Part shown: positions 1-64,000 of the stretch, in pieces
Numbering within the stretch: the first letter of the stretch is position 1
Layout of the letters: every line of letters begins with the position of its first letter
Source of the DNA: Onthophagus taurus
Taxonomy: Eukaryota > Arthropoda > Insecta > Coleoptera > Scarabaeidae
Length of the DNA: 64,000 bases
Reading direction: 5' to 3'
Assembly (NCBI RefSeq): GCF_036711975.1
Contig: NC_091966.1
Span: 20,653,501-20,717,500, forward strand
Position numbers and translations under genes: made by a program
The notes under the pieces: generated by a model
Databases searched by the model: none
Seen by the model: the letters and a program-made list of their open reading frames with translations, nothing else
Told to the model about the DNA's origin: nothing

Positions 1-176
1 CGCATGTTTAATTAGAAAATACTTAATTCCACAGTTCTCATTACACATTTCACATTACACAATAACAAAAGAAAGTATATTTATTAAAAATGTTATCTTA
101 ATAATTCCATATAAAACACATTACAATTAATTAAACTAATCGCCATACATTGTAGCTTTAAACATTTTACGGCAGT

Positions 177-182
177 TATAAA
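177..182 (+). promoter_or_regulatory. TATA box candidate for SDR-1
   Basis: TATAAA lies 125 bases before the ATG of SDR-1. The two best-preserved minus-strand paralogues also have a TATA element about 107-110 bases before their ATG, so the spacing fits a shared core promoter design. No transcription data can be seen here. Confidence 0.4.
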
Positions 183-306
183 TTTGAATAAATCCCTTGT
201 TACCCAGTTATCAAATCGAGAAGTATTAATATCAAAATTTTATCTAAACCGCACCTTTAATTCGATATAAAACTTATTACTTTTTCTTATCATAACAGTA
301 CTCAAA

Positions 307-1438
307 ATGGATTTAAAGGAGAAAGTAGCTATAGTAACAGGAGCGAGTTCCGGTGTAGGAGCAGCAACAGTAAAAGCTTTATTAAAGCTCGGAATGAAGG
401 TAAGAAAATAAATAAATTCGTTTTTAACCCTCCGCATACGAGGTGGGGTATCATATACCCCAGCTTTTAAAACACAAAAGAATTCAAAAACAAAAAAGAC
501 GCGCGAGATCGTGTTCTATGTAAAATTTTATAGAAATAGTATTTTATTTGCGGGATATGTCAAACCCCACCATAGTATGGCATATGAGATTAATTCACCT
601 ACTATGCAGAGGGTTAATTTATTACCGTTATTTATTTAGGTTGTTGGAATTGCAAGAAGAAAAGAAAAGATTGAGGAACTCCGTCAAAACTCCAATGATA
701 AATTGTTTGCGTTAAAAGTCGATCTTAGAAATCCGGAAGAAATTTTAAACGGTTTTAAGTGGATCGAGAAAAACGTAGGACTGATTCATGTTTTAATCAA
801 TAATGCCGGAATTGGAATACCGACACCAATCATAAATGGCAACATCGATTCTTGGAAATCGGTTTTAGACACCAATTTCGTTAGCGTGGCGATCACGTGT
901 CGTGAAACAATTCGAATTATGCAAGAAAATAACATCCAAGGTTATATAATCAATATAGGCAGCGTATGTGGACGATATGACGCTGAGGGAAGTATCAGAG
1001 GAAGTGTTTTTTATGCTTCGTCTAAACACGCCTTAATGACATTAACTGAAAATATAAGGCTTGAATTGGCTAGGAGTAACTCTAAAATACGAATTACGGT
1101 AATAAAGTAATTATTTTTATTGTATATTTGGTTAATGATTTTAAGTTAATAATAGAATTTAATGCCGGGAGTTATCAGAACTGGATGGTTACAAGCGAAC
1201 GGATTTAAAACTGATGATATCGAGAAAATTTATTCGGAATTACCCTATTTATCTGGAGAGGATATAGCTGAAACAATTTTATATTTACTATCTACTCCTT
1301 TACATGTTCATGTAAGTACGTCAAATGTAAATTATTTTAAAAAATGCTTATAATTTAAAATTTTAGGTCACAGAGTTTGTTGTTAGACCTATAGGAGAAA
1401 ATTTTGAAAATATTATGAAAACGTTAAAAAGAGCATAG
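307..1438 (+). CDS. SDR-1: short-chain dehydrogenase/reductase, DHRS11/farnesol dehydrogenase-like, four exons
   Basis: Coding exons are 307-399, 640-1098, 1156-1311 and 1367-1438, all phase 0 with GT-AG junctions, giving 259 residues, the usual length for classical SDRs. Visible motifs are the cofactor loop TGASSGVG near residues 12-19, NNAG, the IGS serine, and the catalytic Tyr and Lys in YASSK. An Arg pair follows the second strand (GIARRKEK), which in this family favours NADP(H) over NAD(H). A PG motif opens exon 3. Family knowledge: cytosolic NADP-dependent alcohol/carbonyl oxidoreductases, some oxidising farnesol in juvenile hormone synthesis; the substrate here is inferred only. Intron 1 carries a piggyBac-type MITE. 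It is the only full copy on the plus strand, and its exon 3 reads NLMPG where most relatives have TLSPG or SLCPG. AATAAA-like sites follow at about 1505-1515. Confidence 0.9.
428..613. mobile_element. piggyBac-type MITE in intron 1 of SDR-1
   Basis: A 186-bp block is flanked on both sides by TTAA. It begins CCCTCCGCATA and ends TATGCAGAGGG, and a second imperfect inverted pair lies further in (GGTGGGGTATCATATAC against ATGGCATATGAG). TTAA duplication and a CCC start are piggyBac hallmarks. It has no coding capacity. It accounts for most of the enlarged first intron of this gene; the other copies lack it. Confidence 0.75.
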
Positions 1439-1918
1439 AGATTTATAAAAAAAAATGTAAACATTTTCTATTAAGGTTATTTCCTTACTATTGAAATAAT
1501 ATAATAATAAAATAAATAGTTCAACAGTTATTTTTAATTATTAGGTGAATTCTAATGAATTGTATATTCAAAATTAAGGAAAGAATCCCGACAATTTGGA
1601 AAAGTTCTAAGCTGTTGCGTTTGTCATTATATTCATTTTATTATACACAATGAAATGAGTATTCGAGGCACAGGGTATTGAGGCACAAATAAATGTGCAC
1701 ACCCTGTGAGGAAAGGAAAACCGGCAAATAACCGAGTAAAACTACGTAGATTCAGCAATAAAATAAGCAATAAAGTTACTATTTTACAATATAAGTAATT
1801 TGTAATTTGCAATTATAAGTAGTTAGCAGGATTTGTCATGTTTTTTGTTATTATGTATTCATGATATTCATTATGTTCAGTCAACACAATAACGTCACCT
1901 TAAAAAGTTCATTAATAT
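1439..1918. other. Intergenic, no gene seen
   Basis: AT-rich spacer after SDR-1. The only structure is a short imperfect hairpin at about 1669-1710 (CACAGGGT ... ACCCTGTG enclosing GCACA ... TGTGC), possibly the relic of a tiny element with ACAGGGTG-type ends. Confidence 0.5.
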
Positions 1919-2390
1919 ACAGGCTGTTTCTAAATTAATGCGACAGATTTCAAGGAGTGATTTTTCAGCAAAAAATAAGGAGAGTCTTTCATATAAGATT
2001 TTGTTCAAAACCTCTTCCCCGCCGAGTTACAGTACTCTAAAGTTAGGGGGAAAAATTGTTTTTATTTAATAAATCCACTATGGAGGAATTTAGAAGATTG
2101 AAATTTGGCAGGTAACTGTTGTTAATAAAATGACACTTTTTGACGATTTTTATAACCCGAAAATGTTATTGCAAGAGGCTGAAAAAATCAACCCCATAAT
2201 ACTTTGCATTAGAACATTTTCATACATCTACATTTTTCTATTTAAAAACTTGATTTAAATAGTGGGATTCCTTAATTTTAGAGGGCTATAACTTGGAGCA
2301 GAAGGGGTTTTGAACAAAAAGTTATATGAAAAACACCCCATAATTTTCGCTGAAAAATCATCCCTTGAAATCAGAAATACATACTTCGCT
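1919..2390. mobile_element. MITE with about 100-bp terminal inverted repeats
   Basis: The left arm (about 1946-2040: GATTTCAAGGAGTGATTTTT, then CATATAAGATTTTGTTCAAAAC) matches the reverse complement of the right arm (about 2280-2385). The left tip reads TACAGGCTGTTTC, a common insect Tc1/mariner-like terminus. The core is non-coding. The right tip beyond the arm has decayed. Confidence 0.65.
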
Positions 2391-3009
2391 TTTATTTATT
2401 TAATTGATTCTAATTAATATTTCTTAATTTTCGTATTTGTATTTTAACCAAAGATTTCTCAACGACGAAATAATAAAGAACGAATTTGTATACGTGAAAT
2501 CGTTTATCCAAACTCGAGTAGTTGCAGAAAAACTTTGTTTATACTACCTACTCGTTTGATATGTGGAGGAACGCTCGGCGCTACCACGTCTGGAATTAAG
2601 TCTGCAATAGGACGAACAAAAATCAAAACTCACCATTTAATTAGCAAGACAATTTTTGGTTCTCTGTTATAAAAAAAGGACAGATATTTTTTAAAATATT
2701 TAGATGTAATGTTTAATGTAATTAAATATTTTATATGTTAAACAATTTCGTGTTCAATCACATAAATTCACTTAATCTTTTATTCTGAATATGCAACTTC
2801 TACTACAAGTTGGATTTCCAATTTTATTCAATTCATTCATAACGATGTTTTTCTTGTTTGCCGTTAGAGGCAGCACGAGCTAGAGCAACCCAACTCGTCC
2901 GATTGGATAACTATGTATATCTATAAACAAGGGTATAATTAAATAGTATACCAAAATTGGATATTGCGTTAAGGAGTTATGTATGATTGATACGAAAAGT
3001 CGCTTTGAG

Positions 3010-3385
3010 AAATACTTAAGAAATTTTAGATGCTTTCGAATGAATCGCAAACAAATCTTTGTGATATTCACGTTTTTATAAATAATGCTGCAGCTGGGAC
3101 GCCTACTCCCAGCATTTCCGGAAATATCAACGCTTGGAAATCTGGTTTGGACACAAAATTTGTTAGCGCTGCTGTTACTTGTCGCGTAGGTATAAGAATA
3201 ATGGACGAAAATAACACTTTGGATTATATAATTAATATTAGTAGTGTTGCTGATCGATGTGATGCCAAAGTAAGTATCGCTGGAAATGTTATTATTCCGC
3301 ATCTAAAAAAGCATTTATGATACAAACATAAAACATAAAAACTGAGTTTATAACAAATCAAAGTAGAATTCGTATTACGGTGTTA
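3010..3385 (+). pseudogene. SDR-2 pseudogene (exon 2 only)
   Basis: It aligns to exon 2 of SDR-1: FINNAAAGTPTPSISGNIN, then WKSGLDTKFVSAAVTCR, then a block ending SRIRITVLN. The reading frame shifts before the catalytic motif, so the Tyr of YxxxK is lost, and a stop falls in the EILDAFE region. Exon 1, the glycine-rich cofactor loop and exons 3-4 are not found nearby. It is closer to SDR-1 than to the minus-strand copies, which suggests a local tandem duplicate that died. Confidence 0.85.
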
Positions 3386-3639
3386 AACTTTAAGATATAT
3401 TTATAAAACCCTCAAAAATGAATTTTAATTTCTTTTATTGTTTTGGTTGTACAATTTAATTCCTGGAAGAATTTATTTGAAAATGGATACAGAATAGTTG
3501 GAGACGTTAACAATATTTTTTTAATATTCATTTACATACTTTAAACAAGTGGATATAAAAAAAAACCTAAAGTTAAATAATGTTGTAAACAATATTGTTT
3601 TAAAAATTTTGTTTTTATTACGGCATTACATTTAAGGAG
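3386..3639. other. AT-rich spacer
   Basis: No gene or repeat structure recognised between the SDR-2 remnant and the Gypsy fossil. Confidence 0.5.
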
Positions 3640-5860
3640 TTTGTAGGAGGTAAGTCTTTCATTTTCCCCTTTTCTATTGAATAAGATGTTACAAAATAAG
3701 ATGTTAAAATTTCAAAATGCAAGGTTCATCTGAAGGGGACCAACACGTTGCAAGTATAGCCAATGAATGTTTACTCCCTTTTTGGGCATCTATGCCAGAA
3801 ACTTGGTTTCTGCAAATTGAAGCTCAATTTGACCACTCGATAAATGTAGTCATCGACATCATTAATGACCTACCTGAACGGGACACATGTGTTTTTCAAG
3901 AAAAATATTATCAGCCGTCTTTCATTAAGTAAAGAAAAAATGCTTAACGAACTTCGTTCTAATACACATATGGGTGACCAGAAGCCCTCGGAATTTTGTC
4001 GAGAGCTCTTATCTAAGGTAGGAGGGTCACAGGTAGTTAGCCCCGACTTGTTAATGCGCTTTTGGCGGACTACGCTGCCAAATACGATTTCCGTAGTATT
4101 TGTACTTATCATCTGAAGTATGGTGATCGAGCCCAACATTGTCAATGTAAATGGTGCAAATTTTCCACTTCATTTTTTAATAAAAATAATCCTTCTCATC
4201 TAAATCGTATCAAAAAAACGAATAAAAGTTTCAATAGAGAACTTACCTCAAAACTTTTGAAGAATTTTTTAAAATTAACTTCATGTCCAGATTTTTCTTC
4301 GCCCGTTAATCATTCTACGAGACATAGAATAATTACTAACTCTCATTTAACTTTTTGCCGATCTCGATGATTAGATTTTAAAGAGCTGTCTACAGTTAAA
4401 AAAGGGTTATGGTTTCCTTAGGCATTTGTAGACCCTTTTCTTCATCAGTAGCTTCTCGTTTGCTTATAGTACCGAAAAAGATTGGGATGAATGGTATCCC
4501 TGCGGTGATTACCGCCAGCTTAATCTTATCACAGTTTCCGATCTTTATCCTCTACCACACATACAGGATCTCAATCTTCATTTGTCAGGATGCACGATGT
4601 CTATAATGCTGATGAAGATATTTATAAAACAGCCAGCACTACTCCTTAACTAACCTACTATAACCTACTCCTAATTCTTTCTGGCCTATATTTCTTATTT
4701 GTATATTTAGATGATGTATTAATTGCAATCAAAACTGAAGAAGAACACTTGTTTTTAAGACCGTTTTATTCCCAAAATTTCTGAAGTACTTATTCAATTA
4801 TACATATAATTTAGTAAATAAACTTTAGTCACAAAAATACAAAATTATTGCTTCTTGGACAGATGAACAAGAATCCTCTCATTGTACAATTTCAACTCAT
4901 TCTTCCCAAACCTGTTGATGGCTTACTTTCACTATCTACAGATGCTTCAGATACATCAATAGGTGCTGTCTTATCTCAGACTAACAACAACGAAATTGTC
5001 CTTTAGCATTTCTTTCAAAAAAATTAACAAAAATCCAATCGAAGTACTCAACTTTTGATAGGGAGCTTCTGAAAACGGAAACCTTTAATTAGTTCCATTT
5101 TTTCAAAATCAGAGAAATCTCCACACCAAACTCGTTACATAAATTGTATTGCAAAATATACTTCTGATATACATTACGTAAAAGGTGTGTTAATTTCTGT
5201 GCCAGTCGCACTTTCACGTATTGTAATAAATTCACTGGATTCATCATATCTCTCTCTTGAAGTTCTTAAGGAAGCTCAAGATGTTGACGTAGAATTTCCA
5301 CATATACTTCAAAAACAATCGTTACATCCTGTTAAGGTATACCATTTATTTTAAATTAGAATTCAAAATACTAATTTATATCTTTGGTGTGAAGACTCTT
5401 CTGAATCACCAAGAATCTGCATACCCAAAAATTTTCAAAAAATCATCTTTAATAAATTTCATTCTCTAGCACACTCTGGATTTCGGCCTACTACATGTAT
5501 TAAAAGTCGTTTCTTTTGGCCGCACATGACTAAAAATATTAAATTTTGGTGTAAAACTTGTATTTTATGTCAAAAAACTAAAATTCATCGTTATACAAAA
5601 TCACCGCTACAAAAGATAGAAATTGCTAAAGATAGATTCGAGCACATACACATAGATTTGATTTGACCATTGATGCCTTCATTAGGTTGCTTTTATGTTT
5701 TAACCGTTATTGAATGCTTCACCAGGTACCCACTATTGCTTCCACATTATTTACTCATTAGTTTTCTTGATTGGGATATGACACATGATCAGGGAAGACA
5801 ATTCAAATCTCGTCTCTTCTCTCATTTCAATAATCTTCTAGAATCTAACCAGATTCACAC
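3640..5860 (+). mobile_element. Old Gypsy LTR-retrotransposon fossil
   Basis: Plus-strand remnants appear in the order gag (WASMPETWFLQIEAQF), a reverse transcriptase piece, RNase H (LSTDASDTSIGAVLSQ), and integrase zinc finger and core start (CILCQKTK, then a TVIECFTRYP block). No LTR pair or target duplication was recognised. It is heavily broken, with many interruptions, and looks ancient. It ends abruptly where a LINE fragment begins at about 5861. Confidence 0.85.
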
Positions 5861-6990
5861 TTCAGACAAAATAGGCAGAATTTCATCCTCTCCAGGCGAT
5901 TTTAGGGGCTTAAAATAGAAATCGCCCACTTTACTCTGTTGGGAGTAAAGATATTCCCAGCTATGCTGTGAATCCTACCAGATGGACGGGTTATATTCAT
6001 TACTTCAGGGTCGACATCAGCATAGGGGCAGACATTTGAGGAAGGGAAGTGCGTGTTCAGTAAGGGCTCCAGCGATTCCTTAGCATCCTGAGTGTATTTT
6101 CCATCTTATTTGCATAGGTGGCCTAGATCAGTGTTATGATGTTTCGCCAAGATCTTATGCAGGCGAGCAACTGTATGCGTATTGTCTATGCCTTCACAGA
6201 AGCCACGCAAGGTTTTTCTTTTGGCTTTACGAATACCCCAGTTATATTTCGTTAGGGCTTTCCTCTAGAGGTCCCATGTATGCTCGAGTGGCATACATGC
6301 TGTTGACTTTATTATATAGTCTTCTAACCATGACTCGCTGTTGCTCAAAGTCCTTATTTCATCAAGGCACATTGAATTGTACTTTCTTGTGTTTTATTGG
6401 ACAGCTTGATTTATATGCATTATGTATGATATTGTTTAGTTGAAAGGAGGCTACTTCAAGATCCTCTCTACTTCCAATATTTGTTTTGATTTCGTAGACC
6501 TCTTCGCTGATGTGTCTACAAAAAGAGCACCAATCAGTGAGTGAGGGGATTCTGAATTCTGTCTGTTTTGTCCTGTCTGCTACAATGACAAAGTGAATAT
6601 GCTTGTGATCCGCTAAAGTGATTTCACGTGAAACATGCCAGTTTGCGATTTGCGAACTGAGTCGAGGCATGGCTAGATTTATGTCGAGCACCTCTTGTTG
6701 ACTCTTGGTTACAAAAGTCGCGTCGTTACCTCTGTTGAGGATATGTAAATTTGTACTTTGTAAGTATTCGTAAAGGTACACACCCCTTTTGTTTGTGTCT
6801 GGGCTGTTCCATGCGAGATGGTATGTGTTCGCATCGCAGCACAGGAGGAGTGGTTTTTCCGTTTTCTTGAAGTAGTCTATGAGGTGTTTTACCTCCTTTG
6901 GCGGTGGTAGTGGATCGTCCGTTTCACCAGGAAAGTATGCCAAGGCTATAATTGTCTCTTGTGTCTCTGTAATAGATTAACTTACCTACT
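5861..6990 (-). mobile_element. LINE ORF2 fragment: AP-endonuclease to start of reverse transcriptase
   Basis: On the minus strand an open stretch of 193 codons (6943-6362) carries the second half of an AP-type endonuclease: LLLCCDANTYHLAWNSPDT, FVTKSQQEVLDINLA and the ADHKHI block. It continues into the linker (FCEGIDNTHTVARLHKIL) and stops just inside the RT domain (SPGEDEI). This is typical of R1/LOA/Jockey-group LINEs. The 3' part is missing, unlike ordinary 5'-truncated LINE copies, so a later deletion or an insertion boundary at 5861 is likely. Frame changes occur after codon 193. Confidence 0.8.
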
Positions 6991-7023
6991 TTTGTTGTCA
7001 AGCGCCCTTCACACGATCAATAT

Positions 7024-7900
7024 ACAGTGTGTCCGTAAAGTAACGGATATAGGCGATAAAATCATTATAAACGGTTTATGGAAAAATACCTGAAACGGGT
7101 CTAAAGATTTAATTTCTTTGCAATTGTTTGGTGTAGATTTCAAATTTCTTCCGCCATTTTTAAGCGAGTTATAACGTCATCGGTATTTTTTTTTAAATGG
7201 CAAACCCCCATTTTTATTACAGAATATGAAAGAAGATTTTTTCTAAATCTAATACAGTTAATATTAATATTGCTTACATAAGAAAATTTTCGAGAAAAAT
7301 TACTTTAAAGTTTAACTACTTCAGATTTGTTGACATGATGAAAATAGCAGTAACCAATTATTTTAAACAATTTCCTAAGTGTTACAAACTGATTTAGTAA
7401 GTAGTTGACCTCTTTAATACAACTTATCCTGATCGCCAATTCATTAGCCAAAGTATGGTGAGCCTAGCTGTGACTAAATTTAAACAGCATGACCATCTCT
7501 CGAAGTCTGGCCTACTAAATGTTGCAAGGGAAGTTTAACTAATCGTGGTTTTGGCTGGGGAAGAAAACCGTCATGTTACTGTAAGGAGTATTGGGTCTAA
7601 TTTCGACATTTGTAAATCAACGGTTCATAAAATTTTAAATCCCGCAAAATATGATTCCCATAAAGTAAACCTAATTCACGAGCAATGAATCGTAGTTTTT
7701 GCAACAACAATTTTGCAACGATGACGAAAACTTTATCAAAAACATAATTTTTTCAACGAAGGGAAATTTACATTGAGTGGGAGAAAAACCCACATTGCTT
7801 TCACTCTTTTATTTATGGGGTAGACTGAACGACCTGACTTTTCCAGAGAGTCCAAGATAAACCAATAACCAGGGAGAATATGACAAAACACTAAACGCCA
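7024..7900 (+). mobile_element. Degraded Tc1/mariner-like transposon with transposase fragment
   Basis: The left tip is TATACAGTGTGTCCGTAAAG. From about 7400 the plus strand encodes a broken helix-turn-helix transposase N-terminus (PDRQFISQSMVSL, FDICKSTVHKILNPAKYDSH, then NFFNEGKFTLSG). This resembles the insect DUF4817/Tc3-like transposases. Several stops and frameshifts are present and the right end was not found. A related N-terminal piece sits in an intron at about 46 kb. Confidence 0.65.
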
Positions 7901-9099
7901 TTAAAGGGGCTGAGACTTAAACAGCGCTTTTCTCGTCGAAACTAGATTAAATAAATGCATCGAGGTTTATGGAAGGCATTTTGAACATTTGTGAGCTATT
8001 TTTGCCAAAAATTTAAGTAATTCTAAGTATTTTGGTTTATTTTGTTTTATTATCATTGTTGATGTTTCATTGATCCGTTGGTTTAAATACGCATCAAAAG
8101 TAGTTTTGAACCAGTTCTCTTATTTGTTTGCTAAGGTAACTTTATCCGATTAAGATATATGAATTTTTAACATTTTCTTCTATAATTCGAGAATAGATGG
8201 AGATATCGAGATGCGATTTTCACTAATATTTAGCAAATTCTATGGTGACTAAGGGTCTGTGAAGTAAATAGTACTGAAAATATCTTTTAAAAGAGCATAA
8301 AATGATCTTTCAAACAAGACCTAAAATATTCAAATCGGTTGAATGGTCCAGGAGATATTTGAATGTAAACATCTGAAAACGCATTAGCCTCCCCCTCCCT
8401 TATTATAACAGATATGAGAAATATCGCGAAACAAAACCGATGCGGTATTATCCAAGCTACTAAATGATGTTGTCAAAGTTATAGCTCATCGTCTAACGTT
8501 CTGAGATAGCGGGAATTTTATGTATCTCTATGCCAGTTACGCCCTCTAGCGGTCGAATTACGAACTTCAAAATAATTTCCAGCTATTTCTCTTGCCCACT
8601 TTGCTTATAAGGATTTTTTCCCAAACTTCTAGTCGGGCTTGTCAGGTTACACACATAGAATGTCGTGAGCCATGTTATAAAAAATCGTGAGATGTTGAAA
8701 TTTGTTTAAAAATCACTCAATTTTAATAATATGTGTTACATATAGGCATAGGAGTCAAGTAAAATAGTTTAGACAACGTTTGTATATAAAAGTGATATAA
8801 TTAAAAGGAAATAAAATATTACAGTTTAAGTACTTTCTTAGCGCCATCTAGCGGCGAATATATGTAACTAATAGAGAAATTTACAGTAACCTACAATTCG
8901 AGTTGAAAATGCTATGATTTACTTTGATTTTATTAACACTAATTATTATATTATTTTTGTCGAGATACAGCCGCTCCTTACCCTTAACGGGACACCTCTA
9001 TGTTAAAATCTGGAGATAATGATTAATTGATTAAGCCGTTGTCGAAAAGTGTTTCTTTACTAAAAGAATTACAATTACAAATAATCAGTACAGCAAATT
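7901..9099. other. Gene-free spacer
   Basis: No gene seen. Two copies of a CTAGCGG motif occur (CCCTCTAGCGG near 8545 and GCGCCATCTAGCGG near 8844), a motif common in insect short repeats. The rest is AT-rich unique-looking sequence. Confidence 0.45.
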
Positions 9100-9310
9100 A
9101 TATTGATTGCAAGCAAACACGTCAATTGAGGATTTGTCAATTAAATGATTTTCATATTCTTCCGACTGGGGGACCTATTTATGGAAAAATCTAAAACTTG
9201 ATATAACAAAATTCGTAAAAAAGTGCGAAGAATACTAACGTTATAAACATTCGATACCTCATAAAGAACCGGTGACAATACAACCGCTAGGCGAAGTTTT
9301 TTGATCGCAA
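9100..9310 (+). mobile_element. Small Gypsy integrase fossil
   Basis: A short broken remnant reads LKLDITKFVKKCEEY followed by RYKHSIPHKEPVTIQPLGE, resembling the integrase zinc-binding region of 17.6/297-type Gypsy elements. Nothing else of the element is recognised. Old. Confidence 0.5.
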
Positions 9311-10204
9311 AAGCTGTTGGCTATACGATAGGATTAGTGGGTGCGGCGATCAGACCAAAAAAGTAACTAAATTATTACTTGCAATATTTCGAAACTTTAT
9401 TGTTTCTTCTACAGGCAATTAATCATAGTTAAGTGAAATCGGGACAATTGAAATACATCAAAACAATTCTTGACTACTCATTACGGTAAAAAAGTCAAAA
9501 CTAATTAAAACATTACAAGATGCATGAAGAAAGAAACTCACACGTTTTGCGAATAATTTGCAAAAATGTTTAAAGTGACGAAATTTATGGTTTTATTTTT
9601 TAACGATTCTTATATCACATGATGTGGGAATCATAGTAAAGTAAATTCATATCAAAAAATTTGCGATTTATTCATTATTTACGGCAAAAATTAAGAAATA
9701 TGAAATGACAGTTAAATTTATGGTACCGTGCCAGCTCACTGGTGTGTATGATTTTTTTCTGTTAACCTGGTAAGCCTCACCCGGTTTTGGTTTATTAGCA
9801 TACTATAATCTGTTTATAAACAATATTTTTTTCGAAAACTGCTTTTAAAAGTTGACTTTTGCATAGTAGTTAGCAACCATCAAAGCGATATTTTTTTGTC
9901 AGCAGGACGTAATAGTATAATTAAAAAACTAGTTTCGTAAGACACGCTTGAAATGTATGAATTGAAGTTTAATGAATGAGTGCTTTAAGTCTTATGAAAC
10001 GTGTTTTATATGCTATTTTTTGTAATTCCCGTTTTCATCCTGTTTTTTTAATAAAAATAAAATAAATTTTGACAATGTAGGGAAATAGGTATGTAGCAGT
10101 TGCTAACACCGTAACACTTGAAAATAGAAAGTTGAATAGAAATGTGGAGAGAACTGAGGGATAGGGACAAGGATATACAGAGGCAGGACAGAAGGCCGAG
10201 AGGA
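9311..10204. other. Gene-free AT-rich spacer
   Basis: No coding or repeat structure recognised. Short runs of A and T only. Confidence 0.45.
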
Positions 10205-10907
10205 GGCAGGTTTATAGACAAAATATCAGTTTTTACGAAACCTGGACTCAACGTCTATAACGTTTCAAAAATAGAAACTTAAAGTTCACGAAAATACACA
10301 CGAATTTACCGTTATTCCAATTTTGGTATTGGCTAATTCAACTCGTACATTCCCGGTGATAGCTCTTAATGCGATTTTAGAAAATCTATACATCACATGT
10401 TATATCATAATCATGTTAATGTTTACGATCTAGTCGTCAATTTTACTCTCCGTCATAATTTTTACAGCTTTTTTACAAGCTATTGCATAAGTCATAAAAT
10501 TAGTATCCTTGTTTCGTTGCCAAGATTCTAATTCTCCCGTTAAAACCGACACGCATAAGTATACCGGCGTTATTAATTAAAACGTTTACAGGACCAACAT
10601 TTATAGTAACCGACGTAAAACAGTCGAGTATTTCTTGAGATTTTGTTACAACCACGCTTACGGCAAATAATTTTCCATCATGATTTTCAACTAATTTTTC
10701 GATTTTTTCTTTTCGTCTTGCGAAACCGACTACCTAAATAAGTATCGTTAATAAAATTAAAATGAACATTATGTAAAAAGTTATGTAAAAACTATAAATT
10801 TAAATTAATCTAACCTTCATGCCAACTTTTATGAAAGCGTTGACCGTAGCAGCACCAATGCCAGCACTAGCACCTGTTACAATCACCATTCTATTCTTTA
10901 GGTCCAT
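10205..10907 (-). pseudogene. SDR-3 pseudogene (exons 1, 2 and start of 3)
   Basis: Exon 1 (10815-10907) is perfect and encodes MDLKNRMVIVTGASAGIGA and on to the IKVGMK donor. Exon 2 (10320-10733) is 39 nt shorter than in intact copies. The deletion removes the NSxxGYYD segment with the catalytic serine, and an in-frame stop lies beside it; YRFSK is still recognisable. Exon 3 begins correctly after an AG (TLSPGFVKTDIL) but loses similarity within 50 bases. Exon 4 is absent. It most resembles the 32 kb and 45 kb genes. The intact start and first exon suggest a fairly recent loss. Confidence 0.88.
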
Positions 10908-11190
10908 TTTAAAGTTTCGAAAATAATTTGTTGCGTATTGAAGTATAGTTCTAAGGTTTTGCTGATTTGTTGTTGAACAACTGCTTTATACTATAGTACA
11001 CGAAGACATTTATGTATTGTGGGAAAAGATCCCACAAGAAAGTCGATGATTATTCTAAATCAGCGTTTCTCAAACTTGTTTCTCAACCTTGTAATGTTTG
11101 GATACCATACACAAGTTCTGGAATATTTTTACATATCACCGATAATAAAAAAGTTAACCTAAAAATTTTTTAAAATAAATAATAAGGTAC
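10908..11190. other. Upstream flank of SDR-3
   Basis: Contains a stretch (about 10990-11035) similar to the upstream flank of the 18.4 kb SDR remnant (both have a TTGTGGGAAAAGAT- or TATGGGAAAAGAT-type block), so both share duplicated promoter-side sequence. No gene. Confidence 0.5.
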
Positions 11191-11196
11191 TGTGTT

Positions 11197-11400
11197 TCAT
11201 CTAATCGTACGGCAATGATTTACTTGTTCGACTACAATTGTTTTAACAGATTTCGCCATTTGATTAATACGTATACTCACGGTATCGATTGATAAAGGGA
11301 CATTATTTAATTGAGCTGCAATTTTTGCAGAAAAATTTTCCTTTTTGGCGATTCTTAAGCTAATTTGATAACTGGCTTCTAAAGGCCCTACCGTTAACAA
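11197..11400 (-). mobile_element. hAT transposase fragment (ZBED5/SCAND3-like)
   Basis: A 67-codon minus-strand stretch reads LEASYQISLRIAKKENFSAK and then VPLSIDTVSIRINQMAKSV. It matches the conserved EASY..S..IAK and PLS.+TVSRRI.+M pattern of ZBED5-like hAT transposases and their domesticated relatives. A central segment is missing and the flanks are non-coding, so this is a fossil fragment of a DNA transposon. Confidence 0.6.
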
Positions 11401-11599
11401 ATCCGTCCTTTAACTGCTTACGATTCTTTATATACAGTCTCTTTGTTTTGTATTTATTTTGTCGGAGATATGAAATTTATTTGTTTCCCTTTCGGAAAGT
11501 ATAAAAGAAATATCTTTGCCTTTATTTATCCCAATGATGAAAATATCGTAACCACTATTTGACTACTCATCTATAATTAATCTTTTACCCCATTAAAAG

Positions 11600-11850
11600 T
11601 TACTTTTAATATCTTCTCTAAGTGGTCTTATTATCAATTAAGTTATCTACAATTAACTTCAAATTACTATACAATTCTTTTTGAGCATCTCTCATTCATC
11701 TTACATGAACTCGATGTGGAAGAGGTAATAAATACACAATAGTATCTGAAATATTCTCACTTTCTAAATGTAGTAATTTCTTGTAAAGTTCATCAATTAT
11801 TTGTTGAGTAAGTCCAATTCCTAAACCCATTTCCTTTTTAACCACTCCAC
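11600..11850 (-). pseudogene. SDR-4 pseudogene fragment (exons 3-4)
   Basis: On the minus strand an exon 3 remnant reads GVVKKEMGLGIGLTQQIIDE, then SENISDTIVYLLPLPHRVH, ending at the usual CAT/GTAAG-type donor. An exon 4 remnant at about 11605-11650 corresponds to the LIIRPLGED tail but is out of frame with a stop. Exons 1-2, expected above 11850, are gone. It is closest to the 18.8 kb and 27.4 kb genes and is distinct from SDR-3, whose own exon 3 lies at 10205-10254. Confidence 0.8.
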
Positions 11851-12929
11851 TTATAAATAAAGTTTGGTTGAAAATTATTTATCGTCTTATTTCATGGCCT
11901 ACTAATGAAAAAATGAACAAGATCTGCCATACTTTGCATAATTTTATCTTACACAATTAATTCCACAATATCTCAAAAACTACAACTGATAGGTATAGGG
12001 ACATTTAGTGAAGATTTGTAGAGAATTAAATTCTGTATCTGATTAACTAGTCAAATATGGGGTGTTCCATTTAAAATTTTCGACTTGTTTGCAATTGAAT
12101 ATGGTAAAACAGTAGTTACATTTTTGAACAACCTGTATAAGATAGACCGATGTAGTCAACGGCACTCTACTTAAGGATATCCAGCAGCAACAATACAAAT
12201 TTTAACTTTCTAGCTCGATCAATCGCTAAGAAATTCAGATTTGAAGGGCACAGTGTTAATTGCTAAAAAAAGCTTCTAATTAAAATAACTCAAAAACTAA
12301 AAGCACGAAGTATCAACGTGTCTGATCAAAGTCAACTTAGTTTTGTGTGTAGACTCAGAATACGCAATAAAAACTATATCATTCCATTTAAAATAACATA
12401 TGTTTATTTCGGTACGGCGTTATAGAACAGCCTGTATGTATAAAAATATTGTCCGTTTATAGTGTGCTAAATTTCCTACAATTTTTTTCTAAGGAAAAAC
12501 TGCGTATCTCGGCTTCTTAATGCCATTTATGTACTTTGTTGCTTACGTTGAACACTCTGTATATACTCGAGTATTACTAAAACTTAATATTATTTGAGTG
12601 AAACATATACTAATTTGCGTCTTCAACATTTTCTTCGAATGTCTTCTATTCATAGGTGCAATGCAAATCGAATGTAAGCGCACAAGTTATCGTGGAATAT
12701 CTGTTCTCTGCATTACCTATATAATATTTATCAACAAACGTCTTAATACCCTAGCTGAAGGAATTGTTCGTGAATATCAGTCGGAGAAAAAAGTACGAAA
12801 AAAGACCGATAGCCAAATCCTAAAACGCTAGGCACATAAGTACAGAAGATACCCTAAGGAAGGTACCATAGGAAGAAAGGAGAGAAGCAAGCGGCGAGCA
12901 AAGAGAAACAGGAACTTATCGAAGACTAA
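11851..12929. other. Gene-free spacer with element ends
   Basis: Holds two similar right-hand tips in the same orientation (AACAACCTGTATAAGA at about 12127 and GAACAGCCTGTATGTATA at about 12427). They are probably the ends of decayed mariner-like MITEs. An open stretch at 12598-12831 has no recognisable product and I do not call it a gene. Confidence 0.4.
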
Positions 12930-13730
12930 ACATAAGCTCTGTGAACCTGGAACCCGAGTTTACGATATTTTGGTTTTATTAGTACCATTCGATAGACAAT
13001 CGTTTGTACTCATTTGTACCACCTTTAATTTCGTTTGTACCTCGGGACATAAAGAGATAAAAAAATTTTGAAAAATTGCCGGAACCCCACTTTGTGATAT
13101 TCTAATTTTATTAATACAATTCGGTAGAGAATCCTTTGTACCCGTTCAGTGCATGAATTGAAATATCGTCCTGAATTTACAGGTACTATTCGGGAGAGTG
13201 GCTACGATAAATTTTTTGCAATGTATTGTCTGACACAAAATAAATAAAGAAAAATGGAACTAGAATCCGGTCACGTCCTCGTCGTTAGTTGTGGGTTACG
13301 CAAAGTGCAGGAGAAAAAAAAATTCCAAAAACGAAAGCGGTGAAAAGAAGTACAAACGATTCGCTCTCGAACCACATCGACCCTTTTGCGATATCTGTAT
13401 TAATAATGGAGATACACACTTTCAGCGATATTCTGAAGAATCAAAAAATCGCTGTATTTTGGAATCGCTTAAGGTAAAAACGAAAACAAAAGTGGTACAA
13501 ACGATTATCTATCGAATTCCATCGACCGTTTTGCGATATTTGTATTAATAACGCAGATACACACTTTCAGCGATATTCTGAAGAATCAAAAAATCGCTGT
13601 ATTTTGGAACCGGTTGAGGTACAACGAAATGGAAAGTGGTACAAACGGGTACAAACAATTCTCTATCGAATGGTATTAATAAAATTAGAATATCAAAAAG
13701 TGGGGTTCCAGGTTCACACAGCTCTAAACA
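12930..13730. mobile_element. Foldback element with internal 145-bp tandem repeat
   Basis: The left end (AGCTCTGTGAACCTGGAACC, about 12937-12957) is the inverse of the right end (GGTTCCAGGTTCACACAGCT). The similarity continues inward through ATTCGATAGA and GTACAAACG-type blocks. On the right side two near-identical direct repeats of about 145 bp occur (the shared block CACACTTTCAGCGATATTCT recurs at 13415 and 13560), with a partial third. Modular arms of short repeats are typical of foldback transposons. No protein is encoded. Confidence 0.7.
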
Positions 13731-13915
13731 TATTGATATTCCTACAAGCTTATTGTTCGAATTCCAGCAGATTCACAAATAAATCCAAAAATATAACTAC
13801 ACGCCTAAGAAAGGCAACTGTCAATTATCATTTAGAAGAGACCGCTCGCAACGTGCTCTAAAGCAATGTGAAGTCGTAACTTTCGTAATAATAAGTTGAA
13901 TATTATATTCACATA

Positions 13916-14385
13916 TACAGGTGTCCCGAAACTCAACGTCAAGCGAGCACCGGGTGAGAGGCCACCCATACCTATTCTGGTAAAAATAAGAAAAAAATTC
14001 CATGTCTCTTAGTTAAGTGGTAATAAACATATTTTTGAAAATGTTAAAAATCGTTCCCGATCTTTAGGTACGACGGTCAGAAATGTTCACAATTTAATAG
14101 TAATTTTTTTAATAATGTTTTCCTTATGAACCATGTTACTATAGAAGTTACAAATTAAGCAACAAAAGTCGTTACTTTTGCAAAAAGGAAATTTGTTTGA
14201 TTGAGATAAGGTTGAAAGAATTTATGTTTATTAATTTTGACACACGATATCTTAAAAAAAGGAGTAGTACAACACAATGGGCGAGATATCTTAAAAGATG
14301 GCCTGTTTAGTCAAGATTCCAAAATGTTATAACACTTGCCATTTTTCTTTATCTAAAAAATATTATTGCCTGTTTTTGCCTGCTT
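13916..14385 (+). mobile_element. Truncated copy of the CCCGAAACTCAACGTCAAGC-end transposon
   Basis: It begins TACAGGTGTCCCGAAACTC and runs about 450 bp. The same sequence is found in opposite orientation at the right end of the complete copy at 25574-27284, including the GGCCTGTTTAGTCAAGATTCC block. The right end is lost. No transposase is recognised. Confidence 0.7.
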
Positions 14386-14487
14386 CATGTGGAATCGATA
14401 AATGGACTACTGATCAAGAATCGGAAAAAGTGAGTACCTTTTTGTCAGCATTTGAAAGTCGTGCAAACTATGCTTGCATATATCGTT

Positions 14488-14535
14488 TTACGTAAAAATT
14501 TTCTCTAAATTTAATTAGTGTGTATGACTCCATTA
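14488..14535. repeat. Short dispersed repeat shared with 31939-31986
   Basis: A block of about 45 bp (TTTACGTAAAAATT, then CTCTAAATTTAATTAGTGTG and TATGACTCCATT) occurs again at 31939-31986 with one or two differences. Its nature is unknown. It probably marks a shared element interior. Confidence 0.6.
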
Positions 14536-14539
14536 CTAA

Positions 14540-14990
14540 AACAACAATAGAATTATGTAAGAATAACTTTAGGAGACATGGAATATCACATCATATATAG
14601 TTTGGAATTTTAAACATAACACCCCTTCGCCTCATTATCCCAAAGGTAACGGTAAGGCGGAATCAACTGTAAAAGTAGAAAAAATAAAAAAATTTCAATT
14701 TATTACATTTAAGAAATACGACCAATAAAATGGAAACCAGCCTAACTTTAAGGTTGTTTTCACGTTTCACAAGGATCAATACCAACAGCTACCAAGAATT
14801 TGAAACCTAAAATAATAAAAGGAGTCGAAGAAGTTATTGATTGAGTTATTCAAACGCTATGCGAAATACTATGGCAAAAATATAAAACAACTTCCACCGT
14901 TACAAATTGAACAATCAGCAGCAGTTCAAGTAAGGCTCGAACAAAACAAAAATAGATGAAAGCTACATAACTGAGAAAGAAACCCCTACA
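14540..14990 (+). mobile_element. Gypsy integrase C-terminal fossil
   Basis: Plus-strand remnants show an integrase tail of Gypsy type: a HYPKGNGKAESTVK block and then a PTATKNLKPKIIKGVEEVI block. It is broken and old, with no LTR recognised. Confidence 0.6.
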
Positions 14991-15499
14991 GAGAAAGAAA
15001 CATCCAAATTTCAAACACTCGCCATGGCGGAGGGTCGGTATGTGGATGGTTTTGGAAGCTAAAATGGGGAGTAGGAGGACCTGTGCAGTGCTAATGCAGT
15101 GAATGTTTGTGTAAAGACAGTAGCATTACGGCTGAGGGTAATAGAGAAAATAGGAAAAATGACCAAGAGAATTTACCAGTTAAAGGAAGAGATAGACCAA
15201 AGAGACAGTGTGGTTTCCCAAATAAATATAAAGATTATTTAATGTAAAAAACATAAAATAAAATATAATAAAAATAATAAATAAAAATTGACCTATCGAT
15301 ATGCAGACTGACAAAATTTTAAAATTATTATATTAACACCATCGTACTAAATATGTAATTCTACATCCTCTTTATAACGGGTTGAAGAACTAGCTTATAA
15401 ACGACTTCACATGTTCACTCTATTTGAGGCATCTAGTATATTTACGTTTCATTACATTTACACTTACATAAATTATATATCAGGTAGGTAGACCAACCA
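14991..15499. other. Gene-free spacer
   Basis: No gene recognised. Purine-rich in the first half, AT-rich in the second. Confidence 0.4.
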
Positions 15500-16440
15500 A
15501 CCTTGCACCGCGATTCTAAGAATCTATTGTACCCCTATAGATAACATTATCAAATTTCTCCGTGCAGTCCAAAGCTCTTAACGAACATTAACACCTTGGT
15601 CGGTGAAAAGTCATTCAGATCGTTTGAAGAGATAAACTGCGACCCAAAAACCGAGAATCTGATACGATTAACAGCAGGGCAGTGGCATAAAACATGCTCA
15701 ACCGTCTCCTCATCCTCCACACATAGTCGGCATTCAATATCGTCGGCTAGGCCCAACAAGTTGAGGTGTGTCTTTATTCGGCAGTGCCCAGTAAAGATAC
15801 CCATTAGAACTTTAATGCTGCTACGAGCAAGTCCTAAGATATTCCCGGGTTTAACAGTGACGATGTTAATAAACAACTTAGCGTGTCTCATTCCAGGAGA
15901 ACTGGTCCACAGTAGGCGAAGTCTCTCTTCAGCCCACAGTCCAATCCTATGTCAAATGATGATCAAATGGTCATCGCAAATGATATATCAACTGCTGGCT
16001 CTGACCCCACAACGCTTTAGGGCTGCCCTCTCGTGCTAGCTCATCTGCTACTTCATTGTCAGCAATCCCAGAGTGACCCAGATCAGAGAAACTCTATTAT
16101 CACAACTCAGTGTGTTTAAAGTTCTTTTACAGTAATTAACTAGAGTCGACACCGTTTTCACGAATTGCAGCACCTGAAGAGCGGCTTGACTGTCTGAGAA
16201 AAATCGTACTGTCATGTTCTGCACCCCTCTCTCAAGAAGGATTTTATCACCCATGTCAACAACAAATACTTTCGCCTGAAATACAGTACACAATGTCTCC
16301 AGGCTGCAAGCTTTGTTAATCCGAAGTATCTGGCAGTATATTCCTGCCCCGCCCCTTCCGGCGTTTTTGATCCATCTGTGAAGATACAAATATCTGCCTG
16401 AACCAGAGAATTTTCGTTTTCGATCCAGAACTACCGTTTA
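15500..16440 (-). mobile_element. LINE ORF2 fragment: RNase H and C-terminal zinc knuckle
   Basis: Minus strand, in order: an RNase H domain (RGGAGIYCQILRINKACS, FFSDSQAALQVLQFVKT; 16389-16048), a short gap, then the conserved LINE tail (GIFTGHCRIKTHLNLLGLA, CRLCVEDEETVEHVLCHCPA; 15891-15550). RNase H plus this CCHC tail points to the R1/LOA/I-group LINEs. It could be the other half of the same family as the endonuclease fragment at 5.9-7.0 kb. The catalytic DGS of RNase H is altered or frame-shifted. Non-functional. Confidence 0.8.
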
Positions 16441-16534
16441 GGCAGTACAATCTGGTATCGAGCATTTATCATTTATAGTGTCTACCGCAGCCCATTCTGA
16501 TAATGATTTTGTTCCATATGGAGCCGTATCCATA

Positions 16535-16830
16535 CAATCCAAGGTAAAGCTCGGTATAGCCAGTCAGAAAGATCGATGGTACGTAACCAAGATATTCAAA
16601 CCATGATCACTACTCGGATAGAAACCAACAAGAACACTCAGTGGTTACAATGCCTGACATTTTTTAAAGCAATGATGAACAGAGTTTATCATGAACGCTT
16701 TAAACATTCACCATACGAGGCAGTTCTCGAATGTCCATTGAAAATGGGTCTAATTAGCTCAAAACTACCATCCGCTATACTTCGGAGCTTGAAAAGTGAA
16801 GGAGGTCTGGAGTAATACGCACTCCAGATC
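16535..16830 (+). mobile_element. Integrase-like fossil, KRAB-A-domain-protein-2-like
   Basis: The plus strand encodes a broken integrase C-terminal part: a GKARYSQSERSM block, then WLQCLTFFKAMMNRVYHER and SPYEAVLECPLKMGL. This resembles the KRBA2-like integrases of arthropod genomes. Family placement (Ginger-type transposon or LTR retroelement) is unresolved. Decayed fragment only. Confidence 0.6.
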
Positions 16831-18079
16831 TCCTTCACGACTCTTATCGACGACTGATCTGCCAGAAAATAGTATCTATAGTTCACAGTGTTTTGTACAA
16901 CTTCAGCTTTATCCTTCGAGAAGACAACTCTGAAGTTTTTACCATACCCAACTATAACCACTAGGTATTAATAATTAATCAGTGCTTTGTTAAGTTGTAA
17001 ATAACGAAACTAATACTGAAATGTGTGGGAACGTATTAGCTTAATTACCAGTGTACAAAGCATTGGGTTTCATCACTAATGATAACTTGTAAAGATTTAA
17101 AATATTTTTAACCCAATATCTTTTCTAACAGTTTTTCGGGCCAAAACTTTTGTGATCTACTACAATCCCCAAAAATCTATATTTAGAACAAAAACATTTA
17201 GATTCCAGATTTGATTTCCCAATATTGCCAGATTTATCATTTTTCACTTTAAATTTTTAAATGCAACACCCTGTATTAATATTCCTTACTTGGATTCTAG
17301 TATATGTAACCCTTGAGATTTGATGTATTCAGAGAGGTATTAAATTAATACAATTCTCTATACAAACTAGATATGAAGTAATTTTTTCTAGTATGCTAAC
17401 TAAAATTGTCTGTAATTCTATGTGGTTTGAAGAGTTCTGCCAAGTATATCGTTTCTCTCAGATGGTTCATAATGAAAAACGGAGCCTTACTGTCGGAATG
17501 GGGAGAGGGTACGAAGGCATAGCAATATTTTATAGTAAAGTGGCAAACATGTTGAGTAATAGCCAGCCCGTTGTTTCTCAATTTGTTTTTCTATCTATAA
17601 TGCGACGATACAAATAGATGTGAAGCCTTTTGAGGAAACTAGAAACGTAAAGGATTAATACCAAAGAGGTCGACCAAACAATGATACGAATGACTACAAA
17701 CATTAAGATCAATACAAAATTTAATTCCATGCATTCTCTTCTTCATTTCTTGCGTGCATTACCTAGGAATAAATTTAAGCCATGCAACATTCAGATAATA
17801 CAAAAATTAACGCAAGATGACTTCAACTGTAGTTTAGAATTTAGTGAGGTATTATATGTAGATTCAATTTTTTATTTCTTCCTTCTAATAGACGCATTTT
17901 ACCATCGAAGGGACGACATCTTGAAAGTCCATTATAATTTAGTGCAACTACATTAAAGTTTATTTTAAAGTTAATTGTTTTGAAAACATTATACTCGTAT
18001 GAGAACACTTTTTTAAATATATTATTACAGAGAATTAAAAAAAAATGTACAACAATGGATTAACACGTGTCCTATTGAT
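16831..18079. other. Gene-free spacer
   Basis: Contains an AACACCCTGTATTA element tip near 17266. Open stretches at 17393-17617 and 17681-17956 have no recognisable domains, no splice context and no paralogue here, so no gene is called. Confidence 0.4.
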
Positions 18080-18376
18080 CGATATTTATTGTAACTAGCA
18101 TAAAACTATCGAGAATTTCTTGACGTTTGGTTACATCCACGTTTCTAGCAAATAATTTTCCATCATGATTTTCAAAATAATTAAATTATTCATCCTGCGA
18201 AACTAATTACCTATACAAATACCGTTAATAAAATTTAATTAAACATTGTGAAATGTTACGTAAAAGCGGTGTATTGACCTTGATGCCGATTTTTAACAAG
18301 ACTTTGACCCTAGTACCGTCAATGCCAGCATTAGCTCCTGTTACTATTGCTATTTTATTCTTTAAATCGATTTATA
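18080..18376 (-). pseudogene. SDR-5 pseudogene (exon 1 and 5' end of exon 2)
   Basis: Exon 1 encodes DLKNKIAIVTGANAGIDGTR up to LLKIGIK. The start codon has become ATC and the last Gly of the cofactor loop is Asp. Exon 2 is recognisable as FENHDGKLFARNVDVTKRQE, with a stop near its start, and then ends after about 120 nt. The rest is missing. The upstream flank resembles that of SDR-3. Confidence 0.85.
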
Positions 18377-18794
18377 ATTATTGTTTTTCGAAAAAGGTTT
18401 GTTGATTTCGCATTGAACGACTGCATTATATGTATAACACACGAAAACACTTGTGTATTATGGGAAAAGATAAGTCTATAATTCCTCTAATTCAATATCT
18501 TGTGTTATTATGACTAATTGTCTTTGTAAGAAAAACACATAAATACTTGGCATAATAATCGTGTTATGTCCTGAGTTTTTATTGTTTTGTATTTATATGT
18601 GTAGGCTGAATCTCATCAAAATGTTCTTTTTAAAGTGCATAAATATTAAATTAAGTTATTTATCTTGAAAAAGCTATATAAAAAAATATACTATAGAAAC
18701 TCACTTTATCTTTATCTTTATTTATTCTAATTATGAACATGTATTAACCACTACTACACCACAAATCATGTCTTCTTAATTTTTTTCTTTTCCA

Positions 18795-19738
18795 TTACGA
18801 ATTATTTTTAAAATCTTCTCCAAGTGGTCTTATCATCAATTCAGTTATCTACAATGAATTTCAAATTACTATCAAATTCCAGTTTTAAGTATTTCTGATT
18901 CAACTTACATGAACTCGTTGTGGAAGAGATAATAAATAAATAATAGTATCTGAAACATCCTCACTTTCTAAATGTGGTAATTTCTCATAAAGTCCATCAC
19001 TCATTTGTTGAGAAAATCCGCTTGCTAAAACAATTTCCGTTTTTACCACTCCAGGACTCAACGTCTACAACAAAATATAAAACAAAAACTCAAAATTTAA
19101 AAAGATACTTTCAACCAACCGTAATTTTAATTTTACTATTCATTCTAGCAAGTTCAATTCGAATATTTTCTGTCATAGTTACTAAAGCACATTTCGATGC
19201 TCTGTACATAACTGCAGTTGGATCTCCGAAATCATAGTACCCCGCAACGCTGTTAACGTTAATTATATGTCCATCGATTTTATTAATTTTCATGATTTTT
19301 ACGGCTTCTCTACAAGTGATGGCGATGCTCATAAAATTGGTATCCATTGTTTTTTCCCATTCATCTAATTCTCCGGTAAGCACAGAAGTGGAGACATAAA
19401 CTCCAGCATTATTAATCAAAACGTAGACGGGACCAACGTTTTTTGTAACCCAGTCAAAACCATCGAGAATATCTTGCGGTTTTGTTAAATCCACACTTCG
19501 AGCAAATAATTTTCCGTTATGATTATCGACTAGCTTTTCAATTCGCTCTTTTCTTCTAGCAAATCCAACCACCTAAAAATATAAAAATTAACAATAATAA
19601 AGTAATTAATTTTCAAAATAAAATTTGAAAAATTACCTTCATTCCAATATTTAGTAAAGATTTTACAGTAGCTGCACCTATTCCGGCACTAGCACCTGTT
19701 ACAATTGCAACCTTGTCTTTTAAATAATCCAAACTCAT
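18795..19738 (-). CDS. SDR-6: short-chain dehydrogenase/reductase, DHRS11/farnesol dehydrogenase-like, four exons
   Basis: Coding exons on the minus strand: 19738-19637, 19572-19120, 19064-18909 and 18848-18795. All junctions are phase 0 with GT-AG, giving 254 residues. The protein starts MSLDYLKDKVAIVTGASAGI and carries the cofactor loop, NNAG, NSVAGYYD with the catalytic serine, YRASK with Tyr and Lys, and the PG turn in exon 3. The FARRKER Arg pair suggests NADP(H). The closest relative in the window is SDR-7. The intron 2 donor is GTTGGT, weaker than the GTAA-type in the others but still GT. Role by family: cytosolic oxidoreductase for alcohols or aldehydes; farnesol is a guess from the family name. 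Confidence 0.9.
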
Positions 19739-19739
19739 T

Positions 19740-20330
19740 TTGAAAGGTATTGACGTGAACAAGACTTTACGCTATCTCGTCGGTGACTGATTTTTGTTCG
19801 GTATAGATACGTAATTTTATTTGATCTGTGCGGATATAAATATAAAAATAAATCATAGATAACTAAAGCGTTTTTGTGTTCGTCCTTGCGAAATTTGTTT
19901 CATTACGTTGCGTTTACTTAATGCCATCTGTTGATTTGTTTATTTTCTTGATTTCACTAAATGGTGTTATTAGAAATTATATCTAAAATAACATAATCCA
20001 AAATAAAGTTAATTCTATGTTGAAATCGTTTAAAAAAAAAATAAATGAAAGTGGGTTAATGCCTTTTTATTAATTGAAATCATTACATTATCTATAACTT
20101 AATAATGAAAGTATACAGGGCGTAGTTAAGGACCTAAGTCCTTCTCTTCCACTCAACCCTGTTTTATACATAAACATAAACCAAAAAAAGAAACAAAATT
20201 AAATGAATAAAAATCAAATAATAATCATATGAATAATAATCAAAATAATCAAATAATAATAATCAAAATAATCAAATAATAATAATCAAAATAATATAAT
20301 GAATAATAATCAAATGAAAAAACTAATATA
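19740..20330. other. Promoter flank and simple repeat
   Basis: Upstream flank of SDR-6, then an ACAGGGCGTAGTTAAGG element tip at about 20114. At about 20200-20320 there is an AT-rich microsatellite built of AATAATCAAA units, directly abutting the palindromic element. Confidence 0.6.
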
Positions 20331-21544
20331 TACAGGGTGTATCTGAATGATTCCAACAAACTTCAAGGGTTGATTCTTTAGTAAATTTTAAGGGTACTTT
20401 GATATATGAACCATGGGCGACTTCGGCTCCCCTAAGGAGCTACATCCCTCCAAAAATGGCGGAAAATTTTGGTTTAATTTGTTTTTCTCAAAAACCATAA
20501 ACGCTAGGAAAATGAAATTTGGGGAATATGTTTAACTCATAATAGGGCACGTTTTGACCCTATTTGTACTTTCAACCTACCCTTCTAAACTACTAAACGT
20601 AGGCACCCCCGTTCAATTTATTCCTAGATTTTTTTAATGAAAATGATAAATACATTGGAAAAATTTCAGTTAGATAGATAAAGCTATTCTAAAACTTTTT
20701 TGTCTCTCTGATGTTCTTCTAAAACTTAATAATTTTTGAGAAAAAAAATAATTAAGCAAACACTAACTGTTAAGCTGTAGGGTTGTTAATCGAAAGTTGG
20801 AATAAATTTTTAATGAAAAAATCTTAGTAGTCTTTGCAATCTTTGTTATAAATATTTTTGACGTTTAAATGTCAGTGGTTTTCTTACTATTATTATTGTT
20901 TTTTTTTTAATTTTGAAACGTCAAGTGAACGAGCGTAAATGCGATAGAACTTTATTTAAAAATTAATTTGAAAAACAATAATAATAGTACGAAAACACTA
21001 ACATTTAAACGTCAAAAATATTTCTGACAAAGATTGCAAAGCCTACCAAGATTTTTTCATTAAACATTCATTCCAACTTTTGATCGACAACCCCATTGTT
21101 TAACGGGCAGTGTTTGCTTTATTATTTTTTTTTCACATAAATTAGTCGTTTTTGGAAAAATTTTAGAGAGACAAAAAAGTTTTAGAATAGTTTTATCTAT
21201 CTAACTGACATTTTTCCAATGTGTTTATCATCAGCATAAAAAAAATTTTTGCAAAAATGTAAAGGGGGTGGTTACGTTTAGTAGTTCAAAAGGGTAGGTT
21301 GAAAGTACAAATAGGGTCAAAATGTGCCCTATTATGAGTTAGACATATTCGCCAAATTTCATTTTCCTAGCGTTTATGGTTTTTGAGAAAAAGAAATTAA
21401 ACCAAAATTTTCCGCAATTTTTGGAGGGGTGTAGCTCCTTAGGGGGACCGAAGTCGCCCATGGTTCATATATCAAAGTACCCTTAAAATTCACTAAAGAA
21501 TCACGCCTTGAAGTTTGTTGCAGTCATTCAGATACACCCTGTAT
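20331..21544. mobile_element. 1.2-kb near-perfect palindromic foldback element
   Basis: The ends are TACAGGGTGTATCTGAATGA and its inverse, flanked by TA. Each arm is about 580 bp and they match almost base for base (for example TGAACCATGGGCGACTTCGG near 20410, mirrored near 21460). They leave a spacer of about 60 bp near 20915-20970. No protein is encoded. TA flanks and CAGGGTG tips suggest mobilisation by a Tc1/mariner-type transposase. Confidence 0.85.
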
Positions 21545-21724
21545 ACATTCTTAAAAATAAAACTAAAAGACAAAGATTTATAAACCAAAAATAACTAAAA
21601 CAAGCTAATCTATAATACAGAAACCAAAACAAAAATATTCCCTTTTCTATTGTCTTGTTTACATCTTAGGTTAAAATTTTAATTATAATACTCACTCATC
21701 ATAACAAAGTCTATTCACTGAATA

Positions 21725-22191
21725 ATAGAAATCTAATTCAGTCTAATTCAAGTTGCGTGCAAATACCGCTGGTGGTGTCGATTTCAAAGTTCTTGGTAGG
21801 GGATTGTAAAACTTCGGGAGGGTGAAAGTAAAAGATCTTTGAAATAATACTGTTGTATGCTACGGAGGTGAAATTAGACCCTTACTTCTGTAGCCGTTAC
21901 GATCACGTCATCGATCGATGACGGTGACCACATGTTCGGACGAGTCGATGAAGAACGGAATAGAAGTAGTTGGACCGTAAAAGTCTTCGTATGTGTTTTT
22001 CCAGTTCTTGTATTTTCGTTAAATAAATGTGTTAACAAACAGCGAGACTTTTAGTACTTCATTTCTAACATTTAGATTGTGAATATCCGTTCTGAACCCT
22101 ATCTTATTACTCAAATAACGTGGTTCTCGCAACATTAAAAGTTTATAATAAAAAGTAAGCAATCTGAACTTTCTTCTATTAGCCATGTTTA
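21725..22191 (-). mobile_element. LINE ORF2 C-terminal fragment
   Basis: The minus strand encodes the helix-rich tail found after the reverse transcriptase of CR1/Jockey-like LINEs: RRKFRLLTFYYKLLMLREP, YLSNKIGFRTDIHNLNVRN, then FYFHPPEVLQSPTKNFEID. It carries frame changes. A Harbinger-type MITE has inserted at its upstream side (22192-22574). Confidence 0.6.
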
Positions 22192-22574
22192 GGCCCGTTA
22201 CTACCAAACGTTTAGTAATTTAGTCGAGTAGCGAGTAATTTAGTAACTCGCTACGTGCTGACAGTACAATTTAGTCGAGTAGTTTACTAAAACGATTTAG
22301 TCGAGTAGATCCATTTGATTCTATTTTTTCGGTGGAGTAGCGTACCCCCATTACTCACAACTGCCTAATAATACTTACTAAACACGTGCGAACGCATAAA
22401 TTTAGTTTAGTGAATTAGCAATTGTATTGCGCGCGATGACGCCGTCTGTTTATCTTGAGTACTACTAAAGTGTCTTGACCGTATTAAATGTGGACAGTTG
22501 CCATCTACTAAACGTTCCAGTGGTGAGTGACTACTTGCTACTCGACTAAATTACTAAACGTGTCTGTACGGGCC
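22192..22574. mobile_element. Harbinger-type MITE
   Basis: 383 bp with inverted ends GGCCCGT ... ACGGGCC, followed inward by CAAACGTTTAGTAATTTAGT and ACTAAATTACTAAACGTG. The motif TTTAGTCGAGTAG recurs three times in the left part. The GGCC start matches the two coding Harbinger elements in this window. Flanks are TTTA-like, but an exact 3-bp duplication is not clear. Confidence 0.7.
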
Positions 22575-22841
22575 TTTAGATAAGCTAGCTATAAGATACC
22601 GCTAAACTAATAGTTTACGGAGTCGGCGGTCCTACCACCTCAAGTTATCTCACAGGTAGGATATCTTTAAGATATTTAAAGAATCTAGTGATTTTATTTC
22701 GGGTGAATTTTTAAGTTGGCAACCATACAGTCAAAAGGCCTAATATTTTGACATTTATAGTTTATTTTAACTCATTTCCGCTCATTCTAACGTCAAACGT
22801 CGTCATAAATAGCACGTGTTTCAGTGATTATTTTATTCAAA

Positions 22842-24255
22842 ATGGAAAACGACAATAAAAAAAAACGTAACGCAAATTATTCCAAACAAGAAATGGAACT
22901 GCTAATTGATTTAATTATAGAAAAAAAAACATAATAAAAAATAAAAAAAGTGACGCCGTTCACTGGCAGGAAAAGCATCAAGTACGTATGTACATAATTT
23001 TATTTAGTAATATGGAATAATGCTTCTACATCCGCTGTATTGCGTTATATAAAAAAAATGTTTTTTGGTTATTTTAGACATGGTGTGAAATAGCCCGGGC
23101 TATGATAGCCACTACAGGTATTGACCGGGATGTAAAAAGTGTCAAAGGGAAGTGAGAAAAAAGAATTCTATGATACGCATGAACACAATGAAGACCGGTG
23201 GGGGTCCTGTAGAAATTGTGTCCTTAACTCCTATTGAGGAAAAAGTGAAAGGTAAATTTACATTCGAATGATGTTAAAGTAGGTAAAAATGTTTATGCTT
23301 TAGGTCTCATACTATTATCAGTTGTTAGAATGCCATCAACATACGATTCAGATGTAATCACACTAATCACACATTCTGATTCTTTATTAACTGAGTTGGC
23401 GGTTACTGATGTAGAAGCAACAACTTCTACATCAGGCCTCTCACCTACTAGGAACGTTGTATTGGCTTTTACATCAGTAGATGCCAGAACACGTTAGTCG
23501 GAAGCAGAATGTGTGATTGAATGGAGCGCAACTGATGTCATTCCAACCGCTGGTGTAGAAGAGACAGCGGATACGCCACCATCACAAGTTGAAAATAAAG
23601 AAAATTGATCCTCTTGGACGCCTCAAAATTTAAAAAAGAGGAAAGCAAAATTCAGCTTCTAAACCAAGTAATTTATTCAATTATGTGTTAAATCATTCTA
23701 ATACTTTATTTTTATTAATAGAAACAGCCAATCAAAAAGTTCACAATGAATTCAACAAGCTCACAGAAAAACGTGTGGAATTAACTGAGTTGCTAATAAA
23801 GCAAGCTAAAGAAGAACACGCCAAAAAAATGGAGCTCTTGGATCTTCAAATATTATTAAAAACAGAAAGAGGCTGGCTTATTATAAAGATTTTTTATTGT
23901 TTATTAGATAATATTCTTAATGTTTAAAAAATAATAATAAATATTCTTTTCTTAAAACAAATTATTTTATTGTAAATTTGCAAAATAATCAATAATTTCG
24001 TTCCTACGTGTTCTGTCTTCGTTGCCCCGCTCTGCCGGAAGATGATTATCCCGTTCTTCAATCTCCTCCTCATTGGGTGGTAGATCGTCTTTCATATTAA
24101 TACACATGTTGTGTATTACCGCTGTAGCGACAATTAGAGGCTGCAATCTATAAATAATGAGAGTAGTATACATGACTGATTATTTCAGTATAAGGAAATG
24201 GTATACCTTTCAATTGAAATTCTTAGTTCCAACCGCAGCACTTGGAACCTTCCAT
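22842..24255. mobile_element. Harbinger transposon remnant with Myb/SANT gene and transposase tail
   Basis: Plus strand from ATG 22842: a Myb/SANT-like DNA-binding protein (NANYSKQEMELLIDLIIEKK, then an intron, TWCEIARAMIATTGIDRDVK, and a coiled coil at about 23710-23870, KVHNEFNKLTEKRVELTELL). It has stops and a frameshift. Minus strand from about 24255: the C-terminus of a HARBI1-type transposase in two exons (FQVLRLELRISIE, then LQPLIVATAVIHNMCINMKD). Convergent Myb and transposase genes are the standard Harbinger layout. The DDE core is deleted, so it is dead. Confidence 0.75.
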
Positions 24256-24445
24256 GTATCTCTCTTCTACTAACTAACGTATAGCGGATGTTTTGTTGAT
24301 CGCTTTGTTGTTGTAATTATGTTAGTTTATGTTATAATTTCTTTTTATGTTAATTTTTCGTTATTATGAGGATGCTTTGTAGGGGATATTCTCCCTGTAT
24401 GCATCCCGAACATGTAATAAATAAAATAAAAAAATAAAACAAAAT
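24256..24445 (+). mobile_element. Short LINE 3' end
   Basis: About 190 bp ending GTAATAAATAAAATAAAAAA, preceded by GTAGGGGATATTCTCCCTGT. This resembles the 3' untranslated tail of a 5'-truncated LINE. It abuts the Harbinger remnant exactly where the transposase similarity stops. Confidence 0.5.
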
Positions 24446-24755
24446 CTAAAAAATATTTAAGAAAGATTGTTAAGAAAATATTGAATTATACGTATGTATA
24501 TCATGAATATTTTGTTTGATAATTTAGCCAGTTTATCAAATTCATATCGGTTTTCCTTTGCAGAAACTGATTATATTAAACTTAACGAGCTCGAACTAGT
24601 CGAAGTAAATTCACGTTCTTCTTTTTCTTTCGTTCAAAAATGGATTTTCTTCTATGATATTCTCACTTGCGGGTAAGTATCTCAGATTGATAAATATTTT
24701 CCAATTGTACAGTTTCCTGTGATAACCGGGATGAAATGTTCTTGGTAGTAAACAA

Positions 24756-25018
24756 TAATTGTGACCTGGACTACGGAAAGGGGGTTTATGTGCGAAAGTA
24801 TAATTTTATTTCTACGAAAAAAAAATCTAAAATTAAAATTTGCATTTTACGTTTCTTATTTAAAGACATTAAACTTTCGATGCAAATAACTCAGCCGCGA
24901 AGATAGTTGCGAAGCTGAGGTTAAGTTCATTGAAAAGATCGCACTTTACACTATTAGAAGATTCAAAATCGACCTCTTCACACCTAAGCCCCCTTTCCAT
25001 AGTCCAGGTCACAATTAA
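24756..25018. mobile_element. MITE with about 35-bp terminal inverted repeats
   Basis: The ends ATTGTGACCTGGACTACGGA and CCATAGTCCAGGTCACAAT are inverse to one another and continue through AAGGGGG and CCCCCTT. Length is about 260 bp, non-coding, with TAA/TTA-like flanks. Confidence 0.7.
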
Positions 25019-25573
25019 TGACTATGAATGCCAGCGCAACATCACAAATTAAATTTAGGAGTGGTTATTGTACCGATTACTGCCACGTTTGAATTTGTCA
25101 ATACAAATTGAAAACGATTTTATAAAAAAATTAAAATATAGTGCAGTGGCCTAGTCAGATAGTAGATTGTTAGACAGTTCAATTTAATTTTTAAGTGTGG
25201 AAATTAGAAGACACTAGTGAATTGATAATGAAAACGTATGGTAGTGATTAAATACAAAAAATACTTTTAAAAAAATGTTTTTTTGTACTATTAAAAGTGT
25301 TGGAAGCAGATAAAACTACTTAAAGTAAACAAAATACTTAAAGCACATTATAGTATTTCAAGTACTTTTTATGTCAAACAAGAAAAAGTTTTCAGTAAAT
25401 ACAATGAAAGTACTTGAAGTAAACTACTTAAATTAATAAAGTACTGAATACTGTCCTTACATTTTTACTGCAAGTAGCTCAACTGTAGTTGTAGCAATGA
25501 TGGATAATTGTGGGGTGTTCCTATACATTTCTGAAACGTTTCTGGAACTTTCGCAGAGACTAGCAATGGGATA
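25019..25573. other. Gene-free spacer
   Basis: AT-rich. At about 25270-25450 there are scattered AGTACTT and TACTTAAAG-type short repeats in both orientations. No gene recognised. Confidence 0.4.
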
Positions 25574-27284
25574 TACCGGCTGTCCCGAAACTCAACGTCA
25601 AGCGGGCACCGGGTGAGAGGCGAACCTGAGCCAACCCATACCTGTTCTGGTAAAAATGAGAAAAAGGTTCCATGTCTCTTAGTTTGTTACGTGCCAATTT
25701 TGTGTTAACGCTTTTCTTATTTTTTAAACGAATACTTTCTTTGTTAGTAACACAAATTTCCATGCCATTTGTTGTTGTTTGTTTTTTTTGTTTGTTTCAG
25801 GCCAGCTCGGCGAACGATTATTCTTTTTTTGATCTTCCCGTTTTAATCCTTAAATTCCTTGTAGTTCCCTATTTCTTAAACTAATTTAAATTTTCGATTT
25901 TGATTTGTAGAGGTCGCGAGGAAATTTAAAATTTTTATCGTGGCGGGTATAATTTTTGGGGGTTTCAAGTATTTCGCGCATGTCAATTTTTTTTGAATCA
26001 GGCGATTTGGTTTTAGCCGTGTTAACCCGGAAATCGCTCTCTTTACAACAACCAGTTAAGGGGATTGTACGTGTACGACGATAGTATTGGGCGACATTTT
26101 GGAAAATTAGTTTTTTTTTGGATTTTGGGTGATCGCTATTTCCGATTATTTGGGATAATCGTTGTACGTCGGCATTTTTTTTTAATCAATAAATAAGTTT
26201 TTTTTTTAAGAAAAAAATTACGGAGAAATTCCGGATTTTGCACGCAATTCTTATTTAAGAACTTTTTTTTACTGGTTAAAACCTCACACACACGATTTCT
26301 AAAAACTCTATTTCTACAACACGTTTTTCTGCAAAAAATACGTTATTTAAAAAATTCACACTTTTGTATGTTATTTGTATTTACTTTTTATTTCCTCTTA
26401 ACTTTGTTAGAAGATGTGCCAGTCAATATGTCTTGCAAAAAGACTCTTTCAAATAAGGTTAATCTAAAGACAAAATTAAACAAACAAATTTATTTATTAT
26501 CAATTTTAGAGCATTATTTTCTTAAAACTAAGGCAAATGCTCAAATTATTTGCCGTCGGCACTAATACAAGGTCTACATCGTCACAGAAAAGATCTTTTT
26601 ACTAGTTGTGCAAATCTCTTTACATTTATTTCTTCTGCTGCTGTATAAATATTGTGGCTCAGTTCAATCAAAAACAGGCAATCATATTTATTAGGAAAAG
26701 AAAAATGGCAAGTGCAATACCATTTTGGAATCTTGACTAAACAGGCCATCTTTTAAAATAACTTGCCAAGGGTGTTGTACTACTCCTTTGTTGAGAAATC
26801 GTGTGTCAAACTTAATAGACATAAATTCTTTCAACTTTAACTCAATCAAACTAATACCTTTTTTTTTGCAAAACTAACGACCTTTGTTGTTCGATTTGTG
26901 ACTGCCATAGTAGCATGGTTCATTAGGAATACATTATTAAAAAATCACTATTAAATTGCGAACATTTCTGACCGTAGTACCTAAAGATATGATGTACGGG
27001 AACGATTTTTAACATTTTTAAAAATATGTCTATTACCACTTAACTAAAAGACATAGAATTAAACTAAAATTAGAACTAACACTTGCACTATCACAAGAAC
27101 TAACACTAGACCTAGAACTAGAACGTTTCGGCTGCCATGTTGCAACCGTCTTCAGAAACAAGTTCGAAGTGACTTCACTTCGAAGGTTGGTTAATATCAT
27201 AGAATTTTTTTCTTATTTTTACCAGAACAGGTATGGGTTGGCATCTCACCAAGTGCCCGCTTGACGTTGAGTTTCGGGACAGTA
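25574..27284. mobile_element. Complete-ended transposon with about 110-bp TIRs, non-coding
   Basis: The left end (TACCGGCTGTCCCGAAACTC, then AACGTCAAGCGGGCACC) is the inverse of the right end (GTTGAGTTTCGGGACAGTA). The match extends through CCCATACCTGTTCTGG and GGTAAAAATGAGAAAAA into TCCATGTCTCTTAGTT. It is 1.7 kb with no recognisable transposase. The right arm is split by a small insertion at about 27056-27206. A truncated relative lies at 13916-14385. Confidence 0.7.
27056..27206 (-). mobile_element. Short insertion with 8-bp duplication and hammerhead-like motif
   Basis: The sequence interrupts the transposon arm and is flanked by ATAGAATT on both sides. On the minus strand it carries CTGAAGACGGTTGC, a 6-nt loop, then GCAGCCGAAACG. 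This is followed by a tail of degenerate GTTCTAG-like units. Similar CTGA-GA ... GAAAC motifs occur at 35.8 and 40.05 kb. Confidence 0.5.
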
Positions 27285-27412
27285 CTTATTGTTATTCAAA
27301 ATACTCATGTTTCACTTTTTTATTAAATAGCTTTTTTATTTACGTACTTTTATTAACTTTGTAAATACAAACACCTAGAAGTATTAATTCATTTAAAAGA
27401 ACGCGTTTATTT

Positions 27413-28363
27413 TTATGGATTATTCATTAAATCTTCTCCAAGAGGTCTTATAATAAGTTCTGACACCTAAAATTAATTTAATAACATCAAAATTTATCTG
27501 AAAACTATTTCCAATATAACTTACATGAACTCGTTGTGGAAGAGATAATAAATAAACAATGGTATCTGAAATATCCTCACTGTATAAATGAGGCAGTTTA
27601 TCGTAAATTCTATCATTCATTTGTTGAGGAACTCCACTCGCAATCATAATATCTGTTTTAACCAATCCAGGACTCAACGTTTACAATATTCAAAAATTAA
27701 TTCATCTCATTTCAAATTACAAAATCATAATAAACCTACAGTAATTTTTATTTTACTATTCATCCTTGCAAGTTCAACTCGAATATTTTCCGTCATAGCC
27801 ACCAACGCACATTTTGAAGATCTGTACATAACCGCATTTGGATCTCCGAGATCATAATAACCCGCAACGCTGTTAATGTTAATTATATGACCGTCAATGT
27901 TGTTCTCTTTCATTATTTTTACTGCCTCTTTGCAAGTAATGGCGAGGCTCATGAAATTGGTGTCCATTATGTTTTTCCAATCTTGTAACTCTCCGTTAAG
28001 TACAGAAGCAGCAACGTAAATACCGGCATTATTAATCAAAACGTGAACGGGACCAATGTTTTTCGTCACCCAATCGAAACCATCGATTATTTCTTGGGGG
28101 TTTGTTAAATCGACACTTCGAGCAAATAATTTTTCGTTATGATTTGTGACTAAATTTTCAATTCGTTCTTTTCTTCTAGCGAAACCAACCACCTAAGAAA
28201 AATATTAATTTGTAATTGATTTGGATAGATTGTTAATAATATTGAATATTAATAAAATTACCTTCATTCCTATATTTAATAAAGATTTTACAGTAGCTGC
28301 GCCTATTCCTGCACTAGCACCCGTCACTATTGCAACTTTGTCTTTTAAATTATTTAACATCAT
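27413..28363 (-). CDS. SDR-7: short-chain dehydrogenase/reductase with lost intron-2 acceptor
   Basis: Minus-strand exons by homology: 28363-28262, 28192-27740, 27680-27525 and 27466-27413 (254 codons, frame open throughout). It starts MMLNNLKDKVAIVTGASAGI. The cofactor loop, NNAG, NSVAGYYD and YRSSK are all present. In SDR-6 intron 2 ends GTAG before ACGTTGAGTCC; here the same spot reads GTAA, so the acceptor AG is missing. Neither a nearby AG nor reading through keeps the frame: read-through stops within about six codons, before the PG turn. Either it uses a rare acceptor, or it makes a C-terminally cut protein, or it is a very young pseudogene. Assembly error is also possible. Otherwise it is a sister copy of SDR-6. 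Confidence 0.75.
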
Positions 28364-28677
28364 TTTGAATGATCTTGTGGCAATTGGCGATTATTATATA
28401 CTGCACTGTTTATTGGTGTTGGATACACGCTAAAATACAAATAATTCCGTTAAAAATATTATAGCCGTGTTAACTAGGAGATAATAAATTGCACAATCAT
28501 GTCAATAAACATTAGATAATTATAGCATTTACGATTGTCATTGTAGTACTGATAGCGTCTAAAACTTGAATAATTACGGTAAAATTATATTTATCAAAAA
28601 GTTACTTTTATTTAAAAAAATCTTAAAATAACAAGTTACTTTTTTAATTAAAATTAATTAAAGATTGAATTCTTAAT

Positions 28678-29627
28678 TTATTTCTGCCCAATTGGTTTTA
28701 TGATAACATCAACAACCTAAAAAGAAACAATAAAAAGCATAATACTAAACCAAATCTAATTTTTTATTTCTTTTTACCTTGACATGTGGAGGATTACTCA
28801 AAATATACTTAACAGCGTTTGTAACGTCTTCCACGTTTAAAAAAGGTAACGTTGTCTTGAAATTTTTATCAAATTCCTCTTTAGTAAACACACCACTTGA
28901 CACCCAAATATCTGTCTCAACAATACCTGGACTAACACTCTAAAACAAAACCAATATTATGTAAACATTAAAATGCAGATTTATAAGTATATATTTAATA
29001 CCGAAACTCTAATTTTTGAATTAAGTCGTAACAAATGCAACCGTATACTTTCAGAAAGAGCTTTCAATCCATGTTTTGAAGCAATATACATATCGAACGC
29101 ATCCACATCGTCAACTTGATGACCAGCAGTACTCCCGATATTGATAATAATTCCATCGATATTATTTTTCGTCATTTGGAATATTGCTTCACGGCATGTT
29201 ACCGATGCACCGATAAGATTCGTGTCTATAGTGTCTTTCCAATCTTTGATAACTCCGTCTATTATATTGTTTTTACCTGAAATTCCTGCATTGTTAATCA
29301 AAATTGTTAACGGTCCAACATTCTCTTCTATCCATTTAAATGAATTTATAATTTCCTCGGGTTTTGTTACATCGCATTTTAACGCATGAAGCGTTCCTTT
29401 AAATGAGCGCTTTTGCGTGATTTCTTCTATTTTTTCTTTACCTCTTGCTAAACCAACCACCTTGAATAAATTGAAGATATATTTTTTGAGAAATGAAGAA
29501 TTATACAGAATTAAAAAGAAGGTATTCTTACTGTTATTCCATTATCCAAAAGCATTTCTGTTATATTTGCACCAATTCCGGCACTAGCGCCGGTTACAAC
29601 AGCTACTTTATGTTCGTATTGGTTCAT
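28678..29627 (-). CDS. SDR-8: divergent short-chain dehydrogenase/reductase, four exons
   Basis: Coding exons on the minus strand: 29627-29532, 29460-29002, 28939-28778 and 28716-28678. All are phase 0 with GT-AG; 251 residues from MNQYEHKVAVVTGASAGIGA. NNAG, the NIGS serine, YIASK and the PG turn are present. It differs from its neighbours: ALKCDVTKPEEI replaces the FAR.VDLT block, exon 3 is two codons longer, and the C-terminus is short (IIKPIGQK). It has LARGKEK where others have FARRKEK, so the cofactor pocket may differ, though one Arg remains. It shares the intron plan, so it is an older branch of the same array. Substrate unknown. Confidence 0.9.
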
Positions 29628-32113
29628 GCTTCCTAAATAAAATTTGTTTGTGCCATACGAATTTAAATAGTTTTGATTAATAAAAAAACATCAAGGTTAT
29701 CTTAATACTTAAAATTTAATAGTTACATAACGTATTGAAATTTTACACAGAAAAGTTACGATTGAATGATTCGCATAAAATAATCATGACCGCTTATTTA
29801 GTATTTTTGTATAAACAATTTTTTTGACATTCGATTCGTACTATTTGTTAAATGTCATATTTCATTTCATGCAAATTTTTATGCAAAAGGAAAATTTAAC
29901 GCTGAATTTTAATAATAGCAATCATTTTAATGAAACACTATAGAATGTGACAAGCGATAATATATTATTTTTTATTTTAATAGTGTCCGCTTCATGTACG
30001 TTTTCTTTAGAAATAATTGATGCAAAAATTTCAACTTTAGAATTCAAGGACTTAATGAATAAGGAACCAAAACATATTCTTGTTCACCATCAGAAACAAT
30101 TTCATAAGCGAAAAGGCTTGATGGAACGAAAACAAAGAAAAAGATGAATCCCTTGATATTGTATTTTTCTGTGTTTTTGAGTTGAGTTTGTGACTGGGAG
30201 AAGTGCTTTCAGTCTGCATTGAATCTTCAGATCAATTGATGCTTTTAAACGTTTACACTGACCGGTTGTTGGAAACGGGGAAGGCTTCTATACGATTAAA
30301 TTTTTTTCTTTAACTTTAGTTGGTTTGCCTATCCCCTTATCTTTGTTTTGTTGTATTATTGAGGTCGTAACAAGTTGTTTTGAGTTCATTATCATTTTAC
30401 TAGTTATTAATACATTATAATGTTTGCTAATCATTTAAATTTACTAATTATGTATTACGAAGGAATCCCGCAATGAGTAATTTTCAAAAATTTGTTTTTC
30501 AAAAACTAATAGGTATTATTAAACACTTACTCTCTTTGTTTTAATTTGGTGTTATTTTTTGAAATTTGGTTTTACGTTATCCAGTAGACATAACATTCTT
30601 CTTCTCAATAAAATCTCTTCCGGACATTTCCAGGTTATCGTGTTCGACATAACATTTTCTTTAGAGCTGGTTTAAACTGGTTTCTATTGTTACTATAATA
30701 TAAAGATGAAGCTAAATGGTTTCAAATTAAGTTCTTGTGTAAAAATTTTTGAAAATAAAGGCCATTTCATTGCTAGTAATTACTAGAATTAACTGTCCGC
30801 TCCAAAGACGCGGAATACAAATAAAACGCGTTAAGTTTAATTAATTGTTTAGTTTAAGGAAACGTTCAAATAATAATTAACTTAAATTTACTTCTTTCAA
30901 TTAGAATGTGATAACTAAAGATAGTTCCGCAATGAAAATCAGGAATTACGTCGCAAGATTCTTGAAACTGTCGCGGAGTTACCAGAATTTTAGCGTGACT
31001 TCGATTACGAGTTAATCAGAATTGCATGAAGAACTAAGAAATTAAAAACGCAGCTGCGTACATCTTTCGTTATTACCATTCATGTGACGTCAGGGATGGC
31101 ACCTGCTACGAATGTAACATTAGATAAAGGTGTAACTCATTCTTAAGAATAGCTTGGTGTTTTTCCCTGTTGGCTTTGCAGTTTCTTTTCTTCCTACTAA
31201 GTGAATTATTACATATGAACTCCACAACAAACAAACTTGATAGGCTGATAATTCAGCTTTTATTCAAATAGGATTTGAAATCTTTTAAATCTGCTGCAAA
31301 TACAAGCCACATAGTTATCGAATACGTCTTAGTATTTAATTTTATTAGGATTATTTAAAAAATCAGCTTAATGTCGTGGTGGTTTACATTACTTAATTGC
31401 CTAATAACTAGTTTATAACTAGTTTTGATTTAGAAGTATTCAAGAGGAATAAGCAACTGATTGGAAGTGTGGAAAATATGTCAAACGCATTACTTCACAT
31501 CCTACTTAATTGCTTTAATACATACAGTACTTTTGCGAATATCTTTAACAAATTGACAAATGAGTATTTGATTGTAGAACTTTCTTTCTCATTCAAACAA
31601 GATTAAAATTACATCACTATGTTTGTATAACATTGAATGGTCTTTAAAAAAATATGCGTAGCTTTTAGTGCAAAACTTTCAATGGGATCGGATTTATCGG
31701 TATTGGGTCATACACGCTTCATACATGTTTTGTTTTGAAACTGTCATACCGTAAGCGCTATCTAACGGACAATTTAACTTGTTTCCGACTGTACACCTCC
31801 TACGTCACAGAAAAGCCGCGAAATTATTTCGTTTGAATACTTGCTATTTTCCACTTCAAATTACGCAAAATATAAATTTTATCAATAGATTTCTTTTATG
31901 TTGTGTTCATACATATACTTGCATACATACGTATATATTTACGTAAAAATTGTCTCTAAATTTAATTAGTGTGTATGACTCCATTTATGTTCCAAGATAT
32001 GTTAATCTTGACATATTACACTTATGATTGTTTCCATTCTTTTTATTGGATCATTTTTTTATTAAATACAGTGAAATACATTTTATTACAAACATAAAAA
32101 TTGCACAATAAAC
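29628..32113. other. Large intergenic stretch with no clear gene
   Basis: About 2.5 kb, AT-rich. It holds the short repeat at 31939-31986 shared with 14488. An open stretch at about 29947-30147 is preceded by an AG acceptor-like site and encodes a hydrophobic start and a basic end (FHKRKGLMERKQRKR). It lacks an ATG, so it is only a possible exon. Nothing else is recognised. Confidence 0.45.
31939..31986. repeat. Short dispersed repeat shared with 14488-14535
   Basis: Same block of about 45 bp as near 14.5 kb (CTCTAAATTTAATTAGTGTG and TATGACTCCATT) in the same orientation. Flanks differ. Confidence 0.6.
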
Positions 32114-33116
32114 CTAACCAAATTGTTTAAAATCTTCTCCAGTAGGTCTTATGATAAGCTCAGAAATCTAAAATATTAAAAAAGGAAAATATTAAGCTTT
32201 CAATAATTTAAATTAGTACTTACATGAACACGTTGAGGTGTGGATAAAACATAAACAACCGAGTTTGCAACATCTTCACTTAAAATATATGGAAATTTCG
32301 AATAAAAAGCTTCACTTGCTTGTTCGCCATGGTTCACAGAAATAATATCTGTTTTTACAACACCCGGACACAAAGACTATAATATTAAAAAAAAGTAAAT
32401 ACTTAAATTAACTAAAAACAATCAGCTTACAGTTATTCTAATTTTGCTATTCATTCTGGCTAATTCAACTCGCACATTCTCTGTCATAGCTCTTAATGCG
32501 ATTTTAGAAGACCTATACATAACATTACTAGGTATCCAGGGATCATAATAACCAATAGTGCTGTTAATATTGACGATATAGCCGTCAATATTATTCTCCG
32601 TCATGATTTTTACAGCTTCTTTAGAGGCTATTGCATAACTCATAAAATTAGTATCCATGATTTGTTGCCAAGTTTCTAATTGTCCCGTTAAAACTGACGA
32701 GGCAATAGCTACACCTGCGTTATTAATTAAAACGTGTACAGGACCGACATTTTTGGTAACCCAAGCGAATCCGTCGATAATATCTTGGGACTTTGTTAAA
32801 TCGACGCATCGAGCAAATAATTTTCCGTTATGATTATCAACTAAGTTTTCAATTTTTTCTTGTCTTCTTGCAAAACCAACCACCTAAAAATATTTAAATA
32901 TAGTTATTGAGTTTTAAAAATACTAAATAAGTTAATATTATACGAAACAAACGTATACTAACGTAAATATAACTAACGTTAGGACATATTTCGTAAAAAT
33001 AGTATTTATTAAATTAATCTGACCTTCATGCCTAGATTTAACAAGGCTTTGACTGTAGCAGCTCCAATGCCAGCGCTAGCACCTGTTACAATCGCCACTT
33101 TATCTTTTAAATCCAT
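32114..33116 (-). CDS. SDR-9: short-chain dehydrogenase/reductase, DHRS11/farnesol dehydrogenase-like, four exons
   Basis: Coding exons on the minus strand: 33116-33024, 32883-32431, 32376-32224 and 32167-32114. All are phase 0 with GT-AG; 250 residues from MDLKDKVAIVTGASAGIGAA. The cofactor loop, NNAG, NINSTIGYYD serine, YRSSK and the CPG turn are visible, and FARRQEK suggests NADP(H). Exon 3 has SLCPG and is one codon shorter than in SDR-6/7, a feature shared only with SDR-10. The two proteins are near-identical over much of exon 2, and the similarity extends into the 5' flank for about 300 bp, so they are recent duplicates. A TATA element lies 109 bases before the ATG. Confidence 0.92.
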
Positions 33117-33224
33117 TATAAACACACTATATCTCGAAAATAATCTTAAAAATCTGTGTGGAATAAATTTTAAGTTACCGGTTTGAGTTTGCAAAGCAAA
33201 TCACTGACAAATGTTACAACATGG

Positions 33225-33234
33225 TTTATATATA
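33225..33234 (-). promoter_or_regulatory. TATA box of SDR-9
   Basis: TATATATAAA on the minus strand, 109 bases upstream of the ATG. It is preserved at the same distance in the paralogous SDR-10 flank, together with the adjoining CACTTATC and GATTACGCTAAATTGATAAT blocks. Confidence 0.5.
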
Positions 33235-33599
33235 CGTGACATGAGTGTAGGAAGAGATAAGTGCATGATTACGCTAAATTGATAATCGCGATGCTTTGCG
33301 CTATATCTTGCTTCGTCATCTATCTTGATCATGTATAAATTGTTTGGCGAGAGAAATACAAAACATAGTATTGTGTATCTTATTTTAAATTTAAAACATG
33401 ATGAAATACAAGGGTTTATTTTTAACATCAGATAATCTAATAAATATTAATATGATTAGTTAACGATCCGTTGCGGTGGTTAAGGCATCTAAAACAGCCA
33501 TTTCGATTTTTTGATGCGGAACTATGGCCAATCAACTATGGCCGGAATCTCATACTTGAGATCGTTCTTCATCTAGTCTTTATATCAAATCTTTTTCTA
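33235..33599. other. Duplicated 5' flank of SDR-9
   Basis: About 33235-33450 matches the flank of SDR-10 (47137-47330) in blocks. It includes GATTACGCTAAATTGATAAT and TTGCTTCGTCATCTATCTTG. The rest is unique AT-rich sequence. No gene. Confidence 0.6.
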
Positions 33600-35700
33600 T
33601 TAATTCTTGTAATTTTAGATCTCTAGAATAACACATCGATTCTAATTGAAACTTTAAATAGGGAGACGGCTGTACTTTCATGGTTAGTTCTATTAAGAAT
33701 CTGTTGCAATCTTTCAACATACTTAAACCATTTTTCCGGTTCTTCTACTGATAAGCACTTATTGTTAGACATGATATTATGGTTCTGTTTAAGCTTCCAA
33801 TTTGTCCGTTTCCTCGTGGTACCCCGGTAGTAAGCAGAACATGATTTGTTAATTTTTAGTGTGTACATAAAATTACGTTGTTGTCGAAGAAAATTGGTTT
33901 TCCTAACTTCCTCTCGCTACTATCAAAGCATTAGCCCCGCAGAGGTTAACATCAGTGGGTAACGACCGAGAGCATCAACATACGTTGTCCTGATCGATGA
34001 CGAATGATATATTGAAATAGTTCTAGTAAAAGTGTCCATCTTGTATTACATAGCTCTGTTTTCTGTCATGTTTTAGTAAATGCTGAACAATCTGTAACAA
34101 TTTCAAAGTTAATGTCTAATAAATAAACTCTAAACCGTTTGACGCCTTCAATGATAGCTAGTACTTCCAACTATTCCGACTCATTTAATACACAGGAAGT
34201 AATTTTTGATCATCTTCACTTTCTTGCATCAGTATTGCACCAAATTGTTAGCAGCATCACAATGTAATTCAGTTTTAGCATCATTTTGATAAATTTTAAG
34301 GACAGGACGTTATGATAAGATGGTGTTTAATCTTTCAAATGCTTCTTTCTGAATAGAAAGAATCCTCTTTCATTAAATCACTTAACGGTTTAGCTATCAG
34401 CGAATAATTTTTGACAAATTTTTGGAAAATAACCATCAAGGCACAAAGTGATTATAGCTACTTCAGATTTCTAGGATCTGGAAATTTTGTTACAGCTTCT
34501 ATTTCTCTCGGAGATGGTCGAATACTTCCATTAATTATTTCATAACCTAAATACTCTACTTCTGACTTCAAGGATTGACATTTGTTCCAATTAATCTCTA
34601 ATCCGTGATCTTCAGCAACCTTTAATACATATTCCAATCTTTCGAGAGCCTCCCTCTCGTTTTCAGCTATAATTATAATATCATCCATGTAAGTTAGAAT
34701 CATTTCATCCCTGATCAAATCTTTGAAGGTATTGTTAATAAATCTTTGGAATATGGCCGGTGAATTGCAAAGCCCAAATGGTTTTCGAAGAAATTGAAAT
34801 TGACCAGCAGGGCACAAAGGGTGTAAATTTTCTAATTCTTCTGCAACGAATATCTGTGATTTATGCAATCTGTCTAGCGATTAGTCTTTCACGATTATTT
34901 TATTAATTTTTCGGTAATCTACACATAGGTGTGTATCTCCATTTTTTTTTTTGAATAAAACAATCGGACTTGAATTGTCAGAACAGCTGTGTTCCACGAC
35001 TCCTTCACCTAGCCATCCATCAATTTGTTTATTTATTTCATCAATTTCTGCCTACGATAAACGTCGTGGTCTATCGGAAATCGGAATGTCTTCTTTTAAA
35101 ACAATTTTTGTTTGTATTGGAGTTGTTATACGTTTTTCCGGTCGATAATTGTTGATCAATTTTCTAACCTCTTCCCTTCGTGTCTTTTATCTCAGGTAAA
35201 TTGTCAATCGTGTCGTCATCAACAGCAATTTGCATAAATTCTAATTTTTCCTGTATCTTCGTGAAATGGATTTCAGACTGGTTAATCAATACTTCTTCCT
35301 GTGAGAGTAAATCATCGCCCAAAAGTAACCTGCAACTCATAACGTTTTCAGGTATAATGTGTATTGTAGACTAACGCACATCGCCATCTATAATAATGTT
35401 ACACACAGTCCCAAAATCTAATGCTGTTCTTTCCAATGCCAATAAGTGTTATAAACTTTTCTTCATGTCGTGGTATCTTCGAGCGTAAGTAGTTGTTGAT
35501 GCAAATGAGGTTGATTGCGCTTCCACTTCTTTATAATTCTGTCCTAGTTCATACGCCATTTCATCATTACAGTCATTTCTTCAAAGTTTACTATCCAATC
35601 AGTTTCCTGCATTTCATTTTCGCCAGACAATGTATTTAAATAATCTTCTACATTAGGTTGAAATTGAAGTTAATATCCATTATACCAGTTTGTTTAACGT
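33600..35700 (-). mobile_element. Gypsy LTR-retrotransposon fossil
   Basis: Minus-strand remnants appear in the order protease-side sequence (about 35.4-35.2 kb), reverse transcriptase (LCPAGQFQFLRKPFGLCNSP, MILTYMDDIIII; about 34.87-34.46 kb), RNase H-like traces, and an integrase tail (EEPEKWFKYVERLQQILN; about 33.8-33.65 kb). No LTR pair or target duplication is seen. Broken, with many interruptions, and old. Confidence 0.82.
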
Positions 35701-35764
35701 GATAGAAAAAATTTCGAATTTTGTTGTACTTTTACTGGTTTATTTATATTTTTGTTGTCTAACT

Positions 35765-35805
35765 AGCTTCGGCAAAAAGCCATCATCAGAGACAACTAAA
35801 AGAAT
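35765..35805 (-). other. Hammerhead-like RNA motif
   Basis: The minus strand reads GTTGTCT, CTGATGA, T, GGC-loop-GCC, GAAG, a short palindromic link, then AGACAAC. GTTGTCT and AGACAAC pair perfectly as a 7-bp outer stem around a hammerhead-type core. One extra base sits between CTGATGA and the inner stem, and GAAG replaces GAAA, so activity is doubtful. Penelope-like elements are known to carry such ribozymes. Confidence 0.35.
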
Positions 35806-36012
35806 TAACAATTTTTAATTAATAAGTGAAGTTTAAATATGTGAATTAACAATAAAAAGTTCTTTAAAAAATACTTACAAGTCAATGAATTTTACAGGAA
35901 ATTAACATCGAAAACATAAAGCGGTGAACAAATTAAAATTATTATTGTCACAAAATTTACTTAAAATAAACGTAAACATTTTTTTACAAAATCTTTAAAA
36001 ATTTAACTCCGC

Positions 36013-36480
36013 ATGGAACAATCTTCTACATCACGGAACGATAAGGCAAAAGTGGGTTTTGTTGAATGGTCAGCATTAAAATGTTTTTTATCGACGTTTT
36101 TTCATCATCGATATGACCTTCCATCTTCTTCATCGCTTTCACTGCTTGATTTTTCACTTTCTTCGTATAATTTCTTCGACTTCATTCTTGTCTTCATCAA
36201 TTTCATCGGTTTCATTGTTTCTTGGTTGTCGTCGTCGTCTTGAATACAATCTACCTTTATCCCGTCTTCAGCACCGTACTGGTATTCTTCTTCGTTTCTT
36301 ACACGTTGTGGCATTTTCCATCTTCATTTTCACCGTTTTATTTTTCTTTATCTTTCTTACGTCATCATCGACGGAGGAAACTATAGTATTATCAAATTCC
36401 ACAAAATCCTTGCCATCGTCTTTATTCATCATATTTTCGTTTTCCTTTTTTTTAGTTGTAAAAAAGTTCTCGTAGAAACA
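36013..36480 (-). other. Low-complexity Asp/Glu/Lys-rich coding-like stretch
   Basis: The minus strand is open in two adjoining frames that are rich in acidic and lysine residues (DKDDGKDFVEF-like, ESEKSSSESDEEDGRSYR). No domain was recognised. It lies downstream of the MADF-like fragment at 36.85-37.08 kb in the same direction and could be the tail of the same gene, but the join is not visible. Confidence 0.3.
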
Positions 36481-36529
36481 GTCGTTATCGATTGGTAACG
36501 AACGCCGTCTGTCTGGCAGTACGATGGAA

Positions 36530-37350
36530 AATTACGATGGTATCGTATCACTACTGCGTATCATAAAATGCAACGACGCAACGCAGTGTCAATGTATTGT
36601 CCCATATCGCCAATGCGTATCCTAATTAAATGTGCAACGGGTATGCGATACGAACCAAAAGTGTGACGTTTGTGGATGCATCAAATTCAGATCAAATTTA
36701 TTAACCGACTTGAATTTTCAATCTGTAAGCGTATTGTACAAAAATTTTACTAGGATGCGCCATCGACATAGACTTTATGTCTATGGGATGCGTGGGATTC
36801 TCGATTCTTATTCTAGTCTTTAATACTTATTTAAAATATCAAAGCAAACAATCAAACTTTCATTTTTTCCCTCTGTGGGGTGCTAAATGATAAACCATTT
36901 TCTCTTTGCATTCATCAACGGTCTTATCCATTTATGTTGCAATTTCCTCTGACGCATCTTGTTTTCGAAATGTATTGAAATGGTTCGGATGTTTCAGATC
37001 CTAAACGATTTCATACCTCCGCTAAGTATCGATAAAACTTATAGTTTCTTCTTTACTCCATTTACACAACACAATGTCGAGTGGTGAGAGAAAAACGAGC
37101 TCGTACCAATACTACGTACGTACTGAACAGGATTCAACGTGCAACGCAACTCGTCCAAATACGATTCAACTCCGTATCGTATCATTTCTTTGACGTGATG
37201 GTGAAAAACCGACAAATAGAGAATCAAACTCGTTGCGTATCTTTGTATCATGTTTTGATACGCAACTATGCAACGCTTCCCCGTACACTCTGATACGCAA
37301 CGGTCGGTGATACGATACGCCGATACGCAACAAATGTATACCCACCTTAA
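36530..37350. mobile_element. Decayed DNA transposon with MADF-domain fragment
   Basis: The ends share GTATCGTATCAC and TTGCGTATCA-like blocks in inverse orientation (about 36537-36600 and 37260-37350). Inside, the minus strand (about 37080-36850) encodes a MADF/Myb-SANT-like stretch: KWSKEETISFIDT, then NTFRKQDASEEIAT and MDKTVDECKEKMVYH, with stops. MADF proteins are common partners of Harbinger/ISL2EU-type transposases. No transposase remains. Confidence 0.5.
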
Positions 37351-37897
37351 CGTGTTTCAACAAGAACGGTGGTTATTTTAGCTCTATTTATTGTTTACTT
37401 TACAATAATTTGCTTACTTACAGTCTTATGAACAGTTTTTGTCACTAAACACTTTATGTTGATCGCGGTTGAGCCCTCAAATTTGTAGTATTTGGTTGTC
37501 AAATTAAAATGACATGTATAACCAAACCAAAATATTTATTTTAATGTAAAGTGACAAACTATTAACCCTCCAGTTGACGAGCTGGGTTTGTGAGATCTGC
37601 CAAAATCATTTTTTATTGTATCTTTCCAAATATGTTGTTAAATTGATTTATCTTCTGGGTACCTTCTTATTTTTACTAAATAAGTTTTGTCGTTTAGTTA
37701 TGAGAAAGGCGTTGAGCCTATTAGACCCAACCCGAGTGTTTGTTTAAGTTTTTTCATCTAACTTTTTATCATAAATGATAGAAACGTTATTGTTAAATGA
37801 TTTCTATTGTGTATAAAGTGTTTTGGGGCATCCCCAGTCTTGTAACTACGTTTGGACAATACCGATACAAGAGAGGAGCAACAGAAACTAGACAAAC

Positions 37898-38340
37898 TTG
37901 CTACCATACATGGGTGAATATGTGACCCTAGACGAAATGCTATTAGCATTTCCCGGAAGATGTAGCTTTAGGGTCTACATTCCAAATAAACTAAATAAAT
38001 ATGGGATAAAAGTGTTTTCTACAGTGAATGCAAGAACCTTTTACACATCGCATTTGGGGATTTATGTTGGACTGCAACTTGCAGGATCCTTTCAAGTGGA
38101 CAATTCTGCAGTTGCGGTCTTTATGAGAATGACCAACCATATTTCGGGAACAGTAGGGAATGCTACGATGGATCGCTGGCTAACTAGTATCGAAGCCGTA
38201 AGTCGATTGCTGCATGAACATCGCCTAACAGTAGTTGGTACAATCCAATCCAATCGAAAATCATTGCCAAATGAAATTAATATCAAGGATAGGGCTGTAA
38301 GGTCTTCAGTTTTCGCACTCTTTGTATTATTATAGAATAT
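37898..38340 (+). pseudogene. piggyBac transposase fragment
   Basis: 145 codons match the middle of PGBD-type transposases: TLDEMLLAFPGRCSFRVYIP, NKYGIKVFSTVNARTFY, then MDRWLTSIEAVSRLLHEHR and LTVVGTIQSNRKSLPNEI. The N-terminal third and the C-terminal part with the last catalytic acids are absent. MDRW replaces the usual DN(W/F)FTS. It is a piece of the surrounding 37566-43741 element. Confidence 0.75.
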
Positions 38341-39487
38341 TAGTAGTTGATAGAATGATTACAACGATCTTACAACGTTGCTCGTTGCAACGTTACAACG
38401 TTTTCTTCTATAAACTGAATGTAGCAGCAATGAATGATGAATGAGTTGTCATAATAAATAAATGTAATAATCCTGGACTGGAATACTAAGAGGACTAGCG
38501 GCTAAATTATGAGGACTACCAACTTTACAACAATCTGGTCAAACGGTTTCGACTGGTCAATAAAGGTGCAAATACTGCAAAGATCGAAAATCGAAGTATT
38601 TTTGCATGTTTTATGGTATTTGCATCTGTTTGGAGCATACAGATCTATGCTGCCATGGTGTGCAATCTTACTACTATAAAAATGTAGACCCAGGTTTTAG
38701 TACCCTCACAATCCACTGGATGACGTTGTAGCCTGAATTTGTAGCAATCTGCATTATCTACACAAACAAAGCGCTTGTAGCCATAGAAAAATTTATATGT
38801 AACGTCAAACTCAAAGGGCTCAAAGGTGAACGTCACATTTTTGTTTTGTCGTTTGGTGTGATAACTGGTGATAACACCTTTGTATAAGTAAATATTCTTC
38901 CTTACTTTCCTTTGGCTTAGTGTTTTATATCCTTTAGTTAAGTGTTTAAATAAGTTAGGGCCACTTTCACCACCTCTTCATAAGTTTATCCGATAGATAA
39001 ATTGGCGCTCTTAAATGAGAGCAATATATATTATATTTAAAATTATGAATTTTATCTTGGAAAAACTATAAATTCATATTTTTTTGCATTTATTTGTAAA
39101 ATGTACTTGACCTCTTCAAAATAAAGTATTGGTATAAACCGGTATAGAAATACCTATATTTAAATTTCGCGCTTTAACTTAATTAGTTCCCTCACAATCC
39201 CCTTGGGAGCGCTGAATGTACCAAAATATAGTAGGGAGATGACCTTCTATATACATAATATATATAAATTTTTCTATGTATGCTGCATCGACTGCGTAAA
39301 GAATTTTAAGATGTTTGACATTTGAGATATGAAATAGCTATTTTTGATACAAGATAGCGAAATGACACTTTTGCATTCGAGAATGCAAAAGAATTTCGTT
39401 GTAGTGTATCAAACAACATTTTTTCGAAAACTGCGTATTCTAAAGTTATAAATTAATAAAAAGACCAAATTCAGGATAATGACATTA
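38341..39487. other. Non-coding interior of the piggyBac element
   Basis: No domain recognised. ACAACGTTGCTCGTTGCAAC forms a small inverted cluster near 38370. A 63-codon open stretch on the minus strand (38836-38645) has no recognisable product. Confidence 0.4.
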
Positions 39488-39825
39488 GGCCAAATTCATA
39501 AACGTCACTAAAGTGACACTCACCCTAAACTCCTACTAAGTTGCGGTTAGGCACTAATTTTGGTATTCAAGAACAGTTAGGGACTAATTAGTGACTAACT
39601 TTTTTCTAACTATAGGTTAAAGATTTAGGGAAAAGTGAGTAAAATTTGAGTGCGCAATCGCGAGCACTAATCTAACCCTAACTGTCATTTTGCTGTTGTC
39701 TTAATTCGTTTTTTATAGATTTGCTATCATAAATTCCGAAGAAAGCAGTTGTGATTACTCGCGTTTATTAGATTATCATTGTTAAATTGGCGATGTTTAC
39801 CTCCAGGTTCATCATTTTTCGTAAA

Positions 39826-40156
39826 AGAATATAAAAAAATCACAATATTTGCATAAAACGATGACTAATTTATTATAAAGAAATTTCGGTGCTACAGATC
39901 TGTTTCGGTTAACTATGTAACCGTCTTCAGGCACGACGTCGTATTTAGTACTTCAATAAAAAGGGATTAACAATCATCGTATATATCCGTATATATATCA
40001 CCGTATATATGTTAATCCCTTTTTATTGAAGTACTAAATACGACGTCGTGCCTGAAGACGGTTACATAGTTAACCGAAACAGATCTGTAGCACCGAAATT
40101 TCTTTATAATAAATTAGTCATCGTTTTATGCAAATATTGTGATTTTTTTATATTCT
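39826..40156. repeat. Perfect inverted repeat, 147-bp arms and 37-bp spacer
   Basis: The arms at 39826-39972 and 40010-40156 look identical in inverse orientation. The AT-rich spacer is itself partly palindromic. Each arm contains the hammerhead-like motif CTGAAGA-C-GGTTA ... TAACC-GAAAC. It lies inside the left part of the Harbinger element. Identical arms imply a recent origin or continual gene conversion. Confidence 0.85.
40032..40076 (+). other. Hammerhead-like RNA motif (type I layout)
   Basis: On the plus strand GTGC and GCAC can form a 4-bp outer stem. Between them lie CTGAAGA, one unpaired C, a GGTTA/TAACC stem, GAAA, a tiny CAG/CTG stem and the UA step expected at a hammerhead cleavage site. 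The short third stem resembles those of Penelope-type ribozymes. The unpaired C is not canonical. The mirror copy occurs in the left arm on the other strand. Confidence 0.4.
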
Positions 40157-40272
40157 ATCATTGTTAGTTGTGTTGTTTTTATAAATTTGATTGTTAGTTA
40201 TTAGTTACGATTGTTATAGTTTTGATTATTACTTATTCTTTCGTTATAAATTCATTCTTTACATCTATCAAA

Positions 40273-41448
40273 ATGGATAATAGAATAGAATTATTATTAG
40301 TAGAATTTATTGAACACGCTGAAGATGTTTTTTGCCATGATCGTGCACCAAGGTAAGTAAATAACATAATTTATATACACATAAATAGCTAATACACATC
40401 ATAAATTTGTTATTAGAATAATTTTAAGAGATGTCGGAAATCCTTTGGAGTCCTACCGCCAAAAAGAGTTGATACAACGTTTTCGGTTTGGTCGTGACAT
40501 AATCCAAAATATATTATTACCATTGGTTTACCCAAGAGACGTTGCTACAACAAATCGTGGCTTGCCAATTCCACCCATCATAAAACTTTGTACCGCTCTT
40601 CGGTTTTATGCAAGTGGAAGTTATCAGGTAATTATAAAAGACATCTTTTATAATTATAGTATAAAGGTAGAGGACAAGTTTAGCATATTATTACATCTTG
40701 TACTTACAGAGGATATGTGGGGATTTACCGCACATCAGCCAGACATCCACTTGCCGAATAATAAATGAGGTGTCGGAATTACTGGCAAGAAATATTGGAA
40801 AATATGTGAATTTCCCAAGCAGTGAAGCCGAAAAAACCAACCTACGACGAAAATTTTTCGAAATTGGAGGTTTTCCTGGAGTTGTAGGGTGTGTTGACGG
40901 GACTCACATATAAATTAAAAGTCCGGGAGGTGCCAATGCCGAAATATTTAGAAACAGGAAGTGATTTATGTCCTTAAATGTTCAGGTCGTGGCTGGACCA
41001 ACTTTGAAAATCTTTGATATTGTTATAAGATGGCCTGGGTCTGCACACGATAGCAGGATATTTAATAGCAACGCTGTGGCTATGAAATTTGAATCGAAGC
41101 TATTAACTGGAATATTGTTGGGCGACAGTGCCTACCAGCAAAATCAATTTTTGAACAACGATATAATATAGCACATGTTCGTACCAGAAACGTTGTAGAA
41201 AGAACGTTTGGCGTTTGGAAAGGACGGTTTCGGTGCCTAACTGGGGCCTTACAATGTAACATAAAAAATGTAACAAGGATTATTGCTGCTACAGCAGTGT
41301 TGCATAATATTGCGCAGGATATTGGGGCAGAAATCCCCAATAATAATGAAATTCCGAATGAAGAACGTATTGTGCCAGTTCTTCCTGCCGTGGATCGTCG
41401 AAGAGGGAATATAATAAGGAACGCTTTCATACAAAGACATTTCATGTA
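40273..41448 (+). pseudogene. Harbinger transposase (HARBI1-like), inactive
   Basis: Exons: about 40273-40351, 40414-40629, and 40710 to 41448. Recognisable blocks are RRKFFEIGGFPGVVGCVDGT (first Asp of DDE), WPGSAHDSRIF (second Asp) and RNVVERTFGVWKGRFRCL (Glu), then IIAATAVLHNIAQDIGA. Two in-frame stops interrupt the HI-IKSPGG and NRK-FMSLN regions, and a segment before the Glu helix is deleted. The catalytic acids remain but the gene is dead. The partner Myb/SANT gene converges on it. Confidence 0.82.
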
Positions 41449-41641
41449 ATAATTTTTAGTTTGTGTACCTTTGTACCTTTCATAATATATTAATTTTGAT
41501 TACATTTCCTTGATTTTCTAAATATATTTTTTTAAAGTCTCTAATTATTAAAGATGTTCTATACTATTATCGTTTCCATGTATTGTATTAGAAATAATAA
41601 TGTAGAGGTAATGCAAAGATAAGTTTATTTAATTAAATTTA

Positions 41642-42481
41642 TTACTTATTAATTTCTTTTTTTAATAATTCAATTTCTAATTTTAATTTCTCCTTATTTA
41701 TCTCATGCAATTCTGCTGCCTGCTGTCTTCTTTCTTCTATTTCTTTCATTTATGCCTTATGCAATTCGTTGTCATTAATTCTTTGTTGCCTTAATCTCTT
41801 CAACCTCATCTCGGCCTCCTCTTCTAAGGCGCTGGCAACCTTCCCTCGACTGCTCCGAACCCTCGGGGTTACTGATATGCGGTGGTGCACTGTCGGAGTA
41901 TCTTTGAGAAATAAATTCAATATAAAGGTTAAAATAATTACTTTTAAAAGCAAGCACTTGCTGGGTTCAGGGCTAGAGCCTTGCTCGACGACAACTGGTT
42001 GGAGTACATTATTTCTATCTAAATTATACTCCGTACTACCACCAGCTGTACAAGTTTCACTATCAATAGCTTCCGACAGTTCAATATCAACAGCATTTAA
42101 GACAGCGTCAACCGCATCATCATCTGGGATTGGAACGAATAATCCACCTCCTGTAGCCATCCTTGCCTTCTTTTCAGCGGCTAATTCTTTCTTCCTTCTA
42201 GCTTTGATGTTTTCCCAACATTTTCTAAGTTGCTCCAATGTACGCTGTCATTCAAAAGAGACACACGTTAAGAAATAAATTAAAATTAGTAGAAAAATTT
42301 AACATATAAAGGTTGTTTCAGCCATAGAATTATATTCTTTGGTAAGATTTTCCCAGGACTTTTTCTTTTTTGAAGTCGATACGCAATCTGACTTTTTGCA
42401 TTCAATATCATTATATTTACCCACCAAATCTAACAAAATTCTTTTTTCGTCCGCGCTCATAAAGGTTCGTTTTGGTTCCAT
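41642..42481 (-). pseudogene. Harbinger Myb/SANT-like DNA-binding protein
   Basis: Minus strand from ATG 42481: MEPKRTFMSADEKRILLDLV (SANT-like helices), then an intron at about 42310-42245. After it comes RTLEQLRKCWENIKARRKKE, an acidic middle (PIPDDDAVDAVLNAVDIELS) and a C-terminal coiled coil (EEEAEMRLKRLRQQRINDNE, then KEKLKLEIELLKKEINK). A stop interrupts the coiled coil after HKA. These proteins bind the element ends and bring in the transposase. The donor of intron 1 is unclear. Confidence 0.7.
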
Positions 42482-43032
42482 AACGTCAACAAAACGTCAT
42501 CGATTGTTATGACGTTTTCCCTAATTGCACACTAACGTTAGTGACTCTTTATGAATACCAAACTTTAGGGAGAGTGACACTTAAATTCCACTAACCCTAA
42601 AGTTAGTAATATTTTAGGTTAGTGTTAGCTTAGGTTAAGTGTCACTTTAGTGACGTTTATGAATTTGGCCCTACGAATTCATTTAATGTTATGCCAAAAA
42701 CTTAACGTCACATCGATTTAACCTCACATATTGAACAAATGTACTATTATAAATTTGCATTTAAACATGAAATGAAATGATAAAACAATTAAATGTTGAT
42801 TACTTTGTGATTATAATTTGTTCATAACAATAAATTAACAATTAATAGTATCAAATTCTTTAATTATCGTAGCTGGACGTAAAAGTCTTTTGCGACCTGG
42901 ACTATGTCCTGGACGTAAAAGACTTTTTTCTTCAAACGTCATTAAATGACAACTTTGTTGTCGTGTTTACTCGCGGTAGAAGTAAGTCATTGTTGCATAA
43001 CGACGGTTGCTAAGATCAACATAGCAAAAAAG

Positions 43033-43087
43033 TACTTCAGCGTTATGGCGCTAAAGTAAATTTCACTTTAGCGCCATAGCGCTGAAG
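43033..43087. repeat. Hairpin of TTTAGCGCCATA units
   Basis: CTTCAGCGTTATGGCGCTAA and its inverse form a stem of about 23 bp around a 9-nt loop, with one mismatch. A further CACTTTAGCGCCGTA unit follows at about 43099. Confidence 0.7.
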
Positions 43088-43132
43088 CACATGTCACTTT
43101 AGCGCCGTATTAGAAATGACGTTTGAAGAAAA

Positions 43133-43336
43133 AATACTATGTTTTATTCGGAAGAGAAGCAGTTTCGTTTGTGGCTGGTCCGTCATTGCCGGACTCACTT
43201 CGTTCGTCCGGCAAACTGTCGGACACGCCACAATTTTAACGGCTCATCTGTCATTAGCGACTCACTGCGTTCGTCGCTAAACGACAGACCACGCCATAAA
43301 AAACACTGCTTCTCTTCCATATAAAACAATATACTA
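43133..43336. mobile_element. Cloverleaf-like foldback mini-element
   Basis: The outer inverted repeat is GTTTTATTCGGAAGAGAAGC against GCTTCTCTTCCATATAAAAC. It encloses two successive hairpins of the same design: TTGCCGGACTCACTTCGTTC / GTCCGGCAA and TTAGCGACTCACTGCGTTC / GTCGCTAA. The flanking GTGGC and ACGCC pairs lengthen the stems. About 204 bp, non-coding. The two hairpin loops share CTCACT-CGTTCG. Confidence 0.7.
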
Positions 43337-43859
43337 TTACGTCCTGTTGACAAAAAACTATCGTTTTGACGGTCGCTACGTACTACGCAAAAGTCAACTT
43401 TTACTAGCAGTTTTCGAAAAATTCATTTTTTTGTGTTTGTTGAACATTTTACTTTACGTTTAGGCAAATGTTTTTGTTATATTGTTTTCAAATTTTTTTA
43501 TTTACAATTTTTTATGTAATGTACAAATGTAATATTTTTTCTAATAAATAATAACTCTTTGGGCAATTGTTTTTTGATAACTATTTCTACTTTCAGCAGT
43601 ACCAAATAAAACGGACTAACAGTAGAATACAAATTTAGTATTTTATTGTGTTATTGTAGGAGGAATAAGCATCAAACTTTCGGTCTGAGAAACCCAGCCC
43701 GTCGAACGGTGTGATTTTTAAACCACCCGTCAACTGCAGGGTTAAACGTCTTGTCTTTTAACTTAAATATTTAACACTCCTTTTTAAACGCTTTTTAATA
43801 CATCATTTATTTTATAAGAAAATAGTTCGATTATTCATTACGTCTTCACTTGTACCCTT

Positions 43860-45022
43860 TCGGTGTAAAAAGTCAAGGCCCCTCAGTTTAGAGATCGATA
43901 TCTTCGCAACCGCTCGATAAAAAAAATTGCGACAAAGTTTGTTGTAATCACTGAACATTTCTACGTAACATATATTAATTTGAAAATTTTCTGATTCGCG
44001 GTTTTCTATTTATCGCGAGTTAAATGAAAAAAGTACCCGATTTTTTACGGTACCGACAACTTTGCGATTTTTTGTCGATTTTTTTTTCGATTTTGAATTT
44101 TGAACACGTAGTAGCCTGATGTTTTCTTAATGAGTGGCATATTTTATTTTTACCAAATTCCATACAGTTTCGCGGAAAATCGCGGTTTAGTAAGACGCCG
44201 CGCCGTTATGTCGAAAACGGCTGGTTGGATTTCCTTGCTGATTTGACCAAAATATGCCAAATAATTGCGTTTATCGGATACCGTTATCAGTTTTTCAAAG
44301 TTATACCTCTTTAATTTTTTTAGAGCGATTTAAACGAATTATAAATTAAAAAGAAACAGAAATAAGCTCTGCGGGGGAGGGGGTTCCGTCCAATCGGAAA
44401 AGATGGTGTGTTCCAGACAGTACGTCGCGCCTTATCTTTTCTACATAAAGAAATATATAATAAGCAATATAATAAGAAATATATAATAAGCGCCGTCCTT
44501 TCTCTGGAACATACCAAGACTATTTTTTCCGATTGGTCGAAACCCTCCTCTCCCCGCATGGCTTATTTCTGTTTCTTTTTAATTTATAATTCGTTTAAAT
44601 CGCTCTAAAAAAATTAAAGAGGTATAACTTTGAAAAACTGATAACGGTATCCGATAAACGCAATTATTTGACACATTTTGGTTAAAATTGCGTTGAAATC
44701 GATCAAATCGTGCAACTAAATCGCGATTTTCCGCGAAACTATATGGAATATCGTAATAATAAAATATTAAGAATACATCAGACAGATTAGTTTTCGAGAA
44801 AAAAAATCACAAAGTTGACAAAGTTGTCAGTACCGTAATAAATCAGATACTTTTTTCATTTAACTCCCGATAAAAAGAAAACCGCGGATCCGAAAATTTT
44901 CGAATTAACATATGTTACGTAGAATAGTTCAGTGATTACAACAAACGTTGTCGCAATTTTTTTTATCGAGCAGTTGCGAAGATATCAATTTCTAAAGTGA
45001 GAGGTCTTGACTTTTTGCACCG
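43860..45022. mobile_element. 1.16-kb palindromic foldback element
   Basis: The ends TCGGTGTAAAAAGTCAAGGC and GTCTTGACTTTTTGCACCGA are inverse. The arms (about 550 bp) match throughout with scattered differences, for example ATCGATATCTTCGCAACCGC against the inverse near 44960. The centre is near 44440-44500, where GCGCCTTATC and AATATATAATAAGCGCC mark the turn. No protein is encoded. More diverged than the 20.3 kb palindrome, so older. Confidence 0.8.
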
Positions 45023-45402
45023 ATAGTAGTCTCTCTCTAATGTCTTCTGTGTGACTCGTCTTCTCTCACATTCCCACATATATTTTTATATTACCATTAA
45101 CTCGGAGGTGGCCAATGACGATATTTTATATACATGCACATTTTGTGCATTGTATAATAATGAAAAAAACAATCGGGGTATCACTTTATCACTTATTTAT
45201 TAAAAAATTGAGATCAAATGAAGCCATGTTAACATCACACTTTAATTGCAAGAAATGTTTAAATTGTATGTTTAAATTCCGTTGACATACGTTTAATTTT
45301 GCGTTATATATTAAAACGTTATTTTGTCTGTATAATATGGGTAGTTATAACATTTTAAAAGTTTTTCACTGAATCATTTTATTAAATGTGGTACATTTAT
45401 AA

Positions 45403-47020
45403 TTAAATATCTGCCATTTGCTTAATATCTTCCCCAGTAGGTCTTATTAAAAGTTCGGAAATCTAGAAATTAAAAAAAGGAAATAATAAGAGTTCATTAA
45501 TTTAAATAAAGTGCTTACATTGACACGTTGAGGTGTGGATAACACATAAACAATAGTGTCTGCAACATCTTCACTTGTAATATGTGGATATTTGGAGTAA
45601 AAAGATTCACTTGCCTGCTCGCCATAATTTGCAGACATTATTTCAGTTTTTACAACACCCGGACATATAGACTATAATTTAACGAAAACATTTAAGTAAA
45701 TATACCGGGTATTTAAAAATTGTGTTCGGATATTTTACCCACTTATAGTTCTCATAAAGATAAACAAAAAAGTCTTAGTAAACTTAGATTCTAAAATCAA
45801 TTGTTTCAGAGATATGGTTGATTTTACGTTGCTTTTCAATAAAGTTTATATCTAGTCGTTTAGTCGTGTTACCCATGCAAAACTAAACACATTTTGTCTT
45901 TAGTTATTGTCAATCTCACGTCACTTTCGCTGGTGTAGTGGGTGCTTTTATTTCATGTAAGCATGAATGAATACACAAATGCAGAAATGGCAGACATGCA
46001 CTTTATGTACGGTGCTGCTAATAGTAACGCTTAAGCACGTCGCCGTTACTCGGAAACTTACCCTTACCGTAATTTACCCAGTGATACATTTTTCACAAAA
46101 TTGCATCAACGTTTATCGGAAGTGAGTTGTTGATCTGTGAGTACTCCTGCAGTAGAAGAGCAAGTTTTGAGAAGGGTTGAAGAAAATCCAGGTACGAGTG
46201 TAAGAAGGATCTCGGTTGCAATAAACATTAATGGACTTTTTTGTTTATCTATAAGTGGGCAACATATCCGAACACTATTTATAAACTCCCGGTATAAACG
46301 AATTAAAAAAAAATGAAATTACACTTATCCTAATTTTGCTATTCATCCTAGCTAATTCAACTCGAATATTCTCTGTCATAGCTCTTAACGCGAGCTTAGA
46401 AGATCGATACATAACATTACCAGGTATAAATAGATCATAATAAGCTACGCCACTATTAATATTGATAATGTAGCCCTCCATTTTATTGTCCTTCATAATT
46501 TTAACAGCTTCTTTAGAGGCTATTGCATAACTCATTAAATTAGTGTCCATGATTTGTTGCCAAGCTTCTAATTCTCCCGTTAAAATTGACGAGGGAATAG
46601 ATACACCGGCGTTATTAATTAGAATGTGTACGGGACCAACATTTTTGGTAACCCAAGCGAATCCGTCGATAATATCTTGGGGTTTTGTTAAATCGACGCA
46701 TCGGGCAAATAATTTTCCGTTATGATTGTCAACTAAGTTTTCAATTTTTTCTTGCCTTCTTGCAAAACCAACCACCTAAAAATATTTAAATATAGTTATT
46801 AAGTTTTAAAAAATACTATATAAGTTAATATTATATGAAATAAACGTATACTAACGTAAATATACGTATACGTATAATAACATTAGGACATAATTCGTAA
46901 AAACAATATTTATTAAATTAATCTGACCTTCATGCCTTGTTTTAACAAGGCTTTGACTGTAGCAGCTCCAATGCCAGCGCTAGCACCTGTTACAATCGCC
47001 ACTTTATCTTTTAAATCCAT
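45403..47020 (-). CDS. SDR-10: short-chain dehydrogenase/reductase, DHRS11/farnesol dehydrogenase-like, four exons
   Basis: Coding exons on the minus strand: 47020-46928, 46775-46323, 45671-45519 and 45462-45403. All are phase 0 with GT-AG; 252 residues from MDLKDKVAIVTGASAGIGAA. NNAG, NINSGVAYYD serine, YRSSK, the CPG turn and FARRQEK are present. Intron 2 is about 650 bp instead of 50-60 because a mariner-type MITE (45703-46284) has inserted. It is the closest paralogue of SDR-9: same exon sizes except two extra C-terminal codons, similar 5' flank, same TATA distance. Confidence 0.92.
45703..46284 (+). mobile_element. Mariner-type element with transposase N-terminus, in SDR-10 intron 2
   Basis: The ends TACCGGGTATTTAAAAATTG and the inverse (ATTTATAAACTCCCGGTA) are flanked by TA. 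The repeats run about 85 bp (TTCGGATATT, CCCACTTATAG, AAACAAAAAAGTC and inverses). The interior plus strand encodes a degraded DUF4817-type transposase start (YTNAEMADMHFMYGAANSNA, then RRRYSETYPYRNLPSDTFFT and VLRRVEENPGTSVRRIS), with stops. It is a deletion derivative, antisense to the host gene. Confidence 0.82.
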
Positions 47021-47126
47021 TATAAACACACTATTTTTCGAAAATAATTTCAAAAATCTTGTATAAGTATGGAATAAAATGTTTTAAGTTATCGGTTTGA
47101 GTTTACAAAGCAAAGTACTAACATGC

Positions 47127-47136
47127 TTTATATATA
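47127..47136 (-). promoter_or_regulatory. TATA box of SDR-10
   Basis: TATATATAAA on the minus strand, 107 bases before the ATG, at the position of the SDR-9 TATA element. Confidence 0.5.
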
Positions 47137-47759
47137 TGTACGTGACAGGAGTGTAGGAAGTGATAAGTGCAACATGATTACGCTAAATTGATAATTGCGA
47201 TGCTATCTTGCTTCGTCATCTATCTTGACCACGCATAAAAAATTGTTTGGCAAAAGAGAGAAAGAAAACATAGTATTTGAAATATGATGAAATAAAGGAT
47301 TTATTTTTAACGTCAGATTATTTAATATAACTGGTCTCGTTTGACCAATTCTTATAAAATAATAAAATTATAAGGTATTCACCTCTTTGTCTTGTTATTT
47401 ATTTATTTATATTCAAATAAATAACAAGGCAAAATAAATAAAATATTTATGTTTTTGTATAATAATTAGTTGGCGTGCTACACTTACTTCCCCTACCAGA
47501 AAACAAGCAAATTCTTTTTATTAATTTATTTTATAATTCTGTGTGTATTTTAATTAATTCTTTGTGGTTTTTGGCTGATATGTATGGTTGACTGAACTGA
47601 TTTGATGTCAGCAAAAGATGATTTTAAATTTGATAGTAATGGCTGAGTTTCAATTGATGGTACGGTACGTATGGAAAATTCTTCCGGTAATCTGAATCTT
47701 CAGAGATCTCAGAGATGATCTGAGACCAAGTAGTATTAAAGGTAACAGTAGTAGTATTA
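47137..47759. other. SDR-10 5' flank and spacer
   Basis: The first 200 bp match the SDR-9 flank. An inverted AT-rich repeat (TATTTATTTATTTATATTCA / TGAATATAAATA-like) lies at about 47395-47445. No gene recognised. Confidence 0.5.
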
Positions 47760-48258
47760 TGGTACCACTTACAAGGGAAGTGTCGGAACTGTCCCTTATC
47801 GATTTTGTTGCAATTTGGTACAGCGATAGTATGGCCAAAAATAAGGTTTACGTATTTTTTTAATACGTGCTAATAAAGCCCCTGGGGCGAGTTATAAGGG
47901 TTGGAAATCTGGATGTGATGTTCCTGGTATAAGCTCACAATGTCAACAATTTATTGCAGAAGCTATTAGTACTTCAATCATGAACTGTTTGAAATGCAAG
48001 CATCCCATCTACCATGGGGTGATGTGTATCTGACGGAGGACATTGATGTCAAGGTTATAATTCTAAATGACTTAATAATCCCCTTGTTCGATGCGCATGC
48101 CCCAGTGAAGGATTTCACTGTACTCGAAAATCACGTCCATACATCACCCCTACGATCAAAGAGATGTTCAAATTAAAGCAAAAAGCTTACCAAAAGTTTT
48201 CGCGTACTGGTAGTAGCAGCCATCGAAAGTACTATACCGATATCAGAAACTATGTCAC

Positions 48259-48463
48259 TGTGGAGAATTTTGGTATGAAATAAACGAAGCCAGGGGAATC
48301 CTTGGCTCATCGAAGCCAAGGATCGAAGCTCATCGCACCCCTACTGCATTATATTATGTTTTATTTTGTGTTATTTCTATCTAAAGTTACTTATTGTGTT
48401 TAAAAGAGTAAATAAGTAAGCTTTTTATGAACCGTGATGCGTTTTATTAAAACTATTTCCACA
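48259..48463 (+). repeat. BEL/Pao 5' LTR
   Basis: 205 bp. Nearly identical to the 3' LTR outside one internal segment, which is shorter and of different sequence here. Confidence 0.88.
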
Positions 48464-51400
48464 TTTTGGTGCCGAAACCACGGGAAGCTTACGGAAATTT
48501 ACGTAGCGAAGTGACGTGTGTGTGGAGAACAAAGAAAAATCAACGATGGATTTAGCTGTAAGAAAGACAACACGTGCTCAGTTAACCAAGCTGATAAATC
48601 AATCGAAAGATATAATCACGCGCCAATTAAATAGTGATATTGTTGATGAAATCGACGTATTACTAGCGAAAATAAAAGCGGTTCAGATAAATTTAGAAGA
48701 CGTAAACGAGAGATTGGCCTACGTTTAGAGAAGATCAAATGGAAGCGGAGTGCGAAAAAATCATAGAGTACAACGAACAAGCGATGGACGCCGATGTCGG
48801 AAGGCTAACGTCAACGGGGAAACGACTAGCCAGGCGCCCAGTCCAGCTGGAAGCGGGACATCTCCAGCGATTGGTATACAAACAACCGTTAAAAATACGG
48901 TAAGGTTACCGAAACTAGAATTAAAGAAATTCAACGGTGATATCGCGACGTGGCCAGAATTCTGGGAACAATTTAAACAATCGGTTCATGATAGCGAATT
49001 AGATGACGTAGGCAAGTTTGCTTATTTAAAATCTTATTTAACGGGACGTGCGGCGGCCACTATAGCTGGGTTGACGTCGAGTGGAGCTTCTTACGTAAAC
49101 GCGATAGAACTTTTGAAAGCGGAATTCGGAAACTCGCAACGTATCGTCGATTCATACGAAACGGACATTAACGGGCTTCGAAAGCTATTTAATACAGCGT
49201 CAACAATAATAAAATCTTTAGCGACACTAGGAATAGCGCCGGAACAATACGGACTCCTAGTAAAATCAATAATATTTAAAGCGTTACCGTATACAATGCG
49301 AGTGAGATTTAGTAAGGACAATTCAATAACGAACACGAGAATAGCGACGATTCGGTTTCGGTTAGCGGTGATTCAACTCAAAGCGCGGATTATAACAAAG
49401 AGTTGATAAATTTACTTCAGTTTATAAAAATTGAACTTTGTTCATTAGAACAAGCGGAGTGCGTGACAACCGAACCAGGCAAGGATCGTAATAAAACCGA
49501 TAATCTAAAATCTAAACAAGGTCACAGGTACGCGAAAAATAAAGACAATTATACTGTGGCGGGTTTGTTAACGGAAGTAAAGAACGTGTGTTTCTTCTGC
49601 AAGTCGTCAGATCATACAACACCAAATTGCAACGAATCCTTGACGTTAACACAGAAGAAGGACAAACTCAAAGCCGATAGACGATGTTACAGATGGACGA
49701 AACCAAAGCATCTATCAAAGGAGTGCAAAACTAATATCAAGTGCAGAAGATGCCTCCAGCGACATGCAACGACTGTATGCGAGCGAAGAAAAGTAAGTTA
49801 TCAGAGGCGTACAGACGACGAGGATACAGCGACAAACTCAACAAGTTTGTTAACAAACGGCCAACTGAACAAAGTGTATTTACAAACAGCGTGCGCACAA
49901 ATAGTAACAAAAGATGACAATGCAACGATAAGATTGGTGCTGGACGGCGGTAGCCAACTCACATTCATAAGAGAATGTATCTCTCGTCAATTAAGACTAA
50001 AAGTTATTGGCAAGCATAAGATATCTATTCAACCATTTGGCGAAAGAGATCGAACACCAGCGAAGTTATGCAATCGAGTGCAAGTAAACCTCAAATGTTT
50101 GAATACAGGAAACATAACTCAGATTAATGCAGTAGAAGTTCCTGAAATTTGTTTTGATACACTGAATCCACCTACATTAAACGAACCAGCGATCAGACAA
50201 TTTGCAGCAAAGTATCAGCTGGCTGATAGTTCTGAAGAAGGACAGCGTAACGGAATTGTGCTTCTGATTGGCGCAGACTATTATTGGAAGCTTGTCACGG
50301 GCGAAGTAAAACAACTGACCAATGGATTGACGGCAGTAAATTCCACATTTGGGTGGACAATACACGGACCAAGCAGCGTAGCTAACCAATACGACTTCAT
50401 GGTCAGCTTTAACACAGCGACGGTTCTACATGCACAAGTAACAAGCGATTCTATGGACTTGAAACGGTTTTGGTCAATGGAAACTCTCGGTATAAACGCG
50501 ACCGCGAACGTGCAAGGTGATTTTACAACGGGTTTTAAAAACAAATACATAAACTGGCGAGACGGGTGGTATGAAGTGTCGTTACCGTGGAAAATTGATC
50601 AATTTTTAGACTCAAATTACGCGGGAGCTCTAGCGAGACTAAAAACACTAACGTCTAAACTACATAAAAGCGGAAAGTTAAATGAGTATGACGTAGCAAT
50701 GCGCGAATACCTAAAAAACAATTGTGCAGAAGAGGTAACTAACGTGACAGACGCGAACGGGATATATGCCACACAGGGTAGTCTACCGCGACGATAAAGG
50801 TGGGTTTCCAATCGCTTAATGAACAATTGCACTGCGGAGACAATTTAATTCCTGATTTATTACAAATGTTATTGAATTTCCGTATAGGTGCAATAGGTGT
50901 AACTGCTGACATCGAAAAGGCGTTTCTACAAATATCGATAAACGACAACGATCGCGACGTGCTGCGATTCCTGTGGTATAAAGATCCAGTACCTGAAAAC
51001 TTGACGTCAGCGATGGAACTATCAAACATAACGACATACCGCATGAAGCGAGTAACGTTCTGGATCATTAGCAGTCCATTCCTTTTGGCAACAACATTGC
51101 GTAAACATTTCGAAGACCAGCCAGAAAAGTTACAAAACACATCGTCAATTTTGTCCAAGCCATTTTACGTCGATGATTTAGTGACGGCAGCAAGTACCGT
51201 GGACGAAGCTCAGAACTTATATAGCGAGTCAATGCAGATTCTGCAAGCTGCAAACATGAATTTAAGAAAGTGGTGCTCTAATGATGCAACAATGATGGCA
51301 GTGTTTCAAACAAATGAAAAGGTAACCAGACAAGGTGAGCGAAAGGTGTTGGGCATATTGTGGCATACATTACATGATGAATTAGGAGTAAGTGTACAGT

Positions 51401-53688
51401 CAGAGGAAGAAGACACAGTACCGACAAAGCGTAAAGTTCTGAAAACAGTAGCGAAGATTTACGACCCATTAGGATTACTTGGACCATGCACAGTAAAAGC
51501 GAAAATTCTACTGCAAGCCTTGTGGAAGAAAAAGCTGAATTGGGATGATGTATTAGACCCAGAACAAAGCGGAGAATGGTCAAAATGGTGCAAAGAACTA
51601 AATGACTTGTCTGAGCTAAGAGTGCCCAGGTGTATTATTCCAAACAAAAGGGACAAGGTGGATCTTCACATTTTTGCAGGCGCAAGTCCATATGCATATG
51701 GAGCAGTAGCTTACATAAGATGCCTATCAAACAACGAATGCAACTATGTGATGTCAAAAAACAGAGTAGACAAATCAGGTCAAAGGGAACTTACATTACC
51801 TAAGTTAGAACTGACAGCAGCTTTATGTGAAGCGAGACTTCAAAATTACATTGCAAAAAATATGTTGATCTATATCCAGAAGACGACTCTGTGGTCAGAT
51901 TCAAAGATATCTTTATATTGGATTAGAGGAAAATCCAAGAAATGGAAACCTTACGTACAAAATCGTGTAAACGAAATACACAAATTGAGCGATAGTGTAT
52001 GGAGATATTGTCCGGGAAAAGAAAATCCTGCAGACCTATTAACGAGAGGAATTTCAGCCAAAACATTAATTGAATCTAACTTATGGTTACGAGGGCCTAA
52101 ATGGCTGAAGGATGAAGAGAATTGGCCGAACGATGAATATTTTGAACCAGATGTGGATCAAGTTAGCAGTTTGTTAACTATACAACGAAACGAATCCACA
52201 CCGGAAACACAGCCCATATTTCCATTGGAAAAGTATGGAACATATGAGAAAATTATGCGAATCACGGCTTATGTTATAAGATTTATTAAATTAACAAAGA
52301 AGATGTACAAATCAAAGCGATTATCGACACAAGATCTAAATGAAGCAGATACTTATTGGATAAAATATACACAAGTAAAGGATTTGCCGAACGAGTTGAA
52401 AGCTTTGAAAAGGGGAATGCCGATACAATCATCATCTTCGATTCTGATGTTGAAACCATTTCTAGATGAGAATGGTGTCATGCGTTTATTAGGAAGGTTA
52501 GATGAAGCGCCTTTGAGCTATGATGAGAAACATCCAATCATACTACCAAAACGATCAATGTTGACGGAAAAAATTATGAGGAAATGTCATGAGGGGGTAA
52601 ATCATTATGGAGTAAATGCGACTTTAGCTGAACTGAGAAAGAGATTTTGGGTTCCGCAAGGCCGTCAGAAAGTTAAAGCAGTCCTTAACCAATGTTTGAA
52701 ATGTAAACGATTGAAAGCAAAACCTGGAAACGAAGTATGTGCTCCACTACCAAAAACTCGCGTAACTATGACAAATCCGTTTAACATAACAGGCATTGAT
52801 TTTGCTGGTCCACTATACGCCAACGTCGCAGGTCAACGAACGAAAACATAATATAATGTTATTTACGTGTGCGGTTGTAAGAGCAGTCCATCTGGAATTG
52901 GTTCCAGATTTGATAACTGAATGTTGTATAAGAGGGTTGAGAAGGTTCATTGCCAGAAGGGGCGTTCCTGATGTTGTATACTCTGATAATGCCAAAACGT
53001 TTAAGAGAACAGACCTTGAATTAAGAAAATTATCCGCTATCTTGGAATCAGAAAAGATTCAGGATTTAGTTAGAAAGCAGCGAATTCATTGGGGGTTTAT
53101 AGCGGAAAGAGCTCCATGGTGGGGTGGCTTTTGGGAGAGAATGGTAAAAACCGTTAAAGACGCATTAAAAATAACTTTAGGTAGAGCATACGTCGAACGA
53201 GACGAATTAGAAACTATTTTAATAGAAATCGAGGCGACAATAAATTCTCGTCCACTTACGTATATCAGTGATGACTCAACAGATTTGACTAAATTATCTC
53301 CTTCTCATTTTTTGACTGAAGTAAGATTTTGTATGAATTTAACCTCGAAGGAGATAAGTAGATCTGAAATATTGAAAAGGTGGAGTGATAGAGAGAAAAC
53401 GTTGAAAAGATTTTGGGACAGGTGGCGTTCCGATTATTTACAACAATTGCGGACAGCGCATCTAAGAAAATCGATAAATGCAATATCATTGAATATTGGG
53501 GATATTGTTTTGGTGCAAGAAAACAGTCCTAGGTTGCAGTGGAAGATGGGCAGGATTGTGAATTTGTACCAAGGTAGAGATGGTAAAATAAGGGCATGTG
53601 AAGTAAAGTTAAGTGGCGGAACTACATTACGACGACCAGTCCAACTCTTGTACCTCTTGGAGGTACAAGCCTTTTCGCCGGGGGAGGA

Positions 53689-53944
53689 TGTGGAGAATTT
53701 TGGTATGAAATAAACGAAGCCAGGGGAATCCCTGGTTGCGTGGAACACATCTGCGCAGCGACAACCGATAACCAGTACCACTCGAACCAGCGAGGTGAAA
53801 TTTTCGAAGCGCATCGCACCCCTACTGTATTATATTATGTTTTATTTTGTGTTATTTCTATCTAAAGTTACTTATTGTGTTTAAAAGAGTAAATAAGTAA
53901 GCTTTTTATGAACCGTGGTGCGTTTTATTAAAACTATTTCCACA
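53689..53944 (+). repeat. BEL/Pao 3' LTR
   Basis: 256 bp, directly after the polypurine tract and directly before the second GTCAC. Confidence 0.88.
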
Positions 53945-54814
53945 GTCACTTTCGCAATACGTAACGAAAAGAAAACTTTTTTTGAGGCAGAGATAAATAG
54001 TAATGTCAAGAATCCCTCAAAATTGTGGCGCTTACTGCACACCAATCAAGTGCACCCAAAGAACATCAAGACAATCGACGAATCACTTAAACATCCACAG
54101 CTAATAAATGATTATTTCGCTAATAATATTTCTTCACCTTTTTTGTCGTTGAACAACCTTGATTCTAATAAATCTTATATTTTGGATGTCAACGTATGTT
54201 TTAGTTTCGATATGGGAACGACAGGGACATTAAAAATAAGCACGATAAAATCAAATGCCTGTGGTTTGGATGCAATCGATCTGAAAATGGTAAAACTTGT
54301 ATTGGAGTACTGCCTCCAAGAAATCACTCATATCATGAACTTCTCACTAATATATGGAGTTTATCTGCCTAAAGTAAGCCATGCTACGTCACTAGGAGAC
54401 CTACGCCCGATTAGTATGTTACCTATCTTATCTAAAATATTAGAGAAGATTGTTGCTTCACAGCTAGTACGCCACCTGAATCATACCAATTTACTTCCAC
54501 GATGCCAATCTGGATTTCGGGAGAAGTATAGCACAACGAGCGCGCATTAACTAAAATTGTGAACGATTGGTGCTGTGCCATTAATGCCTCAAGAGTGACC
54601 TTCCTAGTTGTATTCCTAGATTTTAGTAAAGCTGCTGATATCATCAATCATCAGCTTCTAATAGCCAAGCCAGTCCGTTATAGGCCCCATACACCTGCAT
54701 ACATATTGGGCAACCTGATGTTGCGCAACAAAGTGTTGTACAAACATGGTTAGCCATACACTGTGCGCTATTTTATGCAAACCTCAGTTGTATGTGTTGC
54801 GTTCATACGGAAAC

Positions 54815-57800
54815 ATGCCATCTGACGAAGCGGCCTGTTTAGCTATAATAATTGCTATAACCTCCGAGGATGTTGGTATTAAAAAAAGAAGGAGGAAGAG
54901 GAGAGTATGGATGAAAGAGTGGTTGAAGAAAAGATCCCTTTTTAGCCACTCAAATCTCCCCAAGGAACTTCAATTGAGTTCACCAGTAGATTACAAAAAT
55001 TATTTACGAATGGACCCCACTACTTTTGGCGAATTACTGGTAATGATAACACCACTTATAGAAAAACAACATACTATAATGAGAGAAGCAATATCACCCA
55101 AGCAAAGGTTATTTGCAACTTTACGATACCTTACTTCTGGGCTTACTTACGAGGGTTTAAAGTTCGAAACAGCAATAGCTGCTCAAACACTTGGAAAGAT
55201 TATTATAGAGACCTGTGACGCAATCATAAAGGTTTTGAAGAAATATATAAAGGTAAGTAATTATTACTTTATTAACGTTCATTAAAATAACAATACAAAT
55301 AATATGAACTAAAAATAAACAAAGTAATATAAAACCTGAAAAACTGAAGTTATTTGACTGTTGGGCAAGTTTCTCCTACTACAATATATTTAAATAAAAT
55401 CTGGGTCTGGATATGGGTCTTCTGGTCTGCCTATCTGTACCGGAGCTGGGGAGTAATGAGTTTTTGTATTATTTGAATGTGATGGGTACACGTATTGGGA
55501 TGAATGTTGTGGTCTGTTCTCTAGAGTGGTGATTTGTACTGGAGATGGAGGGTATGATTGAGATAGACTACTATTACTTGTATGAGGTGAATATCCGTAT
55601 GAAAGTAGACGTGAGTTTGGCCCATTTATTGTTACAGAATTTCTGTGAAGGGTTCCAAAACGCCCTTCATATAAGATGTCGCTAATGGCCTTTTTCGCGT
55701 GAATTTGCTGCTCGGGCGACATTTTCACTAGCTCCAGTGCCCAACTTTTCGCTAGAATGTCTACCTCATTGTTGGAAGCACGCAGATGTTGGCAAGCCAT
55801 TCTTAATAATTCATTTCGGGTCTGAGATTCCTCGGTTGTCCCTTTTCGTTTTGGAGCTCTACGTCCTGTGGCAGCTTCTGGCATTTCTATTTCTTGAGAA
55901 GTATCTGGATTTTCCTCTTCTGCTGCATTTGCTTCTGGGTTACCATCGTCCCGAGAAGAATCCTATAAAAGGCCAAAATGGGTTTATAATATTCCTACTT
56001 TTCTTTATTAAACAATTCTATAAATAATAATTGAAGAGTCCACTGCAAAAGGGCGGAATTTCAAGAAATCTTTCGTCTTTTTTGCAGTGGGCTCTTCAAT
56101 TGTGCATGATTCAAGATGCAATTCTATAAATGACACTAACGATATGTTTCTTTCAGCTACCACAAAGTGAAAATGAGTGGAGAGCTGTAAGTAAAGATTT
56201 TGAAACGAAGTGGAATTTTCCTCTTTGCTTAGGGGCAATAGACGGTAAACATATACACATATTTAAACCCCCCGGAACAGGCTCCTATTACTTCAACTAT
56301 AAGCATTCATTTAGTATTGTTTTAATGGGAATTGTAAATGCAAACTATGAATTCTTGATGGTTGATGTGGGCGCTAATGGACGTGTTTCTGATGCAGGGG
56401 TGTTTTCAAATACCTTCTTCTATAAAAAACTTGTAGAAAAGAACTTGGGCCTTCCTGAACCGGAAAATTTGCCCTTAACTAATACCAAAGTGCCTTATGT
56501 TTTCGTAGGGGATGACGCTTTCCCACTTCTGGAGAATTTAATGAAACCATTTAGCAAGAGAAACCTCACCAAGGAAGAAAAAATTTATAACTACAGGGTG
56601 TCACGCAGCCGTCGGATTATTGAAAATGCATTTGGGATACTAGTGTTACGGGGGATGGATTGCGCCGAAGAAGAAACAACAGTTGTTGAATAAAACGAAA
56701 TAATTTATTTACAAAATATGTACAAAAAAAAACCCTCAAAGGTTTTTTTAAGACGAAAGGGGTCGTCTTCGAATTGGCGGTTGAAGTGCTGGCTTGTTGT
56801 CGCTGCTGTTGTCGCTGTTATCGTTGTCGCTTCGGAGTTCGGTTGGAAATTGACCGCTGATGGAAACCCGGCCGCCTTATATAGGCGCCCTTGGGTAAAA
56901 CCCTATCAACCGGGCGTTGTGGTTGGTTGGCGACCGTCCGATCCGTAGGTAGGGTTGACGACCAATGGCCAAGCAGATCGAACGGCGCTCAATTCGTACT
57001 TAGTGACACCCCCTCCCTCAAGGCGCTGGTTCGGGCTGCGCAGGTGGGTGTCGATGTGGTGGAGGAGCCAGACGTAGGTCGTTGATGTGGACTTTGCTGG
57101 GCTCTGCAGTCTGGTGTCTGCGGATCCAGTACGTTGTAGGTCCGGCCTCCTCTATAACCATGTGGGGTCCTATCCAACGAGGACCAAACGGCGTCGCTAC
57201 ATGAGCCCGCTCCATTACGAGCTGCCTTGGCAGGAACCGCCTGGGTGGTGGTACAGCCCCAGCGTATCGCTGGCGGTATCGGTGCTCGTTCCTGTGCGCT
57301 CGTCTTCTTCTCTCGGCCCGTCCTGCCGCTGGCTGTTGACCATCTTGGGGGCCCTCAAGAAACCATTCCCCAGGTCGCGGTAACTCGTATCCCAACAGCA
57401 GGGCGGCGGGGGTTTCTCTTGTCGCCGCGTTGCGCCGTGACCGAACGTTGAATAGAGCCCGATTGATGTGTCGATCCCAGGTCGTTGGATTTATGCCCTG
57501 GAGTTGGATCCGTATGCATTTCTTTATTTCTTGAATCCTCCTCTCCGCAGGATTGGCCTGAGGGTGGTATATCGGCGTCGTCCAGTGGTGGCACCCCCAA
57601 CGTCTCAGCGCGGAGTCCCAGTTGGCGCTGGTAAACTGAGGCCCATTGTCGGATAAAATGGCCCTTGGATAACCATACCGGGGAAACACCTCACTCTCCA
57701 GGATATTTATGATTTTCGGAGCGCTGCTGGTAGCGGCCGGAAACGCCTCCACCCATCGACTGAACAGGTCGGTGACAACGAACACAAACCTGTTGTTATC

Positions 57801-60800
57801 TCGTGTTTTCACGTATGGGCCCATGAGGTCTACTGCCAAAACTTCCCATGGTTGTGTGGGCGCTCGTGGTCGTAATGGAGCCCGTTCCTGTAGGGGTCCC
57901 CGCTTGAGCGATGAGCAGGCCCAGCAATCCCGGACGTGTCTGGCCACGTCTTCCTCTACGCCGAGCCACCAGTATTTCCTCAGGATGACCCTCGTGGTTT
58001 CCTCAGCTCCGGGATGGCCTGCGGTGGACGCATCATGGTAGGCGTGCAACACCTGGTCGTGCATGTCCTGTGGCACGATCAATCGGTTACCATCGGGATG
58101 TCGTCTCCACAAAAGCCCATCATGCACTAAATACTGGGCGGCGACTCTAGCTTCCGCCGGGTTTGCGGGACCCGCCTCGTTGATTCCGTCCAGGGTACGA
58201 ATCAGGTTTTGGCTGTGGGGATTTCGTCGTTGACTGTCTTTTAAGTCGTCTGCTAGCCCAGGGAATTCGACACATGCGATGTGGGGTCGGACGTTTTTTG
58301 GTTCTTGTTCGGCGGATGGTGGAAGAAACATCCGGTCGACGTCCGCTGTGTGACCCGCAGGGGTCGTTGGCTCATGCCCGGGTTGGCGCGAGAGAAAGTC
58401 CGGGAGTTCGTTCTGTTCCCCCGGGACGTGTTGTACGTCAAATTTATATTCCTGAAGAAGGAGCGCCCACCGGGTTAACTTGGCGTTCCGGTCCTTCATG
58501 GTGTCAAGCCATAACAATGCTCTACTGTCGGTGCGCAGGGTGAATCTTCTGTCCTCCAGGTACGGTCGGAAAAATCGCATCGCCCAGACGACTGCCAAGC
58601 ATTCCTGTTCGTTAGCATGGTAGCGCTGCTCAGTGGGAGACAACTTGGCGCTGGCAAATGCGATGATCTTCCTTTCCGGTTCTTGGTAGAGGACCGCGGC
58701 AATTCCCTTCCCGCTGGCATCGGTCTGTAGCACGAAAGGTTGAGTGAAGTCCGGGCGTCTAAGTTGCAGTGGGCGGCTCAGTAGCTGTTTAATCTCGAGA
58801 AAGGCGTTCTTGGCTTCAGCTGTCCACTTAAACTGTTTCTGGCCCCGCAAGAGATCTGTCAGCGGGGTTAACACTTCGGCGCAGCGTGGGATAAACCCGC
58901 GTAGCCAGTTACACAGTCCCAAGAAGGATCGCAGCTGCTTCTTGTTGGACGGCCTCGATGCGTCGCAGAGGGAGTTGATGTGGTTCGGTAAGGGCTCCAC
59001 TCCTCCTGGTGTAATCCGGTGACCCAGGTAGTCGATGGTTGTTGCCCCCAAGTGGCATTTTTCCGGTGATAACCGGAGGTTGTGTAACCGGAGTCGTTCA
59101 AACACCAGGTGTAAGTGTCTAAGGTGTTCTTCCCAAGAGTTGCTGTAGACGATGACATCATCCAGGTACACCAGGGCGAATTTCCGGAGGTATCCAGGGA
59201 GCACTTCTTCCGTCATCAACTTCTGGAACGTCGCCGGGGCATTCTTCAATCCGAAAGGCATGACGCGAAACTGGTAGGTGGCACCGTCGGGGGTTGTGAA
59301 GGCGGTTAAGGGTCGAGACCCCTTCTCCATTGGGATTTGCCAATATCCGGACCGCAGGTCGAGGCTCGAAAAAACGGTAGCCTGGCTGAGGTCCCGCAGC
59401 GTCTCGTGGATGATTGGCAACGCTGAGGACTCGTCCACCGTTTGCTGGTTTAATCGACGGTAGTCGACGCAAAACCTCTTGGCCCCATCTTTCTTCTCCA
59501 CCAGTACGATCGGAGATGAATACGGGGAACGACTGGCTTCAATGACACCTTCCGCCAACATCTTCTCTACTTCACGGGCGATAAATTCCTTTTTGGTATA
59601 GGAGCAGCGGTATGGCGGTAGTCGAAACGGCCTTGCTCCTTCGGTGAGCTCCAGTTTGTGCTGAGTTGCCCCTGTGGTACTCTTATGGGAGTCGGTAAAC
59701 ACGTCGGGGAAGGCACGAAGGGTTGTTAGAAAGGCCTCTTTGTGTTTGTCCGGAAATTGGTGACGGATAGTACTGACGTCCAGAGCGGGCAGTGGCGCAG
59801 TGGGGCTGCCCCGTCGGAAGTACATCGTGGTCCTCTTCTCTTTCCCGAAGTGAAAACAGCCTCGTTGGAAATCGAGGATCACCCCTTGGTCGCGGAACCA
59901 GGGATCCCCAAAAACAAACGGGGTGCTGAGTCGGGGAACCACCAAAAACTGCTGGGTGCACTGGAGTCCACCGATGGTGAACTGGATTTCGGCCTTCCCG
60001 AGGATGGGCAGCTGGGCATTCGGGTCCGCTTGGGTGGCGTAGGTGTCTCCCAGCGGTTTATAAGACGCGACGGCTCTTGAGCTGACGAAGTTGCTTGTCG
60101 AGCCGGAATCCAGGAGAGCTAGGCTGCGCCTTCCTGCTACCTCGATTATTACAGTCGAGCGGCTGGAGCAACCAGGTTCCTCCAATGTGGAGATTACTGC
60201 GGCCGTCCGGGTTGTCCTGGGCGAACGGCCGCCGTTTCGTTTCCCGAACCGGTGCTGCGTTGTAGGGGACAGTCACGGTTCCAATGGTACCCGGGGCAGT
60301 ACCAGCATCGGGGCACCTTCTTCTTGGGGTCCTCGTTGTCCCCTTCAGGAGTCTTCTTACCCTTTGGAGATGGTGTTGTGGGTTGTTTGAGGAGGCCCGA
60401 CTTCTTCAGAAGCGCCTCCGTGCGAATTGCTTTGTGTGGCAACTCGTGTATGTTGGCCGGCGTGGGGGACAGGTGCAGCTGTAGCTGAGGTAGCAGCAGG
60501 GCAACCATCATTCCAATGTCGTCGTCCGGTTTTCGGTGCAGACGACGGGCTTGCAGGTGTTTGCGTTTCAAAAACGCCTGCACCGATTCATCAGTCTGCT
60601 GTTGGCGGCTGAAATATTGGCCGTTGACTTGTGCCAATATTTGCGGACAGTTGAACCTTTCCAACAGCGCTTGGTGAAATTCCGCGAAGGACATCTCCAA
60701 ATCATCGAATGCACTCCACCACACAGCGGCATCTTCTCGAAGAAAACTGGTCGCTTTCTTTGTTTGTTCCGCTGATGAAATGCCGGTGTCAGTGAAATAT

Positions 60801-61818
60801 GTCTTTATTACCTTGATGAATTCTGCAGGATCCTCCAAGGAATCGCCGGTGAAGCACGGGGGCTCGGCTTTTGGGATGCAGACATGTTCGGCCAATAACT
60901 TTGACAGGGCGCAAACCTGTGTCTGAACGGTCGCACTGTCTTGTTTCGGTTCTTCGGCGGTCTTCCCCATCTTCTGCGTTTGGGATTCTTTTCCTTTCTT
61001 CTCTTCTTTAATCAGTTGGGTGGGCCCCTCTTCTTCTGAAGAGCTTGCCAAATCTTCCTTCGTCGGATATGGCCGTGTCGACAATGAACGGCTTCTCGTT
61101 GTTGGTCCTTTTGGCATTATCGGGCCATACGTTGCGCGCCAATTGTTACGGGGGATGGATTGCGCCGAAGAAGAAACAACAGTTGTTGAATAAAACGAAA
61201 TAATTTATTTACAAAATATGTACAAAAAAAAACCCTCAAAGGTTTTTTTAAGACGAAAGTGGTCGTCTTCGAATTGGCGGTTGAAGTGCTGGCTTGTTGT
61301 CGCTGCTGTTGTCGCTGTTGTTGTCGCTTCGGAGTTCGGTTGGAAATTGACCGCTGATGGCCTTATATAGGCGCCCTTGGGTAAAACCCTATCAACCGGG
61401 CGTTGTGGTTGGTTGGCGACCGTCCGATCCATAGGTAGGGTTGACGACCAATGGCCAAGCAGATCGAACGGCGCTCAATTCGTACTTAGTGACACTAGCT
61501 TCTCGATTTAAGATTCTGTTAAGTCAAATTAATCTATGTCCAGAAAAAGCTGTTACTATAACATTAGCATGTTGCTATTTGCACAACTTTTTACGACATA
61601 AAAATGTAGAGTGTTACTTCCAAGGCGGCATAGATGTTGAAAATATAAATACCGGAGAGTTTACAAATGCTGATTGGAGAGCAGATCCTACGTTACAAAC
61701 ACTACAACCACTTCAAGGGAGAAACAGTACAACAACAGCAAAAGAAGTAAGAGCACAGTTTTGTAATTACTTTAATACTGTTGGAGCTGTTCCGTGGCAG
61801 GACAACATTATATCTTAA
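54815..61818 (+). CDS. Harbinger transposase (HARBI1-like), interrupted by a Gypsy element
   Basis: Exon 1 is 54815-55252 and ends AAG/GTAAGT. Exon 2 starts at 56157 after TTTCAG and is split by the Gypsy insertion (56644-61494, CTAG duplicated); it resumes after 61498 and stops at 61818. Both host segments stay in one frame, for about 414 residues. Exon 1 has a basic region ([18 protein letters not shown]) and the helical [19 protein letters not shown] block. Exon 2 carries the DDE acids: [27 protein letters not shown] and [13 protein letters not shown]. The first ATG of the open frame is 54746, but 54815 is preferred because the upstream part is TIR-like sequence. The 0.9-kb intron 1 holds the antisense last exon of the MADF-BESS gene. 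Confidence 0.85.
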
Positions 61819-62316
61819 CTATAAATTATCTGTTTTTCACAGTTGTGCTTAAAAATATATTACTTTTTAAATAAATTATTTCAAAATAATAACAGCATTT
61901 AAATAATAACTGATTTGATTACTTACCCTGCCTCCATTTTCAGTCTCTTGGGGCTCGTCCATGGTAGAAGTCCCTGGTAATTGACTTTCTTGGTCTCTGA
62001 GGAAATCTAATTCTTTAAAATACCATAAACTTGGTTCATAAAGATTTTCGGTGCCTGTGTCAGATCTATAGCTGGCCACTACTTTTTTCAATTCCCTCCG
62101 ATACGCAGTACGCAAAACATTTATTTTCTTTCGCACCATCTCTCTATCGGCGCTAGGTTCTATTTCCTTTAACTTTTCGGTTAGTTTTTCATTCGCGACG
62201 TTCTTCTTGTTTCTATTTTTGTACACATCACTCTTCACTTTCCACACTTCTGGCAACTGGCGATATAGATTAATAAATTCGCTCCAAAAGTCTTTGTTGT
62301 TTATAAAGTTCGCCAT
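55390..62316 (-). CDS. Harbinger MADF-BESS accessory DNA-binding protein
   Basis: Exon 1 is 62316-61927 (130 codons, ends AGG/GTAAGT). Exon 2 is 55962-55390 (191 codons with stop, starts after TATAG). Both are phase 0, giving 320 residues. Exon 1 encodes a MADF domain: [40 protein letters not shown], then [17 protein letters not shown]. Exon 2 has an acidic stretch, a basic patch ([12 protein letters not shown]), a BESS-like helix ([20 protein letters not shown]) and a Ser/Pro/Tyr-rich tail. MADF binds DNA and BESS mediates protein contacts; in Harbinger-type elements such partners help the transposase reach the ends. The intron contains the whole second exon of the antisense transposase, now enlarged by the Gypsy. 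An upstream in-frame ATG at 62406 is possible. Confidence 0.82.
56644..57008 (-). repeat. Gypsy 3' LTR (left in window)
   Basis: 365 bp, carrying a TTATATAGGCGCC block that is the likely TATA region. Nearly identical to 61144-61494. Confidence 0.92.
61144..61494 (-). repeat. Gypsy 5' LTR (right in window)
   Basis: 351 bp. Lacks a short block (GAAACCCGGCC area) present in the left LTR. Followed by the second CTAG. Confidence 0.92.
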
Positions 62317-62520
62317 TTTAAAATTATCAGTACTACTAGTGTGTGGCGTATGCGGAACTTGTCCAAACCTGCCCTTAACTGTACAACCTCTCGAGCCAGG
62401 ATCCATATATGATGCAATAGTTGCACAACGTCATCCGTTGCGCAATTAATTTCAAACAATTTTGAATTTCTACAACTTGTTGCGCATCACGTTGAACAAC
62501 ACCATACACCATACAATTTT

Positions 62521-62550
62521 TGCACAACAGCCTGCACAGGCTGTTGTGCA
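62521..62550. repeat. Perfect subterminal hairpin of Harbinger
   Basis: TGCACAACAGCCTG and its exact inverse are separated by CA, 26 bp from the right end of the element. With the TTGCGCAA palindromes at 54721 and 62438, and TTGCGCAT at 62480, this marks likely binding sites for transposase or MADF partner. Confidence 0.65.
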
Positions 62551-63299
62551 ATTTGTTCGCAGGTGTATGGGCCCTTTTATGGATGTAAAGAAGACGGTTC
62601 CAGTCATATCTTGTGGACAGATCTCAACATACAAAGATTAATGGTAATATATCTGGCGGTATTCTTCTAGTCAAGCAAGCTGTTCCACAGGGAAGTGTTT
62701 TGGGCCTATACTATTCAATTTATTTACTGCAGACATGCCAAGTGTTCATCAATACGCGGATGACGCGCAGATTTATATCTCTTGTGATATTATCAGTGTT
62801 GATGACACGGTGCGCTTGCTTAACACTGATTTAATGAATATTTGCGAGTGGTGTTCTGCTAACGGGTTAATTCTTAACGCGAAAAAAACTATTTGTATGT
62901 GCGTCGGGTCGGCCAACATTTGCAGAAGAGCAATCGATAATTTATCGATTCCCATACACCTCAATGGAACTGTCTTAGCGTTCTCTGATTCGACTAACTA
63001 CCTAAGTCTTACTGTCGGCAGTAATCTTAATTTTGCGGAACATGTAAATAAGAAAATCAGTGTGTGCTACTATAAGTTAAAATCTTTATATAAATTTAAA
63101 TCATTGTTGTCATCACAATTGAAATGGAGACTTGTTAACTCCTTAATTCTAAGTGAACTTGATTACTGTAGTAACGTTTACTACAATTTTCTTTCAGCTA
63201 CTTTAAAAAATCGTATTTAATATGATTATCCAGATGTGGTGTTCTTAACTTTTTTTTTAACTCTAATGAATTTTTAATGTCCTAATCATTCATTGAATT

Positions 63300-63446
63300 A
63301 AGATTAATCAAAGGTCTATTGAGAAATTTTGATAATGAGTATATGGGTTCATTAATTTTATTAACAATATATCTCAACGGCTTGTCTTGTTTATGAATTT
63401 TAATTAATGCATGAATTCTTGGTGTTATAAAATGTGTTGGTGCCAA
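63300..63446 (-). mobile_element. Penelope-like reverse transcriptase fragment
   Basis: The minus strand is open and reads APTHFITPRIHALIKIHKQD followed by KPLRYIVNKINEPIYSLSKF. This fits the Penelope signature PR.YGLPKIHK ... PLRPIVS.I..P.Y.L.K.L. It is only about 48 codons. It starts shortly after the LINE similarity ends. The GLPKIHK core is altered to ALIKIHK. Confidence 0.6.
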
Positions 63447-64000
63447 TTTTCACTTCAAAATAAGTAATAAAACAGCATTGTGTCATCATGCTGTATTAGT
63501 AAACCATAAGTTTGACTTTGAAAACTCCATAATACTTATTGCAAATAATAATACCATAACAAGAAAAAATTTAGAATCAATTTATATGTATAACAAAAAA
63601 TATCAACCATGCAGTCAATTTCAAAACTGATATTGGAAAGATATATAAAGTGAGAGATAAAAAAGACGATTGGGAGTTGAAGATAGTAAGAACGATTTCC
63701 AGTTTTGGAGAGTAGCGAAAACGAACCTTCAAATTTCATACGTTATTATTTCAAGATAGTCGCTCATTTTGGACGCACATACATGTATGTATAGTAATTT
63801 GAAAAAGTTTTTTAAAACATGTTGATCCCGAAACGTCTCTAACCATTTAATATAGAACATTTACAGCGGAAATAGTGGCCTTTTTTAAACCTTTTATTTT
63901 AAAGTTCTTTTTATACTAAATTGCAACCGTTTCCATCATTAGATTTTCAATATTAATGATTATTTATGAACTAATTGTCCGACCTTTGAGAACCTCGTGA
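63447..64000. other. Gene-free right edge
   Basis: AT-rich, no gene or repeat structure recognised. Confidence 0.4.

Follow-up and report, generated by a model that had tools for sequence, protein, structure and literature searches.

Interlocked genes in the window element

Gene pairs with reciprocally nested terminal exons would be expected to arise only with difficulty and to pose problems for expression. A first-pass annotation of a 64,000-nucleotide stretch of the Onthophagus taurus genome (hereafter the window, C1:20653501-20717500) proposed such a layout for a Harbinger transposon, with a transposase gene and an antisense MADF-BESS gene each keeping one exon inside the intron of the other. 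We asked whether the two genes are interlocked and how such a layout could have come about. The reading that we consider very probable, at close to nine chances in ten, is that this is a two-gene PIF/Harbinger element whose transposase and MADF-BESS helper would be produced from interlocked (mutually nested) antisense genes. What is directly observed is the anatomy of the sequence, the match of the splice sites to consensus, their phases, the homology, and an exon order that is retained from family to family. The features of the window element are listed below.

54681..62576, no strand assigned, PIF/Harbinger element, window copy, broken by a Gypsy element; TTA at 54678-54680 and 62577-62579
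54815..55252, plus strand, transposase exon 1, N-terminal region; 438 bp, 146 codons, open, phase 0, donor GTAAGTAA
55253..56156, plus strand, transposase intron, enclosing MADF exon 2; 904 bp, acceptor TTTCTTTCAG ending at 56156
55268..55273, minus strand, putative poly(A)-like signal for the MADF gene; motif match alone, adjoining the transposase 5' splice site
55390..55962, minus strand, MADF exon 2, BESS-like; 190 codons plus stop, open, acceptor TTTTATAG
55963..61926, minus strand, MADF intron, enclosing transposase exon 2 and, in the window, the Gypsy element; donor GTAAGTAA, acceptor TTTTATAG
56157..56643, plus strand, transposase exon 2, first part (DDE_Tnp_4, Pfam 5.3e-22); acceptor TTTCTTTCAG, ends at the Gypsy insertion
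56644..61494, minus strand, Gypsy LTR retrotransposon splitting transposase exon 2; LTRs at 56644-57008 and 61144-61494, 4-bp duplication CTAG
61499..61818, plus strand, transposase exon 2, last part; C-terminal 30 positions of DDE_Tnp_4 (0.061, below cutoff)
61870..61875, plus strand, putative poly(A)-like signal for the transposase gene; motif match alone, upstream of the MADF 5' splice site
61927..62316, minus strand, MADF exon 1, MADF domain (MADF_DNA_bdg, 6e-16); 390 bp, 130 codons, open, phase 0, donor GTAAGTAA

Both introns were confirmed at the positions first proposed, with canonical splice sites in phase 0 and no stops within the coding parts read. By sequence, each gene has an exon in the intron of the other on the opposite strand. 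A DDE_Tnp_4 transposase and a second gene with a MADF domain (6e-16 in the window and split in a second element, L080) mark the element as PIF/Harbinger. These coordinates, the two Pfam families and the recurrence at other loci support the initial description of a Harbinger with mutually nested antisense genes. Transposase exon 1, in which a helix-turn-helix was sought, matched no Pfam family, and the BESS match in MADF exon 2 was weak (0.06, below the Pfam cutoff). Read by eye, the element ends (TAGGCCCCATACACCTGC and, reverse-complemented for the right end, AAGGGCCCATACACCTGC) match at 16 of 18 positions, and the window copy has terminal inverted repeats together with a TTA target-site duplication, which fits TWA.

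The retrotransposon inserted in the transposase, which we take to be of the Gypsy family, has minus-strand open frames of 1084 and 336 codons. The Harbinger element in turn sits inside a reverse-transcriptase reading frame, presumably LINE-like, which continues beyond the far side of the element.

Recurrence across copies and families

The search space was the host's own genome (290.8 Mb in 33 contigs). Protein searches returned about a dozen near-identical copies for each exon of the window element, including copies of transposase exon 1 elsewhere in the genome and, for MADF exon 2, both near-identical copies and diverged relatives. Copies of the window element free of the Gypsy insertion were sought and exist. 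In these, the two parts of transposase exon 2 are continuous, the order is T1> M2< T2> M1< (T for transposase and M for MADF pieces), and the MADF intron, at 891-1110 bp, still encloses transposase exon 2. The transposase intron was 786-905 bp across the remaining family-A copies measured. A nearer second MADF exon, which would count against the proposed gene model, was not found in copies of the window element; it does occur in some other families, those with a short transposase intron. Relatives of the transposase were found neither in viral contigs (two queries) nor in bacterial and archaeal contigs (one scan), a result that says little on animals.

The window copy is a three-layer nest, with Gypsy in Harbinger in a reverse-transcriptase frame, and an antisense arrangement confined to this locus might be read as a chance product of such nested insertions. 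We give this account a negligible probability, as many further loci, diverged families among them, show the identical order; a nested-insertion artefact is ruled out by these families together with the Gypsy-free copies.

More distant relatives were examined with iterated profiles of five pieces (transposase T1, T2 and T3; MADF M1 and M2) run against six-frame translations of the loci. M2 was found without using strand or position, and orientation was set without using M2. All 60 MADF exon 2 profile matches (E < 1e-3) were antisense to the transposase. MADF exon 2 and the DDE exon occurred together in 51 of 68 elements or fragments, many of these 51 being copies of one family, and M2 was upstream of the DDE exon in 48 and downstream in 3.

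Loci were picked with a table, used for that purpose alone, which took 138 of 151 DDE-exon matches, 43 of 46 MADF exon 2 matches and the other two lists minus their fragment or weak rows. At 76 of its 138 DDE-exon places no other piece was listed within 4 kb, and layout there is known only if the locus was fetched. We grouped the loci into 31 families on the transposase tree with no fixed threshold, including four loci added later. The families are a non-random sample, with loci coming from window-exon queries and later ones picked for several exons together, so that the counts are not genome-wide rates. All four exons were interlocked in 22 families, five were partial and four were convergent, as follows.

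Fully interlocked, clade I: A (window), B, f4, f5, f6, f8, f11-f14, f16-f21
Fully interlocked, clade II: II1, II2, II3, II4, L088, L090
Partial, four of five: f3, f15, L089, II5; transposase exon 1 outside the stretch or not found
Partial, one of five: f7; M2 remnant weak (E 0.004-0.005; C1:43805900 / C8:8268632), tentative
Convergent: C8:6578700 / C11:10991500 group; introns of 59 bp (transposase) and 263 bp (MADF)
Convergent: C14; intact MADF exon 2 beside MADF exon 1
Convergent: C6:31839000; M2 judged by eye
Convergent: L091; BESS-like frame downstream by eye, no profile match, MADF exon 1 beyond the stretch examined

The convergent arrangement had at first been taken as the ordinary layout, but interlocking is the majority among the MADF-type elements sampled here. 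The element offered for comparison (about 40.4-42.5 kb in the window) was correctly described as convergent. Like the interlocked element, it has Harbinger-type transposase pieces and a gene on the opposite strand; its helper, however, is Myb_DNA-bind_5-like (E 0.0032, below cutoff) and not MADF. Since distantly related elements show this nested order again and again, it would seem to be a true design feature rather than accidental.

Splice sites in clade I were collected with a script that accepts GT-AG pairs with matching phases only, and several of the pairs are copies of one family. Transposase pairs were in phase 0 in 35 of 36 cases, 34 of them exactly at the profile exon ends, and three cases had no pair. 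MADF pairs were in phase 0 in 28 of 31, with five cases lacking one.

Different intron positions in clade II

The distant clade II shares the interlock, with the intron of each gene at another position. Its transposase intron lies earlier, and its MADF intron falls inside the MADF domain. Specifically, in L080 MADF exon 1 matched positions 1-37 of the MADF model (3.6e-8), and exon 2 matched positions 45-84 together with BESS (2.1e-5 and 4.8e-8), all above the Pfam cutoffs. Given the predicted splice, one protein would carry MADF and then BESS, each above its cutoff. The MADF halves flank transposase exon 2 (DDE_Tnp_4, 1.1e-31), which lies in the MADF intron. With the domain cut in two across this exon, splicing would be needed to make it, and clade II holds the strongest evidence for interlocked genes.

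The splice signals of L080 were GTAAGT donors and TTTTAG acceptors. Phases were 2 for the transposase and 1 for MADF, the summed coding lengths were multiples of three, and each gene had an end stop only. Of its 2622 bp, 1989 are coding. The introns overlap by 52 bp, between the back-to-back acceptors. Counting the query, the family has eight full-length copies of 2618 bp whose identity rounds to 100%, which implies that an interlocked element moved recently. TAA was seen by eye on both sides of L080, and the copies have a 36-bp end match at 97%. Across the seven clade II loci scanned, transposase donors were good in five (not in L079 or L090) and MADF acceptors were fair or good in all seven. 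MADF donors were good in three (L079, L081 and L082), and none was seen in L078 or L088; the L080 donor fell beyond the range of the scan and was identified by eye.

These observations bear on an alternative account without any interlocked gene, in which MADF exon 1 alone encodes a short protein and the BESS exon on the antisense strand forms a unit of its own or is a relic. It could appeal to the window, where MADF exon 1 stays open for 16 codons beyond its donor and the family-A BESS match is below the Pfam cutoff. Against this, the MADF domain of L080 is complete in neither exon, its two parts align with successive stretches of one model, and donors, acceptors and phases agree. We find this account very improbable, and we reject MADF exon 2 as an unrelated unit because the MADF domain is divided between the two exons in clade II.

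Predicted tiling of the two transcripts

Under the interlocked model, each gene would consist of two exons, with its terminal exon inside the only intron of the other gene, and the introns would overlap only between two back-to-back 3' splice sites. Either protein would then require removal, as intron, of the antisense terminal exon of the other gene. In most elements measured, a poly(A)-like signal comes just before the 5' splice site of the other gene. The predicted mature mRNAs would therefore tile the element and be complementary over little of their length, though the primary transcripts would cross.

Of ten elements, the six in which both exon-2 frames are long were used to measure tiling; one of the ten (C6:32374700) had wrong borders. 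In these six well-framed elements, the MADF stop was 38-160 bp from the transposase donor, the transposase stop was 45-202 bp from the MADF donor, and the acceptors were 22-192 bp apart. The corresponding gaps in L080 were 33 and 42 bp, with poly(A)-like signals in both. A poly(A)-like signal, which is a motif match in A+T-rich DNA, stood in the gap that precedes the donor of the other gene in six of six well-framed elements for MADF and four of six for the transposase, and likewise in the window and L080 elements. As exceptions, the transposase signal of C3:11319400 was 199 nt past the stop, within MADF exon 1, and C8:9822000 had no transposase signal within 300 nt.

These measurements speak against the suggestion that the two transcripts would form long double-stranded RNA. 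The predicted exons do not overlap and, in most of the elements measured, poly(A)-like signals precede the 5' splice site of the other gene, so that little complementarity is expected between the mature mRNAs. Unspliced primary transcripts of the two genes would be complementary, and long duplexes would require unspliced RNA. From their sequence, both junctions are probably used, and by analogy with other Harbingers the two proteins may act together. A regulatory effect is conceivable, for example mutual exclusion or a brake imposed by transcription of one unit across the other.

Independent decay of either gene

It had also been argued that interlocking prevents the loss of either gene by a simple internal deletion without harm to the other. 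We found instead that each gene decays alone. The inner exon lies wholly within the other gene's intron, and its loss therefore spares that gene. Among 14 family-A loci, the frames were distributed as listed below, the losses being mostly small mutations and not deletions.

MADF open, transposase broken (5): window copy, C1:22801606, C11:890667, C11:10181052, C8:10675412
Transposase open, MADF broken (2): C8:1117343, C3:10739575
Both open (1): C8:9805798, with an altered transposase acceptor (..AAAAAG)
Both broken (6): C11:582125, C8:13210731, C2:1476343, C7:3177186, C7:20832342, C3:19999275

Fragments (C7:5688672, C3:20005366 and the second window piece) were left out of this count, and C8:9805798 and C8:10675412, which look like one duplicated segment, may be non-independent. 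Most copies are broken, with all frames open at a single locus of the 14 (C8:9805798). A further case is C8:20930800, where the transposase intron is 434 bp long compared with 855 bp in its sister (421 bp shorter), the transposase splice sites are unchanged and only the end part of MADF exon 2 is retained (92.5% identity over 40 residues). Together with the five and two one-sided family-A loci, this case indicates that either gene can go without the other.

Ancestry and persistence of the layout

The 31-family tree was built in IQ-TREE (LG+F+G4) and midpoint-rooted with no outgroup, and clades I and II were supported at 91 and 92. When the five partial families were treated as interlocked, Fitch parsimony gave an interlocked root, four layout changes (all to convergent) and one intron-type change. 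Node support for the placement of the convergent families was 85 for L091, 82 for C6:31839000, 81 for the C8:6578700 group and 46 for C14. The transposase and MADF trees broadly agree, although the C8:6578700 group and C14 are placed differently. The interlocked state is probably ancestral in the lineage, probably old, and would have been left for the convergent one about four times.

The layout would either have survived an intron-position change in both genes or have arisen twice. Two independent origins from convergent ancestors are a serious possibility, to which we give somewhat less than even odds. The intron positions of the two clades differ in both genes, and one intron-type change divides two supported clades, each mostly interlocked. 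The clade II transposase intron is also present in L091, which we read as convergent. The interlocked root from parsimony argues for a single origin, though weakly on a midpoint-rooted tree that lacks an outgroup.

Whether interlocking confers any advantage is a separate matter. The layout could be a frozen accident, real and spliced but of no benefit, and difficult to undo where a rare duplication or exon move is needed. We rate this at about one chance in two, which leaves it near even with an arrangement kept by selection. Four convergent families sit among the interlocked ones, and the short introns (59 and 263 bp) of the convergent C8:6578700 / C11:10991500 group mean that interlocking is unnecessary for compactness. 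In C14, an intact M2 stands beside M1, and the transposase intron may still carry a decayed MADF exon 2, a weak and tentative match (profile E 0.0086, best BLAST 0.095). On the other side, the layout persists across near-saturated dS and an intron-position change in both genes. Four families with at least six equal-scoring copies among the matches listed were examined (II1, II2, II3 and II4), and all were interlocked.

Between families, dN/dS for three distant pairs was 0.16 for T1, 0.14 for T2 and 0.17 for M2. dS was computable in 3 of 13 exon comparisons and lay at 2.0-2.3, near saturation, so these ratios are rough. Within families, dN/dS fell on both sides of 1 and gave no clear answer, as expected if most copies are dead.

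A fuller reading, which we hold to be unlikely as a whole, would join several of these elements. The architecture would be ancient and kept by selection, each gene would depend on splicing out the terminal exon of the other, the two transcription units would be mutually exclusive on any one copy and act as a built-in brake on expression, and the mature mRNAs would largely avoid tail-to-tail overlap, a risk run by convergent genes, so that the element hides from small-RNA silencing. The layout would have outlasted a shift in position of both introns or have arisen on two occasions.

Relation to known systems

The main text of PMC4482050 describes two-gene PIF/Harbinger elements (PHIS) with a DDE transposase, a Myb/SANT helper, terminal inverted repeats and a TWA target duplication. 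The window element has the DDE transposase, a helper gene, the repeats and the TWA duplication in common with them (PMC4482050). The words intron, orientation, overlap, opposite and antisense are absent from that main text, and the interlocked order is not described there. According to the main text of PMC9710019, both proteins are required for transposition in the rice and zebrafish elements, and the Myb-like protein of zebrafish Harbinger binds near the ends and carries the transposase into the nucleus. The same text reports insect pairs of a PIF transposase and a MADF gene (APLG/APM, LPLG/LPM and DPLG7/DPM7), each pair co-domesticated from one insertion. The genes of these pairs are adjacent or share one dicistronic transcript, in contrast to the interlocked genes here, and the words nested and overlap do not appear in the main text (PMC9710019).

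Antiparallel gene pairs in animals have been classed, in the accessible part of PMC2330155, as nested, embedded or partial convergent, divergent or parallel. Such pairs likewise lie on opposite strands and share space through introns, but they are host genes and not parts of a mobile element, and the reciprocal terminal-exon case is not set apart there as a class (PMC2330155). The accessible part of PMC9179366 does not mention the interlocked layout, and we found no description of it in the open-licence literature searched.

With 22 full and five partial cases among the 31 families, two intron versions, recent mobility and several departures, these elements offer a way to test what makes gene order and overlap persist or disappear. 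Annotation that treats each Harbinger reading frame as a gene by itself breaks up both genes and can overlook the BESS part of the helper.

Elements in and around the interlocked Harbinger copy

Besides the Harbinger copy with interlocked transposase and MADF-BESS genes, three other elements were noted in the window:
40385-42496, another Harbinger, decayed; its transposase frame is broken and its helper is Myb_DNA-bind_5-like
52790-53713, retroelement open frame lying upstream of the interlocked Harbinger
56644-61494, Gypsy LTR element within transposase exon 2, LTRs of 365 and 351 bp

The transposase and helper of the decayed Harbinger were convergent. The upstream open frame is integrase-like, and we take it to come from a different retroelement. 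A by-eye count found two substitutions and two gaps between the Gypsy LTRs, and long open frames were present in the element, which marks the insertion as recent.

Related copies elsewhere in the genome

An internal-deletion derivative of the Harbinger was located on another contig:
C7:5688672-5692034, locus L038

Here transposase exon 1 was present as its first half, which almost directly abutted MADF exon 1, and both inner exons were missing. In the convergent family at C14:608900-613921, MADF exon 2 adjoined MADF exon 1, and the transposase intron retained an antisense frame weakly similar to a decayed MADF exon 2. This copy is a possible intermediate of a layout change.

Four families with other intron positions in both genes (clade II; L078, L079, L080 and L082) each had at least six copies among the matches listed whose scores for the transposase exon were identical or almost so, and therefore several lineages look recently mobile, the DNA-level comparison covering L080 only. 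Copies of the window element's own family, together with adjoining MADF matches, recurred in the same order at C8:9.80-9.84 Mb and C8:10.67-10.71 Mb, ~870 kb apart, which suggests a segmental duplication.
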